Assembly (NCBI RefSeq): GCF_012863495.1
Contig: NZ_JAAVJL010000001.1
Coordinates: 1,240,001 to 1,304,000 of the forward strand
Direction of reading: 5' to 3'
Source: Pseudanabaena yagii GIHE-NHR1
GTDB lineage: Bacteria > Cyanobacteriota > Cyanobacteriia > Pseudanabaenales > Pseudanabaenaceae
DNA length: 64,000 nucleotides
Every line of letters starts with the position of its first letter. Within the stretch, counting starts at the first letter, position 1. Below, one piece after another: positions 1 to 64,000 of this stretch. A program made the position numbers and the translations under genes. The notes under the pieces were generated by a model, which was given only the letters and a program-made list of their open reading frames with translations, ran no database searches and was not told the origin of the DNA.

Positions 1-2
1 AC

Positions 3-662
3 CAGTTTGATTTCAAAATTGGTTACTTGGCTGAGAGTAATGAATTTGGAACCAATGGTTCAGCGTCTAATCCAAACCAAGGTCTATTTGGTGGTAACAA
101 TGCCTTAACTGCTGAGCTTGGTTTCAAGCCAAGTGATGCATTTAAGTTCCGCTTGCTTTACAGCCGTACTAACCTTGCTGCTAATGCTGGAGTAGTTGGT
201 GGGGCTGGATTTACTCCATCTCTTCCTGGTACTGTAATTAATGCCAACAATGGTCAGTCAGATGTATTTGTTGCTAACTTTGACTGGTTGGTATCTAAGG
301 GATTTGGCTTGTTTGGTCGCTATGGCTATGGTACTACCAACGTTAACTTGACTGCTGGCGGTTCTACCAATGTCGTGATGCAAACATTCCAAGTTGGTGC
401 AGCATTCCCTGACCTCTTCAAGGAAGGTGCTCAAGCTCTGATTTCCTTTGGAATGCCCTTTAACTTTACTAGTGGCAAGGGTTCTCTAGCTACTGGCGCA
501 GGTGATGGTGGTACACAGTACGATTTGGAACTGTCCTACGTCTATCCAATCAGTAAGAATATTTCTCTTGTTCCTTCTTTCTATACTATTTTCAGCCCCA
601 ATAACTTCAACAGTAATCCAACTGTTTTTGTTGGTAACTTGCAGGCAGTCTTTAGCTTCTAA
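3..662 (+). CDS. Iron-uptake-type porin (OprB/SLH porin family), C-terminal part
   Basis: Partial gene: the reading frame is open from the left edge, and the first Met in frame (position 27) is internal. The visible 220 residues are the C-terminal beta-barrel of a cyanobacterial outer-membrane porin: alternating aromatic/hydrophobic strands, Gly/Asn-rich loops, repeated motifs such as GLFGRYGYG, and the terminal Phe (ending AVFSF) expected for BAM-dependent assembly. The N-terminal SLH domain and signal peptide that would confirm the family lie outside the window. Porins of this family carry inorganic ions, including iron, across the outer membrane (family knowledge). A strong Rho-independent terminator follows 20 bp after the stop, so it ends its own transcript. 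Confidence 0.8.
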   Translation, partial: QFDFKIGYLAESNEFGTNGSASNPNQGLFGGNNALTAELGFKPSDAFKFRLLYSRTNLAANAGVVGGAGFTPSLPGTVINANNGQSDVFVANFDWLVSKGFGLFGRYGYGTTNVNLTAGGSTNVVMQTFQVGAAFPDLFKEGAQALISFGMPFNFTSGKGSLATGAGDGGTQYDLELSYVYPISKNISLVPSFYTIFSPNNFNSNPTVFVGNLQAVFSF

Positions 663-682
663 TTTAAGAGGTTAGAATCTCC

Positions 683-721
683 AAAAACAGAAGGATGCGC
701 TTTGCGTATCCTTCTGTTTTT
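683..721 (+). terminator. Rho-independent terminator of the porin gene
   Basis: Inverted repeat with arms AACAGAAGGATGCG-type and its complement around a CTTT loop, followed by a T run, 20 bp after the porin stop codon. Confidence 0.85.
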
Positions 722-747
722 ATAGCTATAGCTATGTATTGACTCAG

Positions 748-789
748 GTAGTTGGTGATACATTTGTTACAAATGATGTTTGCTAACTT
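748..789 (+). promoter_or_regulatory. NtcA-type promoter (GTA-N8-TAC, 22-nt gap, TAN3T)
   Basis: GTA at 748-750, eight bases, then TAC at 759-761; exactly 22 bases later TAACTT (784-789) matches the TAN3T -10 box. This is the complete consensus of NtcA-activated (nitrogen-starvation) promoters of cyanobacteria. It lies about 75 bp before the ATG of the BMP-family binding protein, on the correct strand. Match seen in sequence; NtcA control is inferred. Confidence 0.6.
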
Positions 790-863
790 CTAAGCAGTGT
801 AGATTTCTATTAATAGTTTTTTCTTAACTCCCAGAACATTCAATCCTTGAAAGGTGTGAAGGC

Positions 864-2060
864 ATGAGTCCAATCTATATTCCACGTCGCAAGTTTATTC
901 GGGGCGCGATCGCTACAGCAGCTTTTGGAGCAACTTCTCAACTGTGGGCTGGTTGCACAGAGCAAGCCCCTACGAATACAGCCAATACAGGAGCGCCAAG
1001 TACCTCAGGATCGCCTGCGGCAGCCTTATTAACTATTGGGTTTGTCTATGTTGGACCTAAAGATGATTTTGGCTATAGCCAAGCTCATTATGAAGGTGAA
1101 ACAGCGATCGCCAAGTTGCCTAACGTCAAAACTGTGAGTGAAGCTAGTGTTGCTGAAACTGCTACAGTTCAAGAAACGATGTTGAGCATGATTAATCAAA
1201 ATAATGTCTCAGCTCTTTTCCCAACATCTTTTGGTTATTTCGATCCGCATATTTTGAAGGTTGCGGCAGCTAATCCCAAAGTGCAGTTCTTCCATTGTGG
1301 AGGCATGTATACGGAAGGGAAACATCCTAAAAACATTGGTAGCTACTATGGCTATATCGACGAAGCTGAATATGTTGCGGGAGTGGTTGCAGGACTCACC
1401 ACCAAAACTGGTAAGTTAGGATTTGTGGCAGCAAAGCCAATTCCACAGGTAGTTCGCAATATTAACAGCTATACCCTTGGTGCACGCAGCGTTAACCCTA
1501 AGGTAACAGTGCAAGTTATTTTCACAGGTGATTGGTCAGTTCCTGTTAAAGAAGCGGAAGCTGCGAATAGCATGGTCGATCAAGGCGTAGATGTATTGAC
1601 CTGTCACGTAGACAGCCCCAAGGTGGTCATGGAAACTGCGGAGAAACGCAAGATTTTCTGTACTGGATATCATGCTAATCAGTCGAAGCTTGCTCCTAAT
1701 GGCTATTTGACTGGCGCAGAATGGGATTGGACGAGTGTATATACTCAGTATGTGGAATGGTTTAAGGCTGGTAAATCAGTAACAGATGGAGGTATTCCTC
1801 ACCTAGTACGTGGTGGTCTCAAGGAGAAGTTCTGTAAAGTTTCGCCTTTTGGTAGTGCTGTCAGTGCTGCAACTAAGAAGGAAGCTGAGAAGGTACTGGC
1901 GAAGTTCATGGATGGCAGCATGGTGATCTATGCTGGTGAGATTAAGGACAATACTGGTAAGGTCGTAATTGCCAAGGGCAAAGAATATAAGCAAACTGAT
2001 CTTGATTTGGAAAAGATGGATTGGTTTGTGGAAGGAGTTATCGGTAACGTTAAGAGCTAA
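864..2060 (+). CDS. BMP-family (PnrA-like) ABC transporter substrate-binding lipoprotein
   Basis: 398 aa. The N-terminus has a twin-arginine motif (RRKFIRG, residues 8-14) followed by a lipobox-like LWAGC (Cys31), suggesting a Tat-exported lipoprotein on the periplasmic side of the inner membrane. The body fits the basic membrane protein (BMP/PnrA, TmpC) family of periplasmic binding proteins, with the typical opening IGFVYVGPKDDFGYSQAH and the HCGG and TGYHANQ regions. Characterised members bind purine nucleosides (family knowledge). Two permease genes of the same transporter class follow immediately, so it should deliver a nucleoside- or purine-like ligand to them. An NtcA-type promoter precedes it. 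Exact ligand unknown. Confidence 0.85.
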   Translation: MSPIYIPRRKFIRGAIATAAFGATSQLWAGCTEQAPTNTANTGAPSTSGSPAAALLTIGFVYVGPKDDFGYSQAHYEGETAIAKLPNVKTVSEASVAETATVQETMLSMINQNNVSALFPTSFGYFDPHILKVAAANPKVQFFHCGGMYTEGKHPKNIGSYYGYIDEAEYVAGVVAGLTTKTGKLGFVAAKPIPQVVRNINSYTLGARSVNPKVTVQVIFTGDWSVPVKEAEAANSMVDQGVDVLTCHVDSPKVVMETAEKRKIFCTGYHANQSKLAPNGYLTGAEWDWTSVYTQYVEWFKAGKSVTDGGIPHLVRGGLKEKFCKVSPFGSAVSAATKKEAEKVLAKFMDGSMVIYAGEIKDNTGKVVIAKGKEYKQTDLDLEKMDWFVEGVIGNVKS

Positions 2061-2070
2061 CTCCAACTTT

Positions 2071-2103
2071 GCAAAGAAGAAGCGCCATGCGCTTCTTCTT
2101 TGC
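2071..2103 (+). terminator. Hairpin between binding-protein and permease genes
   Basis: Perfect 15-bp arms (GCAAAGAAGAAGCGC and complement, loop CAT) just after the binding-protein stop and about 40 bp before the permease ATG. The short T tract suggests a partial terminator or mRNA-stabilising hairpin that would keep the binding protein in excess over the permeases. Confidence 0.6.
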
Positions 2104-2141
2104 AATTGGGATATCAACAATTGCAAAACAGCTATAAGCAT

Positions 2142-3230
2142 ATGAATTTACGCGATCGCTGGCGCTCAACATCTGAGAATATTCTCATTCCGATTGGAGC
2201 AGTACTTGCTTCATTAGTTGTCTTTGGGATTTTCTGCGCTGTGCAGGGAAAGAATCCGATCGCTATTTACGGCACTATCTATCAATCGGCATTTGGTAAT
2301 AGCTTTTCTTGGCAAGGTACATTAATTCGGGCTGCTCCCCTAATGCTGACATCTTTATGTACAGCCTTACCTGCCATGCTGGGATTGACGATTATTGGTA
2401 ACGAGGGTGCGTTAATCGTTGGCGGTTTAGGAGCAATCGCGATGGGGTTAGCCCTGTCATCATTACCGCCAATCATGGTACAGATTGCGATGGCAATGGC
2501 TGGGCTGATCGCAGGTGGACTTTGGATTATGTTTGTCGGTGCAATTAAGTATTACCGAGGTGTAAACGAAACCATTAGTAGTTTATTGATGAACTACATT
2601 GCGATCGCTGTCCTCAACACCTTAGTTGAAGGTCCCATGCGCGATCCTTCTAGCTTAAATAAACCATCCAGTTTCCCTCTTGCGGCGGTAAATATGCTGC
2701 AAAGCATTCCTAACTCGCGAGTGCATTATGGATTGATTTATGGCTTAGTTGCCTGTGCGATCGCTTATTTCCTAATTCATCGCACCACCTTTGGCTTTGC
2801 GGTTCGCACCGTAGGCGGCAATATCCGCGCTGCCAAAATTGCGGGATTGCCAGTGGGTAAACTCACTTTAATTGTGACTTTTTTGGGTGGTTCCTGTGCA
2901 GGTTTAGCAGGTATGGTAGAGATTGCCGCAATTCATGGCAGTGCTAACGCTTCCCTCAATGCTGACTATGGATATAGCGGCATTCTGGTTGCTTTTATCG
3001 CCAGACAAAATCCTCTAGTCGCAGTACTGGTCGCTGTATTAATGGGTGGTATTTTGGCAAGTGGTAGCGCATTACAGCGATCGTTTGGATTACCCGATGC
3101 CACAGTTCTCCTATTCCAAGGCATTGTATTCCTTGCAATTCTCTTTAGTGAATCTCTTTACGGTCGTTTAGACTTTTTTAAAGATCGTGAGCCTGAAGTA
3201 AAGATTGATGCTTCAGCAACTGTTGTTTAA
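2142..3230 (+). CDS. ABC transporter permease (nucleoside/BMP-type, YufP/NupP-like)
   Basis: 362 aa from the ATG at 2142; an upstream in-frame TTG at 2100 lies inside the preceding hairpin and is unlikely to be the start. Multi-spanning inner-membrane protein of the branched-chain-amino-acid/ribose permease fold, with conserved GNEGALIVGG, NETISSLLMNYIAI, VRTVGGN and GFSGI-like (YGYSGILVAFIARQNP) segments characteristic of nucleoside ABC permeases. It probably pairs with the second permease (3427-4353) as a heterodimer. The usual ATPase (NupO/YufO type, two fused nucleotide-binding domains) is not in this neighbourhood. Confidence 0.88.
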   Translation: MNLRDRWRSTSENILIPIGAVLASLVVFGIFCAVQGKNPIAIYGTIYQSAFGNSFSWQGTLIRAAPLMLTSLCTALPAMLGLTIIGNEGALIVGGLGAIAMGLALSSLPPIMVQIAMAMAGLIAGGLWIMFVGAIKYYRGVNETISSLLMNYIAIAVLNTLVEGPMRDPSSLNKPSSFPLAAVNMLQSIPNSRVHYGLIYGLVACAIAYFLIHRTTFGFAVRTVGGNIRAAKIAGLPVGKLTLIVTFLGGSCAGLAGMVEIAAIHGSANASLNADYGYSGILVAFIARQNPLVAVLVAVLMGGILASGSALQRSFGLPDATVLLFQGIVFLAILFSESLYGRLDFFKDREPEVKIDASATVV

Positions 3231-3232
3231 GT

Positions 3233-3428
3233 GGCTGTTAGCGATTAGCTCTTAGCTGTTAGCTTTTAAAAAGAGCATAAATGATATCTAAAAACGATAA
3301 AAGCTAATCGCTAATCGCCAAACCCAAAGCTAACAGCTAACAGCTAATAGCTAATTGCTAAAAGCCAAATCAAAACTATAAAAGCCAAATGCTAACAGCT
3401 AATTGCTAAAAGCCAAATTCAAAACTAT
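3233..3428 (+). repeat. AGCTAAC/AGCTAAT heptad-like repeat array between the two permease genes
   Basis: The 196-bp gap is built almost wholly from iterated GCTAACA/GCTAATx/GCTAATC units, first as the complement (TTAGCGATTAGCTCTTAGC) then direct, so the two halves can pair. A longer unit (CTAAAAGCCAAATcAAAACTAT) occurs twice at its right end. The second copy supplies the ATG of the downstream permease, where the first copy reads ATA. Confidence 0.8.
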
Positions 3429-4353
3429 GACAGACGATACACTTGGTTGGATGAGCGTGCCTCTGGCAATTGTTGCAGGAACGTTCCGAGGTAGCGCCCC
3501 ATTTCTATTTGTGAGCTTGGGTGAATGTCTTACGGAAAAAGCTGGCAAAATCAATCTTGGTCTGGAAGGGACATTGCTCACAGGGGCGATGACTGCCTAT
3601 GCAGTTTCCTATTTGACTAAATCGCCTTGGTTGGGTGTGCTTGCCGCAGGGCTGGCTGGTGTCGGACTGGGATTAATTCATGCTTGGTTATCACAGCGTC
3701 CAAGGGTCAGTGATGTCGCCGTTGGCATTGCGATGATTATCTTTGGTAGTGGGATTGCGTTTTTCTTTGGCAAGGCATTTATTCAACCCAAAGCGATTCC
3801 TCTGCCTGTATTTGAGCTAGGCAATTGGAGTAGCTATCCACAGGTGCAGGATGCGCTCAAAATTAGTCCTTTGTTACTAATTGGTATTGTGATTGCGCCT
3901 GTAATGCAGTGGTTCTTTAGTTCAACCCGTTGGGGCTTGTACGTGCGCGCCGTAGGTGACAGTCCTAGCGCTGCAAGGGCAATGGGCATTTCCGTTGTAG
4001 GTGTACGCACGGGCGCGATCGTGGCAGGTAGTTTCTTAGCTGGAATTGGTGGTGCGAGTTTATCGCTGTATTACCCCGGACTATGGTCTGAGCGTATTTC
4101 TAGTGGACAGGGTTTAATGGCGGTTGCACTGGTAATTTTTGCGAGATGGCAACCGATCCATTGTTTATGGGCTGCCCTATTGTTTGGTGGCGCTCAAGCG
4201 ATCGGACCTTCATTACAAGCAGTGGGCATTAGCTCCTATCGGTATTTGTTTAATGCTGCGCCCTACATCATGACGCTAATTATCACGATCGCAACCTGTT
4301 CACCCCGTAGAACTTTAAGTGGTTCACCGGGAGCCTTAGGCACAAATGAATAA
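3427..4353 (+). CDS. ABC transporter permease (nucleoside/BMP-type, YufQ/NupQ-like)
   Basis: 308 aa from ATG 3427 (a TTG at 3403 lies in the repeat array). Second membrane subunit of the nucleoside importer, with GECLTEKAGKINLGLEGTLL near the N-terminus, the segment typical of the YufQ/COG1079 class. About eight to nine hydrophobic segments can be counted. Same strand as the binding protein and first permease; the repeat array in between separates it from permease 1 by almost 200 bp, unusual for an ABC operon. A terminator with a strong T run follows directly, so the transport operon ends here without an ATPase gene. Confidence 0.88.
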   Translation: MTDDTLGWMSVPLAIVAGTFRGSAPFLFVSLGECLTEKAGKINLGLEGTLLTGAMTAYAVSYLTKSPWLGVLAAGLAGVGLGLIHAWLSQRPRVSDVAVGIAMIIFGSGIAFFFGKAFIQPKAIPLPVFELGNWSSYPQVQDALKISPLLLIGIVIAPVMQWFFSSTRWGLYVRAVGDSPSAARAMGISVVGVRTGAIVAGSFLAGIGGASLSLYYPGLWSERISSGQGLMAVALVIFARWQPIHCLWAALLFGGAQAIGPSLQAVGISSYRYLFNAAPYIMTLIITIATCSPRRTLSGSPGALGTNE

Positions 4354-4356
4354 ACA

Positions 4357-4384
4357 AAAAAGCCTTGCATTGCAAGGTTTTTTT
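4357..4384 (+). terminator. Rho-independent terminator after the permease operon
   Basis: AAAAAGCCTTGCA / TGCAAGGTTTTTTT hairpin followed by a T run, starting 4 bp after the stop codon. Confidence 0.9.
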
Positions 4385-4446
4385 ATGCAAAGCGCTATAG
4401 GATAGAGTATCTATAGCTATAGCCAGTAATGTTAGAACTAAAACAC

Positions 4447-4494
4447 AAACTAATAGAGAGTTGCGGTACTTCGTACCGCAACTCTCTATTAGTT
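4447..4494. repeat. Long perfect hairpin, GAGAGTTGCGG arm type
   Basis: 22-bp perfect arms (starting AAACTAATAGAGAG) around a CTTCG-type apex. The arm segment GAGAGTTGCGG recurs in hairpins at 43293 and, shortened to TAGTTGCGG, at 59137. Confidence 0.9.
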
Positions 4495-4538
4495 TATTGG
4501 CTACTGCTAGGTGCTGATATATAGATGTCTTATAGACT

Positions 4539-5849
4539 ATGGGAAATCAACGACCGATCGCGGTGGATCTATTTGCGGGTGCGGGCGGGATGACATTGGG
4601 GTTCGAGCAAGCAGGATTTGATGTCCTTGCGGCGGTAGAGATTGATCCCATCCATTGCGCTACCCATGAGTACAATTTCCCCATGTGGAAAGTGATTTGC
4701 GCTAGTGTTACTGATATATCAGGGAATGATATTCGCCAGCAATCGGACATAGGCGATCGCGAAGTTGATGTGGTCTTCGGGGGACCGCCTTGTCAAGGTT
4801 TTTCTCTAATGGGCAAACGCGCCTTTGACGATCCGCGTAATGAGCTAGTGTCACACTTCATGCGGTTAGTCATAGAACTAAAAGCTAAGTATTTTGTGAT
4901 GGAAAATGTGAAGGGCTTGACCGTAGGCAATCATAGTCAGTTTGTAGATGAAGTCATTGCCAATTTCGAGAACCATGGCTATAAAATCCTCAAACCCTAT
5001 AAAGTTCTAAATGCTTCTCATTTTGGCGTACCACAACACCGCGAAAGACTATTTCTCGTCGGCTGTCGTCAAGATTTACCACTTCCCAGTTATCCATTCC
5101 CCATTACCAAACCTGCTAAAGCTAAACGCATTTCTAAAGAACTTGCTAATTTACCAAATAGCCCGACTGTAAGTGATGCGATCGCCGATTTACCAGATAT
5201 TTCCAGATACCAAGAACTCCAAGATCATGATTGGTGCATTGCCGAGTACCGAAAGCCCCAAAGTATTTATAGTGAATATCTCCGAGGATTACAGACAGAA
5301 CCGAGCAACCTATCCTATCCTCGCAAATATAACCCACAATTACTAACATCTAGCATCAGTACCGCGCATTGTCCCACATCAATTGCCCGTTTTAGTGCTA
5401 CAGCCAATGGAGAAACCGAGAAAATTAGTCGCTTTCTCAAACTCGATCCTCAAGGCATTTGTAATACCCTCAGGGCTGGCACACCTAGCAATCGAGGAGC
5501 ATTTACTGCACCTCGCCCAATTCATCCTGAACAACCACGCTGCATTACTGTCCGCGAGGCGGCGAGATTACATTCCTATCCCGATTGGTTTCGCTTTCAC
5601 AGTACGAAATGGCATGGGTTTCGTCAGATTGGGAATTCCGTCCCACCACTATTAGCTAGAGCCGTTGCCCATCAATTACACACCGTTTTAGGAATAAATA
5701 TCATTCAGCCTCAAGATCCAATTCCTTTAGAAAAAGATGAACTATTGCGCCTAAAAATGTTGAAAGCCGCAGAAAAATATGGCGTTGATTCCCATGTAAT
5801 TGAGTCGCGAATCAAAAAAGTTGATTTAATCAATCCCACCATAGTGTAA
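4539..5849 (+). CDS. DNA (cytosine-5-)-methyltransferase, solitary
   Basis: 436 aa. Class I m5C methylase motifs in canonical order: motif I DLFAGAGGMTLGF (residues 10-22, AdoMet binding), motif IV GGPPCQGFS with the nucleophile Cys85, motif VI MENVKG, motif VIII QHRERLFLVG, and motifs IX-X near the C-terminus (REAARLHSYPDWF, QIGNSVPPLLA). No restriction endonuclease gene is adjacent: upstream is a transporter, downstream a convergent DUF4253-like gene overlapping by 20 bp. It is therefore an orphan methylase. In cyanobacteria the well-known solitary m5C enzyme of this length methylates CGATCG, the core of HIP1; whether this is that enzyme is inference. It uses HIP1-containing codons itself, so it is not an obvious recent import. 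Confidence 0.92.
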   Translation: MGNQRPIAVDLFAGAGGMTLGFEQAGFDVLAAVEIDPIHCATHEYNFPMWKVICASVTDISGNDIRQQSDIGDREVDVVFGGPPCQGFSLMGKRAFDDPRNELVSHFMRLVIELKAKYFVMENVKGLTVGNHSQFVDEVIANFENHGYKILKPYKVLNASHFGVPQHRERLFLVGCRQDLPLPSYPFPITKPAKAKRISKELANLPNSPTVSDAIADLPDISRYQELQDHDWCIAEYRKPQSIYSEYLRGLQTEPSNLSYPRKYNPQLLTSSISTAHCPTSIARFSATANGETEKISRFLKLDPQGICNTLRAGTPSNRGAFTAPRPIHPEQPRCITVREAARLHSYPDWFRFHSTKWHGFRQIGNSVPPLLARAVAHQLHTVLGINIIQPQDPIPLEKDELLRLKMLKAAEKYGVDSHVIESRIKKVDLINPTIV

Positions 5850-6228
5850 TGGCTTTATGGATAGAGAGCGATCGCTTGAGTAGCTCAAACCCATAGTCCT
5901 CATCAGTAAGATCGATATCTTTAAGCAAAACTTGAATTTCGACCGATAGAGGCTGATTAAATTCTTCGGCAACGGCGATCGCATCAGCCATACAACCAAA
6001 ATGTTGATCGATGACATCTGGACAGAACTCATAAATTTCGACGGCAAGCTTTGTTAAGTCTTCAGGCAAATCACTAAAGGTCACAGTTACGGTATCAAAT
6101 TCGATATCACTCAATTCAATGCCATACTGAGCATCCCAATATTGGAACTGTTCGATCAGATCTTCAGTACTTAGATCGTAGTTATCGCCATTTGTACCAA
6201 CTTCGCGGATCTGTTGATATTTATCCAT
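5830..6228 (-). CDS. DUF4253-like protein
   Basis: 132 aa from the ATG at 6228, which is preceded by a GGGAGC Shine-Dalgarno-like sequence; an in-frame ATG at 6243 would add five residues but has no ribosome-binding site. The pattern YWDAQYGIE...FDTVTVTFSDLP followed by AVEIYEFCPDVIDQ and a terminal LWWD fits the DUF4253 family, whose members end in (F/L)WWD. Very acidic, no signal peptide or membrane segment. Function unknown. Convergent with the methyltransferase, with 20 bp of 3' overlap. Confidence 0.6.
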   Translation of the reverse strand: MDKYQQIREVGTNGDNYDLSTEDLIEQFQYWDAQYGIELSDIEFDTVTVTFSDLPEDLTKLAVEIYEFCPDVIDQHFGCMADAIAVAEEFNQPLSVEIQVLLKDIDLTDEDYGFELLKRSLSIHKAITLWWD

Positions 6229-6250
6229 ATTTTTTGCTCCCATAATTCAG

Positions 6251-6297
6251 GCTAGAGAATTGTTTTCCCGCCTTCGGCGGGAAAACAATTCTCTAGC
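6251..6297. repeat. Perfect hairpin CCGCCTTCGGCGG apex
   Basis: 22-bp perfect arms starting GCTAGAGAATTG, loop TTC, between cysS and the DUF4253-like gene (both minus strand). The apex GCCTTCGGC recurs at 28571 and, as GCCGAAGGC, at 35248, with different outer arms. Confidence 0.9.
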
Positions 6298-6307
6298 TGG
6301 TTTTACA

Positions 6308-7750
6308 CTATGCTCTAAGCCAGCGAGTTGTACCATCCTTTTGATCAACGAGGGTAATCCCTAAAGCTTTTAGCTCATCACGAATGCGATCGCCTTCTTT
6401 ATAGTTCTTCGCCTTCTTCGCTTCAATCCTTTGCTGAATTAAAGCCTCAATTTCCGCCTCACTGATACTATCTTCTTGAACTTGGCGATCGCTAATATTT
6501 GCCACAAAACCTAAAATATTGGCCATGTAGCTAAGGGCTTGCCAATCTTGAAAGAGAACTTCTGAACTCGCAGCAGTCTTGCCTGAATGCGAAAGAGAAT
6601 TACGCTCAGCACGTAATTTTTTGGCTAGTTCAAATACATGGGACATCGCCACAGAAGTATTAAAGTCATCATTCATCGCTTCTTCAAAACAAGCGATCGC
6701 ATTAGCAACATCATCTCTTGAGGGAACTTCACTACTTGCCCAACCTAATTGCTTACCAAAATCTGCTGCAAATAACATACCATCGCGAATTGTTTCCCAG
6801 CCCTTAGTAGCGGCATTAATCGCTTCTTCGGTAAAGTCAATGGGTTGGCGATATTGCGCTTGAAGGATAAATAAACGGATTGCCATCGGATCGAAATAGC
6901 CAAACAAATCGCGAATAGTTGTGAAATTATTCAGCGATTTGGACATCTTCTCGCCATCAATATTCACAAACCCATTGTGCATCCAGTATTTAGCCAAAGG
7001 CTGATTAGAAGCTGCTTCCGATTGGGCAATTTCATTCTCATGGTGAGGGAACTGTAAATCTGAGCCACCAGCATGAATATCAATGGTATCTCCTAAACGC
7101 GATCGCACCATTGCCGAGCATTCAATATGCCAGCCCGGACGACCTTTCCCCCAAGGTGATTCCCAAAATGGTTCATTCGGTTTAGCTGCTTTCCATAAGG
7201 CAAAGTCAAAGGGATAGCGCTTTTGTTCTTCCTGCTCATCGACGCGACCGCTTGCCCCTGCCTGCATATCTTCAAGCTTGCGCCCTGATAGCTTTCCATA
7301 ACTAGGGAATTTCTGCACTGCGTAATAGACATCACCACCCGCAGCATAGGCATAATCGCGATCGATCAACTTCTGAATGAGGTCAATAATTTCAGAAATT
7401 GTTTCCGTAGCGCGAGGATAGTCATCGGCTTTCTCAACATTTAGCCTAGCCATGTCCTCGTCGTAGGTGGCGATATATTGATTGGCGATCGCCTGCATCG
7501 TCGTCTCTCTTTCTAGCGCCCGTTTCAAAATCTTGTCGTCAATATCCGTAATATTCTGGACAAATTTGACCTGATATTTGGTGGCTAAATAGCGCCGAAT
7601 CATGTCCCAAACTACATAGGCTCTAGCATGACCCAAATGGCAATAGTCATAGACCGTTACTCCACAAACATACATTTTCACAATCCCTGCTTCGAGGGGA
7701 ATAAATTCTTCTTTGCGACGGCTGAGTGTGTTGTAAAGGCGAAGGGTCAT
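6308..7750 (-). CDS. cysS: Cysteine--tRNA ligase
   Basis: 480 aa, normal length for class I cysteinyl-tRNA synthetase, which charges tRNA-Cys in the cytoplasm. Visible motifs: YVCGVTVYDYCHLGHAR, with zinc ligand Cys29 and the HIGH-type signature HLGH (residues 38-41); the WHIECSAM zinc/substrate motif; GSDLQFPHHENEIAQSE; and KMSKSLNN (KMSKS loop). The C-terminal DALR/anticodon-binding part ends normally. ATG at 7750; no competing start. Stands alone on the minus strand, flanked on both sides by long hairpins. Confidence 0.97.
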   Translation of the reverse strand: MTLRLYNTLSRRKEEFIPLEAGIVKMYVCGVTVYDYCHLGHARAYVVWDMIRRYLATKYQVKFVQNITDIDDKILKRALERETTMQAIANQYIATYDEDMARLNVEKADDYPRATETISEIIDLIQKLIDRDYAYAAGGDVYYAVQKFPSYGKLSGRKLEDMQAGASGRVDEQEEQKRYPFDFALWKAAKPNEPFWESPWGKGRPGWHIECSAMVRSRLGDTIDIHAGGSDLQFPHHENEIAQSEAASNQPLAKYWMHNGFVNIDGEKMSKSLNNFTTIRDLFGYFDPMAIRLFILQAQYRQPIDFTEEAINAATKGWETIRDGMLFAADFGKQLGWASSEVPSRDDVANAIACFEEAMNDDFNTSVAMSHVFELAKKLRAERNSLSHSGKTAASSEVLFQDWQALSYMANILGFVANISDRQVQEDSISEAEIEALIQQRIEAKKAKNYKEGDRIRDELKALGITLVDQKDGTTRWLRA

Positions 7751-7797
7751 GAATTTGGCTATGTCTTGAGTATCTAGGCGCTAGGCAATTATACAGC

Positions 7798-7847
7798 AAA
7801 GCCATAGCGTAAGGGCAATTCATGAATTGCCCTTACGCTATGGCTTT
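7798..7847. repeat. 50-bp uninterrupted perfect palindrome upstream of cysS
   Basis: AAAGCCATAGCGTAAGGGCAAT... pairs with its complement with no unpaired loop (centre TTCATGAA). It lies about 50 bp upstream of the cysS start in the divergent cysS-hsdM interval. Confidence 0.9.
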
Positions 7848-7972
7848 CCTATTGAGCATCTTTCAGGATTGACATGAATATTATGCAAAGTGTGGCTAGA
7901 CCATGAACAAAATATGAGGTTTAATAGAGATCCTTGTTATTCGCTAGGGGATGCGATCGCTTAAAAACTGAT

Positions 7973-9046
7973 ATGGCAAAGCAAACTAAACTAAAAAGCA
8001 TTGAAGAAACTCTATGGGATTCGGCTAATAAGTTGCGTGGTTCGGTGGAGTCTTCGGAATATAAGCACGTTGTTTTGGGGTTGATCTTTCTCAAGTTTGC
8101 GAGTGATAAGTTTGAGGAGAGACAGCAGGAGTTGATCGCTGAGGGGAAAGATAAGTATTTGGATATGGTGGAGTTTTACACGATGAAGAATGTGTTTTAT
8201 CTGCCTGAGTTGTCGCGTTGGGGCTATTTGATGGAGAATGCGAAACAGGCTGATCTTGCGCTCAAGATTGATACGGCTTTGTTTACGGTGGAGAAAAATA
8301 ATCCTTCGTTAAAGGGGGCTTTGCCTGACAATTACTATTCGCGGTTGAATCTTGATGTTAGTAAGTTGACTTCTTTGTTGGATACGATCAATAACATTAA
8401 TACGCTTCAGGATAAGCAACAGGATATTGTGGGGCGGGTGTATGAATACTTTTTGAGTAAGTTTGCTTTGGCAGAAGGGAAAGGCAAAGGGGAATTTTAT
8501 ACGCCGAAGAGTATTGTTAATTTGATTGCGGAGATGATCGAGCCTTACAAGGGGAAAATTTACGATCCTGCTTGTGGTTCGGGTGGGATGTTTGTGCAGT
8601 CGATTAAGTTTATTGAGAGCCATCATGGTAATCAAAAGGATATTTCGATTTATGGTCAGGAATATACGGCGACTACTTATAAGCTGGCGAAGATGAATCT
8701 GGCGATTAGGGGGATTTCGGCGAATTTGGGTGATGTGCCTGAAGATACTTTTAGGAAGGATCAGCATCGGGATTTGAAGGCGGATTATATTATGGCGAAT
8801 CCTCCTTTTAATCAGAAGGAATGGAGAGGTGCGAATGAGTTGGTTGATGATCCGCGATGGAGTGGTTATGATGTGCCGCCGACTGGTAATGCGAATTATG
8901 CTTGGATTTTGAATATTGTGTCTAAGCTGTCGGTGAATGGGGTGGCAGGGTTTATTTTGGCGAATGGGGCTTTGTCGGGTGGGGGGACTGAGTATAGTAT
9001 TCGTAAGAAGTTGATTGAGAATAATCTATACCTTAACAGGGAATAG
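7973..9046 (+). pseudogene. hsdM: Type I restriction-modification N6-adenine methyltransferase HsdM, 3' truncated by IS630
   Basis: Start ATG 7973 (MAKQTKLKSIEETLWDSANKL); an upstream in-frame codon at 7934 is unlikely. HsdM N-terminal domain (about residues 10-150), then AdoMet motif I DPACGSGGMF (from residue 198) and catalytic motif IV ANPPFN (Asn276). Native sequence ends at ...IRKKLIENNL; the last four residues before the stop are encoded by the left end of an IS630 element (from 9031). Roughly the last third of a normal HsdM is missing, and it does not resume beyond the right end of the element. No hsdS or hsdR is present. Codon use (many GGG, TTG, GTG codons, no HIP1 inside the gene) differs from neighbouring genes, consistent with horizontal acquisition followed by decay. 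Confidence 0.92.
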
Positions 9047-9429
9047 ACTTAATATTTTTAAGAGACTGAAAGCGCAAAGTTAATAAAGAATCCAAAGCAG
9101 ATTTATGAAGTAGTGTGGGAATTCTCAAGGCAAGAAGCAATAGCAAATTTGAAAGAATCAAAATCAGGATAATAGACTGAGTAGAGACATTGCTTTTTGA
9201 CAAATTTCCAAAGACGCTCAATCAAGTTTAAGTTTGGAGAGTAAGTAGTCAAATAAAGAAGCTCGATATTTAATGACTGAGCCAACTCAAAAACTAAAAC
9301 ACACTTTTGATAACGAGCATTATCCAAGACAAGAGTAATGGGTATAGTCAAACCCAAAGCCGCAAGTTTGTGGAGTAAGTCACAAACACTTTGAGCATTG
9401 ATGTAAGAATCATTAGTCACAGTAATCAA
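9033..9429 (-). pseudogene. IS630 transposase, C-terminal fragment
   Basis: Continues the transposase of the 12248-12898 fragment: LITVTNDSYINAQSV, then the DDE core motifs LVLDNARYQKC (second Asp) and LPTYSPNLNLIE-like TYSPNLNLIERLWKF (catalytic Glu). Near 9105-9110 one extra T shifts the frame, so the last segment (HKSALDSLLTLRFQSLKNI) is in another frame and ends at a TAA inside the terminal repeat. Inactive: separated from its N-terminus by two insertions and frameshifted. Confidence 0.85.
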
Positions 9430-10742
9430 CCTGATTGACTGACAAAAGTGGTAAGAGAAGTTGCGAGAAAGTATACAGAGATTGAATTTGAGTAAAAAAG
9501 AGGCGTATGCTGTTTTTTGAAGAAAAAGGAGCATAGGACAAATGACCCAAAACGCCTCACGTATCTATAATGAACTAATAAAATTCGGGAGTCAATACAG
9601 CCAGTGGTCAGATGTGCGCCATTTGGGAGTAATGGCGTGGATGATGGTGGGAATGATCGCCACAGGGAGTGTGAATTTAACGAAGTGGTTAAGCCATATC
9701 AACACAAAAGCATTGATCGCCCAAAGCACGCAAAGACAACTATCAAGATGGCTGAACAATCCGCGCATAAATCCAGCTAAGCTATACAGTCCAGTAATCA
9801 AAGAGTTAATCGCTAAATGGAAAGAGCCAGAAATATATCTGAGTTTTGATACCAGTCAACTGTGGGAAGAATACAGCATGATCCGATTGTGTGTAGTTCA
9901 TCAGGGAAGAGCTTTACCGTTATGTTGGCGTGTAATCAAACATCGCAGTAGTAGTGTGGAGATGAGTAGCTATCAAGACATGCTCAAACGCGCATCGAAA
10001 CTGTTGCCCGTGAATGTCAAAGTAGTTTTATTAGCAGACCGAGCATTTGCTAATCCAGAACTGGTGCGCTATGTGTGGGAATTAAAATGGCAATGTCGGA
10101 TTCGGATCAAGGGTAATTTCTGGATATATGCCCCCAAGCATGGCTGGCAAACAGTCAAACAATTACATCTTCGTCTTGGTGAAGCTAAGTTGATCCACAA
10201 TGTTAAAGTTCACAAAACTGAGTCCAAGCGTCTTACCGATGTGCATATTGCGGCGGCTTGGGAATCTGGGAGCCGAGAGTATTGGTATATTCTCAGTACT
10301 GAACCTACCACACTCCAAACTTTTTGGGAGTATGGTCTGAGATTCGATATTGAGGAGAATTTCTTGGATGATAAATCTAATGGCTTTGATTTAGAATCTT
10401 CGCGTTTACGTTCGGCTCCTGCCATTTCTCGCCTTTGTTTTGTGATAGCACTGACCACCTTGTTTTTAACGGCTCAAGGACTGGCGGTTGCTGATTCTGG
10501 CTATCGTCGTTTGGTTGATCCTCATTGGTTTCGTGGCTTAGTTATCTCAAGATTGGCTGGAACTGGATTCACACCGCTATCACTAAAAACTGGGCTTTCT
10601 TGCCTTTCTACTCTTTTACTTCTTATCTTGACTCTCACCCTGCTATTGCTTCTCGTCGAAAACATCTTCAGAAATTATTCCGCATTGAGTTCTATGCTTC
10701 TACTCTCGACTATGCTTCATAGACTTTTGTCAGTCAATCAGG
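9430..10742 (+). mobile_element. Insertion sequence A (IS4-like), inserted in the IS630 element
   Basis: 1313 bp with perfect 19-bp terminal inverted repeats CCTGATTGACTGACAAAAG (9430-9448; complement at 10724-10742). Flanked by a 7-bp direct repeat TAATCAA (9423-9429 and 10743-10749), read as the target duplication. It carries one frameshifted DDE transposase gene. Confidence 0.9.
9542..10722 (+). pseudogene. IS4-like DDE transposase, frameshifted
   Basis: N-terminal 330 or so residues are intact and show the DDE triad context: LSFDTSQLW (first Asp), VVLLADRAFANPEL (second Asp) and FDIEENFLDDKSNGFDLE (Glu). Near 10538-10545 the frame breaks: the real C-terminus (LSYLKIGWNWI ... YASTLDYAS, stop at 10722, just before the right terminal repeat) is in the -1 frame. 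No slippery sequence is visible there, so a 1-bp deletion (probably one A in TTA-AGT) rather than programmed frameshifting is likely. The uncorrected frame runs on out of the element to 10816. Confidence 0.85.
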
Positions 10743-10753
10743 TAATCAACTCA

Positions 10754-12247
10754 CTGGAGTTTAGACTAAAAAAGGAAAAAAGGCAGAGTAAAAGAGATAC
10801 AAACTGCCTAAAGTAGATGAAAAAGAAAAAGCACATCTACAGCCATGATTATTGAGAAACTACAGGAATTTCGTCAACAGGTATATAGATTTTTAGGGAA
10901 CGGACGAGATGCAATATTTGACCTAATGGATGCAGTATTGACCAGTCCAAGTGTAAAGTCATTTGCAGAATTATCATTATCAGCAGTGTATCGACGGAAA
11001 TGGTCAAGCTTGTATGAATCGTTAAAAGATAGCCGTCCGAGACGAGGGAGACTCAGAGGACTGTGCGTCGAACAAATACCCAAAGATATACGACCCTTGC
11101 TAGCAGGAGACCATACAGGATGGGAAAGACCCCATGACCAAACTCTAAAAGATAGGAGTTTGTGCATCAACCGAATTTGGTTGAAGGAACAAACCGATCA
11201 TGTTAGGGCATGACTACAGCACCTTGGCATGGATACCAGAAATGACAGGGAGTTTGGGCAATTCCGTTATGTCATGAACGCATCAGTAGTTTTGAGACAG
11301 CCGCACAAAGAGCTACATTTCAACTGAGGCAAGTATGTCGAGATTTAACGGTAAGACCGATCGCTACCTATGACAGTGAATATGGCAGTGCCGCCTTTAT
11401 GAATTTGACAGAGGATATCCCCGCAGACTTACTGCTGCGTCTACGTCCTAACCGATGCTTATACAAAGTCCCTGCTCCCTATAGTGGCTGTGGTCGTCCC
11501 CGTAAGCATGGGGATAAATTCCAACTTGCCAAGTCTGATAGTTGGGGAGAGCCATCAGCAACTTTTAGCTTAGAGGATGAGACGGTTGGACAAGTGCAAA
11601 TCCAGCAATGGTCTGATTTACACTTTAAAAAAGCATCCCAACGACATTTCCAAGTTATGCGAGTTACCCATCCCCATTGCTCTGGTTTGTGGTTAGCTTG
11701 GGTGGGTGAGCAAATGCCATCTTTAGAGCAAATTTGGCGCTTGTACTTACGTCGTTTTGCCATCGACCATTGGTATCGCTTTGCCAAACAGCGTTTACAT
11801 TGGACTCTGCCACAATTACTGACTCCTCAACAAGCTTTGCGCTGGAGTGACCTCATGCCTTTACTCTCTTGGCAATTGTGGCTCGCTCGAAAACTGGTCA
11901 TTGATAATCCTTTACCTTGGCAGAAGCCTCAAACTAATCTCACCTTTGGTCGGGTCGCTCAGGGCTTTGCGACACTTTTAGTTAGGATTGGCTCTCCTGC
12001 TTGTTCTCCGAAACCTCGCGGTAAGTCTCTTGGTTGGCAATCTGGGCGTAAGCGCTCTCCTTTTCCTCGCTTTCCCATCATCAAAAAACGTCCTTCTCGT
12101 CCAAAAAAGACCAACAAAGACAACCCTAATTCCTAATCCTCAATATTCTCGTTTTCTTTCTCTTGGTTTTGCTCAGTTCTTCATTCTCTGAGTTGTTTTT
12201 TCCTGCTCTTTTTCTGATTATCTCAATCAACTTAGTCTAAACTCCAG
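10754..12247 (+). mobile_element. Insertion sequence B, copy 1 (degenerate), inserted in the IS630 element
   Basis: 1494 bp with 16-bp terminal inverted repeats CTGGAGTTTAGACTAA (10754-10769 and complement 12232-12247), flanked by 8-bp direct repeats TCAACTCA (10746-10753 and 12248-12255). The left duplication overlaps that of element A, so both hit the same few bases of the IS630 transposase gene. A second copy lies at 61979-63473 on the other strand. Confidence 0.9.
10845..12136 (+). pseudogene. Transposase of insertion sequence B, copy 1, with at least two frameshifts
   Basis: Starts MIIEKLQEFRQQVYRFLGNG and is very close to the intact copy at 62090-63382. The frame breaks near 11155-11165 (after TLKDRS) and again near 11240-11250, where an extra T in the run encoding MTGS(L/W) changes the frame; it recovers for the C-terminal half from MNLTEDIPADLLLRLRPN to the Lys/Arg-rich tail. 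Inactive. A GTAGATG...CATCTAC stem just before the ATG is conserved in both copies and probably limits translation. Confidence 0.88.
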
Positions 12248-12898
12248 TCAACTCATGAGTAACAGCATTAAGTGCACCGAGGACATTAAAACGCTGTCTT
12301 CCCGTCCCAGATTTAAGAAACAAGCGTTCAAAACACCACAAAAAGCCTAAATAGGCTCCAAGGACAAAGTGAGCAGCATCAACAAAGAAAACGGCTCTTT
12401 GTCCAGATTTAGCTTCCTCTAAGCGCGGTTCTAGTTTTTTTTAAGAAATTCCTCTTGTGCTGCTGGGTCAGCCTTTGCAGGTATTAGCCCCACTCGACGA
12501 CAACTCATTCCCATCGATTTCAGGAAATGACGCACCTGTTCTCGACTACGGACAATCCCTGTCAACTCAGTAATTTTTGCTGCTGCATGAGCCAGCGTTT
12601 TAGGTGGATGTTCTCGAAAATATATCTCTAAACTTTCTTGATGCTTTTTTAGTTCACTCTGGGGGCGATTAAAGGTCAGTTCTTTCAGTTTGCTTATCCC
12701 ACCTTCTTTATAATCTCGTAAATAGTTCAACAGTGTCGGTTCACTGATTCTTAGCAGTTTCGTAATTTCCTTGTGTGGGTATTTCTGGCTTTTTAGGTAT
12801 AGTGCTTCCATTTTTCTCTGCACTCGTGGATGCGGGTGATGGAATCTTTCGTAATGTAGCGCATCTATTTCTTCTTTGGTAAATGTTATTCGGAGCAT
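12248..12898 (-). pseudogene. IS630 transposase, N-terminal and middle part (with A8 frameshift site)
   Basis: First ORF 12898-12431 encodes the helix-turn-helix half (MLRITFTKEEIDALHYERF, KEITKLLRISEPTLLNYLRD) ending LKKN-stop at TAG 12433-12431. Just before this stop is a run of eight A (12435-12442 complement). A -1 slip there opens the DDE half: KKLEPRLEEAKSGQRAVFFV-DAAHF (first catalytic Asp) to NVLGALNAVTHE, where insertion B cuts it. The A8 run at the ORF junction fits programmed -1 frameshifting, known for several IS families. The rest of the gene is at 9033-9429. Confidence 0.85.
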
Positions 12899-13035
12899 CT
12901 TGGAGAAAAGTTAACGTTTCTTCCATCTTTACTCTTATAAAAAATAAAGTCTACCCCCTGTCAAGGTATAGCGATCGCTGTTTGATTGACTAGTCGATCG
13001 CTAGTTATGAGAGCCTGAGGTAGTCACTTTTTACA

Positions 13036-13062
13036 AATAAAGTCTACTGAATGTCAAAGTAC
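13036..13062. repeat. Solitary IS630-type terminal repeat
   Basis: AATAAAGTCTACTGAATGTC.. closely resembles the right end of the IS630 element at 12944-12968 (AATAAAGTCTACCCCCTGTC..), same orientation, 92 bp further on, with no element attached. Probably the scar of a second related copy. Confidence 0.6.
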
Positions 13063-13068
13063 ATCAAT

Positions 13069-13728
13069 TTAGCTCTTGTTTTTAAGTTGTTTAATTCTCT
13101 CTAAATCACGATTCACTTCAAATGCTAATTCTCGATTTTTAGGATCGGTTGTTAGTGCTTTATTGAGATAGATTTCTGCTTCCCGTAACTTCCCATTCAA
13201 AATTAACTCACTGCTCCAACGATGGTAAGTTACCGCTTGCCAATGGATGACCTCTGGTGTATTAGGAAATCTCTCGCTCATTCCTTCTACAACAGCGATC
13301 GCTACGACATATTTTTTTTGCTTCAGCAAATCCTGCACACGCCGCAACATATCCAGTTTCAGTTTTAACTCTGGATTGCTACTAATCGGATCGACTTTAT
13401 TGCTAACCTGCTTCACCTCAATTTTGATTTTGGGATGGGGTTGAGGTGGCTTACTGTAAGTTTTTGGAGGAGGTGGTGGGGCAGAGTTAGCTTGCGATCG
13501 CGTAGCGACATTTTTAGAAAACAGTTCTTTTTCTAAATCTCCCTTATCTGCATCCTTGAGCGTTTTGTAAGCTTCTTGCACAAGGCGAAACTTATCGGCG
13601 GCGGTAGGATCATTCTGGTTAACGTCAGGGTGATACTTACGTGCTAAACGACGGTAGGCGACCTTAATATCATCTAAGGTTGCATTGCGGGGAACTCCTA
13701 AAAGTCGATAGCATTCGGATAGGTGCAT
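13069..13728 (-). CDS. J-domain protein with C-terminal TPR-like helices
   Basis: 219 aa. N-terminal J domain (residues 1-65): YRLLGVPRNATLDDIKVAYRR followed by the HPD tripeptide in YHPDVN, which activates DnaK-type Hsp70 ATPases. A Pro-rich linker (APPPPPKTYSKPPQPHP) leads to a C-terminal helical region (LDMLRRVQDLLKQKKYVVAI ... EAEIYLNKALTTDPKNRELA) resembling tetratricopeptide repeats, suggesting a co-chaperone with a protein-binding tail. Lacks the Gly/Phe and zinc-finger regions of DnaJ itself. Cytoplasmic, single gene on the minus strand; its stop is only 6 bp from the solitary IS630 end. Confidence 0.85.
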   Translation of the reverse strand: MHLSECYRLLGVPRNATLDDIKVAYRRLARKYHPDVNQNDPTAADKFRLVQEAYKTLKDADKGDLEKELFSKNVATRSQANSAPPPPPKTYSKPPQPHPKIKIEVKQVSNKVDPISSNPELKLKLDMLRRVQDLLKQKKYVVAIAVVEGMSERFPNTPEVIHWQAVTYHRWSSELILNGKLREAEIYLNKALTTDPKNRELAFEVNRDLERIKQLKNKS

Positions 13729-13812
13729 GAAGTGAAATTTGACGATAAACAGCAGATCACATTTGATAGCTCACATTAAATCACATTAAAATTTTAGAGG
13801 CGATCGCAGTTG

Positions 13813-13980
13813 CTAATCAGGCTTTTTGCGAATTGTATATTTTCCCTTGCTAGTGACAGGCGAACCTTTATTAGCTTCTACAAGCTTGATGTATTTATCC
13901 AAAGCTTCCTCCTTAGTTCCATGCTCAGAAATAACATGAACCTTACGACTGCCAGCAATTTCGAGGACAACTTGGTGCAT
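13813..13980 (-). CDS. Small conserved-looking protein, 55 aa
   Basis: ATG at 13980, TAG at 13815-13813. Sequence begins MHQVVLEIAGSRKVHVISEH and ends KGKYTIRKKPD: a compact alpha/beta-looking, Lys-rich cytoplasmic protein without signal peptide. The codon pattern is protein-like throughout and no competing longer frame exists. No Shine-Dalgarno is visible, common in cyanobacteria. It lies between typA's downstream terminator and the J-domain gene, all on the minus strand. Function unknown. Confidence 0.6.
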   Translation of the reverse strand: MHQVVLEIAGSRKVHVISEHGTKEEALDKYIKLVEANKGSPVTSKGKYTIRKKPD

Positions 13981-14036
13981 AGCTTGAATAGAGTTTGGAT
14001 AGCCCTAAATTTTTAAATAGTCTAGCAAATAACTCA

Positions 14037-14069
14037 AACTAAAAGGGGCGCAATGCGCCCCTTTTAGTT
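14037..14069 (-). terminator. Terminator of typA
   Basis: Hairpin ACTAAAAGGGGCGCA / TGCGCCCCTTTTAGT immediately after the typA stop on the minus strand, ending in a T-rich tract. Confidence 0.85.
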
Positions 14070-14074
14070 AGTGA

Positions 14075-15868
14075 TTAGCGCTTAGCAAATTTCTTGGTCA
14101 TTTTGCGTAAACGAATTGATTCAGGAGTGACCTCGAGAATTTCGTCGGGACCAATATATTCCAAGGCTCGTTCGAGGCTCATTTCGATCGGAGCTTGCAA
14201 CTGCACGATGTCATCAGCACCAGCCGCACGCATGTTAGTAAGCTGCTTGCTCTTACAGACATTTAGTTCCATATCCTGAGGACGATTATTTTCTCCAATA
14301 ATCATGCCCTTGTACACCTTCGTACCAGGTTTAATGAAGAACACACCACGATCTTCTGCATTCTTCAAGGAGAACTCAGTTGCCACGCCTTCTTCAAAGG
14401 AGATCAGTACACCATTCCGACGGGCGCTAATTTCGCCAGCCGCAGGACGGTAATCGAGGAAGCTGTGGTTCATGATGCCAGCGCCACGGGTGGCACGCAT
14501 GAAATCGCCACGGAAGCCAATCAAGCCCCGTGCAGGAACGACGAATTCTAGCTGAGAGCGCCCAGTACTAGACATTTGCATATCGATCATTTCGGCGCGA
14601 CGCTGACCTAAGCGCTCAATACATCCACCGACGGCATCTTCAGGCACATCAAGGACTAGAGCTTCGTAGGGTTCGCACTTTTGACCATTGATTTCGCGGT
14701 AAATAACTTGAGGCTGAGTTACTTGGAACTCATAGCCTTCACGACGCATGGTTTCGATCAAAATACCTAAGTGCAATTCACCACGTCCAGCTACCGCAAA
14801 GCGATCAGGAGATTCAGGATCTTCGGTGACACGCAGCGCTACGTTAGTTTCGAGTTCGCGCAATAGGCGATCGCGTACTTGACGGGTAGTGACTAATTTG
14901 CCTTCTTGACCAACAAAGGGCGAGTCATTAACGCAGAAGGTCATCTGCAAAGTGGGTTCGTCCACTTTGATCATTGGTAGTGCTAGAGGCTCATTAGGAC
15001 AGGTAATGGTTTCGCCAATATTGGCAGTCGCAAAACCTGCAACCGCCACAATGTTACCTGCGGATGAGGTTTGCATTTCAACGCGCTTTAAGCCATCAAA
15101 TCCTAAGAGTTTGGTGATTTTACCTTTAACGATCGAGCCATCTTCAGTGATCAGAGCAGCTTGCTGTCCCGCAGTAATCGTGCCGTTGTGAATTTTGCCG
15201 ATCACAATCCGACCGAGATATTCGGAATAGTCAAGGGTGGTAACTTGCAATTGTAAAGGCTTATCAGGATTCCCCACAGGTGGAGATACATGATGGATAA
15301 TTGCCTCAAACAAAGGCTTCATATCTACACTTTCATCTTCGAGTTGTTCCTTAGCAAAGCCGCCCATGCCTGAAGCAAATAGGTAAGGAAAGTCGCACTG
15401 GTCATCATCTGCACCTAGTTCGAGGAATAGATCCAGAACCTTGCTGACAGCAACGTGGGGATCAGCAAATTCGCGATCGATCTTATTAATAACGACTAAA
15501 GGTCGCAAGCCTTTTTCCAACGCTTTTTTCAACACAAAGCGAGTTTGGGGCATAGGACCTTCGTTGGCATCAACGATCAGCAAACAGCCTTCGACCATGC
15601 CCAGTACGCGCTCAACTTCGCCACCAAAGTCTGCGTGTCCGGGGGTGTCAACAATGTTGATCAGCGTATCTTTGTATTTAACAGCAGTATTTTTAGAAAG
15701 AATGGTAATGCCGCGTTCACGCTCTAGGTCGTTGGAGTCCATCACGCATTCGACAAGGGCTTCACCTTCACGAAAAGCGCCAGACTGTCTGAGAAGTGCG
15801 TCTACTAGAGTGGTTTTGCCGTGATCGACGTGGGCGATGATGGCGACGTTGCGGATGGGGAGAGACAT
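14075..15868 (-). CDS. typA: Translational GTPase TypA/BipA
   Basis: 597 aa, full family length. Elongation-factor-type G domain: G1 AHVDHGKTT (residues 12-20), RGITI (switch I), [12 protein letters not shown] (G3), NKIDR (G4). Then the beta-barrel domain II, EF-G-like domains III/V ([19 protein letters not shown]) and the BipA-specific C-terminus ([34 protein letters not shown]). TypA binds the ribosome and supports growth under stress and low temperature, including 50S assembly (family knowledge). Single minus-strand gene with its own terminator. Confidence 0.97.
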
Positions 15869-15958
15869 GGGTGATGTATCGAGTTGATCGAAAAACTTAT
15901 TATTTCTTTATCTATTATGCTCGAATTTGTCAAAAAACTTTGCATTAGTAATTGTCAA

Positions 15959-15993
15959 TACAAAAAGGCGGTGCTATGCACCGCCTTTTTGTA
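15959..15993 (-). terminator. Terminator after rseP
   Basis: TACAAAAAGGCGGTGC / GCACCGCCTTTTTGTA hairpin with a T-rich tail, 19 bp beyond the rseP stop. Confidence 0.85.
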
Positions 15994-16011
15994 TTTTTGA
16001 CTGTGATTGCA

Positions 16012-17100
16012 CTACAAAGGACTTAACCCACTCTGTTGCAGCAAATTAAAGGAATCTTTGAAAATCATTACCACACCTAAGCCCAGCAAAATCACGACTC
16101 CGCCCTGCATCACATTATTTTGTAACTCTTCGGGTAAGGGCTTACCTCCACGCAATGCCTCGATCGCTAAAAATACCAATTGACCACCATCGAGAGCAGG
16201 CAAGGGCAAAATATTGATAATCGCGAGGTTAATACTAATGATTGCCGTGAAATCAAATAATGCTGCCGCGTCGGATTTAACTAATTCTGAACCCATCGCC
16301 ACGATCGCTACAGGTCCTGACAACTGCGAAGCCGTATTTTGGAAATTGGTGGCAAGTTGTTTTAAACCTTGAACAGTCATCACGACTAAGCGCTCAAAAC
16401 TTTGAGTTGCATTATCAATTGCTTCGCCAATATTATGTACAGCTCGACGATGGGGCTTACCTGTAAAGTCCAATCTGACCCCGATTCTGCCTTTACCAGC
16501 TTCACCATCAGGCAAGATTGGTACTTGCAGCATTTTGCCATCGCGCATTACCTGCAAATCTACGGTTTGATTGGCATTTTTGGCAATCAAGGACTGAAAG
16601 CGATCCAAGGTGGTCAAACTGGTGTCAAATTTTGTACCGTTAGCCGCCAAGATAATATCGCCAGAGCGTAAACCTGAAACTGCCGCAGGTGCATTTGGTT
16701 CAAGAATTTTCGTGATTCTTACCCCCGGTTGATCGACAGTGCCGATACCAACGCTCAGGGTCATGACTAATAAAACTAGATAGGCAAATACAAAGTTAGC
16801 GATAACCCCTGCACTGATAACGATCGCGCGATCGACGATGGGGCGATTTTTCATTAAGTTGGGATCATTAGGCGGGATATCGCTATCTTCATCATCATCG
16901 GGAAAACCGACATAGCCACCAAGGGGAATTGCCCGCAGCGCATATTCCGTTTGCTTGCCCTGATATTTCCACAGCACAGGTCCAAACCCAATCGAAAATC
17001 GATTTACATGAATACCCTGTACACGGGCAGCCATAAAGTGTCCGAGTTCATGAACCAATATCAGAATCGCAAGTACGGCAATTGCAGGCAATGCAGACAT
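16012..17100 (-). CDS. rseP: RIP metalloprotease RseP/site-2 protease family (M50)
   Basis: 362 aa. First membrane helix carries the zinc motif HELGH (His17, Glu18, His21). A central PDZ domain (around residues 125-215, VSGLRSGDIILAANG) follows, and the third-helix zinc ligand motif NILPLPALDGGQL lies near residue 300. Three to four membrane segments in total, as in standard RseP/S2P. These proteases cut transmembrane substrates such as anti-sigma factors within the inner membrane. In this window the SPOR-domain membrane protein beside a sigma-like gene (25527-27092) is one conceivable client, but that is speculation. Divergent from the DoxX gene. Confidence 0.93.
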   Translation of the reverse strand: MSALPAIAVLAILILVHELGHFMAARVQGIHVNRFSIGFGPVLWKYQGKQTEYALRAIPLGGYVGFPDDDEDSDIPPNDPNLMKNRPIVDRAIVISAGVIANFVFAYLVLLVMTLSVGIGTVDQPGVRITKILEPNAPAAVSGLRSGDIILAANGTKFDTSLTTLDRFQSLIAKNANQTVDLQVMRDGKMLQVPILPDGEAGKGRIGVRLDFTGKPHRRAVHNIGEAIDNATQSFERLVVMTVQGLKQLATNFQNTASQLSGPVAIVAMGSELVKSDAAALFDFTAIISINLAIINILPLPALDGGQLVFLAIEALRGGKPLPEELQNNVMQGGVVILLGLGVVMIFKDSFNLLQQSGLSPL

Positions 17101-17336
17101 AAGCTTTGCTCTAAGAATTTACTAAGAATAATTTGGGATGACGTTGAATGTGAGATGCAATACACACAGATTGTTTTGCGATCGTAACACAACCAAAAGC
17201 AGAGGGACGCTATGTAAGCTTTCAGTTCTAGCAATTTCTTAATGATTCACCCTAAAAATCTTTATGTTAAGATTAATGTATATATGTCATAAATTATTTC
17301 AATAAATTACTTTTTGTTAACAGAGGGTGTAAGCCA

Positions 17337-17858
17337 ATGAATAATACGATTCGCTTTGCTGCTTCCATTGGTCGCCTCATCGTGAGCTCCGACTCTGCGC
17401 CTATCTCATTAACCCAAGCTTCATTACTCTTGCTCAGAGTGGTACTTGGCACAGTAATGATCCACAACGGTTTAGATAAACTGTCCGATATTCCTAGTTT
17501 CGCAGAAGCCTATGTCGAAGTGATCGGCTTACCATTTCCCATCTTTTTTGCATATTGTGCAGCAATTACGGAATTAGTGGCTTCACCTCTATTAGCTTTA
17601 GGTTTTTTGACTAGACCTGCGGCTTTAGGGCTATTTACAACGATGCTGGTGGCAAACTATCACCATATTTTAGTTGGTGGTTTTTCTATCCCATCGATTG
17701 AACTATCTTCGATTTATGCAGCATCCTTTGCCTTCTTCGCTATTTACGGTGGTGGCAAATATGCGATCGATGCCTTAATTGACAATATGCTGAGCAAATT
17801 ACTGTCTGGTGAGTCCACTACCCCACAGATGGCTAAGGTCAAGATTTCCAGCAAATAG
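17337..17858 (+). CDS. DoxX family membrane protein
   Basis: 173 aa with four hydrophobic segments. The DoxX signature is clear: LLLLRVVLGTVMIHNGLDKL at the first helix, EAYVEVIGLPFPIFFAYCAA and ELVASPLLALGFLTRPAAL further on. DoxX proteins are small inner-membrane proteins linked to redox or sulfur metabolism; the specific role is unknown. Probable -10 region in the AT-rich stretch around 17270-17285. A clean terminator follows. Confidence 0.88.
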   Translation: MNNTIRFAASIGRLIVSSDSAPISLTQASLLLLRVVLGTVMIHNGLDKLSDIPSFAEAYVEVIGLPFPIFFAYCAAITELVASPLLALGFLTRPAALGLFTTMLVANYHHILVGGFSIPSIELSSIYAASFAFFAIYGGGKYAIDALIDNMLSKLLSGESTTPQMAKVKISSK

Positions 17859-17911
17859 AAAATAGCTGGGTACAAAACCTCAATTCAGTTTAGGCTTGCA
17901 AAGTTTACAAG

Positions 17912-17950
17912 CCAGAAAAAAAGCCTTGCATAGCAAGGCTTTTTTTCTGG
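17912..17950 (+). terminator. Terminator of the DoxX gene
   Basis: CCAGAAAAAAAGCCTTGC / GCAAGGCTTTTTTTCTGG with ATA loop, 54 bp after the stop. Confidence 0.9.
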
Positions 17951-18084
17951 GATTTTATAGAGAATGACTAAGTAAACCCTCTCTCAAAGCCTGTTCTAAA
18001 TTATCCTAACTTTGCATTAATAATGTCTTAAGGAAGATGACAGTCCAGAGATTATTGATACTTTCTGATAATTTCTCAAACTAA

Positions 18085-18136
18085 GGAACCAAATTTTTTG
18101 TGGCGCGGCGAAGCCGCGCCACAAAAAATTTGGTTC
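18085..18136. repeat. Long perfect hairpin, GGCGCGGCGAAGCCGCGCC apex
   Basis: 24-bp arms (GAACCAAATTTTTTGTGGCG...) around a GAA loop. The flanks AAGGAAC...GTTCTTTATTAAAT are shared with the hairpin at 35011, and the following TTAAATTGCAGAACCCTAA is nearly repeated at 57224-57243. Confidence 0.9.
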
Positions 18137-18382
18137 TTTATTAAATTGCAGAACCCTAAATAGGCGATCGCAAATTATATATAAGCCAAATTTATTTTAA
18201 TTTATATAAAAACGTATCGGACAACACTTTTTTATTCAGCATCATAGTCGTGATGACAATGCTGTAGAAGTATCCTCTCAAGTCCGTCACTATCAACTCT
18301 GAACAATATTTCCAACAAAAAGTTATGCCCCAATTCTTGTTTTTAATTAGATAAATATCTGGACATAATTAAAACCAAGATC

Positions 18383-18423
18383 AAAAACCTGTAGCGTAAT
18401 CACAGCATAGGCTACAGGTTTTT
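18383..18423. repeat. Hairpin AAAAACCTGTAGC / GCTACAGGTTTTT
   Basis: 13-bp arms and a 15-nt loop with a T-run after the right arm, so it could be a terminator. The sequence after it (TTTAATTACACCCAGTTACTT) resembles that after the hairpin at 28415 (TTTAATTATGCCCAGCTACTT). Confidence 0.65.
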
Positions 18424-18673
18424 AGGCTTTATATTTAATTACACCCAGTTACTTACTCAAATCATCTTGCCTAAATAATCATAAATAATATTTTCAAGAA
18501 ATATTTTTAAGATCATTCAATAATTGAAGATGACTGCGCTAGAATATGTGCGGATGAGTATTTCTTGATCGCATGTTTGTTTTCAGTATTGACAGTCGTC
18601 TTCTGTTTCATCGTGGCAGGCTTCTTTCCGAAATCTCTATCTCTACACATCTCTGATTGTTGAAGCAAGTATT

Positions 18674-19000
18674 ATGTCTATTTATGTTGGTAATCTCTCT
18701 TACGAGGTTACAGAAGATGATTTAAAAGCCGTATTTGCAGAATATGGCAAAATCACCCGTGTCCATCTACCTATTGATCGTGAGTCAGGTCGTCCACGCG
18801 GTTTTGCTTTTGTGGAAATGACAGCAGAAACCGAAGAAGATGCAGCTATTGAAGCGCTTGATGAAGCAGAATGGATGGGGCGTTCACTCAAAGTGAACAA
18901 GGCTAAGCCTCGTGAAAGCTCTGACTCCTTTGGTGGTGGCAGAGGCGGATTTAAGGGCGGCGGTGGTCGTCCTTCTGGTGGCGGCGGTCGTCGTTACTAA
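18674..19000 (+). CDS. rbp: RNA-binding protein, RRM type with Gly-rich tail (cyanobacterial Rbp)
   Basis: 108 aa. One RNA-recognition motif (residues 2-80) with RNP2 IYVGNL (3-8) and RNP1 RGFAFVEM (42-49), including the aromatic residues that stack on RNA. It is followed by a GGGRGGFKGGGG-type Gly/Arg-rich tail. This is the short Rbp class of cyanobacteria, of which several members are cold-induced. The long AT-rich upstream region would suit a regulated leader, but no specific element was recognised. A strong terminator follows 3 bp after the stop. Confidence 0.92.
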   Translation: MSIYVGNLSYEVTEDDLKAVFAEYGKITRVHLPIDRESGRPRGFAFVEMTAETEEDAAIEALDEAEWMGRSLKVNKAKPRESSDSFGGGRGGFKGGGGRPSGGGGRRY

Positions 19001-19002
19001 TT

Positions 19003-19038
19003 AAAAAAAGAGGGGGTGCAAAGCCCCCCCTCTTTTTT
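19003..19038. terminator. Bidirectional terminator between rbp and the ferredoxin operon
   Basis: AAAAAAAGAGGGGGTGC... / ...CCCCCCTCTTTTTT: A run on one side and T run on the other, so it can stop both converging transcripts. Confidence 0.9.
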
Positions 19039-19435
19039 ATTGGTTAATGGAGCGTCTTAGGGCTGAGCCATCACCTATGATTCCTAGATTTCTGATAATT
19101 TGATTTTTTCTAGCTTCTTCTAGTTTGTTGAGGTCGTTGTAGCTAACCCACGCAATACAATCCACTGGGCAAGTATCGATCGCTTCCTGTACCAAATCTT
19201 CTTCATCGCCATCTTGGGCTATGACCCTAGCGCGTCCATAATCCTGTTCCAAAAAGAAAGTACCGCTGGCTGTATGGGCGCAATGTCCACAACCAATACA
19301 TACAGTTTCATCGACAAATACTGCATTTTGTCGCAACTCACCACCCAGTTCGGGTTCAAAGCCAGAGCGATCACTAATATCTGGCTCTAAACCCGTAGAT
19401 AATGGTTCTGCTGTATGAACGGGCAAATTATCCAT
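19037..19435 (-). CDS. 4Fe-4S ferredoxin of the Ycf35 cluster
   Basis: 132 aa. Iron-sulfur ligands in CIGCGHCAH (three Cys) and a distal CPVDC, a single-cluster arrangement. The N-terminal 40 residues before the domain are acidic and Pro-rich; the C-terminus is a charged helix (NDLNKLEEARKNQII). Its start overlaps the end of the ycf35-like gene by 8 bp, so the two are translationally linked. Likely a low-potential electron carrier; its partner is unknown. Confidence 0.9.
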   Translation of the reverse strand: MDNLPVHTAEPLSTGLEPDISDRSGFEPELGGELRQNAVFVDETVCIGCGHCAHTASGTFFLEQDYGRARVIAQDGDEEDLVQEAIDTCPVDCIAWVSYNDLNKLEEARKNQIIRNLGIIGDGSALRRSINQ

Positions 19436-19814
19436 TCCAACGCTGGAGAACTAAACGTACTGAGCCATCTTCACGTACTTGCTGCTCAGCGAGGGCAAAT
19501 CCTTGATTGCTCGATTCGCTCATCACTGTAGCGATCGCATAGCGCTGAGTGACCTTTTGCAAGAAACTTTCCACAGTCCAAGGCTGTTGCCAAAACTGCA
19601 TATCGGCGACTAGGGCATATTCAGAACCATTCCACTGAAAGCCAACATCATAACCATTGTCTTGGGCGATTACCACTTCAGCCTCGGTTGTTGCACCTTG
19701 ATGACCGCGCATGGGCGATGCTCCAGATTTCCAATTGACTCCTAAATCAGTTAGAGCCTTTTGAAGCGGTTCTAAACTACGGATTTGGGTTTTTACTTGG
19801 CTAAAATGTGACAT
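19428..19814 (-). CDS. ycf35: DUF1257 / Ycf35 family protein
   Basis: 128 aa. Starts MSHFSQVKTQIRSLEPLQKA, the typical Ycf35/DUF1257 opening, and continues with WKSGASPMRGHQG and DVGFQWNGSEYALVADMQFW. Conserved in cyanobacteria and in the plastid genomes of red algae; function unknown. Middle gene of an apparent minus-strand operon: DUF2997 (20142-19909), ycf35, ferredoxin (overlap 8 bp). The recurrent trio suggests one redox-linked process (inference). Confidence 0.88.
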   Translation of the reverse strand: MSHFSQVKTQIRSLEPLQKALTDLGVNWKSGASPMRGHQGATTEAEVVIAQDNGYDVGFQWNGSEYALVADMQFWQQPWTVESFLQKVTQRYAIATVMSESSNQGFALAEQQVREDGSVRLVLQRWNG

Positions 19815-19908
19815 AGGGTTTATCCTGACTTCGATCTAATGGGCAAATGGACGAGATTTTTAAATTTTTTTGTTTAATCTGGTGAAAACTTGGATTTTCA
19901 GGGCTTTA

Positions 19909-20142
19909 TTACCATTGACTAAATCTAGAAGCGTCCATATCTGACACCCGATCGAGTTGCGTAGCCGACTGAGATGTAAGTTGCTGCTGAGCAAAATTTT
20001 CGGAAGTTAACTCTCGATGAGCGACTATCCCTAGTTTTGCTTCGATCGCTGCTGTCACCTCAGCACAACTAGAACCGACAATGCCTGTCACACGCTCTTC
20101 GACCCGACCATCTGGGTAAATAATGAATTCCAGAGTTTCCAT
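19909..20142 (-). CDS. DUF2997 family protein
   Basis: 77 aa. Begins METLEFIIYPDGRVEERVTG with GSSC(A)EVTAAIEAKLG, the DUF2997 pattern. The first gene of the putative DUF2997-ycf35-ferredoxin operon, 94 bp upstream of ycf35. The conserved Cys in GSSC could bind metal or a cofactor, but function is not established. Confidence 0.85.
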   Translation of the reverse strand: METLEFIIYPDGRVEERVTGIVGSSCAEVTAAIEAKLGIVAHRELTSENFAQQQLTSQSATQLDRVSDMDASRFSQW

Positions 20143-20443
20143 GCTGGTTCTAGCTATTGAGTTACTAGACAGTTTGACGCAAAGTTTATAGAAACGTCAA
20201 GAAGTTAACTCTGCAAAATTAACAGGCTTTTCTGATGCTTGTAATAGAGCGATCGCAATGTTTAGCAAGGATTTTCAGGTTTTTATTAATTAATTAAATT
20301 TATTTTAAATTTTTTGAATTTGCCTAAACTATGACAAGACACTCCTTAAGGAATAGGGGAGAAATTGTCATGCTTCGCACTAAATGCTCTGATTGGTCAG
20401 GAAGCGCACCCCTTCGGGGGCACTTCCACGGTTGCTATATAGA
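20143..20443. other. Interval between DUF2997 and DUF29 genes
   Basis: About 300 bp. Contains the promoter region of the DUF2997 operon (AT-rich 20280-20330) and a hairpin GGAAGCGCACCCC-TTC-GGGGGCACTTCC at 20400-20427 that can serve as 3' hairpin of the DUF29 gene. No convincing gene. Confidence 0.5.
20400..20427. repeat. Hairpin with CCCCTTCGGGG apex
   Basis: Arms GGAAG...CCCC / GGGG...CTTCC around TTC, just downstream of the DUF29 gene on its strand; same apex logic as the other intergenic hairpins, with an imperfect stem. Confidence 0.6.
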
Positions 20444-20941
20444 TTATTCAAACGGAAATTGTAGATCGAGAATTTGGGCGATCGCATAGGGACATACTGA
20501 GGGTAAGTCATGCAGATCAAGGGGCGTTTCTTTTAAAACTAAGTTAATCCCTTGGCGAAATCCCTTTTGAACCGCTTCATCAAGGTAAGGCTTTAAGCTG
20601 GGATTCTCTTGCAAAATTTCTAAAATCTCATCCCGTTGTTCGCGAATAGTGGCTCGCCAACTTTTACTACGCAATTCTGGTTGATAGTCCCACTTTAATA
20701 AATGCCCAATTAAAATTCCTAAACGATTGCGGAGTTCCTGCTTTTGCAGCCTACCCAACGATAAAATCTCCTCTACCAAATTTTCAATATCTAGCCCCTG
20801 CCATTGCCCCAAACGTAATAATTCAGATTGCTCTTGTGTCCAAGCATAAAAATCTTGTTCATATTGATTAATAGATTGATTGCCAACGAGAGTATTAGAG
20901 CGATCGCCTTGCAAATTTTGCTTTAAGTCTGATTGCAGCAT
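20444..20941 (-). CDS. DUF29 family protein
   Basis: 165 aa. Contains YEQDFYAWTQEQSELLRLGQ, DIENLVEEILSLGR, RNRLGILIGHLLKWDYQPE and RSKSWRATIREQR, the consensus of the helical DUF29 family, which is much expanded in cyanobacteria. Soluble, no signal peptide. Function unknown. Single gene on the minus strand, with a CCCCTTCGGGG hairpin downstream. Confidence 0.9.
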   Translation of the reverse strand: MLQSDLKQNLQGDRSNTLVGNQSINQYEQDFYAWTQEQSELLRLGQWQGLDIENLVEEILSLGRLQKQELRNRLGILIGHLLKWDYQPELRSKSWRATIREQRDEILEILQENPSLKPYLDEAVQKGFRQGINLVLKETPLDLHDLPSVCPYAIAQILDLQFPFE

Positions 20942-20978
20942 TAAGATTACCTCATCTCTAATCAGCTACCTTGATCCC

Positions 20979-21078
20979 AAAACACAAAATGGCTACGCAT
21001 TTTGTGTTTTTAAAACCCTTACTGGGTTTATTTTTTAATTCACAAAAGTGTAGTCACACTTTTGTGAATTGGTATTAC
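20979..21078. repeat. Composite dispersed repeat, copy 1
   Basis: Order of parts: hairpin AAAACACAAAATG / CATTTTGTGTTTT, then AAAACCCTTACTGGGTTTA, then hairpin AATTCACAAAAGTGT / ACACTTTTGTGAATT and TTGGTAT. The same parts in the same order occur at 30818-30911. The second hairpin covers the 3' end of the membrane-protein gene 21040-21657. Confidence 0.8.
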
Positions 21079-21657
21079 TACTTTGCCATACCTCATATCT
21101 ATAGAGACTGCAACTTTGGATGTGTCTCGGCTTGCTTCAATCGGAAAAGTTGCGATATCACCTCGGAGAATTGGCTTCTCAAAAAAGCAAGGACAAGAGA
21201 GTAAGGTCGTCGTAACTGGCAAAATCCATACCCTACTCCTAATCTCAGTGGAATAATAATTGCACTCAGTCCGACTATCAGGGGGAAAACAAGTATTTTC
21301 GTAAATGTACAGAGTTGTGGGTAAGTCTTGAAATTGATACGTGGCGACATGATGGTAATCCAGATAGGCGATCGCTAAGTTGACCAACAAAAAAAATGGA
21401 ACGGCTAGAGTGAAAATTGCTAAAAATGGAAAAAAGATAAATGGGCGAAATAAGATAACTCTCTGGTTACGCGCAGTCTGCGATCGCCACCTGAACGCAA
21501 ACCAGATAGTCACGATCAAAAATACTAATATGGCGATCGGTTTGAACATCTCCCATGTGGGGATCATCTGCACAAAGCTAATACCAACGAGCACAGGCAG
21601 GCTAGCTAAAATAATTAGCTGCTTAAAATATTGAGAACTTGTAAATCCTTGTTTCAA
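21040..21657 (-). CDS. Hypothetical membrane protein
   Basis: 205 aa from a TTG start at 21657; no better ATG exists before the first membrane helix. Three hydrophobic segments in the first half (LIILASLPVLVGISFVQM, PIAILVFLIVTIWFAF, FFPFLAIFTLAVPFFLLVNL), then a hydrophilic domain with several Cys (ENTCFPPDSRTECNYY, SCPCFFEKP). Its final codons are formed by a dispersed repeat hairpin (21037-21070), so the original C-terminus may have been altered by the repeat. No family recognised. Confidence 0.6.
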   Translation of the reverse strand: MKQGFTSSQYFKQLIILASLPVLVGISFVQMIPTWEMFKPIAILVFLIVTIWFAFRWRSQTARNQRVILFRPFIFFPFLAIFTLAVPFFLLVNLAIAYLDYHHVATYQFQDLPTTLYIYENTCFPPDSRTECNYYSTEIRSRVWILPVTTTLLSCPCFFEKPILRGDIATFPIEASRDTSKVAVSIDMRYGKVVIPIHKSVTTLL

Positions 21658-21680
21658 TGTACGTTATGGCTCTGCAATTT

Positions 21681-21743
21681 AATAAGGAAGCAGATTTTTG
21701 ATGGTGCGGCGAAGCCACACTATCAAAAATCTGCTTCCTTATT
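21681..21743. repeat. Long hairpin upstream of the membrane-protein gene
   Basis: About 27-bp arms (AATAAGGAAGCAGATTTTTG...) around CGGCGAAGCC; two G.T pairs in the stem. Same GCGAAGC-type apex as other members. Confidence 0.88.
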
Positions 21744-21767
21744 TTACGTCTGTAGTAATGGTGAAAT

Positions 21768-21800
21768 AAAAAAGGCACTTGCTAAGCAAGTGCCTTTTTT
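21768..21800 (-). terminator. Terminator of ssrA
   Basis: AAAAAAGGCACTTGC / GCAAGTGCCTTTTTT with TAA loop, 11 bp beyond the tmRNA 3' end on the minus strand. Confidence 0.9.
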
Positions 21801-21810
21801 ATTAGGTTAA

Positions 21811-22199
21811 TGGAATCGGGCAGAGTCGAACTGCCGTCCGCACTAGCGCCTAACCTCCCAGTCATTCACAGGTTTATCCAATCTAATCCTCTTGGAGGGA
21901 ACTGCTATTTATCTCTAGCAATGGGAGATGCACTGATAAAGTCTTAAGCGAAAAGCCTACCAGAGAAAGCTATTCACAGCATCCGTTGATTGGTTGAGTG
22001 AGGCATTTAACGGAGTCATACACCACTCCTCGAAACCGAAAAGTTTGGTTCTTAGGCTGCTACTGGAGCTGCTTTACGAGAGAAAGATACAATGTTGTTC
22101 GCATGTACTTGTTTGAGCCATTGATTTACGAGAGATAGCCCGCTCTCGACCTGCATCAAGGGATAGCTTCTACTAACACGTCGAAACCCTTACGATCCC
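21811..22199 (-). ncRNA. ssrA: tmRNA (transfer-messenger RNA)
   Basis: 389 nt. Acceptor stem 5' GGGATCG (22199-22193) pairs with 3' CGATTCC next to the discriminator A (21811); CCA is not encoded in full. The T-arm GGTTCGACTCTGCCCG is at the 3' end and the conserved GTTTCGACGTG lies near the 5' end. The tag reading frame is 22102-22052: ANNIVSFSRKAAPVAA followed by TAA, a typical cyanobacterial tag. Rescues stalled ribosomes by trans-translation, acting with SmpB. Followed by its own terminator. Confidence 0.96.
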
Positions 22200-22265
22200 T
22201 TATGCTCTAAATATAACATATAAATATTAAGCATGAGCTACAGTGCTGTGCAATGACTTGAAACC

Positions 22266-22315
22266 CAGCAACATTTTTAAAAGCGCGGCTTCGCCACGCT
22301 TTTAAAAATGTTGCT
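22266..22315. repeat. Long hairpin, CGGCTTCGCCA apex
   Basis: 20-bp perfect arms CAGCAACATTTTTAAAAGCG and complement, apex containing GGCTTCGCC, between ssrA and the ParB-like gene. Confidence 0.9.
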
Positions 22316-22399
22316 GTAATACTGATCGCCAAACCAACCTACGGTTAAATTCCACCAACTTAATTGACGCTCCTAAATTATTAAGGCAAGGGTAAAAAA

Positions 22400-23311
22400 G
22401 TGACTATTGCAGGCACAGAAACTGAATATATATCTTCCAAGGAACTCAAAGAGTTGCATGGTTTTACCGATCCCACAATCAAGAAATTCTTGGGTGAATG
22501 TGATAAGACCGAGAAAAACACTAAAAGTAAAAGTGCGCCACTTAAGCTCTACAGTCTGGAAAGAGTTAACAAGGTATTGAGCGATCCCTCATTCGTTGAA
22601 TGGCAAAACAAGAAACAATCATCAACTTCTAAACGCAAACAGGCTAATGTCAACATAGAAGCATCCCCAAATGTTGCGGGAGTTCCAAAATTTAACGCGA
22701 TTGCGTCTGAAGCTATTCCGCAAACTGATGCCTTTGATTTTGATCAGGAATTATTGCCATTAAAAACAGCAGATTGGACTGATTTTCAATGGCAACATTT
22801 TAGAGAGGAAGATGAGGGGAAATTCTCAGAAGAACACAAACTACATGCAGTGACGACAGTACACAAAATGTTGGTTTCTGCCTATTGGTTTACCCCAAAA
22901 GATTTTTTTAATGCTTTTAGTCAGTATGGTAATTGTGACGAATACAAGTCAGATTTAGTAAGTGACTACAAATCGAGTATCTTGGCTCATGGCTGGATGG
23001 GTATCCCCCTTGTTAGTCTGATGATTCGCGATCGCCAAAATCCTAGCAAAATCCGTCTAGATTCTGGGCATCACCGATGGATTGCACTCAAAGAGTTATC
23101 AGAATTAGGGCAACTTCCTAGCGATTTTAAAATTCCAGTCTTTGATTTAAAGGGATTGCGCCCCATCGTTAGGGATCAATACAATTCAAATTTAGATTTT
23201 GCTCTGCGCTATGCAGTTACTGGTGGCAGATTGGGGCATGACTTTGCTCTACGAGTCATCGCGAAAAATTGGTTTACTAGACTTTGTACTGGAGTTGATT
23301 GCTCCTATTGA
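22400..23311 (+). CDS. ParB/Srx-like fold protein with N-terminal HTH-like segment (hypothetical)
   Basis: 303 aa from GTG 22400, preceded by an AAGGG ribosome-binding site. Residues 10-70 (YISSKELKELHGFTDPTIKK ... LERVNKVLSDPSFVEW) look like a DNA-binding helix-turn-helix such as those of MerR/excisionase proteins. A Ser/Lys-rich linker follows. Residues 205-255 (HGWMGIPLVSLMIRD ... IRLDSGHHRWIALKEL) resemble the ParB N-terminal nuclease/CTPase-fold motif (here DSGHHRW). It may be truncated at the C-terminus, since it ends abruptly in front of a hairpin and a MITE-like repeat. Function unknown; DNA-associated role is inference. Confidence 0.55.
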   Translation: MTIAGTETEYISSKELKELHGFTDPTIKKFLGECDKTEKNTKSKSAPLKLYSLERVNKVLSDPSFVEWQNKKQSSTSKRKQANVNIEASPNVAGVPKFNAIASEAIPQTDAFDFDQELLPLKTADWTDFQWQHFREEDEGKFSEEHKLHAVTTVHKMLVSAYWFTPKDFFNAFSQYGNCDEYKSDLVSDYKSSILAHGWMGIPLVSLMIRDRQNPSKIRLDSGHHRWIALKELSELGQLPSDFKIPVFDLKGLRPIVRDQYNSNLDFALRYAVTGGRLGHDFALRVIAKNWFTRLCTGVDCSY

Positions 23312-23342
23312 TTTGAAAGCAAAGCGAAGCTGCGCTTTCAAA
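23312..23342. repeat. Hairpin GCGAAGC apex after the ParB-like gene
   Basis: TTTGAAAGC ... GCTTTCAAA arms around AAGCGAAGCT, starting at the stop codon of the preceding gene. Confidence 0.75.
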
Positions 23343-23350
23343 AAGAGGCT

Positions 23351-23467
23351 TAGGGACTTGCGGATAAAAAATGACCCACCAAAGTTATCTAGCTTCGACT
23401 TCTCTCAGCTAACGTTGGCTGAGCGGAGTCGAAGCCACAGGTACTTTAATTAATAGCAAGTCCCTTA
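23351..23467 (+). mobile_element. MITE-like element, copy 1
   Basis: About 117 bp flanked by TA. Terminal inverted repeats GGGACTTGC / GCAAGTCCC; an internal hairpin GCTTCGACT...GAGTCGAAGC; no coding capacity. Copy 2 lies at 60584-60701 in opposite orientation, and the internal hairpin alone at 59060-59110. Confidence 0.75.
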
Positions 23468-23536
23468 ATACAAAAGACAACTATTTGTATTAAATGATAC
23501 AATTGTGTATATACTCGTGGGAGTTTGGAGGTATGT

Positions 23537-24052
23537 ATGAAACCTCTTGTATCCTCTGGTCTAATCCTACTGACAGCGATCGCAGCTAGCCTCATCGTAA
23601 GTGAACCAACCGCAGCACAATCTTGTAACTACTACGTTGGTAGAGCCGTGGATGGGCAAGCGATTAATATTGATACTTGTTCAATTTCGAGAGCTAGTTA
23701 TCGCAGTGTGAACTTTGTCTATTACTTAGGCAGCGATCGCGTTGAAAGCCAAGCAAATTGTCAAGACCTAGTATGGACTACCTTTCCTGAACGTATTGTC
23801 CATCGTCCTCAATCTGCAGCAACCGAAAAAATGCTGGACTATGTTTGTAATTTCGATTCGCAGACATCACGTACAGGTACAGCCTTTGTCTTTGATCCTC
23901 CATCAAATGTGAGAGTATCGCCTAACGGTAATCTCCTATGTGTGGTGAAATCACCTCAAACCATTGACCTTTATGGAAGAAACGGAGAATGGTACTACAC
24001 CGATGTATGTGGCTCAATGGGAGTGATTCATTCTAGTCAGTTACGATTTTAG
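23537..24052 (+). CDS. Secreted protein with SH3b-like C-terminal domain
   Basis: 171 aa from ATG 23537, with a GGAGG ribosome-binding site 6 nt upstream. Clear Sec signal peptide (hydrophobic SSGLILLTAIAASLIVS, cleavage near AAQS). Mature part is Cys-containing; the last about 45 residues (SNVRVSPNGNLLCVV ... LYGRNGEWYYTDVCG) match the bacterial SH3 pattern, which often binds peptidoglycan or metals. Convergent with the NlpC/P60 hydrolase gene 27 bp away, which also has an SH3b domain. Role in the cell envelope is inferred. Confidence 0.7.
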   Translation: MKPLVSSGLILLTAIAASLIVSEPTAAQSCNYYVGRAVDGQAINIDTCSISRASYRSVNFVYYLGSDRVESQANCQDLVWTTFPERIVHRPQSAATEKMLDYVCNFDSQTSRTGTAFVFDPPSNVRVSPNGNLLCVVKSPQTIDLYGRNGEWYYTDVCGSMGVIHSSQLRF

Positions 24053-24078
24053 GTAGCTGTGCATAATTATCCCGAACA

Positions 24079-24750
24079 TTATCCCGAACTTTCGTTTTTA
24101 TAGCTTTTGGTAATTCTTGCAGCAACACGTAATTGGCTGGCATACCATTGTGAAACCTGATCTGAGCCTGAGATTTCACTGATAGCAATACCATTATGTC
24201 CATGGTCTTTGCCAGAGCTATGGATATAGGCGCGATCGCCAATATATATACCCACATGAGTCGCCTTAGCAGGTGTGCCAAAGAAAATCAGATCGCCGAT
24301 TTGCAACTCATCTAGAGAGACGGGTTCACCAAAGGCTTCCTGTTGATAGGCATCGCGGGGAATCAAAATACCAACTGAAGCAAAGGCGGCTTGCATTAGT
24401 CCAGAACAATCATAATTTGGCGCAACTGTCCCACCCCAGAGATATTCATTTGGTGTTGCCATTGCTTGTTGAATAAAAGCAATGACTTGCGGCAAGCGAT
24501 CGCCTATTTCGGCAGCACTTAATGCTGGTGGTAAATTATCGATGAAACTTTGGTGATCGCTTGACTCTAATTTTTGGAAATCTTGGCGATCAAGCAACCC
24601 CTCATAGTCATCTTCGAGTAGCTGGATTTTTAGAAAATTTGGCTCAGCCTCTAATACTTGTAAATATCTACCCTTTGCCATCTGTGTTGCAAGGCGATCG
24701 AGCATTGGGGAATCGTAAATATTAATGTCAGTTAAACTGCGGTAAATCAT
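24079..24750 (-). CDS. NlpC/P60 family cysteine endopeptidase with N-terminal SH3b domain
   Basis: 223 aa. SH3b domain about residues 1-70; the NlpC/P60 catalytic domain about 85-215 with nucleophile Cys115 in YDCSGL and His165 (THVGIYIG) and His177 (YIHSSG). This is the architecture of the cyanobacterial gamma-D-glutamyl-diaminopimelate endopeptidases of known structure (Anabaena/Nostoc), which recycle peptidoglycan peptides by cutting between D-Glu and diaminopimelate (family knowledge). No signal peptide is seen, as in those enzymes, suggesting a cytoplasmic recycling role. Confidence 0.92.
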   Translation of the reverse strand: MIYRSLTDINIYDSPMLDRLATQMAKGRYLQVLEAEPNFLKIQLLEDDYEGLLDRQDFQKLESSDHQSFIDNLPPALSAAEIGDRLPQVIAFIQQAMATPNEYLWGGTVAPNYDCSGLMQAAFASVGILIPRDAYQQEAFGEPVSLDELQIGDLIFFGTPAKATHVGIYIGDRAYIHSSGKDHGHNGIAISEISGSDQVSQWYASQLRVAARITKSYKNESSG

Positions 24751-24888
24751 AAAGCCTACTTTCCAGCACGAGATGCCAAGATCTCCCTCTGAAATTATTT
24801 AGTACGAACTACGGGTTGCATTATCATACTTTGCTGCTAGTATGTGTGCATCAAAAATGAAAACCTATAAAGTGAGCTAGCAATAGCC

Positions 24889-25515
24889 GTGACCGTGCAG
24901 CTTCCCCCCCTTCCCGAAATTCATCACCCTAAGATTCAGGCGCTTTTCCAGAAAAGCGATCGCGAACTCGTGACACTATTTCAAAGGCATCCTGAAGAGG
25001 GTCAATATTTTGCAGCGATTTTTTGTCGCTATGGACAAGTGCTGTATACCTTGATTGGCACGGCAACGCGATCGCCCGTGCAATCAGACTATTTATTTGT
25101 CAAAACTTGGGAATATATCTACCACGAAATGCGAGTGCTAGACCTGCGGGTGACAACGCCGCGTCTATCCTTGCAAAGTTGGCTAATCAATATTGCCGCG
25201 ATGATGATTAATCGTGCCGAAGTACCTCCCGTTGAAGAAATTCAATATTCCCTCAAGGATACCCCCCCTGTATTTTGGTGCTACCTTAATCAAGCCCTAA
25301 ATCAAATGGCAGGCAACCTGCGTCTGGTACTATTGTTATCTCAAACTTTTCAATGGAGCCATACACGCATCGCCGCCTACTTACATGCTGAGGGCGAAAG
25401 CATTTCTGCTAGCGATGTAAAACAACTTCTATTCAGAGCCTATCAAGCCCTAGAAGATGCTCTGCCCGAAGATATCCGAGACATTTACCTAGCTCAACCC
25501 GCCGTTACTGCCTGA
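24889..25515 (+). CDS. ECF-like sigma-70 factor (region 2 / region 4 protein)
   Basis: 208 aa from GTG 24889. Residues 20-85 (RELVTLFQRHPEEGQYFAAI ... SDYLFVKTWEYIYHEM) fit sigma region 2, with the FxxIxxRYGxxLY pattern. Residues 135-195 (LNQALNQMAGNLRLVLLLSQ ... ASDVKQLLFRAYQALEDALP) fit region 4. Region 3 is absent, as in ECF sigma factors. Divergence from consensus is strong, so DNA-binding competence is not certain. The SPOR-domain membrane protein starts 12 bp after its stop, so the two form an operon. Confidence 0.7.
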   Translation: MTVQLPPLPEIHHPKIQALFQKSDRELVTLFQRHPEEGQYFAAIFCRYGQVLYTLIGTATRSPVQSDYLFVKTWEYIYHEMRVLDLRVTTPRLSLQSWLINIAAMMINRAEVPPVEEIQYSLKDTPPVFWCYLNQALNQMAGNLRLVLLLSQTFQWSHTRIAAYLHAEGESISASDVKQLLFRAYQALEDALPEDIRDIYLAQPAVTA

Positions 25516-25526
25516 GGTAAAGAATT

Positions 25527-27092
25527 ATGCAAACATTGAGTCCTACCATCTCCCCAACCATCTCACCCAAAATTTCTCAAACTAACCCAAGGGTCACTGA
25601 CGCAGAGACTGATTTTTTGCCTGCGATCGCTCAATCATCAGTCTTGCAAACAGCGTTGGCTGGTTTGGATGCGAGCCTCAATGATGAGCTAGATCGCTAC
25701 CGCCATTGGCAAGAGAATGGTCAAACCATTTCCTATCTCAATCCTTTTAGACCTCGCGCAGTATCTACTCAATCCATCTGGACATCGCCCAGTTTGTCGG
25801 AAGCTTTGTCTCCTCTCACGCCTCCTGTAGAAGTCAATAGCGATCGCCGCACGATTCAAATGCCTGTGATGCCACCATTGGGTACAAATACTACCGACGC
25901 GATCGCGAATGCGGAATTACATCAATATAGAGGACTAGATCTCGATAGCTTAGATAGCCCTAGTCATAGTGGTATTAATGCAGATTTAGACCGAGCAGTT
26001 GCATATGCTCAAAGTTTGCATGGTTATGGTGACGCATCAATGGGTATCAATTCGCCAAGTGATGCACCCAATATTGAGCCAACGATGGCACAGATTCCTG
26101 CCCCTGATGATGATGAAATCTTGCAGAGTTTTGCTAATGATTACAGCAATAACTACGCAGATAATTATCAAGATTCAGTTAATCAAGAATATCCATATCC
26201 TGCTCCGCCAGCCGAAAAGAGTGCCCTCCGCAGTTTGATGAATCCTGTGGGGATAATTTCACTATTATTACTGCTCTGCTCTAGTGCAGCGATCGGTTAT
26301 TTGATGGTCGATCCTTCTGGGGTAATGAAGTTATTTAAACCAGAACAAAAAACTAAAGCAGCCCAAACTAACAATGATGATTTGGGCAAGGATATTAATT
26401 TACAAAATCAGCAGAAATCTAATGACTTATCCTTTGTGCCTTTTGCGGGGGATAAAACTCAGGTTAATGTCGATAGCCTCGCTAAAAATAGTAAAGCGAT
26501 CGCTGATCCTACTTTTGTCAATAAAAACAAAAATAGTACATTAACCAAAAACTCATCGGTCTTTGCTCCCAATAGTGCTTTTGTGCCAAGTTCACCATTG
26601 CGGACAGTGCCATCAATGTCTTTACCGCCCATGTCGGTTGCACCACTGCCACCAGCTTTAGCACCTTTGGAGAGGAGTTACACACCTGCACCTATGCCTA
26701 GGAACGAACCTGTACCCACACGTTCCTATAGTGAGCCTGCACCCAGCCGTACTCCTAGCTCTAACTCTTCTTCTACACCCAAGCCATCACGGAATGTCTC
26801 GGTAGTGCCAACAACGCCTACGCCTGTTCCTGAATATGTTGCGCCTCGTAGTAACACGGCTGTGAAATATGCAGCCCCCATCTCATCTGCCGCCACAACT
26901 CCACCAGCCCAAAGTAGCTATCGTGTCGTTGTTGAAAATAGCTATGCGGCTAGTGCTCAACAGATCGAACGCGATGCCTATGTACGCCCCAGTGATGGTC
27001 AAGTACAGGTTGGCTCGTATCGCGATCCTAATGTGGCTCAACAACGGATCGAGCAATTGCGTCGTCAGGGGATTCCTGCCAGAATTGAGTAG
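25527..27092 (+). CDS. Membrane protein with C-terminal SPOR domain
   Basis: 521 aa. A long, acidic Asp/Asn-rich N-terminal half (cytoplasmic), one membrane segment about residues 241-260 (PVGIISLLLLLCSSAAIGYL), a Pro/Ser/Thr-rich spacer (about 345-460), and a C-terminal SPOR-type region (YRVVVENSYAAS ... VQVGSYRDPNVAQQRIEQL). SPOR domains bind peptidoglycan lacking stem peptides, usually at division sites. The single-span topology with a cytoplasmic head, directly downstream of a sigma-like gene, resembles ECF anti-sigma arrangements (inference). Confidence 0.82.
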   Translation: MQTLSPTISPTISPKISQTNPRVTDAETDFLPAIAQSSVLQTALAGLDASLNDELDRYRHWQENGQTISYLNPFRPRAVSTQSIWTSPSLSEALSPLTPPVEVNSDRRTIQMPVMPPLGTNTTDAIANAELHQYRGLDLDSLDSPSHSGINADLDRAVAYAQSLHGYGDASMGINSPSDAPNIEPTMAQIPAPDDDEILQSFANDYSNNYADNYQDSVNQEYPYPAPPAEKSALRSLMNPVGIISLLLLLCSSAAIGYLMVDPSGVMKLFKPEQKTKAAQTNNDDLGKDINLQNQQKSNDLSFVPFAGDKTQVNVDSLAKNSKAIADPTFVNKNKNSTLTKNSSVFAPNSAFVPSSPLRTVPSMSLPPMSVAPLPPALAPLERSYTPAPMPRNEPVPTRSYSEPAPSRTPSSNSSSTPKPSRNVSVVPTTPTPVPEYVAPRSNTAVKYAAPISSAATTPPAQSSYRVVVENSYAASAQQIERDAYVRPSDGQVQVGSYRDPNVAQQRIEQLRRQGIPARIE

Positions 27093-27098
27093 CAATAC

Positions 27099-27129
27099 TG
27101 ATTTTGGGTGGCAAAGCCACTCAAAATCA
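27099..27129. repeat. Hairpin GGTGGCAAAGCCAC
   Basis: TGATTTTGGGTGGC / GCCACTCAAAATCA with AAA loop and one G.T pair, just after the SPOR gene stop. Confidence 0.8.
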
Positions 27130-27163
27130 ACTCTGTTGAATTAGTTTCACGCTGTGAAAATAT

Positions 27164-27514
27164 ATGCAATTTCTTACTGATGCGATCGCCTGTGGTTTAT
27201 TGGCAGGGTTAACTTGGTTAGGCTTGGTCTGGATGTCGCCTGATCGCCCCATTGAGTCGGGCAAAGCATGGGTACAGGGTATCGGTGCTGTCGTGATCGC
27301 TAATATCTTGATTTGGCTTGCCTTAGCTATTCTCAATTTACGATTGATTCCCCTCTGGGCAATTGTCTTTTTAATTGTTAATGCAGCGATCGCCCGTTTA
27401 GTATTTCCCCTTTGCGATGGGATCAAGATTCCCAGTATTTGGGCTTTGGTAATTCATCCGATCGCGATCGCGGGGATGAGTGTATTGCTAGGTGGAGCAG
27501 TCGGCTTTTTATAA
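27164..27514 (+). CDS. Small integral membrane protein, hypothetical
   Basis: 116 aa with three to four hydrophobic helices (DAIACGLLAGLTWLGLVWM, VVIANILIWLALAILNL, IPLWAIVFLIVNAAIARLV, ALVIHPIAIAGMSVLLGGAV). Coding character is good and HIP1 sites are in frame as in neighbouring genes. No family recognised. Same strand as the sigma-like/SPOR pair, 71 bp downstream with a hairpin between. Confidence 0.65.
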   Translation: MQFLTDAIACGLLAGLTWLGLVWMSPDRPIESGKAWVQGIGAVVIANILIWLALAILNLRLIPLWAIVFLIVNAAIARLVFPLCDGIKIPSIWALVIHPIAIAGMSVLLGGAVGFL

Positions 27515-27572
27515 ATTTTCTATATTCCGAATTGGTAATGCGATGCTTTGCCCCGCACCATCAATTTTAGAT

Positions 27573-27605
27573 AAAGAATAGCGGCGCTTCGCGCCGCCAT
27601 TCTTT
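27573..27605. repeat. Hairpin GCGGCGCTTCGCGCCGC
   Basis: AAAGAATaGCGGCGC / GCGCCGCcATTCTTT with TTC loop and one mismatch; lies between two converging genes. Confidence 0.85.
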
Positions 27606-27620
27606 TGTAAGGGTAGATTC

Positions 27621-27854
27621 TTAGGAAGCACGAAGCGAAAAATTGAGAAAGATGAGCATGATGCCAAAGGCTAGCATTCCTACTGCAAAAACTGACAATG
27701 CGTTGGTGATTTGCTCAGAAAACTGCATTACTTCTGCGGCAATTACTTCTGGAGTTTTGTAGCGATCGGCCCACCAGAAATAACTGAGCATAAACGCTAC
27801 TCCTAAAAATAGGATCATAAATAGAGTGAAACCAATCAAAGGGGTATACACCAT
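27621..27854 (-). CDS. Small two-helix membrane protein, hypothetical
   Basis: 77 aa with two membrane segments (TPLIGFTLFMILFLGVAFML and ALSVFAVGMLAFGIMLIFL) separated by a short charged loop (WWADRYKTPEVIAAE). A very strong purine-rich ribosome-binding region (AGGAGGTGGAGG) precedes the ATG, suggesting high expression. The size and topology recall accessory subunits of photosynthetic or respiratory complexes, but no specific family was recognised. Confidence 0.6.
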   Translation of the reverse strand: MVYTPLIGFTLFMILFLGVAFMLSYFWWADRYKTPEVIAAEVMQFSEQITNALSVFAVGMLAFGIMLIFLNFSLRAS

Positions 27855-28059
27855 ATATCCTCCACCTCCTCTATGTAGTTAGAAAATTAAAAAACGTGAT
27901 TTCGTTTCTTAATTGGTATTTAGTCTAGACAAGACATCATTTGATTTAGTAGCGATCACTACTGGTCTAACTAATTACTATTATCGTGCTTTAGTCAATC
28001 TTTGAGACTGAGCCAGATATAGAAAATTATTAAGTTCAATTACAATTGCAAGATTAACC

Positions 28060-28383
28060 TTAGAAAATCTTTTGTACTCGTCTAACAAGATTGCTTGCAG
28101 TTTTGTTATCAGGACCTGCCACCGCAAAGAAAACTATTCCTTTTTTCGCTTCACAGCGTACAGACACGCTATAGGAACCATTTACGCCAAATGCTCCACT
28201 GCGTAGAGTTTCAAAGTTTCTATTAAACCCAGCCTCTTTGACTGCTTCTTCAGCTCTGCTGATACAGTCATCTTGACTCATAGAAATATCCTTGACATGA
28301 TTAAAAATAATCGGATATTGGGCTACAGCGATTGCAGGGAAAGCAAAAATACTCAGAATCGGTAATAGTTGTAGATATTTCAT
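28060..28383 (-). CDS. Small secreted protein, hypothetical
   Basis: 107 aa from ATG 28383 (an upstream in-frame ATG at 28431 would lie in a hairpin and block the signal peptide). Signal peptide MKYLQLLPILSIFAFPAIAVA, cleaved before Q. Mature part about 85 aa with two Cys (QDDCISRAEEAVKEAG, VSVRCEAKKG), which may form a disulfide; a compact domain ending SNLVRRVQKIF. No family recognised. Likely periplasmic. Confidence 0.65.
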   Translation of the reverse strand: MKYLQLLPILSIFAFPAIAVAQYPIIFNHVKDISMSQDDCISRAEEAVKEAGFNRNFETLRSGAFGVNGSYSVSVRCEAKKGIVFFAVAGPDNKTASNLVRRVQKIF

Positions 28384-28414
28384 AAATAGTTGGGTGCAAT
28401 TAAATATAAAAACC

Positions 28415-28455
28415 CAAAACCTGTGACGCACGCACAGCGTGCGCCACAGGTTTTG
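28415..28455. repeat. Hairpin CAAAACCTGTGACGCACGC
   Basis: 19-bp arms with one mismatch, apex ACA; the T-rich sequence after it (TTTAATTATGCCCAGC) is shared with the hairpin at 18383. Confidence 0.8.
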
Positions 28456-28570
28456 ATTCTTTTTTTTAATTATGCCCAGCTACTTGGTTTTACAAGCAAA
28501 AAATTAATCTAATTTCAATTTAATCGAGTGTGGTAATACTCATAGTGCTTTTTAATCAAGAGAGTTACAG

Positions 28571-28607
28571 GGGTTTATTTTCCCGCCTTCGGCGGGAAAA
28601 TAAACCC
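28571..28607. repeat. Perfect hairpin CCCGCCTTCGGCGGG
   Basis: 17-bp perfect arms GGGTTTATTTTCCCGCC, loop TTC, 38 bp beyond the prmA stop. Confidence 0.9.
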
Positions 28608-28644
28608 GTAGGAAAACACTATGACTGCTTTCGACGGGTATCAA

Positions 28645-29595
28645 CTAACCTAAACGATAGGCGATCGCGATCCATTCATCGATTTGGGCGCGATCGCATT
28701 CTAGAAAACCTGCTTCAAGCATTGCCGAAGATACATTTTCGGAGCGATCGCTGGTATATCCTGCAGTGATTAAGATCCCTGAATGGGTGGAAGTGGAACG
28801 TAACGCTTTGTAAAATTCAGGGGCAAGGGAAATATGCACTCGCGCAAAAATATTAGCAACGATCAGATCGAATTGTTTCTGAGCTGCAATTGCAGGAACA
28901 GACTCAATGCTATCACCGCCCATCCAATGCCCCAATTGACTAGCACTGCCAAGGCTTGCCTCTTTGACTGTCACCTGCTGTGTGACTTGGTTTCGCTCTA
29001 CTGCATCTTGAGTTGCTGATACCGCAATGGGATCATTATCGATCGCCAACACCTTTGCGCCTAACTTTGCCATAGCGACACTGAGAATCCCTGAGCCTGA
29101 ACCAAGATCGAGGGTGTCGAGATTGGGCTTAACATGGCGCTCTAGTAAGCGCAAGCTGAGAATAGTTGCGGGATGTAGCCCACTGCCAAAGGCAAGACTA
29201 TTTTGCAAACGCAGCACAATCTCTTGGGGATGGGCTTGATAGTCTGATGTCGCCGATAGAACCACAAAGCGATCGCCTATTTTTCTAATTAAAGAACTTG
29301 CCGTATGAGATTCCAATGCTATGTGGACGGGCTTATGGTCAAGGATAAAGGTTTGTAATCCACTAGTCATACCTGTGCGATTCAGTGGTGTGAGAATTTT
29401 CTCAATCTCATCAATCCGTTGATGAATACGTGCATCCTCAGGTAAGTACATTTGGATCGTAAATGTCCATTGTGATGATTCTTCCTGATATTCGCTGATA
29501 TGCATATCTTCAACAGCGATCGCTTTGGCAAGCAAGGTACAGACCCAATCTACCGCTTCATTAGTAGTATCAATACTCAGTTCTATCCATGACAT
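28645..29595 (-). CDS. prmA: Ribosomal protein L11 methyltransferase
   Basis: 316 aa. N-terminal substrate-recognition domain begins MSWIELSIDTTNEAVDWVC. The class I methyltransferase core carries the PrmA-specific FGSGLHPAT (consensus FGTGLHPTT), the AdoMet loop DLGSGSGILSVAMAKLGA, AIDNDP and the catalytic-region DLIVANIFA. PrmA trimethylates Lys and N-terminal amino groups of ribosomal protein L11 in the cytoplasm. Single gene on the minus strand, with the hairpin at 28571 downstream. Confidence 0.93.
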   Translation of the reverse strand: MSWIELSIDTTNEAVDWVCTLLAKAIAVEDMHISEYQEESSQWTFTIQMYLPEDARIHQRIDEIEKILTPLNRTGMTSGLQTFILDHKPVHIALESHTASSLIRKIGDRFVVLSATSDYQAHPQEIVLRLQNSLAFGSGLHPATILSLRLLERHVKPNLDTLDLGSGSGILSVAMAKLGAKVLAIDNDPIAVSATQDAVERNQVTQQVTVKEASLGSASQLGHWMGGDSIESVPAIAAQKQFDLIVANIFARVHISLAPEFYKALRSTSTHSGILITAGYTSDRSENVSSAMLEAGFLECDRAQIDEWIAIAYRLG

Positions 29596-29645
29596 AATTA
29601 TTACTCAGTATTAAAAACACAGCGCTATGCACTAATTTTCATCTG

Positions 29646-29678
29646 TAACAGATTCAGCGCAAAGCGCTGAATCTGTTA
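29646..29678. repeat. Hairpin overlapping the stop codon of the agmatine deiminase gene
   Basis: 15-bp perfect arms TAACAGATTCAGCGC, loop AAA; its last three bases are the TAA of the minus-strand gene 29676-30689. Confidence 0.9.
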
Positions 29679-30689
29679 TTGGGGTTGATGACAGGTGATG
29701 CAATGGAATGCACCACCACCTAAGAGAATATGTTTTGCAGAAAGTCCGATCGCTTTGCGGTTCGGAAAATGCTTAGCGATTGCTTGCACTGCGAGTTCAT
29801 CATTAGGAGAACCGTAAATGGGAATAATTACGCTATCGTTAGAGATATAGAAATTGAGATAACTAGCAGGCATGATTTCATCTTCGTCATCGAGAACAAG
29901 ATTGGGTGAAGGGATTCTCACTACATCTATTTTTCTGCCCTTAGCATCGGTCATGGTTTCTAACTGTGATGCGATATCCTTGAGAACTTGATAGTTAGGA
30001 TCATCCTCAGAAGTTGGTTCCATGCACATGATCGTATGCGGTGCGATGAAACGCGCGATCGTGTCGATATGTCCGTCAGTGTGGTCATTGAGCAGACCTT
30101 CCTCAATCCACAGAACTTTTTCTACGCCCAAAGCTATTTTTAAGCCAGATTCGATCGCTTCTTGATCGAGGTGAGGATTGCGATTTGGATTGAGTAAACA
30201 TTGCTTGGTCGTCAAACAGGTTCCTTCGCCATCGACTTCGATCGCGCCACCTTCAAGTACCCAGTCAAATTCAAATGTAGGAAAATCAAGGGTTTGGAGA
30301 ATATTAGCTGCTACGCGATCGTCATGTTCGAGCATATATTTGCCCCCCCATCCGTTCCATTGGAAATGCAAAGCCCCTAATTTCCCATCGGCATTTTTGA
30401 TATAAATCGGAGTCATGTCGCGCATCCAGATATCGCCAAAGGGAATCTGATGGAAGCACACAGGTAAGTCGCCAAGCAATTGCTTAGCAAGTGCGGCGGT
30501 TTCCTCTAGGACTAAAATCTCTAGCTGCTCGGATGTGGAGATCGCTTTGGCAAGGGCAACAAATTCCGCTTGGACGATATCGAGATATTCTAACCACAGG
30601 TCGCGATGGCTGGGGAAGGCTAGCCAACATGCGCTATGGGGTTGCCATTCGGCTGGCTGAGCATAGCCCAAGGTTTTGGGGTTTTCCAT
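29676..30689 (-). CDS. aguA: Agmatine deiminase (peptidyl-arginine-deiminase-type)
   Basis: 337 aa, normal length. Conserved catalytic segments: GDIWMRDMTPIY, FDWVLEGGAIEVDGEGT, NDHTDGHIDTIARF (catalytic His/Asp) and the C-terminal GGGAFHCITCHQPQ, in which the first Cys (about residue 330) is the nucleophile. The enzyme hydrolyses agmatine to N-carbamoylputrescine and ammonia, part of arginine-derived polyamine synthesis. Putrescine synthesis by this route is common in cyanobacteria (pathway knowledge). Single gene. The stop codon lies in a hairpin. Confidence 0.93.
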   Translation of the reverse strand: MENPKTLGYAQPAEWQPHSACWLAFPSHRDLWLEYLDIVQAEFVALAKAISTSEQLEILVLEETAALAKQLLGDLPVCFHQIPFGDIWMRDMTPIYIKNADGKLGALHFQWNGWGGKYMLEHDDRVAANILQTLDFPTFEFDWVLEGGAIEVDGEGTCLTTKQCLLNPNRNPHLDQEAIESGLKIALGVEKVLWIEEGLLNDHTDGHIDTIARFIAPHTIMCMEPTSEDDPNYQVLKDIASQLETMTDAKGRKIDVVRIPSPNLVLDDEDEIMPASYLNFYISNDSVIIPIYGSPNDELAVQAIAKHFPNRKAIGLSAKHILLGGGAFHCITCHQPQ

Positions 30690-30817
30690 GACTGCGGTAT
30701 TGTTGATGCTGTTAGTTGTCCATCGGAAATCCTACCTTTATTTGGGGCGATCGCGCTATAGGTGATGAAAGTAACGCAACCTTACATTTAGTCCAGAGCT
30801 ATAACAGTCCTAATCTC

Positions 30818-30911
30818 AAAACTAAAAATAGCATAACCATTTTTAGTTTTAAAAACCCTTACTGGGTTTAGTTTGCAATTCACAAAATGTCACACCTTCA
30901 TGAATTGGTAT
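30818..30911. repeat. Composite dispersed repeat, copy 2
   Basis: Hairpin AAAACTAAAAAT / ATTTTTAGTTTT, then AAAAACCCTTACTGGGTTTA, then AATTCACAAAATGT ... TGAATTGGTAT, the same order as copy 1 at 20979-21078. The first hairpin has different arm bases that still pair. Confidence 0.8.
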
Positions 30912-30950
30912 AAGTCATTTAAAGAGACTAATCATTCTATGAGAACAAAG

Positions 30951-31538
30951 TCAGGGTAATCTTTCGCCAATTTGAGTGAGATTGACTGCATATCCACCAG
31001 TGACTAAGTAGACCGCATCAGCGATCGCACCAATTTTGCGACTGAGACCACCAAGGCGATCGCGAAAGGTTCTACCTAATTCATAGGCTGGTACAATTCC
31101 CCAACCCACTTCTTCCGCAACAAAGGTAATATCAACGATGCAGCCTTTAACAGCGTGTAACAACTCATTCTCAACGATACAGGTTTGAATTACCTGCAAT
31201 AGTTCATGCTCAATCTTTGCCCATTCGTCCTCATTCTTATCTAAAAGATTGGCTAGCCAAGTTCCGAGTGAATCCACCAGAATATAATTGGAAGAATTAC
31301 TAGCAAGTTCTGAAATGGTTACAGCTAATTCAATAGGAACTTCTAGAACTTGCCAACTTTCAGGACGGCGATCACTATGTTTTTGTAATCGAGCTTCCCA
31401 TTCCGCATCATTTTGATAACGAGTCGCTGTGGCGATATAAATTACATTTTTTTGCGATCGCATTGCTAAATGTTCTGCCCATTCACTTTTACCTGAGCGA
31501 GTTGCGCCTGTTACCAGAGTAATCATCTTTGTTACCAT
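30951..31538 (-). CDS. cobU: Adenosylcobinamide kinase / adenosylcobinamide-phosphate guanylyltransferase
   Basis: 195 aa from ATG 31538 (an AAGGGG ribosome-binding site lies just upstream; a TTG at 31541 is less likely). P-loop variant GATRSGKSEWAE, then the nucleotide-binding DSLGTWLANLL and the C-terminal family signature VAEEVGWGIVPAYELGRTFR-DRLG. The enzyme phosphorylates adenosylcobinamide and attaches GMP in the last steps of cobamide (pseudo-B12) nucleotide-loop assembly. Divergent from the first Uma2 gene, 53 bp apart, sharing a promoter region. No other cob genes nearby. Confidence 0.92.
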   Translation of the reverse strand: MVTKMITLVTGATRSGKSEWAEHLAMRSQKNVIYIATATRYQNDAEWEARLQKHSDRRPESWQVLEVPIELAVTISELASNSSNYILVDSLGTWLANLLDKNEDEWAKIEHELLQVIQTCIVENELLHAVKGCIVDITFVAEEVGWGIVPAYELGRTFRDRLGGLSRKIGAIADAVYLVTGGYAVNLTQIGERLP

Positions 31539-31591
31539 CAATTGCCCCTTGCTATACTATTACGATATCGCGCTCATCGTAGGACTACATT

Positions 31592-32197
31592 ATGACTCAA
31601 GCGATCGTTGCTATACCTGAAACCACTAACAATCCCCTTGTCACAGAAGGGCAACTTCTTTGGACTAGCGCTGACCTCGAACTCATGCCCGACAATAGCA
31701 ACCGTTATGAAATTATTAATGGAGAACTTTACGTGACTAGAGCGCCTCATAATAAACATCAAGATACCTGTGGCAATTTTCATTATGAGCTTAAAGCTTG
31801 GTCAAAAGTATCGGGGTTAGGATACGCGGTAATTGGAGCAGGATTGATCTTTGGTGACAATGATGATGTCATTCCCGATGTGATCTGGATGAGTAAGGAG
31901 AAATATGCAGCTTTAATTGATGATACGGGGCATTTTCGCGGTGCGCCTGAGCTGGTGATCGAGGTGCTATCTGCAGGAACTGATAACGAAAAGTGCGATC
32001 GCGAAGTAAAACTTAAACTTTATTCATCAAGGGGAGTATTGGAATATTGGATTGCGGATTGGCAAGCGAAACAAATTCAAGTTTATCGGCGCGAAAATGG
32101 CATTCTCAAATTAGAGATGACTTTATTTGCAACTGATACTCTAACATCGCCACTTTTACCAGACTTTTCCTGTCTAATATCCCAGATTTTTGAATAG
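31592..32197 (+). CDS. Uma2 family (DUF820) PD-(D/E)XK-type protein 1
   Basis: 201 aa. Uma2 pattern: LELMPDNSNRYEIINGELY (conserved Glu), VIPDVIWMS (Asp of the active site), PELVIEVLSAGTDNEKCDRE with ELVIEVLS (Glu-x-Lys-type region) and LKLYSSRGVLEYWIAD. The family has a restriction-endonuclease-like fold and is hugely expanded in cyanobacteria; role uncertain. A second Uma2 gene of a different subtype follows at 32760. Stop codon abuts a hairpin. Confidence 0.9.
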   Translation: MTQAIVAIPETTNNPLVTEGQLLWTSADLELMPDNSNRYEIINGELYVTRAPHNKHQDTCGNFHYELKAWSKVSGLGYAVIGAGLIFGDNDDVIPDVIWMSKEKYAALIDDTGHFRGAPELVIEVLSAGTDNEKCDREVKLKLYSSRGVLEYWIADWQAKQIQVYRRENGILKLEMTLFATDTLTSPLLPDFSCLISQIFE

Positions 32198-32224
32198 TAC
32201 AGGCGGCGCGAAGCGTCGCCTGTA
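32198..32224. repeat. Hairpin GGCGGCGCGAAGCGTCGCC
   Basis: TACAGGCGGCGC / GCGTCGCCTGTA, loop GAA, one G.T pair, starting on the base after the Uma2 stop codon. Confidence 0.85.
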
Positions 32225-32257
32225 GATGTTTATTTGAATAGCGCTCAGATAAAAAAC

Positions 32258-32752
32258 ATGAAAAAAGTTTTGTACGGTATAGCCGCGATCGCTCTTAGTT
32301 GCCTCGGTTCTAGCTTAGTGATAAGTGATCGTGCCCAAGCGATCGAAGAAGGGCTTTATTGGGGTGGTGGTTCGCGATATATTCGCATCGCCAAACAAGC
32401 AGAATCAAAAGATCGCAAAGAGCGGATCTGCTATCACGGATTTTCACCCAACGGCTCGACAATTGTTTCCCTCAAGTTAGCAATTCCTCGATATCAGACT
32501 GGGATTGATTACGAAGTTTATACTTTGCAAGCTCCCAAGAAAGGCAATCTGGATAATTTCGCAATTCTACAATATGGGTTCAGCCCCAATAAAATTACGT
32601 TCGGCAAATTAGTTGGGCGCTTTGTGCGCGAAGGTTTTGTTTATGAGCAAGATGGCGTTGCTGCTACAGATGTAACACCAGAATTGCAAGAATGTCTTAA
32701 CTCGACAGAGCCTTACTTTAAACAAATTTCATCAGGACGCGATCGGCGTTAA
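32258..32752 (+). CDS. Exported protein, hypothetical
   Basis: 164 aa from ATG 32258 (upstream in-frame TTG at 32234 is unlikely). Sec signal peptide MKKVLYGIAAIALSCLGSSL, cleavage after DRAQA. Mature part basic and Gly-containing (YWGGGSRYIRIAKQAESKD) with Cys at RICYHGF and QECLNS. No family recognised; periplasmic or outer-surface location inferred. Ends 7 bp before the second Uma2 gene. Confidence 0.6.
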   Translation: MKKVLYGIAAIALSCLGSSLVISDRAQAIEEGLYWGGGSRYIRIAKQAESKDRKERICYHGFSPNGSTIVSLKLAIPRYQTGIDYEVYTLQAPKKGNLDNFAILQYGFSPNKITFGKLVGRFVREGFVYEQDGVAATDVTPELQECLNSTEPYFKQISSGRDRR

Positions 32753-32759
32753 AGCATTT

Positions 32760-33335
32760 ATGGTTACTCAACTCGCCAAGAAAACTTACACAGTTGACGA
32801 ATACCTAGAGCTAGAAATAGCTTCAGACATTCGCAACGAATACCGTAATGGAGAAATTATTCCAATGACTGGTGGTACACCAAACCATACTGAAATCGCT
32901 GTCAATTTATTGTCAATTATCAAAATTGCCCTACGCGGTAAGCCTTTTCGTTTATTTTCTGCCGATCAGCGACTTTGGATTCCTGACCTCAAGATGCATA
33001 CATATCCTGATGTGATGGTTGCGCCTAAACCTTTGGAAATGCAGGATAGTCGTAAGGATACAATTACCAATCCGTGCTTCATTACGGAAGTGTTATCTAA
33101 ATCCACCCAAAACTACGATCGCAGTGAAAAATTTGCCTCTTACCGAACTATTAATACTTTTCAGGAATATTTATTAATTGATCAGTATCGTGTTCATGTA
33201 GAGCATCATGTCAAAACTGCGGTTAATCAATGGTTATTTTCGGAATATGATGACCCGACCGTGACGATTTCTCTAAAGTTTGCAGATGTGCAAATCCAAA
33301 TAGCCGATCTTTACGACAATATTGATTTCACCTAA
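32760..33335 (+). CDS. Uma2 family (DUF820) PD-(D/E)XK-type protein 2
   Basis: 191 aa. Motifs: YTVDEYLELEIASDIRNEYR-NGEI (conserved Glu), TYPDVMVAPKP (active-site Asp), PCFITEVLSKSTQNYDRSEK with ITEVLSKST, and FASYRTINTFQEYLLIDQ. A different Uma2 subfamily from the gene at 31592 (TVDEYLELE opening, STQNYDRSEKF motif). Start codon lies 7 bp after the preceding stop. Followed by two perfect hairpins. Function unknown. Confidence 0.9.
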   Translation: MVTQLAKKTYTVDEYLELEIASDIRNEYRNGEIIPMTGGTPNHTEIAVNLLSIIKIALRGKPFRLFSADQRLWIPDLKMHTYPDVMVAPKPLEMQDSRKDTITNPCFITEVLSKSTQNYDRSEKFASYRTINTFQEYLLIDQYRVHVEHHVKTAVNQWLFSEYDDPTVTISLKFADVQIQIADLYDNIDFT

Positions 33336-33340
33336 CCCTA

Positions 33341-33371
33341 TAGGTTGAAGACGCTTTGCGTCTTCAACCTA
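33341..33371. repeat. Perfect hairpin TAGGTTGAAGACGC
   Basis: 14-bp perfect arms, loop TTT, just beyond the Uma2 stop. Confidence 0.9.
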
Positions 33372-33379
33372 ACATAGTA

Positions 33380-33430
33380 CAGATAAATTTTTGAAAGCGC
33401 CGCTAAGCGGCGCTTTCAAAAATTTATCTG
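33380..33430. repeat. Long perfect hairpin, GCGCCGCTAAGCGGCGC apex
   Basis: 24-bp perfect arms (CAGATAAATTTTTGAAAGCG...), loop TAA, 8 bp from the previous hairpin and about 95 bp before the TPP riboswitch. Confidence 0.92.
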
Positions 33431-33523
33431 GTAGCGCAACGCGCTGTATGGCAATAATTAATTTTTATAGCCCAGCCTATCTCTAACTATAAGCACTAGC
33501 TTTACAGTGCTATGATCTCAAAA

Positions 33524-35007
<1,484 letters not shown>

Positions 35008-35010
35008 GGA

Positions 35011-35056
35011 ACTGATTTTTGTTGGCGCGGCAAAGCAGCGCCAACAAAAATCAGGT
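35011..35056. repeat. Hairpin GGCGCGGCAAAGCAGCGCC after thiC
   Basis: About 17-bp arms TGATTTTTGTTGGCGC..., flanked by AAGGAAC and GTTCTTTATTAAAT exactly as the hairpin at 18085; first of four in 280 bp. Confidence 0.88.
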
Positions 35057-35096
35057 TCTTTATTAAATCGCAACACCCAAAATATAAATCCTTGTT

Positions 35097-35129
35097 ACAA
35101 CAAAGCCTTGCTAAGCAAGGCTTTGTTGT
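35097..35129. terminator. Probable thiC terminator hairpin
   Basis: ACAACAAAGCCTTGC / GCAAGGCTTTGTTGT, loop TAA, 90 bp after thiC; the GCCTTGC stem is the same as in terminators at 4357 and 17912. Confidence 0.65.
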
Positions 35130-35147
35130 TAGAATATGGTTATCTAG

Positions 35148-35198
35148 AACCCAAAAGATGAGTGGCAGCGCTTCGTGCTGCCACTCATCTTTTGGGTT
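35148..35198. repeat. Long hairpin AGATGAGTGGCAGC arm type
   Basis: 22-bp perfect arms AACCCAAAAGATGAGTGG..., loop GCTTCGT. Arms nearly identical to the hairpin at 61627. Confidence 0.92.
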
Positions 35199-35247
35199 TT
35201 GTGTCCTAAGCAAAACTTATATAGCGTATAGCAATCTAGTGAAGTAA

Positions 35248-35284
35248 AGGGTTGTGTCCCCGCCGAAGGCGGGGACACAACCCT
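35248..35284. repeat. Perfect hairpin CCCCGCCGAAGGCGGGG
   Basis: 17-bp perfect arms AGGGTTGTGTCCCCGCC, loop GAA; fourth hairpin of the thiC-kinase interval. Confidence 0.92.
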
Positions 35285-35421
35285 CTGTACCTCGCTTGCT
35301 TGAAAAGCACTATATTGCTATAGGTGTAATCTTTTCTTGATATTTGGAATTAAAGTTAATGAGATAATTGAGATAGCTATAGTGATCGCCAGTATTGTTA
35401 GGTCAGAGTAAGGTGCTTTTT

Positions 35422-38400
35422 ATGAGCAAGGTAAGTCACTTAACCCCCCAAGATTTACAATCTGCGATCGCCCGTAATTTTTTGACAATTACATCGGATC
35501 AGTCTGTGAGATCTGCGATCACCATGATGGGGGAAACGGGGGAAAGTTGCGTATTGGTGTTGCAGCGTAGTGAGTCGGATTGCACTGACCTCGCTAGTCA
35601 TGACTTGCTGGGGATTGTGACTGAAAGAGACATTATTCACGTTAGTCTTCAGTCTACTCCGCTCGAGCAAATATCGGTGCGGACAATAATGAGTCAGCCA
35701 GTCATTACCATATCAGAATCGAGCTTGGATGATTTACAAGCTGTAGTTCTGTTGTTTCAGCAGCATCACATTCAGCATTTACCTGTGTTAGATGGCGATC
35801 GCGTGGTGGGGATATTAGACAAAAATCGACTCACCGATCTATTAGCCCAAAGTTTTTTGGACAATAGGGAGATTAGAAAAATAGAATCATCTAGACAAGC
35901 AAGTGATCTCCAGTCCTCAAGCTTAGCTGCTGCTGCTCCAGTTGCTATTTTCAAATTTGACGAAATATTTCACTGTACCTATGTTAACGATCGCTGGAGT
36001 GAAATGAGTGGTCGCCCCAAAGAATCCGCTTTGGGAAATGGATGGATAGACTCTTTACATCCTGATGATCGTGATTCTCTGCTTGCTCAATGGAGTCAAG
36101 ACTATACTCAATCTAATTTCAATGATCGCGTAATTGTGCATAGTGAGGGGCGGCATCTACGACCAGATGGCAGTACGAATTGGTTTTATGTGCAAGTTGT
36201 GCAGGAAATTGATAGTGACAATAATGTAGTTGGCTATGTTGGGACATTAACAGATATCACATCGCGCAAACAGGCTGAAATTGCTCTCCAAAAAAGTGAA
36301 CAACGTTACCGTGCTCTGATGGATGGTGCTAGCGATGCGATTTTTTTGTCAGATACTCAGGGTTACGGCATTACCGCCAATCAACAGGCAGAGATTCTCT
36401 TAGGCTACAGCCGTGAGGAAATCAAAAATCTGCATATGTCCCTGATTCATCCACCTGAATCTCTCGAAGCTGTGACAGCACATTTTACGCAAATTGTCCA
36501 AAATGAATCAGCTACAAGTCTTGAAACTTTGGTAGTTCGGAAAGATGGCAGCCTGATCCCTGTCGATATCACAGCTAGAATCATTGAATTAGAAGGTGAG
36601 CACATAGTTCAAGCAATTTTTAGAGATATCAGTGCGCGTAAATGTATTGAAGAGGAGTTAGCTAAGAGTGAAGCAAAGTTTCGGCACTTGGTGGAAGGAG
36701 TTAATGACTTAATTTGGTCTGCGGATCAAGATGGTGTATTTACTTATCTATCGCCACAATTTAAAGATATCTTTGGTTGGGAGCCTAGTGAATGGATTGG
36801 GAAATCAATGATTGGGCTTATACATGCGGAGGATCTTCCGTCGCTAGCTGATTATATCCAAAATTCTAGAGCTGGTCAGAGATCAAATAAAGCTGAGTTT
36901 CGCCATCTTCATCAAAATGGATTGTATATATGGGTAAAAGTCCATTCTACATCCATTCTTGATTCTGAAGGGAGAGTGATTGGTTATCAAGGTGTTTTGA
37001 CCGATATTAATGATCGCAAAAATTCCGAGGAAGCCCTTCGAGTAAGTGAAGAGATGTTCCGTAGTGCCTTTGACAAGACTGCTATCGGGATGTCATTAGT
37101 ATCCCCCGAAGGCAGATTTATCAAGGTCAATGCGGCGATCTGTAATTTTTTCGGCTACAGCGAAGCTGAACTGCTGCAATTGTCATTTCAAGATATAACC
37201 CATCCCGATGATCTATCCAACAGTGTGGAACTTGTAAGGAAATTAATTGCAGATGAGATTCAGAATCATTCCTTTGAAAAGCGATATTACACTAAGCAAG
37301 GACAGGTTGTTTGGGGCTTTATCAGTATCTCAATAGTAAGAGATATACATAGAAACCCCCTCTATCTAGTAGCTCAAATTCAAGATATTAGCGATCGCAA
37401 ACAAGCCGAACTCCAATTACAAAATATCTCCACTCGCCTAGAAGTTGCCTTGCAAGCAGCTCGCATCGGTATTTGGGAATGGGATGTCGTAACTGGTGAT
37501 TTAATCTGGGATGAGCGAATGTACGAGTTTTATGGCGTAAATCCTGCTAAAAAAATTACTGCTGAAACATGGATGAATAGAATCCATCCCGAAGACATCT
37601 CGAATGCTCTAGAGGATTCGAGACAAGCTCTTGCAGGTGCAAAAGAATATGACTCGGAGTTTCGAGTACTATTGCCCGATGGAAGTTCTCGTTATCTGCA
37701 ATCTCATGCGATCGTTCAACGAGATACCCAAGATAATCCTCTCAGAATGATCGGAGTCAATTATGACATTACACAACAGAAGCAAGCCGAACTCAAGTTA
37801 CGAGAAAGTGAAATCCGTTTCCGTCGCGTGTTTGAGTCTAGCGTCGTAGGAATGTTATTTGCTGATTTTCAGGGGCATATACTGGAAGCAAATGATCGCT
37901 TTCTAGAAATGATTGGTTACACCAGAGAGGAATTACTTTCAGGGTCAATTCATTGGGATGATCTTACTCCTCCTGAACATGTAGCTAATGACCTAATCGC
38001 AATCGAGCAGCTCCAACAGCATGGTGTGATCAATCCTTGGGAAAAAGAATATTATCGTAAAGATGGTAGTCGAGTTGCTGTGTTAATTGGTGCAGCCCTG
38101 CTTCCAGATACCCATGATCAAACTATTTGTATCGTTATGGATATTAGCGATCGCAAACATGCCGAAGAGATATTGGCGCAATATACCTATGAAGTAGAAG
38201 ATCTATACAATAATGCGCCCTGTGGATATCATTCACTCGATCCCAATGGTAGATATATTCGTGTCAATGAGACAGAGTTACAGTGGTTAGGATATAAACG
38301 AGAGGAAATGATTGGGCAACCTCTGATTAAATTTTTTACAGAAGATAGCTGTCAAGCCTTCTTTAGGAATTATCAGGTTTTCCTAGAGCAGGGGGCGATC

Positions 38401-40560
38401 AAAAATGCCGAATATGACTTGATTTGCAAGGATGGGGCAATTCTCCCCGTCATGATCAGTGCAACTGCTGTCAAAGATGAGCAGGGCAACTATTTGTATA
38501 ATCGAGCAACGATGGTGGATATTCGCGATCGCAAGCAATCGGAACTAGCCTTGAGAGAAAGTCAGCGATTTATTCAACAGATCGCCGATGCCTCACCCAA
38601 TATCCTCTATCTCTACGATATCCAAGAACATCGTAATATCTACACTAACCGCGAGATTTTTACGACCTTAGGCTATTCATCCGCAGAAATCCAAGCGATG
38701 GGAGCGAACTTTATCCAACAGTTACTCCATCCTGATGATTTAAAAGAAACTCTCCCAAATTACTATCAACGCATACAGGGTGCTAAGGATGGGGAAGTCA
38801 TAGAAACTGAATATCGGATGAGACATGCCAATGGGGAATGGCGTTGGCTTTTTAGCCGTGATTCTGTCTTTAGTCGCGATGCAGATGGACAGGTAAAGCA
38901 GACAATCGGCACTGCGGAAGATATTACCGAATGGAAGCAACTTCAACAAGAGCAAAATCGTCTAATTTCTATTCTCGAAGCTTCAACTGATTACATCAGC
39001 ATGATCGATGCAAATGGCAATGTCTTCTGGAAAAATGCCCAGTTAAAAAGTCTCTGTGGAATTGACCCATACGCAGAAGAAGTCGTGCAGTTTAAGATCT
39101 CTGACTGTCATCCTCAATGGGTAGCTGACTTGATTTTCCAAGAAGGATTTCCTGCGGCGATCGCTACAGGTAGTTGGCTGGGAGAGACTGCTATATTGGA
39201 TTCCCAAGGACAGGAAATACCCGTTTCTCAGCTCATTCTCTCCCATAAATCCCCTCAAGGCGAAGTCGAGTTTTTCTCGTTTATTATGCGGGATATGCGA
39301 GTCCAAAAAGAATACGAACAAAGGCTAGAGAAAACCAATGCGGAACTAATGCGAGCAACTCAACTTAAAAATGAGTTTTTGGCAACAATGAGCCATGAAT
39401 TGCGGACTCCCCTTAATGCGATTTTGGGTATGACAGAGAGCCTGAAAGAACAAATATTTGGAATGGTTAATGAGCGCCAACTCCAAGCTCTACAGACTGT
39501 GGAACGGAGCGGTATGCACCTGCTGGAATTGATCAATGATATCCTTGATGTTGCAAAAATTGAAGCAGGACAGATCGAATTAAACTATACCCCAACTTCC
39601 ATCACTTATCTTTGTCAGTCCAGTCTTGCTTTTATCAGACAGCAAGCCAATCATAAGAACATTAAGATTAATGTACAAATTCCGACCATGTGCTCAGATA
39701 TTCTTGTCGATGAGCGACGAATGCGCCAAGTACTAATCAACTTGCTAAATAATGCTGTGAAATTTACCCCAGAAGGTGGAAATGTCACTTTAGCAGTGCG
39801 TAGAACAGCAAACCAAGAAGATACTAAACCTGCCTCTTGGATTCAGTTTTCGGTGGCAGATACAGGTATTGGTATTTCTCGTGACAAAATCCCTAGGCTA
39901 TTTCAACCATTTATGCAAATTGATAGTTCGCTAAATCGCAAGTACGCAGGAACAGGCTTGGGACTTGTGCTAGTCAAGCGCATTGTCGAACTTCATGGTG
40001 GTAAGGTACGCCTAACTAGCGAATTAGATGTGGGTAGCTGCTTTGATATCTTCATTCCCTATATTCCTGAATCATCCAACACCAAATTAGCTAATGGGGC
40101 AACCCAACCTACAATATATTTTGAGTCCAATGGTGGTAGCCAACCTGAAATAGCTTCTGAAACAATTACTGAGACCTTGGCGATCGCACCAACATCATCT
40201 CCAACTATTCTGATCGTGGAGGATAATGAGGCTAATATAAATACTCTCGCTAATTATCTTGAAGCTAAGGGGTACCAACTTCTCTTAGCGAGAGACGGGT
40301 TATCTGCGATTACTATGGCAACCAACCATCATCCTGACTTAATTTTGATGGATATTCAAATGCCAGTGATGGATGGACTAGAATCAACTAAGCAGATTCG
40401 TCGCAATCCTGAATTAGTAAATATTCCGATTATTGCACTGACCGCTTTGGCAATGCCCGATGATCGCGAAAAATGTATAGAGGCAGGTGTTAATGATTAC
40501 CTTACGAAACCCGTAAAATTAAAGCAACTACATACCTTAATTCAGCAACTATTAACTTAA
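35422..40560 (+). CDS. Hybrid histidine kinase 1: CBS pair, nine PAS, HisKA, HATPase, REC
   Basis: 1712 aa from ATG 35422 (the TTG at 35395 is less likely). Order: CBS pair (about 10-150; [25 protein letters not shown]); nine PAS/PAC units (about 160-1305), each ending near a D-I-x-x-R-K motif; HisKA with phospho-acceptor His1325 ([15 protein letters not shown]); HATPase_c ([28 protein letters not shown]); and a C-terminal receiver with Asp1644 (MDIQMP). No membrane segment, so a cytoplasmic sensor. CBS pairs usually bind adenine nucleotides. First of five kinases in a row; no DNA-binding output domain. Confidence 0.95.
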
Positions 40561-40586
40561 GCTTGGGGCAATGCGCTTCGATTACC

Positions 40587-43292
40587 ATGTATATAAGCAA
40601 AAAAATAGTTTATGGATATACGATCGCCCTAAGTATGACCTTCTTGGGTTCGACGACTGGTTTTGTAATTGGTAATTACTATCATCAAGAAGCTCTCCAA
40701 AGAAACCAAACAATATCTCAAGAACGGAGATTTCTGGATGCTCTCAAAATCAGCATTTTGGATAATCGTCCTGCCAAACAGCTATCCCAGCATTTCCAAC
40801 GTCCAGAGGAGTTGCATGATGAGAGCAAGAAATTGCTTGAGCATATTCAAAAAGTTCTGACCATTTTAGAAACTCATAACGCTTCAGGCAAACCATCGAC
40901 GATAGTAGGACTACAGCCGTTATTAGAAGAGAATGAGGTTTTCGTCAGACAATTAAAGCAAGATACCCAAAAAGTAATTACCAAATTAGAGCCATTGGCT
41001 GCGTCACCCCAAACCCTAAGAGTGGCAGAATTGCAGTTAGAAAAAATCTTTGAGAATGCGAACTTTGTGAAGTTTATGGATCTAAGCGATCGCTTAGATC
41101 CATATATGCAATTGCTAGAGCAGCGAGAAATTGAAGTGGATCTGGCGCTATCGCAAGCTAAGGTACTGCGGATTCAAATAGTGATGGTGAGCTTGATACT
41201 GTCAGTGATGATCGCCGCCTTATTTACTAAATACATTAGTAATGCGATCGCCATTGAGCAGGCTGCCAATTATCAAAAGTTGCAAGATCAATTGGTACAG
41301 CGCGAAGAAGCAGAAGCCGCCTTACAAAAGAGCGAAGCCCATAGTCGTGCTGTCCTATCTGCGCTTCCCGATCTGATATTTCGTGTGGATCAGGATGGGA
41401 TTTATCGAGATTTTTTTACTGTGCCCCGTGACTTTGCGCTCGTTGCCGCAGAAACTAATCTCACGGGGCTATCTATGGCTAGTGTTTTGCCTGAGGAGTT
41501 AGCTGAGCGGCAGTGGTATCACCTGCGCCAAGCCCTAGCTACAGGTGATTTGCAAGTCTATGAGCAGCAACTGCAAATCAGCGATCGCCTCCAATATGAG
41601 GAGGTCAGAGTGATCAAAAGTGGCGAAGATGAAGTCCTATTTATGATCCGTAACATTAGCGATCGCAAACAAATGGAAGCCTCGCTGCGGGAAAGTGAGT
41701 TGACAAACCGCATTATCGTAGAAACCATGCCAGATCTATTAATTAAGATGGATGTGGAGGGTCGATATCTTCAGATTTCAGGTGGTAAAAATGTGCATGT
41801 AAAAGAACCATGCCAATCACCTGATATAACAGAACTCTTCAGCATTTTGCCACCTGACAAGGCAGAACAACGTCTTGACTATGCGAAAAAGGCGATCGCT
41901 ACTGGAAGCTTACAGATTTATGAGCAAATCTTTGATTTTGACGGCACACCACTGTACGAAGAGGTTCGCATTGCCCCCCTCAATGATCGAGAAGTGCTAA
42001 TTATTATTCGTGACATTACCGATCGCAAACTTGCTGAGCAACAACTCCAACAACTCAACCAAGCACTGGAAGCTAAAGTGGTAGAACGCACAGCAGCATT
42101 ACAAAGAACAAATGAAGAGCTAATTCGCGCCACCCGCCTCAAGGATGAATTTCTAGCTAATATGAGCCATGAACTCCGCACTCCTCTCAATGCAATTTTG
42201 GGTATGACTGAGGGGCTACTGGAGCAAGTCTATGGTGTTGCCAATGAGCGTCAAACCAGAGCATTAAAAACTATTGAACGTAGTAGCTCTCATTTACTGG
42301 AGTTAATTAACGAAATCCTTGACCTAGCCAAAATTGAATCAGGACAAATAGAGCTAGATTGCACATCATTTTCTATTAAAAGTCTTTGTCAATCTAGTTT
42401 AGTCTTTGTCAGGCAACAGGCGATGAAGAAGAATATTCAACTAGAGACTAGATTCTTACACAATTTGCCTAACCTGATTGCTGATGAACGGCGCATTCGT
42501 CAGGTATTGATTAATTTATTGAATAATGCCGTCAAATTCACTCCAGAGAGGGGAGTGATTACGCTCACAGTCAAGCCTGCTCCAGATCAAGATTTAGCTG
42601 CTGAGCATAAACTCCAGATTTCCATAAGTGATACGGGGATAGGTATTTCCCCAGAAAACATCCAAAAACTCTTTCAACCATTTGTCCAAATCGATAGTGC
42701 TTTAAATAGACGCTACGAAGGAACGGGATTAGGACTAGTCTTAGTCAAAAGAATTGTCGAATTGCATGGTGGTAGTGTCAGCTTAACTAGTAAATTGGGA
42801 GTAGGTAGTTGTTTCACCATTGAATTGCCCTACAGCGTTGATTTCCGTAATCCTCACATCAAGGTGGAAAAGGCAATACCCCAAATAGAAGCAACTACTA
42901 TCTCTGACATCAAATGTCGAGCGCATTCTCCCATTGTCCTATTGGCAGAGGATAACGAAGCGAATGTTCACAGTATCGCAAACTATCTAGAAGCGGATGG
43001 TTATCAAGTTTTGATTGCTAAGGATGGATTAGAGGCGATCGCAATTACCCAAACTCAGCACCCAGATTTGATTTTGATGGATATTCAAATGCCATCTATG
43101 GACGGAATCGAGGCAACCAAACAAATTCGACGCGATCCCACTTTGGTGAATATTCCGATTATTGCGATGACGGCTTTAGCAATGACAGGCGATCGCGAAA
43201 AATGCCTAGATGCGGGTGCGAATGAATATCTGACTAAACCTGTGAGACTAAAAATGTTATCCCAAAAGATACAGGCTTTCTTAGATATATAG
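40587..43292 (+). CDS. Hybrid histidine kinase 2: membrane sensor, two PAS, HisKA, HATPase, REC
   Basis: 901 aa from ATG 40587, 26 bp after kinase 1. Two membrane helices (about 10-30 and 195-215) bracket a mostly helical periplasmic domain (about 35-190). Then a coiled segment, two PAS domains (closing NISDRKQ and DITDRKL), HisKA with His528, HATPase_c ([21 protein letters not shown]) and REC with Asp832. The catalytic module is highly similar to those of kinases 1, 3 and 5, indicating duplication from a common source. Followed at once by a long hairpin. Confidence 0.93.
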
Positions 43293-43335
43293 CCAGAAGA
43301 GAGTTGCGGCGCGAAGCGCCGCAACTCTCTTCTGG
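43293..43335. repeat. Perfect hairpin CCAGAAGAGAGTTGCGGCGC
   Basis: 20-bp perfect arms, loop GAA, starting on the base after the kinase 2 stop codon. Confidence 0.93.
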
Positions 43336-43667
43336 GTTTCCTAAATCATTTGTAGATTTTTTGGGTGCGCTTCCACAAACCATTTAGGATTGCTATAGCT
43401 ATACAATAGAAATGGCGGATACTGAAGACATTCTTAACTTGTCAAAATTATTTGTTATACAGTAGTTGTCTATATCATTCATTGTAGGATGATTACAGCT
43501 CTTTAAAAGTTAAAGGGTGCACGGGTGGGTAAAGACTTACGGAATTTATTTATATAGATTTAACGTAACCTCTATGAATTTAAAAGATGAATTTAAAAAT
43601 AGTGGCGCTATAGTGACGCTATTTTTAATTGATATTCTTTGCCACATTATTGAGAATTAACAGCACT
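43336..43667. other. Gene-free 330-bp interval in the kinase cluster
   Basis: AT-rich; holds TATAGCTATA-type sequence at about 43390-43406 and a partial hairpin AAAAATAG...CTATTTTT at 43596-43626. It is the likely promoter region of the binding-protein gene. No ORF of coding character. Confidence 0.5.
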
Positions 43668-44669
43668 ATGAAATCTAAATTCTTAAGAATATTCTCGCTG
43701 ATTATATTTACTTGCTTAACTGCGATCGCGATCAAAGCTTGTAGCTTAAATAATGAAGTTACCCTGAAACCATTTAAGGTGGGTCTCAACAGTTGGCCAG
43801 GCTATCAAATTGCCTTATATGCCAAAGAAGCAGGACTATTTCGCAAACATGGCTTAGATGTAGAATTTATCCGTTTTATCAATCAGCAAGACAATATTCG
43901 GGCAACCATGCGGGGCGCACAGGATGTGAGCTTTGTCCCTTTACCTGAGGTAATGCAGGTAGATACGGCTCAGGACAAGCCCGTGTTTGTGATGGTAGTT
44001 GATATTTCCTCTGGCTCTGATGGGATCGCGGCAAGACCAGAAATTAAATCTGTCAAGGATTTAAAGGGCAAAAAAGTTAGCGCCAAGCTCAGTACTGTTT
44101 CTCATTTGGTCTTGTTGGAAGCACTGAAGGCAAATCAACTGAAACCTGAAGATGTTGAAATTGTCGATGTGATTAATGAAAGGGGCGCAAATATGCTCAA
44201 AAAGGGCGATATTAGTGCCTCGACCCTATGGGAACCGCTCATGACCGATGTGGCAAAAGCTGTTGGCGGTAAAGTGATTCATACGACTGCGGATGTGGAT
44301 AGCGTTGTCATTGATGGATTGGCAACCCGTTCTAGCATCATTAGTAGCAAACAAGATGAGTTAGTCAGATTTATCGAGACTTGGTTTGATGTGATGAAAG
44401 CCGTAGAAACTAAGCCACAGGAAGTTTTTGCCTCCGTTGCCAAGCAATTGGGTGTCACCACTGAAGTATTTACCACTGACTATCAAGGGCTGAAAAAAGG
44501 AGACCTAGCAATGAATCGTCGGATGTTTGAGGGTGGACGTTTAAGTGAGGCTTATCAGCAAACTCGTCAATTGTTGTTATCTGATCCCCGTCATGGTCGC
44601 AACATTCGTGAAGATGTCGAAATTAATGCTGCACCAATCACCAAAGCAACTAAAAACTGGAAAATATAG
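43668..44669 (+). CDS. NMT1/SsuA-type periplasmic substrate-binding protein, lone
   Basis: 333 aa from ATG 43668. Signal sequence MKSKFLRIFSLIIFTCLTAI with Cys in IKACSLN (a lipoprotein site is possible, though Lys at -2 is unusual). Fold of type 2 binding proteins of the NMT1/SsuA/ThiY class: VGLNSWPGYQIALYAKEAGL-FRKHGLDVEF, PLPEVMQ and KSVKDLKGKKVSAKLSTVSH. Such proteins bind sulfonates, nitrate-like anions or pyrimidines; the ligand cannot be told here. No permease or ATPase is adjacent; it sits between kinase 2 and the membrane-bound kinase 3, so it may present a ligand to a sensor (inference). Confidence 0.85.
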   Translation: MKSKFLRIFSLIIFTCLTAIAIKACSLNNEVTLKPFKVGLNSWPGYQIALYAKEAGLFRKHGLDVEFIRFINQQDNIRATMRGAQDVSFVPLPEVMQVDTAQDKPVFVMVVDISSGSDGIAARPEIKSVKDLKGKKVSAKLSTVSHLVLLEALKANQLKPEDVEIVDVINERGANMLKKGDISASTLWEPLMTDVAKAVGGKVIHTTADVDSVVIDGLATRSSIISSKQDELVRFIETWFDVMKAVETKPQEVFASVAKQLGVTTEVFTTDYQGLKKGDLAMNRRMFEGGRLSEAYQQTRQLLLSDPRHGRNIREDVEINAAPITKATKNWKI

Positions 44670-44674
44670 CGCTT

Positions 44675-44715
44675 TTTACTTAAGTTTCCCCGATGAAAGC
44701 GGAAACTTAAGTAAA
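44675..44715. repeat. Hairpin TTTACTTAAGTTTCC
   Basis: 15-bp perfect arms with an 11-nt loop, 6 bp beyond the binding-protein stop; not of the GCGAAGC type. Confidence 0.8.
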
Positions 44716-44783
44716 GCTTCGGGACAGGGTGGAAGTTGTCAACCTACCTACAATGCAATCTACCGTATGGTCATGAAATAATC

Positions 44784-47783
44784 ATGAAAAGTCTCTTTCG
44801 ATCGCCTAAAAATAAACTCTCGAATCAATTACTCATTGGATTTGGTGTATCCATTGCAGTAATTGGTTTTGCGGCTATATCGATTACCTATGCCTATCTA
44901 AGATCTAATTTGAAGGAGCAAGTCAAACAACGTGCCATGTCAATTACCCAAGGCTTGGAGTTTGCGACTGAAGGCTTGATTGAAGACAAAGAGGCATTTT
45001 TGTTAGATCGCATTGTCGAGAACTATGCCACCTTGCCCACAGTATTAGAGATCTCCATTGTTGATCCCGATGGGTTAATACTTTCCCATAGCAATGTCAT
45101 CGAGATAAAGGAGATCGGTACTACTACTTATGCAAATATTCATCCCAATCTCGCAGCATCGTTACAACAAGCATCCCGTAATGGTACAGAAGTAAATCTG
45201 CGGACAGTCGTGCATGGAAAACCCGTTTTTGTGCAGTTTTTGCCCTTTAGTAGCACTTTATTTAAAAAGTTAAGTAAGACTTCATCGGAACTCAATCAAT
45301 ACCGTGGTGTCGCGATCGCTATTCTCGATCTACAACAAATCGAGCGAGAAGCTTTACAAAATGCCCTACTGGCGATTTTGGTCATGGTAATCAGCATGGG
45401 GTTGATTTTGGTATTTATGGGTTGGCTAATCCGTAAATTAGTCCTCGCGCCTTTAGCAAAGATTCATCTCGCGATCAAAGATAGCGAACAAAGGGAAAAT
45501 TTTGACTTGCCCCAACTCCCTCCCAATGAAATTGGGTTTCTCGGCTCAACCTTTGCATCGGTGTTTGAGCAGCTTAAAGGTTATAAGCAAATGGAGTTGA
45601 TCAGCGCTGAACGCAAATACGAGGAAGCAGTCCAACGTTATGAACTGGCTACTAGTGCCGCCAAAGTATGGGTGTGGGATTGGGATATACAGGCAGATCA
45701 ATTTGTATTTGAGCAAGGTATTCAGCATTGGCTTGGCTATGTCAACCAAGACTTGTCTAGTCCCTGCCAATTTCAGTCTTGGTTAGACTATGTGCATAGT
45801 AGCGATCGCGAAGCATTTACCACAGCTTTACAGAATCATTTAGAGGGCAAAGTTGCAGAATTTACCTGTGAGCATCGCTTAATCGACGTGCATGGTCAGC
45901 CCCATTGGTTTTTGTCACGGGGACAAGCCGTACTTGATGAAAATGAGCGTGCCATCAGAGCGATCGGGACAATTACGGATATTGCCGAACGGAAGCAGAC
46001 GGAAATCTTCATTCAGCAACAGGCGCAACGCGAATCGATTTTATTAGCAATTACGCAACGCATACGCCAATCCCTTGAGCTGAAAACTATCTTTGAAATA
46101 GTCGTTAAAGAGATAAGACTCTTTTTGAATGCGGATCGGGTGGGTGTTTTTCAGTTTTATCCGTCTGCTCAATTTAATGATGGTGAATTTGTCGCTGAGT
46201 CAGTATTGCCTCCTTTTAATTCAGCGATCGCCATTAAAGTCCATGATCACTGCTTTGGTGAAAAATATGCCCTTGCCTATCAAAATGGCAAAATTCAGGA
46301 TGTAGATGACATTTATCAGGCAGGTTTAACTGACTGCCATATCCAGATATTGGAACAGTTTCAGATTAGGGCAAATCTAGTAGTTCCATTGCTAAATCTA
46401 GATGGTTTATGGGGATTGCTTTGTATTCATCAATGTGACGAACCAAGGATTTGGCAGGCAGTCGAGGTTGATTTAGTCCAGCAGATCGCCAATCAGCTAA
46501 CGATCGCTATTCAGCAAGCAACCCTAGTTGAGCGTCTCCAAAAAGAGCTAGCCGAACGCCAACAGGCAGAAATGAAATTAACTGAAAGCAATCAAAAGCT
46601 AGCCATTTCTAATGATGAACTCATGCGTGCAACGAGAATGAAAGATGACTTCCTTGCTAATATGAGTCATGAACTTCGCACCCCACTCAACTCCATTTTG
46701 GGGCTAAATGAAGCCTTGCAGGAACAGATCTTTGGAACACTCAACGAACGGCAAAGCAAAACATTACGAACAATTGAAGGTAGTGCTACACATCTATTAG
46801 CCTTGATTAATGACATTCTCGATGTTTCCAAAATTGAGTCGGGACAGGTCAACCTAGATCTAGCATCTACATCCATCGAAAATCTATGCCAATCGAGTTT
46901 GACATTTATTAGGCAACAGGCGCTGAACAAACGAATTCAGGTGATTCATCAGATTCCCAAATATTTACCAGATCTAATATTGGACGAGCGCCGTATGCGC
47001 CAAGTCCTGATCAATCTTCTCAACAATGCTGTGAAATTCACCCCCGAAGGTGGAACAATCACCCTAGAGGTATCTCATGTAAAAGAAAGTGGTAATCCTC
47101 CTTATCTGCGCTTTGTGGTGATTGATACAGGAATTGGCATCTCAGAGGAGAATATTCAAAAACTCTTTCAACCATTTATTCAAATTGATAGTGCTTTGAA
47201 CCGTCAGTATGTGGGGACAGGTTTAGGGCTTGCCTTAGTAAAACGTATTGTGGAATTGCATGGGGGCAAGGTCGGGCTAACGAGTGAGGTGGATGTAGGT
47301 AGTCGCTTTAGCGTCGATCTTCCCTTCAATGAGTCTGAGCCAAGACAAGAAGAATCGCCAACAACTGAAACTGTGACATCCAACGCAGCTTTAGAACAAC
47401 CACCAGAAGGTAAATCGCCGTTAATCTTGATAGCTGATGATAATAAGGCTAATATAATTACATTCTCTGGTTATCTTGAAGCCAAGGGTTATCGCATGAT
47501 CTTAGCCAAAGATGGCAAAGAGGTGATTGATCTCGCGAAGCAATATCAACCCGACTTGATTGTGATGGATATCCAAATGCCGCTTATGGATGGACTAGAG
47601 GCATCTAGGAGAATTCGGCTTGATCCCCAGTTGGCGCATATTCCCATCATTGCTTTAACTGCCCTCGCGATGGCAGGTGATCGCGAAAAATGTTTAGAAT
47701 CAGGAGCGAATGAATATCTGACTAAACCTATACGCTTGAAACAGCTAGATCAAACAATTCGACAGCTTTTAAACAAAATGTAA
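44784..47783 (+). CDS. Hybrid histidine kinase 3: membrane sensor, HAMP, PAS, GAF, HisKA, HATPase, REC
   Basis: 999 aa from ATG 44784. Membrane helices about 17-38 (IGFGVSIAVIGFAAISITYA) and 200-222 flank a periplasmic domain of about 160 residues. HAMP linker follows (RKLVLAPLAKIHLAI), then PAS (to TDIAERKQ), GAF (about 435-590; IFEIVVKEIRLFLNADRVGV), coiled coil, HisKA with His629, HATPase_c and REC with Asp929. The GAF and kinase core closely match kinase 5. Downstream of the lone binding protein, whose liganded form it might sense. Eight bp separate it from kinase 4. Confidence 0.94.
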   Translation: MKSLFRSPKNKLSNQLLIGFGVSIAVIGFAAISITYAYLRSNLKEQVKQRAMSITQGLEFATEGLIEDKEAFLLDRIVENYATLPTVLEISIVDPDGLILSHSNVIEIKEIGTTTYANIHPNLAASLQQASRNGTEVNLRTVVHGKPVFVQFLPFSSTLFKKLSKTSSELNQYRGVAIAILDLQQIEREALQNALLAILVMVISMGLILVFMGWLIRKLVLAPLAKIHLAIKDSEQRENFDLPQLPPNEIGFLGSTFASVFEQLKGYKQMELISAERKYEEAVQRYELATSAAKVWVWDWDIQADQFVFEQGIQHWLGYVNQDLSSPCQFQSWLDYVHSSDREAFTTALQNHLEGKVAEFTCEHRLIDVHGQPHWFLSRGQAVLDENERAIRAIGTITDIAERKQTEIFIQQQAQRESILLAITQRIRQSLELKTIFEIVVKEIRLFLNADRVGVFQFYPSAQFNDGEFVAESVLPPFNSAIAIKVHDHCFGEKYALAYQNGKIQDVDDIYQAGLTDCHIQILEQFQIRANLVVPLLNLDGLWGLLCIHQCDEPRIWQAVEVDLVQQIANQLTIAIQQATLVERLQKELAERQQAEMKLTESNQKLAISNDELMRATRMKDDFLANMSHELRTPLNSILGLNEALQEQIFGTLNERQSKTLRTIEGSATHLLALINDILDVSKIESGQVNLDLASTSIENLCQSSLTFIRQQALNKRIQVIHQIPKYLPDLILDERRMRQVLINLLNNAVKFTPEGGTITLEVSHVKESGNPPYLRFVVIDTGIGISEENIQKLFQPFIQIDSALNRQYVGTGLGLALVKRIVELHGGKVGLTSEVDVGSRFSVDLPFNESEPRQEESPTTETVTSNAALEQPPEGKSPLILIADDNKANIITFSGYLEAKGYRMILAKDGKEVIDLAKQYQPDLIVMDIQMPLMDGLEASRRIRLDPQLAHIPIIALTALAMAGDREKCLESGANEYLTKPIRLKQLDQTIRQLLNKM

Positions 47784-47791
47784 CAAACATT

Positions 47792-50700
47792 ATGTCTCCC
47801 ATAGCAGCTTCTCTCGCTTCCATTGATTTGAAGTCGGCAATCATTCCTAATCCCTTGGTGGTGAATGCTGATCTGATGGTGATTGACGCGATCGCGCAAA
47901 TGAGTAGTGTCAGAATATCTTGTCCAGCAAATCACGGGGAAGGGAAGCTAAATGATGTTCATATAGAAGCGCGATCAAGTTGTGTCTTAGTTATGGACGA
48001 CTCCAAAGTAATTGGTATCGTCACAGAACGGGATATTGTGAGGATAAGTGCTCAACAGCGATCGCTAAGTAGTTTAACGGTACGTGAGGTCATGGCATCA
48101 CCAGTGATCACCTTAAAAGAATCAGAGTTTACTGATTTGTTTTCGGTGGTAAATATACTTCAACAGTTTCATATTCGGCATATACCCATAGTAGACAAAG
48201 ATGATCATTTGTTGGGAATAGTCACCCATGAGAGCATACGTCAATTGGCTCGCCCAGTAGATTTATTGCGTTTACGCTTAGTCTCTGAAGTGATGACAGC
48301 AGCAGTGGTATGCGCGGCTCCATCGACGTTAATGCTAGCGATCGCCCAGTTAATGACAGAACGCCACATTAGTTCAGTTTTAATCGTGGATACTCAAGTC
48401 GATCACGATGGGAACCCTTTCCAAATCCCCTTGGGCATCATTACGGAGAGAGATATCGTCCAGTTCCAATCATTAGGACTGAGCCTAGATAGCATTGAAG
48501 TGCATGTAGTAATGAGTACACCTGTATTTTCGGTGTCTCCTGAAGACTCACTCATGGTCGTGCAGCAGATCATGGAGCAGCAATCAATTCGTCGCTTGGC
48601 AGTCACAGATGCTCGCGGTGCATTGGTAGGCGTGGTGACGCAAACGAGTCTCTTGCAGGCACTCAACCCGATAGAACTATATACCTTATCTAATATTTTA
48701 ATGAAGAAGGTATCGCAGTTAGAAGAAGAAAAGCTCCAATTGATGGAACGCTATGCCAATGAGCTAGAAGTACAAGTAAAAGAGCGCACTGCCGCGCTCA
48801 ATGCCAAAGCTGAGCGAGAGAAGATTCTCTCTAAAATCTCTGTCAAGATTGCAAATTCATTGCATTTGCCAGAGATTTTAGAAGCAACAGTACAGGAAAC
48901 AAGAGCTTTTTTGGAATGCGATCGCACAGTCATTTGGCAAATCCCATCTGAGGGAAGAGGGATAATCGTAGCTGAGTCTGTGGGAGATGGTTGGCGATCA
49001 TTATTACACGATGAAATTGATGATCCTTGTTTTCGTGGTGATACTACCTCGAAATATAGTAAAGGTAGAACGATCTCAATTAACAATGTCCATGGGGTCG
49101 ATTATCCTAAATGCTATGTCCAACTTCTAGAAAAGTATCAGGTCAAATCTAGTCTCATCGTTCCTATTCAAGTATCTGGTCAATTGTGGGGACTGCTAAT
49201 CGGTCATCAGTGTGATCACTATCGCCAATGGATGGAAGATGACCTCAAACTACTAGATGACATGGCGGTGCAAATTGCGATCGCAATTCAACAAGCGATG
49301 GCTTACCAACAGGTTCAAGCTGAACTGTTAGAGCGTCAACGAACTGAAGCGAATCTCCGCGATAGTGAACAGCGATTTGCTTCGCTAGCAACAGCCGTCC
49401 CAGTCGGTATTTTTCGTACTGATCCTGAAGGAAATTGCCTCTACGTCAATGAGCGCTGGTGTCAAATTGCAGGATTAACAGCATCAGAGGCTCAGGGGTT
49501 CGGTTGGGTCAATGCGATACATTTAAGCGATCGCGAACTCGTATCGGCGGAATGGTATACATCCGTTCAAGAAAATCGACCTTTTCAACTAGAATATCGA
49601 TTTCAAAATCAGTCAGGAAAAATTACTTGGGTATATGGACAATCGGTGTCCCAACGCAATGAAATTGGTGACATCATCGGCTATGTCGGTACGATCACCG
49701 ATATTAGCGATCGCAAAATATCAGAAGTTAATCTAAAAGAGAGTGAGGAACGACTGAGATTGGCATTAATGGCAGCCAATCAAGGTCTATATGACCTCAA
49801 TGTGCAAACAGGAAAAGTGATTGTCAGCCCTGAATATGCCATCATGCTGGGATACGATCCCGCAACCTTTGAAGAAACTAATGCGGCTTGGATTGAACGT
49901 CTACATCCAGACGATCACATAACGGTGGCAAATATCTATCAAGAATATATAGCAGGCAATATTCCCGAATATAAGGTAGAGTTTCGTCAACGCACCTATA
50001 GTGGCGAATGGAAATGGATTCTCTCGCTTGGCAAAATTGTAGAATGGGATGCGGAGGGAAAAGCCCTGCGTATGTTAGGAACCCATACCGATATTAGCGA
50101 TCGCAAACTTGCCGAAGAACAAGCAAAACACCGTCTAGATATTCTCGAAGCCGCCCGTGACATTATTGCTTCGGCAGATGGGGAAGGTCGGATTACATAT
50201 CTCAATCAAACTGGCAAGTCGATATTGGGTCTAGAATCTACTACAGATATTTACAATACACAGATACCTGATTATCATCCGCCCCATATTGCTGAATTTG
50301 TTTTGCAGGAAGCCCTTCCCCAATGCATTCAGCAGGGATTTTGGTCAGGTGAAACCATATTCCGATGCAGAGATGGTACAGAAATCCCTGTTTTACAAAT
50401 GATTGTTTGCCACCGTGGAAGTGATAACAATATCAATCAATTTTCGACGATCGCTAGAGATATTAGTGACCTCAAGCAGGCAGAAAAAGAACGCCTACTC
50501 TCTGAGCAGGTGCGAAATGAACTCAAACTGCTAGAGAATATTTTGGATATTGTCTTAGCTGGTTATTGGGATTGGGATATCCCTAAACATTATGAATATC
50601 TCAGCCCCAGCTTTAAACAGATGTTTGGCTACGAGGATCATGAGATCGCCAATCTCCCCGAAAGTTGGCAGCAGATCATCTTTCCCGAAGATTTACCCAA

Positions 50701-52762
50701 AGCTATGGAAGCCTTTGAACGGCATGTCCAGAGTCATGGTGAGATCCCTTACTCTATTGAAGTGCGCTATCGTCATAAAGATGGTTCCACCGTTTGGGTA
50801 ATTTGCTCAGGACAGGTGATCGAATGGGATTTTGAGGGCAATCCGATACGGATGATTGGTTGTCATATTGATATTAGCGATCGCAAACAGGCTGAGGAGC
50901 AATTGCGAGCGTCTAAAGAAGAATTAGAGCGCTTCTTTAGTGTGGCTTTGGATTTACTATGTATTGCTGATATGGAAGGTAATTTCTGTCGGCTCAATCG
51001 CTCTTGGGAAACCACCTTGGGCTATACCCTCGAGGAACTTGAAGGCGAAAAGTTCTTAGACTTTGTGCATCCCGATGATATTGCAGCCACCCTAAAAGTC
51101 ATGTCTAATTTAAGTGAACAACAGGCAGTAATCGCCTTTGTCAATCGCTATCGATGCAAAGATGGAACCTATCGCTATATCGAGTGGTATTCGCGCCCCT
51201 ATGGTAATTCGATCTATGCTGCTGCGCGTGATATTACGAATCGCAAATATGCTGAAGATGAGATTTTAGAAAAACAGCGCTTTATTCAGAAAATTGCCGA
51301 TGCCTCTCCCAATATCCTCTATCTCTATGATCTGCAAGAACATCGCAATGTTTACTGTAATCGCGAAGTTGCCTCCGTACTTGGTTATACCGCCGCAGAG
51401 GTTCAAGCTATGGGGTCAGACTTCTTTTCTAATTTGATGCATCCCAATGACCTTCCCAAAATCTATGGCTATTACCAAAAGATTAATGCGGCTCAAGATG
51501 GTGATATCTTTGAACTGGAATATCGGATGCGTCATGCTAATGGTGAATATCGCTGGCTCTATAGCCGTGATTCTATATTTAGTCGAGATGAGCAGGGTCG
51601 TCCTAAACAGACCATTGGCACGGCTCAGGATATTAGCGATCGCAAGCAAGCCGAATCTGCTCTCCGTAATCTCTCCGATCGCTTAACCCTTGCTGTTAAA
51701 TCCGCAGAGATCGGCATTTGGGATTGGGATGTTATCCAGAACGTTCTCCAATGGGATGATCGGATGTATGAGCTATATGGACTCAAACCAGATCAATTTG
51801 CGAATGCCTACGAAGCTTGGGCAAGCACCTTACATCCAGATGATCGCATCAATACCGAAAATGCGATTCAACAGTCCTTGCGTGGCGAAAAAGAATATGA
51901 TCCTGAATTTAGAGTTGTCCTCCCTGATGGAACTAGCCGCTTTATTAAGGCCTATTCTCTAGTACAGCGTAATGAACTAGGGGAACCACTACGAATGGTA
52001 GGGATTAACTTTGACATTAGCGATCGCAAACAAGCAGAAGCCCTAATCCAGCAAACCTCAGCACAGCTAGAAGCCTCTAACCGTGAGCTAGAAGCCTTTG
52101 CCTATTCCGTATCCCACGATCTACGCGCACCATTAAGAGCGATCGATGGCTTCAGTAACGCCTTAATGGAGGATTATGGCGATAAATTTGATGAAGATGG
52201 GCGTGACTACTTTGAGCGCATCCGTCGCAACATTCAACGCATGGGAATGCTCATTGACGATCTCCTGCGCCTCTCCCGTGTTTCGCGATCGGAAATGCAA
52301 TATAGCAAAGTCAATCTCAGTAGCCTAGTCCAAGAGCAAATCCGTGAATTGCAAGAGTCAGATCCGCAACGACAGGTCGAAGCTGTTATCGCTCCTGAAA
52401 TTATCGTTTCTGCTGATGTCACCCTCATGCGGGTGATCATCAGTAACTTGATCCAAAATGCTTGGAAATTTACCAGCCATCATGCCACAACACGCATTGA
52501 ATTTGGGATGATAGAGCAGAATGAGCAGTCTGTCTATTTTGTCCGTGATGATGGTGCAGGTTTTGATATGAACTATACCAAGATGCTTTTTGGTGTCTTC
52601 CAACGTTTACATAACACCAATGAATTTCCGGGTACTGGCATTGGTCTAGCGACAGTACAGCGTGTAATCCATCGTCACGGTGGCAAAGTATGGGCTGAAG
52701 GAGAGGTAGAAAAAGGTGCAACAATCTATTTTACATTGCCTAATAATCCCATTAGAATTTAG
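47792..52762 (+). CDS. Histidine kinase 4: four CBS, GAF, seven PAS, phytochrome-type HisKA and HATPase, no receiver
   Basis: 1656 aa. Two CBS pairs (about 10-295; [26 protein letters not shown]), a GAF domain (about 340-505), seven PAS/PAC units (about 520-1415), then a HisKA of the phytochrome/bacteriophytochrome class (YSVSHDLRAPLRAIDGFS; His1442) and HATPase_c (NLIQNAWKFT, GTGIGLATV). It has no receiver, unlike the other four. The next gene begins with a receiver of the small-RR type that usually partners such kinases. Part of PAS arrays matches kinase 1 strongly ([20 protein letters not shown]). Cytoplasmic. Confidence 0.95.
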   Translation: MSPIAASLASIDLKSAIIPNPLVVNADLMVIDAIAQMSSVRISCPANHGEGKLNDVHIEARSSCVLVMDDSKVIGIVTERDIVRISAQQRSLSSLTVREVMASPVITLKESEFTDLFSVVNILQQFHIRHIPIVDKDDHLLGIVTHESIRQLARPVDLLRLRLVSEVMTAAVVCAAPSTLMLAIAQLMTERHISSVLIVDTQVDHDGNPFQIPLGIITERDIVQFQSLGLSLDSIEVHVVMSTPVFSVSPEDSLMVVQQIMEQQSIRRLAVTDARGALVGVVTQTSLLQALNPIELYTLSNILMKKVSQLEEEKLQLMERYANELEVQVKERTAALNAKAEREKILSKISVKIANSLHLPEILEATVQETRAFLECDRTVIWQIPSEGRGIIVAESVGDGWRSLLHDEIDDPCFRGDTTSKYSKGRTISINNVHGVDYPKCYVQLLEKYQVKSSLIVPIQVSGQLWGLLIGHQCDHYRQWMEDDLKLLDDMAVQIAIAIQQAMAYQQVQAELLERQRTEANLRDSEQRFASLATAVPVGIFRTDPEGNCLYVNERWCQIAGLTASEAQGFGWVNAIHLSDRELVSAEWYTSVQENRPFQLEYRFQNQSGKITWVYGQSVSQRNEIGDIIGYVGTITDISDRKISEVNLKESEERLRLALMAANQGLYDLNVQTGKVIVSPEYAIMLGYDPATFEETNAAWIERLHPDDHITVANIYQEYIAGNIPEYKVEFRQRTYSGEWKWILSLGKIVEWDAEGKALRMLGTHTDISDRKLAEEQAKHRLDILEAARDIIASADGEGRITYLNQTGKSILGLESTTDIYNTQIPDYHPPHIAEFVLQEALPQCIQQGFWSGETIFRCRDGTEIPVLQMIVCHRGSDNNINQFSTIARDISDLKQAEKERLLSEQVRNELKLLENILDIVLAGYWDWDIPKHYEYLSPSFKQMFGYEDHEIANLPESWQQIIFPEDLPKAMEAFERHVQSHGEIPYSIEVRYRHKDGSTVWVICSGQVIEWDFEGNPIRMIGCHIDISDRKQAEEQLRASKEELERFFSVALDLLCIADMEGNFCRLNRSWETTLGYTLEELEGEKFLDFVHPDDIAATLKVMSNLSEQQAVIAFVNRYRCKDGTYRYIEWYSRPYGNSIYAAARDITNRKYAEDEILEKQRFIQKIADASPNILYLYDLQEHRNVYCNREVASVLGYTAAEVQAMGSDFFSNLMHPNDLPKIYGYYQKINAAQDGDIFELEYRMRHANGEYRWLYSRDSIFSRDEQGRPKQTIGTAQDISDRKQAESALRNLSDRLTLAVKSAEIGIWDWDVIQNVLQWDDRMYELYGLKPDQFANAYEAWASTLHPDDRINTENAIQQSLRGEKEYDPEFRVVLPDGTSRFIKAYSLVQRNELGEPLRMVGINFDISDRKQAEALIQQTSAQLEASNRELEAFAYSVSHDLRAPLRAIDGFSNALMEDYGDKFDEDGRDYFERIRRNIQRMGMLIDDLLRLSRVSRSEMQYSKVNLSSLVQEQIRELQESDPQRQVEAVIAPEIIVSADVTLMRVIISNLIQNAWKFTSHHATTRIEFGMIEQNEQSVYFVRDDGAGFDMNYTKMLFGVFQRLHNTNEFPGTGIGLATVQRVIHRHGGKVWAEGEVEKGATIYFTLPNNPIRI

Positions 52763-52810
52763 AGATAGGGATGGGTGCTGCTAAGCAGCACCCATCCCTA
52801 TCTCTAAATT
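52756..52810. repeat. Longest perfect hairpin, overlapping the stop of kinase 4
   Basis: 26-bp perfect arms (AATTTAGAGATAGGGATGGG...), loop TAA, includes the TAG stop codon 52760-52762 and ends 15 bp before the next ATG. Confidence 0.95.
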
Positions 52811-52825
52811 TTTAGCAATATTTTT

Positions 52826-55800
52826 ATGGCTGACCACCTCAATGCTTTAATCATTGACGACTCAGAAGACGATACTCTTTTGTTGTTAAGAGAGCTACGT
52901 CATGGTGGGTTTCAGGTGAGTTGGGAGCGAGTAGACACCGAAGCAACCCTATGTGCAGCTTTAGATCGCCAGAGATGGGATGTGATTATTTCTGATTATT
53001 GTTTGCCAAAACTGGATGCCCCAACAGCAATCAATATCATCCAACAAAGGCAGAGCGATGTTCCTTTTATCGTTGTTTCAGGCATGATTGGGGAAACTTT
53101 GGCGGTAAGCTTGATGCGGCAGGGGGCAAGTGACTATTTATCAAAGGGCAATTTAGCAAGGCTCTCAGAAGTAGTACGGCGCGAGTTAAGGGAAGCAAAT
53201 ATCCGTTTAGAACGACGGAAAGCTGAGCGAGACCTAGAACAAACCAAAGAACGCCTACAACTTGCGATCGAAAATTCAGGTATTGGGTTATGGGACTGGT
53301 GGGTAGAAACTGGAGCAGTGTCCTTAGATCGTCGATGGGTGGAGATGTTAGGCTACACGCTTGATGAATTGCAACCCATCAGCATAGAAACTTGGCGGAA
53401 CAATGTGCATCCTGAAGATTTGCCCCTAGCTGAAATAGTGCTGGATCGACATTTTCGCCATGAAATAGAAGTGTACGAAGTTGAATTCCGAATGCGTCAC
53501 AAAATTGGTGGATGGGTCTGGGTATTGGCTAGGGGAAAAGTCGTGGAATGGGGCGAAACTAGACAGCCAATCCGTATGATTGGGACACACTCAGATATCA
53601 CAGGACGCAAACAGAATATCGAGATGCTCCTACAACTCAATGAAACGCTTGAAGAGCGAGTAAGGAACCGCACCGCCGAGTTGAAACAAAGTGAAATGCG
53701 ATTGCGGGAGGCGCAACAAATCGCCCATCTTGGGAGTTGGGGACTAGATGTGCAAACCCGAGAAATTACTTGGTCAGCAGAAATCTTTCGGATTTTTGGT
53801 CTAGAGTCGGATCTGCCAGAGCCAAGCTATGAGGAGTTTCTCAATCACTTTGTTGGTCACGATCGCGATCGCTTGATCCAATTTATCGATCGCGCTATTA
53901 ACGAAGGTGAAGCCGATGAAATAGATCTCCAGATTCGGCGCGATGATGGTTCTTTAGCCTATATTTTTATCAAAATCGAAGTCATTAAAAATGACGCAAA
54001 TCAAATTTGCCGTTTATTTGGCATTGCGATGGACATTAGCGATCGCAAGCAAGCCGAAATTCAACAGCAGCAATTATTTCAAGAATTATCCGCTTTTAAA
54101 CTTGCCCTCGATCAAACAGCGATCGTGGCTACTACCGATGCTCAAGGCGCAATCACCTATGCCAATGAATATTTTTGTAAGATTTCAGGCTATTCCCATG
54201 ATGAGTTGATGGGGCAAAACCATCGCCTTCTTAAATCTGGCTATCATCCCTATAGCTTTTTTCAAAATATGTGGCGCACGATCGCCAGAGGGGAGGTTTG
54301 GCGTGGTGAAGTATGCAATCGACATAAGAATGGCAGTCTCTATTGGGTCGATACCACTGTTGTGCCCTTTATCAATGCTCAAGGACGACCATTTAAGTAT
54401 TTAGCAATTCGTTATGATATAACCGCTAAAAAGCTCACGCAAGCGCGATTGCAGCAAGAAAATAACTTCCGTCAGCAAATTGTGGAAAGCATGGCGGAAG
54501 GGCTATGTGTTTGCCATGAAATTGAGGAATATCCCTTTCTCCATTTCACAGTTTGGAATCGACAAATGCAGACAATCACGGGCTACACCTTAGACGAAAT
54601 TAATCGTTTAGGTTGGGAGCAAAGCCTGAAGCCAGTCTCGCCGCAAGCATTGTGTGATAACGAGGATATTGTCACCACAGAGCATCAGCTATGCAACGAG
54701 GAATGGGAAATCTATCACAAAGATGGACGTAAATTGATAATTTCGATGTCTAGAACGACCCTCTTAGACGAGGATGGTAAGTCCTATTTGCTGGCACTCA
54801 TCCAAGACATTAGCGATCGCAAACAGACAGAACTGCGGTTAAAGCAACAGGTAACACAGGAACATCTGCTGAGTGCGATTACGCAAAGTATGCGGTCATC
54901 GTTGGATCTCACAGAAATTCTCAATGCTACAGTTAAGGAAGTACATCAGGTTTTAGAATGCGATCGGGTGCTAGTTTATCGCGTGTTTGCAGGGGGAACG
55001 GGATCTGCCATTGCTGAGTCGGTTTCGCCTAATTGGCTCAAAGTTTTAGATATTGTTTTCCCAGAGGAGGTATTTCCAGAACAAAACTATGAGCGTTATG
55101 TGCAAGGAAGAATCTATACCCTGAGCGATAGCGAAGATCCTGACCAATTTGTTTTACCCTGTTTTGTAGAGTTCCTTAAGGAGATTCAAGCCAGAGCGAA
55201 ACTGGTAGTCCCAATTGTCCAGAATCAAAAGTTATGGGGATTGTTAATTGCCCATCAATGCGATCGCCCTCGTCAGTGGCAAATTTGGGAAATTGATCTA
55301 CTTAAGCAGGTATCAAGCCAATTAGCGATCGCTATTCAACAATCCGATCTCTATAGTCAGCTCCAAGTCGAACTGAAAGAGCGTCAACAAATTAATAAAG
55401 TTGTTCAGCAACAGGCGGAAAGAGAATCTCTGTTAAGAGAAATTACCCAACGCATTCGCCAGTCCTTAAATCTGCAAACCACCTTTGAGACGGCTGTGCA
55501 GGAGATACAACAGTTTCTGAATGCAGATCGAGTTGGTATTTTTAAATTCTATCCTGACTCCAATTTTGATGATGGTGAGTTTGTCGCGGAATTCGTTTTA
55601 CCTGGATTTAACTCCGCAATCGCTGCGAAAATTCACGATCATTGCTTTGGTCAAAAATACTCGGCTTCCTATGCTCAAGGTAGAATTCAAGCAGTTCATG
55701 ATATTTACAATGCAGGACTTCAGGATTGCCATGTTCAGGTTTTAGCTCAGTTTCAAATACGCGCTAACTTAGTAGTGCCACTGCTCAATGCCAAAGGACT

Positions 55801-57190
55801 ATGGGGATTGCTTTGTATCCATCAATGCTCCAGTCCCCGCGTATGGCAAGATGTGGAGATTGATCTTGTCAAGCAAATCGCCAATCAGTTAGCGATCGCT
55901 ATTCAGCAGGTCAGCCTGTTTGAGCAATTACAACAGGAACTCACCGTCCGCCAGCAAGCAGAAACCAAGTTAACGGAGATCAATCAAAAGCTGGCTATTT
56001 CTAATGAAGACTTGGTGAGGGCAACCAGACTCAAGGATGACTTCCTTGCCAATATGAGTCATGAACTGCGGACTCCTCTCAACGCCATTTTAGGGATGAC
56101 GGAGGGAATGCGCGACGGTGTCTTTGGCGCAGTGAGCGATCGGCAAATGAAGGCTTTGCAAACTGTGGAATCGAGCGGTATTCATCTATTAGCACTGATT
56201 AATGACATTCTTGATGTCGCCAAAATTGAGTCAGGGAAAGTGACTCTAGAGCTAAATAACATATCGATTGAGAATCTATGCCAATCGAGCATGACATTTA
56301 TCAACCAACAAGCTTCCGCTAAAAATATCAAACTAATTGCCAGAATCCCCCCCCACCTGCCCGAACTGATGTTGGATGAGCGGCGGATCAGACAGGTTTT
56401 AATCAATCTGCTCAATAATGCGGTCAAATTCACTCCTGAAGGTGGAACCATCACCCTATCCGTGTCCCATTCTCCAGAATCTGTTGCTCTTGAGTCGGCG
56501 AATTATCTCAGAATTACGGTAATGGATACAGGCATAGGGATTTCTGCCGAGAATATGCAAAAACTATTTCAACCCTTTATCCAAATCGATAGCGCCTTGA
56601 ATCGCCAATATGTAGGTACAGGTTTAGGGCTAGCGCTAGTTAAAAGGATTGTAGAATTGCATGGAGGTAAGGTAAGCCTCACTAGTGAGTTAGGGGTTGG
56701 AAGCTGCTTTATGATCGATCTTCCATACCAAGCCTCAGCGACATATGCCTTAGCCAATCTTCCTCCATCATCAAATCCCGAATTTAGCCTTTCTACATAC
56801 AATTCTAGTAAAGCTGCTCCACCATTGATTTTGATAGCTGATGATAATGAGGCAAATATCAGTACACTCTCGGCTTATCTTGAGGCAAAGGGATATCGGC
56901 TACTTTTAGCAAAAAATGGACAAGAGGCGATCGCGATCGCGAAGGAGCATCGTCCCGACTTAATTTTGATGGATATTCAAATGCCCGTGATCGATGGACT
57001 AGAGGCAACTAGACAAATTCGGCTTGATCCCAACTTAGTCAATGTTCCGATTATTGCAATTACAGCTTTAGCAATGACAGGCGATCGCGAACAATGTCTA
57101 GCGGCTGGAGCCAATGAATACATCACCAAACCAGTTAAACTAAAACAGCTAGCTAGTGATATCCAACAGCTTTTGCCTAAGCGAACTTAA
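52826..57190 (+). CDS. Hybrid histidine kinase 5: N-terminal REC, four PAS, two GAF, HisKA, HATPase, C-terminal REC
   Basis: 1454 aa. N-terminal receiver (1-125) with Asp57 (IISDYCLP), acidic pair IIDDSEDD and PFIVVSGMIGE, a class usually found as a stand-alone partner of phytochrome-type kinases. Then four PAS units (about 140-670), two GAF domains (about 690-845 and 870-1025), HisKA with His1079, HATPase_c ([15 protein letters not shown]) and a C-terminal receiver with Asp1383 (MDIQMP). It could receive phosphate from kinase 4 at Asp57 and pass it through its own relay. Second GAF and kinase core are very close to kinase 3. Confidence 0.94.
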   Translation: MADHLNALIIDDSEDDTLLLLRELRHGGFQVSWERVDTEATLCAALDRQRWDVIISDYCLPKLDAPTAINIIQQRQSDVPFIVVSGMIGETLAVSLMRQGASDYLSKGNLARLSEVVRRELREANIRLERRKAERDLEQTKERLQLAIENSGIGLWDWWVETGAVSLDRRWVEMLGYTLDELQPISIETWRNNVHPEDLPLAEIVLDRHFRHEIEVYEVEFRMRHKIGGWVWVLARGKVVEWGETRQPIRMIGTHSDITGRKQNIEMLLQLNETLEERVRNRTAELKQSEMRLREAQQIAHLGSWGLDVQTREITWSAEIFRIFGLESDLPEPSYEEFLNHFVGHDRDRLIQFIDRAINEGEADEIDLQIRRDDGSLAYIFIKIEVIKNDANQICRLFGIAMDISDRKQAEIQQQQLFQELSAFKLALDQTAIVATTDAQGAITYANEYFCKISGYSHDELMGQNHRLLKSGYHPYSFFQNMWRTIARGEVWRGEVCNRHKNGSLYWVDTTVVPFINAQGRPFKYLAIRYDITAKKLTQARLQQENNFRQQIVESMAEGLCVCHEIEEYPFLHFTVWNRQMQTITGYTLDEINRLGWEQSLKPVSPQALCDNEDIVTTEHQLCNEEWEIYHKDGRKLIISMSRTTLLDEDGKSYLLALIQDISDRKQTELRLKQQVTQEHLLSAITQSMRSSLDLTEILNATVKEVHQVLECDRVLVYRVFAGGTGSAIAESVSPNWLKVLDIVFPEEVFPEQNYERYVQGRIYTLSDSEDPDQFVLPCFVEFLKEIQARAKLVVPIVQNQKLWGLLIAHQCDRPRQWQIWEIDLLKQVSSQLAIAIQQSDLYSQLQVELKERQQINKVVQQQAERESLLREITQRIRQSLNLQTTFETAVQEIQQFLNADRVGIFKFYPDSNFDDGEFVAEFVLPGFNSAIAAKIHDHCFGQKYSASYAQGRIQAVHDIYNAGLQDCHVQVLAQFQIRANLVVPLLNAKGLWGLLCIHQCSSPRVWQDVEIDLVKQIANQLAIAIQQVSLFEQLQQELTVRQQAETKLTEINQKLAISNEDLVRATRLKDDFLANMSHELRTPLNAILGMTEGMRDGVFGAVSDRQMKALQTVESSGIHLLALINDILDVAKIESGKVTLELNNISIENLCQSSMTFINQQASAKNIKLIARIPPHLPELMLDERRIRQVLINLLNNAVKFTPEGGTITLSVSHSPESVALESANYLRITVMDTGIGISAENMQKLFQPFIQIDSALNRQYVGTGLGLALVKRIVELHGGKVSLTSELGVGSCFMIDLPYQASATYALANLPPSSNPEFSLSTYNSSKAAPPLILIADDNEANISTLSAYLEAKGYRLLLAKNGQEAIAIAKEHRPDLILMDIQMPVIDGLEATRQIRLDPNLVNVPIIAITALAMTGDREQCLAAGANEYITKPVKLKQLASDIQQLLPKRT

Positions 57191-57250
57191 TTGTTGCGGT
57201 GTAGCTTCGCCATGCCACAAAAATTAAATTTGCAGAACCCTAATGCTGAT

Positions 57251-58981
57251 ATGCACAACTCTATGGAAGCGATCGCTGTTTTAGACAAAGTTTCTTATAT
57301 CTATCCCAACGCCAAGGAAACCGTATTAAAAGACATTTCCTTAACGATTAACAAAGGTGAGTTTCTTGGCATCATTGGCGCAACAGGAGCAGGGAAAACC
57401 ACATTATGTTTAGCCTTAACAGGCATCGTTCCTCAGTTTTATGGCGGACGATTTTTTGGCAAAATTGCGATCGCGGGTTTAGATAGCCTTGAGCATCCCG
57501 TAAGTGAATTAGCGCGACATGTTGGCATTGTCTTTGAAGATCCTGAGGTGCAAATTACCGCCACATCCGTCGAAAATGAAATCGCCTTTGCCCTAGAAAA
57601 TCTCTGTATTCCTCGTGAAGAAATTCTCCGTCGCATTCCCATCGTTTTAAAATCAGTGCGCCTTGAGGGATTTGAGAAAAAGAATCCGCAGGAGCTATCA
57701 GGCGGACAAAAACAAAGATTAGCGATCGCTGCTGCCCTCGCTCTCCAGCCTGATTTACTAATTCTCGATGAGCCAACCTCACAACTCGATCCCATCGGTT
57801 CTCAAGAGGTGTTTGCAACGGTCAAGGAGTTAAAAGAGAATCTGGGCGTATCGATTGTGATGGTATCCCATGCAGCGGAAGAGATGGCAGAGTTTTGCGA
57901 TCGCATTGCCTTGCTTGCGGATGGCAAATTGCAAGCACTTGGCACACCTGCGGAAATTTATAGTCAAGTGGAGCTATTACAGCAAAATAAACTCCGTCCT
58001 CCCGAAGTTGCCCAAGCATTTCATAAAATTCAGCAAACAGGGATTCATCTTGATCGGATTCCCGTTACTTTAGAATCGGGGATTAAAGATTTAGAGATAT
58101 TGCGATCGCGATCGCAACTAGTTTCGCCACCAGTTTTTGCAAGTTCATCAGCGAACTTAGATAAACCACCCATCCTCTCCGTGAAAAATCTCCAACATAT
58201 TTATGCTGATGGCACGGAAGCACTAAAAAATATTTCCATCGATATCCACGCAGGTGAATATGTACTGATTGTTGGACAGAATGGTGCAGGGAAAAGCACC
58301 CTAGTCAAGCATTTTCTGAATTTGCTACAACCCACTAAGGGGCAAGTCCTCGTAGGCGATCGCGATACCAGCCAACTATCGGTGAGTGAGCTAGCTCAAT
58401 CCATTGGCTATCTCGCCCAAAATCCTGACAACCAAATCTTTAATACCAGTGTTGAGAAGGAAGTTTCCTTTGCTTTACCCTTTCTTGGCTATAGCCCTAA
58501 AGCGATCGAGCAAGCAACTACCAACAGTCTCAAAGCGATGCAGCTATGGGAACATCGCAACGCCCATCCCCTATCTCTGCCCAAAGGAGAACGCGGTAGG
58601 ATTGTCATAGCGGCTCTCCTAGCGATGAATCCTGAGATTATCATTCTCGATGAACCCACCACAGGACAAGACTATCAAGGCGCATCTTCCATTTTAGAGG
58701 TCAGTCGCCAACTCCACCAAATGGGCAAGACTGTAATTGTGATTACCCATCATTTATATCTGATGCCTGACTACGCCGATCGCGCGATCGTCATGGGCAA
58801 AGGCACTGTTTTACTCGATGCCCCATTGCGTCAAGCCTACCATCAAGTTGATCTCCTAGAATCCACTTACCTAACCCCACCCCAATCAGTTGTGTTATCG
58901 CAATATCTTAGTAAAATTAGCGATCGGCAATATCCACTCATCACCCCCACCGAATTCGCTAATAGCTTCATGCCAAATTAG
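57251..58981 (+). CDS. ECF transporter ATPase, two fused nucleotide-binding domains (EcfA-type)
   Basis: About 576 aa; the start is uncertain: ATG 57251 (MHNSMEAIAVLD) or ATG 57263, since ATG 57212 lies in a decayed hairpin repeat. Domain 1: Walker A GATGAGKTT, signature LSGGQKQRLAIAAA, Walker B LLILDEPTSQLD. Domain 2: Walker A GQNGAGKST, a degenerate signature LSLPKGERGR, Walker B IIILDEPTTGQD. The fused pair energises an energy-coupling-factor vitamin or metal importer, together with the T subunit at 59199. No S (substrate) subunit is nearby. Confidence 0.9.
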   Translation: MHNSMEAIAVLDKVSYIYPNAKETVLKDISLTINKGEFLGIIGATGAGKTTLCLALTGIVPQFYGGRFFGKIAIAGLDSLEHPVSELARHVGIVFEDPEVQITATSVENEIAFALENLCIPREEILRRIPIVLKSVRLEGFEKKNPQELSGGQKQRLAIAAALALQPDLLILDEPTSQLDPIGSQEVFATVKELKENLGVSIVMVSHAAEEMAEFCDRIALLADGKLQALGTPAEIYSQVELLQQNKLRPPEVAQAFHKIQQTGIHLDRIPVTLESGIKDLEILRSRSQLVSPPVFASSSANLDKPPILSVKNLQHIYADGTEALKNISIDIHAGEYVLIVGQNGAGKSTLVKHFLNLLQPTKGQVLVGDRDTSQLSVSELAQSIGYLAQNPDNQIFNTSVEKEVSFALPFLGYSPKAIEQATTNSLKAMQLWEHRNAHPLSLPKGERGRIVIAALLAMNPEIIILDEPTTGQDYQGASSILEVSRQLHQMGKTVIVITHHLYLMPDYADRAIVMGKGTVLLDAPLRQAYHQVDLLESTYLTPPQSVVLSQYLSKISDRQYPLITPTEFANSFMPN

Positions 58982-59002
58982 ACCTTATAGGAGTAACCAG
59001 TT

Positions 59003-59140
59003 ATGTTAGGACAAAAACAAAACTCAGAAGATATAGAAGTTCTAAATAAATTAAAAGAGGCTTCGACTCCGCTCAGCCATCTATATACGTTGGCTGAGCG
59101 GAGTCGAAGCCCTATTTTTTATTTGAATTATCTATTATAG
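59003..59140 (+). CDS. Small ORF carrying a MITE-type hairpin, doubtful
   Basis: 45 codons from ATG 59003 with an AGGAG sequence 11 nt upstream. First 19 codons look protein-like (MLGQKQNSEDIEVLNKLKEA); the rest is encoded by the repeat hairpin 59060-59110. Could be a small gene whose 3' half was replaced by the repeat, or no gene at all. It lies between the ECF ATPase and T genes. Confidence 0.25.
   Translation: MLGQKQNSEDIEVLNKLKEASTPLSHLYTLAERSRSPIFYLNYLL
59060..59110. repeat. Core hairpin of the MITE-like family, third copy
   Basis: GCTTCGACTCCGCTCAGCC / GGCTGAGCGGAGTCGAAGC (19-bp perfect arms, 13-nt loop) without the GGGACTTGC ends. Confidence 0.85.
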
Positions 59141-59165
59141 TTGCGGCGCGAAGCGCCGCAACTAT
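59137..59165. repeat. Perfect hairpin ATAGTTGCGGCGC
   Basis: 13-bp perfect arms, loop GAA; a short version of the hairpin at 43293. Confidence 0.9.
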
Positions 59166-59198
59166 CTTCTGAGTAAGCAACGCTTCTAGGAATCTATT

Positions 59199-60047
59199 AT
59201 GAAATTGCAAACTGTTAAATATGATTCTCTATTCACACGCTTAGATTTTCGCTCTAAGTTAGTGACGATACTTGCAATTACGATCATTGCCTTCGTTTGG
59301 GAAAGTCCCATTGCGGGAGGTATTCTGATGCTGAGTGTGATTGCTGCTTGTGTGCTTGCGGGAGTCAGACTCAACTATTTAGGAACCATTTTAAAGGTGA
59401 TGATTCCCTTTTATATTTTCCTGATTATAAGCATGGGCTTCTTTAATGTGGAACAGGTAAAACTCCTTGCCCATAAATCAGAATTAACCCCTTTATTTAG
59501 CCTGCCGCAATCCTTGTGGCTTATTGGTAGTGCGAAAATGAGTTTAGAAGGAACACTCTATGGTTTGAATATTGTTTTTAAAACCCTGACGATGATTTTG
59601 GTGATTCCCCTAGCAATTTTTACGACCGATGTGAATCAAATGACGGTAGGGATGGTACGTGCCAAGATTCCCTATAAAGTTGTGTTTATTTTTTCGTCAA
59701 CCTTGCGATTTGTGCCATTGCTCTTAGAAGAAGTGCAATCAATTATTGAGTCACAGCGATTGCGAGGTCTCAATTTTGAGAAGATGGGATTATTTCAAAA
59801 GGCGCAGGTTTACGCGAAAGTCGCTGTACCTTTAATTTTAAATTCTCTCTCTAAATCCCAAAAGCTAGAAATCGTCCTCCAGTCCAAAGCTTTTTCGGGG
59901 AGTTCCCAGCGTACCTATTTACATGAGTCCGCATTAACCACCCCTGATTATGTGTTGATGATTGGTTCCGTTGTGCTATTCATCGTGGCGATCGCTTTAT
60001 ATTTTGGCTTAGGGATTGGCAAATTTGACTGGTTGCTCTATTCCTAA
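59199..60047 (+). CDS. ECF transporter transmembrane T component (EcfT/CbiQ-like)
   Basis: 282 aa, five to six membrane helices. CbiQ/EcfT features: DFRSKLVTILAITIIAFVWE at the N-terminus, long hydrophobic helices, and the cytoplasmic Ala-Arg-Gly motif-like segments (QSIIESQRLRGLNFEKMGLF; LEIVLQSKAFSGS) that couple to the ATPases. Together with the upstream fused ATPase it forms the energising module. Substrate subunits are probably encoded elsewhere and shared, as in group II ECF systems (family knowledge). Confidence 0.88.
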   Translation: MKLQTVKYDSLFTRLDFRSKLVTILAITIIAFVWESPIAGGILMLSVIAACVLAGVRLNYLGTILKVMIPFYIFLIISMGFFNVEQVKLLAHKSELTPLFSLPQSLWLIGSAKMSLEGTLYGLNIVFKTLTMILVIPLAIFTTDVNQMTVGMVRAKIPYKVVFIFSSTLRFVPLLLEEVQSIIESQRLRGLNFEKMGLFQKAQVYAKVAVPLILNSLSKSQKLEIVLQSKAFSGSSQRTYLHESALTTPDYVLMIGSVVLFIVAIALYFGLGIGKFDWLLYS

Positions 60048-60288
60048 AGAAAATTGATCTCTCGATCTGTACTTCACATTTTTGGGATTCGTATTTATAA
60101 TATGTAGTCATGTATTAAGTATTATTAAAATCTCAATGTTCAGGTCTACTATGCAGACATGAGATCGGCTGGTGTGTTATCTACAGCGCATATATGCAAA
60201 CACTCTCATCCCTCTTAATGCACCAAACTTTAATTGCGTAATTATTTAAACCCATAAATTCATCCTTGCTGGAGGCAAACCCTAGATT

Positions 60289-60570
60289 ATGTCTACCGAA
60301 ACTATTACTCGTCCTACAACCATACGCAAAATTGCCCCTAGATATCGAGTTTTACTGCATAACGATGATTACAATTCCATGGAATATGTTGTCCAAACCT
60401 TAATGCAGGTTGTCAATGGTTTAACGCAACCACAGGCTGTCGATATTATGATGGCGGCGCATTCTAACGGTTGTGCATTAGTAATTACCTGTGTGCAAGA
60501 ACATGCAGAGTTTTATTGTGAAGGGTTACAAAGTAAAGGATTAACTAGCACAATCGAGCCAGAAGAGTAA
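60289..60570 (+). CDS. clpS: ATP-dependent Clp protease adaptor protein ClpS
   Basis: 93 aa from ATG 60289, with a GGAGG sequence 13 nt upstream. ClpS core: PRYRVLLHNDDYNSMEYVV (the Asn-Asp-Asp motif contacts N-degron residues), VVNGLTQPQAVDIMMAAHSNG and EFYCEGLQSKGL. It delivers N-degron substrates to ClpCP. Followed 14 bp later by MITE-like copy 2, which separates it from the CPBP protease gene. Confidence 0.94.
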   Translation: MSTETITRPTTIRKIAPRYRVLLHNDDYNSMEYVVQTLMQVVNGLTQPQAVDIMMAAHSNGCALVITCVQEHAEFYCEGLQSKGLTSTIEPEE

Positions 60571-60583
60571 GGAAAATGCTGAT

Positions 60584-60701
60584 TAGGGACTTGCTATTAA
60601 TTGAAGTACCTATGGCTTCGACTCCGCTCAGCCAACGTTAGCTGAGCGAAGTCGAAGCTAGATAAATTTGGTGGGGCATCTTTATATCCGCAAGAGCCTT
60701 A
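60584..60701 (-). mobile_element. MITE-like element, copy 2
   Basis: 118 bp including flanking TA. TAGGGACTTGC at the left, GCAAGAGCCTTA (degenerate right end) at the right; internal GCTTCGACT / AGTCGAAGC hairpin and the segment complementary to ATGACCCACC of copy 1. Reads as copy 1 inverted. Confidence 0.75.
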
Positions 60702-60714
60702 TCAGAGCTTTTTA

Positions 60715-61638
60715 TTGATTGTCCAAAAGGTAGGATTGTTCTTAGTAATAGTCCTACCTTATTTTGTTGTGAACTTCGATCGCTTAATTTCTCGCTTAAA
60801 TTCCTATCAAGCCCCTGTGCGGATCATCTTATTTTTGTTGACCTTACTGGCTATCTGGCTACCGATCGCTGCACCGATGTATCTGCTTTGGGGAGAGTCT
60901 GTAGGGATAGCACTGACCATTTTGTTGTATTGCGAGTTTTTAGGATTGATTTGGTGGTGGGGTCACAAGATCTCTAAATATAGCCATCCCTTCCGCTATT
61001 ACGGATTGTCTTTTACGGTCAAAAACGGACGCGATTTTTTATTTGGTCTGAGCTTGGGCAGCGTCACTTTATGTGTTTTTATGGCGTTGCAAGTGGGGTT
61101 TGGTTGGCTAACTTTGCAAACAGTCAACTGGCTACCTTTATCAGCAAGATTGTTACCAACCCTTGGGATGTATTTTGTGGACTGGCAGGGCGCGATTGCA
61201 CCCGGACTATTAACAGCGATCGGGGTGGGATTTGCGGAGGAGATGCTATTTCGTGGTTGGATCTTGTCAGAACTAGAGCGCGACTATTCTCAAAAGACTG
61301 CGCTTATTGCGGCAAGCCTTTTTTTTGCCATTCTGCATTTCATCAAACCTCTAGATGTTGTACTGGCTACATGGAGTCAATTTGTAGGTTTAGTAATTCT
61401 CAGTATTGCGCTGGTGTTGGCGAGGTGGCGATGTGAAGGACGTTTAGGTGTAGCGATCGGTTTACATGGCGGTCTGGTTTGGTGTTATTACATCGTCAAT
61501 ACTACGCATTTGCTCAAGCCCACGGGGATTGTACCCGAGTGGGTGACGGGGATAAATGGTAATCCCCTAGCGGGTTTAATGGGGATCATTTTCTTAAGTG
61601 CGATCGCGCTCGGGTTTCGAGGATTGCCGAAAAGATGA
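60715..61638 (+). CDS. CPBP family intramembrane glutamic protease (Abi/CaaX type)
   Basis: 307 aa if the TTG at 60715 is used; the start is uncertain because MITE-like copy 2 ends 13 bp upstream and may have replaced the original leader (a GTG at 60769 is an alternative). Seven to eight hydrophobic segments. CPBP motif 1 is GFAEEMLFRGWILSELE (EExxxR), with the downstream histidine motif in FFAILHFIKP and the third motif GVAIGLHGGLVW. Family members process prenylated or other membrane peptides; substrate unknown. Its stop codon lies in a hairpin. Confidence 0.85.
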   Translation: MIVQKVGLFLVIVLPYFVVNFDRLISRLNSYQAPVRIILFLLTLLAIWLPIAAPMYLLWGESVGIALTILLYCEFLGLIWWWGHKISKYSHPFRYYGLSFTVKNGRDFLFGLSLGSVTLCVFMALQVGFGWLTLQTVNWLPLSARLLPTLGMYFVDWQGAIAPGLLTAIGVGFAEEMLFRGWILSELERDYSQKTALIAASLFFAILHFIKPLDVVLATWSQFVGLVILSIALVLARWRCEGRLGVAIGLHGGLVWCYYIVNTTHLLKPTGIVPEWVTGINGNPLAGLMGIIFLSAIALGFRGLPKR

Positions 61639-61673
61639 GTGGCGGCGCGAAGCACCGCCACTCATCTTTTCGG
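61627..61673. repeat. Long hairpin AGATGAGTGGCGGCGC, overlapping the CPBP stop
   Basis: 22-bp arms with one G.T pair, loop GAA; includes TGA 61636-61638, and encodes the last residues (PKR) of the protein. Arms match the hairpin at 35148. Confidence 0.92.
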
Positions 61674-61779
61674 TTTTGTTTATAGAGGTGGTAAGTATTT
61701 TAATTTTTTTTGAAATTACTCTTGTCAGTAGTGCAATAAGTGTATATGATTAGATTCGCTTGGAAAACATCTAAGCAAA

Positions 61780-61861
61780 GGGTCGATGCCCGAGTGGTTA
61801 ATGGGGGCGGACTGTAAATCCGCTGGCTACGCCTACGCTGGTTCAAATCCAGCTCGGCCCA
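61780..61861 (+). tRNA. tRNA-Tyr (GTA anticodon)
   Basis: 82 nt with a long variable arm (class II). Acceptor GGGTCGA pairs with TCGGCCC (one G.T), anticodon GTA at 61814-61816 in the loop CTGTAAA, T-loop GGTTCAAATCC, discriminator A; CCA not encoded. Followed by a terminator hairpin. Confidence 0.97.
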
Positions 61862-61879
61862 TCAAAAAAGAAAAAAATC

Positions 61880-61906
61880 AAAGCCTTGCTTAGCGAGGCT
61901 TTTTTT
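61880..61906 (+). terminator. Terminator of tRNA-Tyr
   Basis: AAAGCCTTGC-TTAG-CGAGGCTTTTTTT, stem then T run, 19 bp beyond the tRNA. Confidence 0.9.
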
Positions 61907-61949
61907 GTACCCAAAATTTGGGAGATTAACGCATTTAAAACTGACTTTG

Positions 61950-61978
61950 ATAGAGAGTTTGCTGAGCAAACTCTCTAT
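61950..61978. repeat. Hairpin ATAGAGAGTTTGC at the left edge of insertion sequence B copy 2
   Basis: 13-bp perfect arms, loop TGA; its last base is directly followed by the terminal repeat of the insertion sequence. Confidence 0.85.
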
Positions 61979-63473
61979 CTGGAATTTAGACTAAGTTGAT
62001 TAAGAGAATCAGAAAAAGAGCAGGAAAAAGTGACCCAGAAAACGGAGAACTGAGAAAAAGCAAGAGAGAGAAAAAGAGAATATTGAAAGTTAGGAATTAA
62101 GGTAGTCTTGATTGACCTTTTTCGAGCGAGAAGCTCGTTTTTTGACGACAGGAAAGCGAGAAAAAGGAGAACGCTTGCGTCCAGATTTCCAACCGAGAGA
62201 CTTACCACGAGGTTGGGGAGAACAAGCAGGAGAGCCAATCCTGACCAAAAGTGCGGCAAAGCCCTGAGCGACTCGACCAAAATTAAGATTGGTTTGAGGT
62301 TTCTGCCAAGGCAAAGGAGTATCAATAACCAGTTGACGAGCCAACCACAATTGCCAAGAGAGTAAAGGCATAAGGTCACTCCAACGCAAAGCTTGCTGAG
62401 GAGTCAACAAATGGGGAAGAGTCCAATGTAATCTTTGTTTGGCAAAACGATACCAATGGTCGATGGCAAAACGACGTAAGTACAAGCGCCAAAGGGAGTC
62501 TAAAGTCGGCATCTGTTCACCCACCCAAGCTAACCACAAACCAGAGCAATGAGAATGTGTAACTCGAATAACTTGAATATGTCGTTGGGCTGCTTGCCGA
62601 AAGTGTAAGTTAGACCATTGCTGGATTTGCACCTGTCCAACCGTCTCATCTTCTAAGCTAAAAGTTGCCGATGGCTCTCCCCAACTATCAGCATTGGCAA
62701 GTTGGAATTTATCCCCATGCTTACGAGGACGACCATAACCACTGTAGGGCGCAGGGGCTTTGTATAAGCATCGGTTAGGACGTAGACGTATTAGTAAATC
62801 GGCAGGGATATCCTCAGTCAAATTCATAAAGACGGCACTGCCATATTCACTGTCGTAAGTAGCGATTGGTCTTACCGTTAAATCTCGACATACTTGACTC
62901 AGTTGGAATGCGGCTCTTTGCCCTGCTGTCTCAAAACTACTGATCCGCTCGTGACATAACGGGATTGCCCAACTCCCTGTCATCTCTGGTATCCATGCCA
63001 AGGTGCTGTAGTCATGCCCTAACACGATCGGTTTGTTCCCTTCTACCAAATTCGGTTGATGCACAAAACTCCTGTCTTTTAGCGTTTTGGCATGGGGTCT
63101 TCCCCATCCTGTATGGTCTCCTGCTAGCAAAGGGCGGATGTCTTTGGGTATTTGTTCCACACATAACCGTCTTATCCTGCCTCGGTTGGGGCGACTGTCT
63201 TTTAATGATTCATACAGACTTGACCATTTTCTTCGATACACTGCGGATAACGATAATTCTACAAATGATTTCACTCTCGGACTGGTCAATACTGCATCCA
63301 TCAAGTCAAATATTGCATCCCGTCCGTTCCCTAAAAATCTATATACCTGTTGACGAAAGTCTTGTAGTTTATCAATAATCATGGCTGTAGATGTCTCTTT
63401 ACTTTTCATCTACTTTAGGCAGTTTGTATCTCTTTTACTCTGCCTTTTTTACCTTTTTTAGTCTAAACTCCAG
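61979..63473 (-). mobile_element. Insertion sequence B, copy 2 (intact transposase)
   Basis: 1495 bp. Terminal repeats CTGGAATTTAGACTAA (one mismatch) at 61979-61994 and complement of CTGGAGTTTAGACTAA at 63458-63473. No matching target duplication is visible at this copy (CTCTCTAT left, TTAGCAAA right), unlike copy 1. Nearly the same length as copy 1 at 10754-12247. Confidence 0.9.
62090..63382 (-). CDS. Transposase of insertion sequence B, intact
   Basis: 430 aa from ATG 63382, the start shared with copy 1 (an in-frame ATG at 63409 is not conserved in frame there). DDE-type transposase of a cyanobacterial group distantly like IS4/IS701: LLAGDHTGWGRP (first Asp), PIATYDSEYGSA (second Asp) and LYLRRFAIDHWYRFAKQRLH (late acidic region); basic tail RPSRSKK-like (GKSLGWKSGRKRSPF). 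Frame intact throughout, so potentially active and possibly able to act on the damaged copy in the hsdM region. A GTAGATG/CATCTAC stem precedes the start. Confidence 0.85.
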   Translation of the reverse strand: MIIDKLQDFRQQVYRFLGNGRDAIFDLMDAVLTSPRVKSFVELSLSAVYRRKWSSLYESLKDSRPNRGRIRRLCVEQIPKDIRPLLAGDHTGWGRPHAKTLKDRSFVHQPNLVEGNKPIVLGHDYSTLAWIPEMTGSWAIPLCHERISSFETAGQRAAFQLSQVCRDLTVRPIATYDSEYGSAVFMNLTEDIPADLLIRLRPNRCLYKAPAPYSGYGRPRKHGDKFQLANADSWGEPSATFSLEDETVGQVQIQQWSNLHFRQAAQRHIQVIRVTHSHCSGLWLAWVGEQMPTLDSLWRLYLRRFAIDHWYRFAKQRLHWTLPHLLTPQQALRWSDLMPLLSWQLWLARQLVIDTPLPWQKPQTNLNFGRVAQGFAALLVRIGSPACSPQPRGKSLGWKSGRKRSPFSRFPVVKKRASRSKKVNQDYLNS

Positions 63474-63503
63474 TTAGCAAAAGTAGTTAGGTATAAGTAA
63501 ACC

Positions 63504-63556
63504 CCAAACCCAAATTGCTGTTTCGCATAGCGTGCGAAACAGCAATTTGGGTTTGG
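63504..63556. repeat. Long perfect hairpin CCAAACCCAAATTGCTGTTTCGCA
   Basis: 24-bp perfect arms, loop TAGCG, between insertion sequence B copy 2 and the RsbW-like gene. Confidence 0.92.
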
Positions 63557-63573
63557 TTTATAACTATGCTGGG

Positions 63574-63990
63574 CTATTTACAAATTGACTGACTAGCCGT
63601 CAGTATATTCTTGCCACTGCGGTAGGCGTAATCTAAATGATCAGATAGCTCTTGGACTAAGAAAAAGCCAAAGCCACCGAGCGATCGCTGATCATCGTCA
63701 CGCTCTAAATCGGGTGTGGATAGCTCAGTGAGAGGGTTAAAAGGCTTGCCACTGTCGGCAAAAGTCATAGTTAGCTTTTGATCAGTTATTTCAATCCGCA
63801 AGTCAATTGAACCATCCCTACGATTGTCATAGCCATACTGAATAATATTGACCACAATTTCTTCAGCAATTAGCTGAGCATTTTCAATTAACTCAACTGG
63901 CAGCGCTGCCTCATGCAAAATTTGTCCAAGCTTTTGTTTTAATTCCTCTAGTTCCGTAATTTCACTATTCAGTGTTAAGTTCCATTCCAT
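63574..63990 (-). CDS. RsbW-like ATP-binding protein (anti-sigma-factor-type HATPase)
   Basis: 138 aa. HATPase_c fold of the RsbW/SpoIIAB class: IENAQLIAEEIVVNIIQYGY (N box), TMTFADSGKPFNP (G1 box) and GGFGFFLVQELSDHLDYAY (G2 and C-terminal signature). Such proteins are serine kinases that bind sigma or anti-anti-sigma partners in partner-switching pathways. The partner phosphatase/STAS genes would be upstream on this strand, beyond the right edge of the window. Nearby sigma-like factor at 24889 is far away; no link is claimed. Confidence 0.88.
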   Translation of the reverse strand: MEWNLTLNSEITELEELKQKLGQILHEAALPVELIENAQLIAEEIVVNIIQYGYDNRRDGSIDLRIEITDQKLTMTFADSGKPFNPLTELSTPDLERDDDQRSLGGFGFFLVQELSDHLDYAYRSGKNILTASQSICK

Positions 63991-64000
63991 AACATTAGCT

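Follow-up and report, generated by a model that had tools for sequence, protein, structure and literature searches.

We found that the gene at positions 4539-5849 of the window, the 64,000-nucleotide stretch of Pseudanabaena yagii GIHE-NHR1 DNA analyzed here, most likely encodes a solitary C5-cytosine DNA methyltransferase (m5C methylase) that methylates the first C of CGATCG. The gene appears to derive from a type II restriction-modification pair whose restriction gene is gone and whose methylase has been kept. We put the probability of this joint reading, which is built on sequence comparisons, at roughly 80%. CGATCG is the core of HIP1 (GCGATCGC), a sequence for which we know of no agreed function. 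An association between HIP1 and CGATCG methylases was published in 2015, as a proposal that such methylases accompany HIP1 (Elhai, PMC4390886), and the window gene extends this published pattern. The main text of that paper names Pseudanabaena once, for PCC 7367, described as having no recognisable CGATCG methylase. Among the papers listed by our literature searches, none dealt with the enzyme of Pseudanabaena or with a series running from paired to solitary methylases. What our analysis adds is a type II restriction gene, whole or as remains, next to the methylase in 14 of 292 genomes of the phylum and in the congener Pseudanabaena cinerea. The importance of the single window gene is modest; it is a typical, well-supported case of an established group, and the comparative series around it is useful.

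The gene is a single intact open reading frame (ORF) with an ATG start. The protein matches C5-cytosine DNA methyltransferase models (PF00145, E = 4.2e-71; TIGR00675, E = 3.7e-62), and its top PADLOC model is PDLC03326 (579 bits; 303 bits for the runner-up model). In a sequence search of solved structures, the best match was a cytosine methyltransferase entry (3g7u, E = 7.7e-76). A structure model of the protein itself (mean pLDDT 58.7) was too poor for a fold search. The features of the locus are:

4539..5849, + strand: solitary C5-cytosine DNA methyltransferase gene (436 aa; PF00145, TIGR00675, PDLC03326)
4555..4560, no strand assigned: CGATCG near the methylase start (base 17), at the same position in 16 of the 21 Pseudanabaena-type loci examined
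4753..4760, no strand assigned: HIP1 within the methylase gene
4786..4806, + strand: segment with the P-C-Q catalytic motif (residues 83-89), which we take to be motif IV; P84, C85, Q86, G87, F88 and S89 are invariant in 29 of 29 sequences
5064..5537, + strand: target-recognition region, motifs VIII to IX (residues 176-333), with boundaries set by us
5178..5185, no strand assigned: HIP1 within the methylase gene
5694..5846, + strand: C-terminal extension (residues 386-436), partly conserved in the family, with L397 and M407 invariant in 29 sequences
5850..6243, no strand assigned: position of the restriction gene in relatives, here holding a DUF4253 gene, with no trace of the partner

The enzyme is probably active. 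In many relatives the alignment to the window protein starts at residue 1, and all 29 aligned sequences share its catalytic P-C-Q and E-N-V residues. The nearest relatives, both by homolog search and in a tree, are from Pseudanabaena. Comparison with the nearest one gave dN 0.092 and dS 1.09 (dN/dS about 0.08), indicating that the window protein is under purifying selection. Since the restriction partner is gone, the protein might be regarded as an inactive, decaying remnant of the lost system. We consider this extremely unlikely, given a full-length protein with intact catalytic residues, the low dN/dS, and methylase neighbours that are the same in several congeners.

The CGATCG near the methylase start is a separate matter. 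Such a site was present in 34 of 79 loci, compared to 15.4 expected. We did not take this enrichment as evidence of autoregulation, since it comes mostly from one inherited position. The site at base 17 may reflect coding conservation or may be a self-regulatory site.

The initial annotation had described the m5C methylase as solitary, with no nuclease nearby, and this was confirmed as far as tested, among the neighbours and in a genome-wide search for homologs of the partner. The upstream neighbours, read by eye, are presumably genes for a transporter lipoprotein and permeases, and the downstream one presumably cysS. A DUF4253 gene (5830-6243, - strand) abuts the methylase and lies between it and cysS. 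Among the loci searched (up to 109), 12 had the upstream permease gene, 10 the lipoprotein gene, 10 cysS and 4 the DUF4253 gene; the matches listed are from Pseudanabaena or carry its genus code, and many loci end before all of the neighbours could be seen. The restriction partner of this methylase family (described below) had no homolog in the whole genome at E <= 1e-5, and there was no trace of it downstream of the window methylase at E <= 0.05. By eye, two long, near-perfect hairpins whose loops are of the TTCG type border the methylase-DUF4253 segment (4450-4492 and 6252-6296). They may be terminators or, alternatively, small mobile elements of palindromic form.

Other restriction-modification genes are present in this genome. 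The only one close to the methylase is a type I HsdM gene (7934-9046) that ends early, ahead of transposase-like ORFs. The region 7934-12898 contains HsdM and several transposase-like ORFs; reading it by eye, we recognised no type I S or R gene, and the region appears to be a type I system in decay, at a distance of 2 kb from the methylase. The 5.57-Mb genome encodes three further C5 methylases: one adjoins a BanI-type restriction gene (PF24447, E = 6e-138), another an HNH-domain gene, and the third a 220-aa ORF without a recognised family. Given these neighbours, the window gene may not be the genome's only solitary C5 methylase. There is also a Dam-family adenine methylase gene (TIGR00571, above the cut-off). 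At a locus of the same genome (L085, 540-3651) the Dam-like gene adjoins a PDDEXK_11 ORF, and a further ORF beside it reads by eye as what we take to be dprA, a DNA-uptake gene.

These genes, together with the fact that a nuclease of unknown family would escape our search, bear on the notion that the methylase still serves a restriction-modification system, its nuclease being unrelated to the family's partner or encoded at a distant locus. Thousands of sites would be unprotected if the methylase were lost, so a hidden partner is conceivable, but nothing points to one, and the family's partner has neither a homolog in the genome nor a trace behind the methylase. We judge this arrangement to be very unlikely.

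Comparison with relatives instead suggests that the window methylase is a leftover of a type II pair, putatively specific for CGATCG, whose nuclease was lost in this lineage. Enterobacterial and Paracoccus plasmids carry methylases that align with 95-97% of the window protein at 53-58% identity. On the three plasmids that were opened (E. coli, Klebsiella and Paracoccus), the methylase gene overlaps at its end with an ORF of ~265 aa; this overlapping restriction gene sets them apart from the window genome, which has none. The ~265-aa plasmid ORFs match the PADLOC restriction-enzyme model PDLC03404 (E = 1.1e-136 and 1.1e-135), as does the P. cinerea homolog (E = 1e-123), and for the methylase of the E. 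coli plasmid PDLC03326 ranks first, as it does for the window enzyme. No such partner ORF was found beside the methylase homolog of a Bosea plasmid. The methylase of Mycobacterium phage Cueylyss (L090, 3962-5281) is 57% identical to the window protein, and no restriction partner was found beside it.

The plasmid pairs presumably cut CGATCG. Through them, the window methylase resembles PvuI/XorII-type (CGATCG) systems, both in overall identity and in a strong match between recognition regions (residues 181-290 against the plasmid and phage set, E = 2.5e-41). It belongs to the same methylase subfamily as the E. coli plasmid enzyme (PDLC03326), the equation of this subfamily with XorII resting on PMC4390886; unlike those systems, it has no adjacent cognate restriction gene. 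The Paracoccus pair differs further in having a Vsr gene, which is lacking in the window genome. We rejected Vsr repair as a partner function: Vsr was present in 21 of the 292 genomes and in none of the 84 that have the methylase.

The partner protein itself matched no Pfam or NCBIfam model, a sequence search of solved structures gave nothing below E = 0.58, and its structure model (mean pLDDT 52.6) was too poor for a fold search. We found no match to the plasmid restriction partner in the E. coli genome annotation.

We searched the 292 genomes of the phylum with the Paracoccus ORF as query (E <= 1e-5). The partner was present in 14, in every case (14/14) within 1.5 kb of a methylase match. 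Ten of these are full length or nearly so and without stops, one (G211) contains three stops, and three (G019, G159 and G103) consist of pieces only. All ten genomes with a full-length partner are rich in HIP1, at 0.34-1.26 per kb. The partner was absent at this threshold from the window genome and from its two congeners in the set. Among 80 named loci, 12 had a partner match of at least 220 aa, 9 a shorter remnant, and 57 none, and 2 ended too early. Two of these scores need qualification: L107 counts as a remnant only since the locus ends there (its partner, in G121, has no stops), and L143 counts as intact by match length (its partner, in G211, holds the three stops).

Both states are found close to the window gene. 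In P. cinerea FACHB-1277, the stop codon of the methylase gene shares one base with the start codon of the partner gene. In a Pseudanabaena-type bin (L005), 27 residues of the partner start (59% identical) lie directly behind the methylase. On the methylase tree, partner presence (remnants counted as present) changes at least 19 times, gains and losses not being distinguished; because remnants exist, partner loss is part of these changes. For this tree, 17 rows were dropped beforehand, and loci L093-L099 were left out of the alignment, the partner tally and the tree. Figure 5 of Elhai (2015) includes columns for CGATCG restriction enzymes, and according to that paper these enzymes appear and disappear fast in evolutionary time (PMC4390886). 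The history of the window gene would then be one of an ancestral type II pair, likely CGATCG-specific, that lost its restriction gene and kept its methylase.

CGATCG is the best-supported target of the window methylase as far as comparison of sequences can indicate. DmtC, M.Ssp6803I and M.XorII are placed in one CGATCG group (PMC4390886), and M.Ssp6803I is reported to methylate the first C of CGATCG (PMC6604393). The latter paper also reports PvuI to be sensitive to m5C within CGATCG. DmtC (Anabaena PCC 7120) and M.Ssp6803I (slr0214, Synechocystis PCC 6803) are, like the window enzyme, solitary C5 methylases of HIP1-rich cyanobacteria. The window gene has several properties of this group: it encodes a C5-cytosine methyltransferase with intact catalytic motifs, it has no cognate restriction gene, and its genome shows over-representation of HIP1. 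The window enzyme probably belongs with DmtC and M.Ssp6803I. It differs from them in that their target comes from the literature and that of the window enzyme is predicted, with identities measured to relatives' homologs only.

The methylase matches fell into one range of 50-66% identity (at least 70% within the genus) and a second of 43-48%; a few members at 50-53% (L131 and L145-L148) group with the second range in the tree. Many Nostocales and Oscillatoriales have homologs 59-66% identical to the window protein, with the Nostocales-type ones at about 60-65%. A Synechocystis-like genus, recognised solely because it matches part of the PCC 6803 plasmid pSYSA at 85-90% identity, belongs to the second range, with homologs 45-47% identical to the window protein. 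Only one genome (G167) of the 84 contained both ranges, the second match being weaker; this is a lower bound, as often only 5 candidates were scored. The same restriction-enzyme family adjoins methylases of both ranges (in the second range, in G109, G119 and G211), and no restriction partner was seen at the Synechocystis-like loci themselves. The shared partner family and the rare co-occurrence argue for one common target, and appear to be the best indirect evidence for it.

We compared the recognition region directly, as the initial annotation had suggested. Beyond the strong match to the plasmid methylases, residues 181-290 matched the second identity range (E = 4.3e-13), a cyanophage enzyme (E = 3.3e-7) and the Synechocystis-like trio (E = 5.6e-6). 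The last match was weaker than that to a Trichormus enzyme of unknown target (E = 1.2e-8). The three other C5 methylases of the genome gave E = 0.0042 to 0.65. In the methylase tree, long outgroup branches fall among the second-range members, so that its deep branches give no firm placement of this range relative to the first. Thus, of the proposal that this enzyme recognizes CGATCG, membership in the m5C group that the literature assigns to this target stood, but the match to the Synechocystis-like recognition regions was weak.

Alternatively, the target of this solitary methylase might be a different one, such as RCCGGY, which is reported for DmtD, and its distribution in HIP1-rich genomes would be due to shared ancestry. 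The recognition region is the least conserved part of the protein (46-50% identical to Nostocales-type and 25-26% to Synechocystis-like relatives), and the sampled genome shows strong avoidance of RCCGGY-type palindromes (ACCGGT 0, GCCGGC 1). However, many other sites are avoided there too, including GGCGCC (0 compared to 67 expected) and GGTACC (1 compared to 60). In addition, presence of the enzyme tracks HIP1 across many families, and its divergent members have one restriction partner family in common. We regard another target as unlikely, and CGATCG as the better prediction.

We verified that the genome is HIP1-rich, as the initial annotation had stated. It contains 8471 copies of GCGATCGC in 5.57 Mb, compared to 51 for the reversed pattern, and the window contains 101, compared to 0.80 expected from shuffles. 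Since the reversed pattern includes CTAG, a sequence with few occurrences in many bacteria, the fairer control is a second-order expectation; by this measure there were 724 copies in 464 kb compared to 14.2 expected (51-fold). Among the 64 palindromic hexamers in the sampled genome, CGATCG had the highest enrichment (7.8-fold; next, 1.7-fold). The window enzyme would methylate the first C of this core. HIP1 would then carry m5C from the window enzyme and probably also GATC adenine methylation from the Dam-like enzyme. DmtA/M.Ssp6803III, a GATC adenine methylase, is the other methylase reported on HIP1; it differs from the window enzyme in the methylated base and belongs to an unrelated family (PF02086), and a Dam-family gene is present in the window genome as well. 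An m4C-type CGATCG methylase has also been described by Elhai (PMC4390886).

Presence of the methylase correlated with HIP1 abundance across genomes. We scored the methylase as present at E <= 1e-60 and a genome as HIP1-rich at >=0.2 per kb, and found the methylase in 84 of the 292 genomes. In the 139 genomes of the same class, 79 had both, 41 had neither, 14 were HIP1-rich without the enzyme, and 5 had the enzyme without HIP1 richness. Without the HIP1-poor family f20, the corresponding numbers were 79, 6, 14 and 5 (p = 0.006); all these counts ignore shared ancestry. The other 153 genomes contained no methylase, and 9 of them had HIP1 at >=0.2 per kb. A Dam-type match (E <= 1e-15) was present in 11 of the 14 HIP1-rich genomes without the enzyme. 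Three of the five genomes with the reverse pattern (G147, G183 and G268) are small and from one genus, with methylase matches of 57-59% and 0.04-0.05 HIP1 per kb. The methylase of one of these (G183) is under purifying selection relative to that of a HIP1-rich congener (G143; dN 0.179, dS 1.12). In size and HIP1 poverty, the three recall the endosymbionts discussed by Elhai. Because there are exceptions both ways, the enzyme is neither needed nor sufficient for HIP1 abundance. The link between methylation and HIP1 abundance that had been suggested for this locus is therefore upheld as a correlation but not as a rule.

One tentative interpretation, which we think somewhat less probable than its converse, is that the cyanobacterial HIP1 methylases are halves of a single CGATCG restriction-modification family and were orphaned repeatedly. 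HIP1 density would then be partly a legacy of methylase-protected, methylase-dependent genomes and not a recruiting signal. The nuclease could have been kept in some lineages, be in the course of loss in some, and have been lost in most, with the methylase and thousands of HIP1 copies persisting.

We looked for a footprint of methylation in decayed HIP1 sites. Methylation of the first C should lead HIP1 to decay to GTGATCGC more than to GCGATTGC. The window genome contained 634 copies of GTGATCGC and 347 of GCGATTGC, the direction expected from first-C deamination, and the two congeners contained 404 vs 320 and 336 vs 188. In whole-genome counts of HIP1-rich genomes, the contrast was above zero in 31 of 79 with the enzyme and 2 of 14 without it. 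This difference was not significant (median log2 values of -0.19 and -0.48, p = 0.09; by family, p = 0.45). We discarded a contrast pooled over 11 genomes (p = 8e-5), as it pooled unequal genomes and came mostly from the window genome (59 vs 20) and one other (G058, 24 vs 5). CGATCG without flanking G or C was depleted (observed/expected 0 to 0.42) in 10 of 11 sampled HIP1-rich genomes, the exception being G286 (2.98). The depletion was also seen in 4 of 5 sampled genomes without the methylase and is therefore no footprint of the window enzyme.

Comparison of the genomes with methylase and nuclease, with methylase only, with HIP1 and no methylase, and with methylase and no HIP1 could put to the test the proposal that HIP1 depends on CGATCG methylation. 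A convenient pair for such a comparison is formed by Pseudanabaena species that have the nuclease and those that lack it. In the Synechocystis-like genus, two genomes (G014 and G080) have neither the enzyme nor HIP1 abundance, and one of them (G080) keeps a Dam-type match. Three congeners of these two have a methylase match, a possible natural test case.
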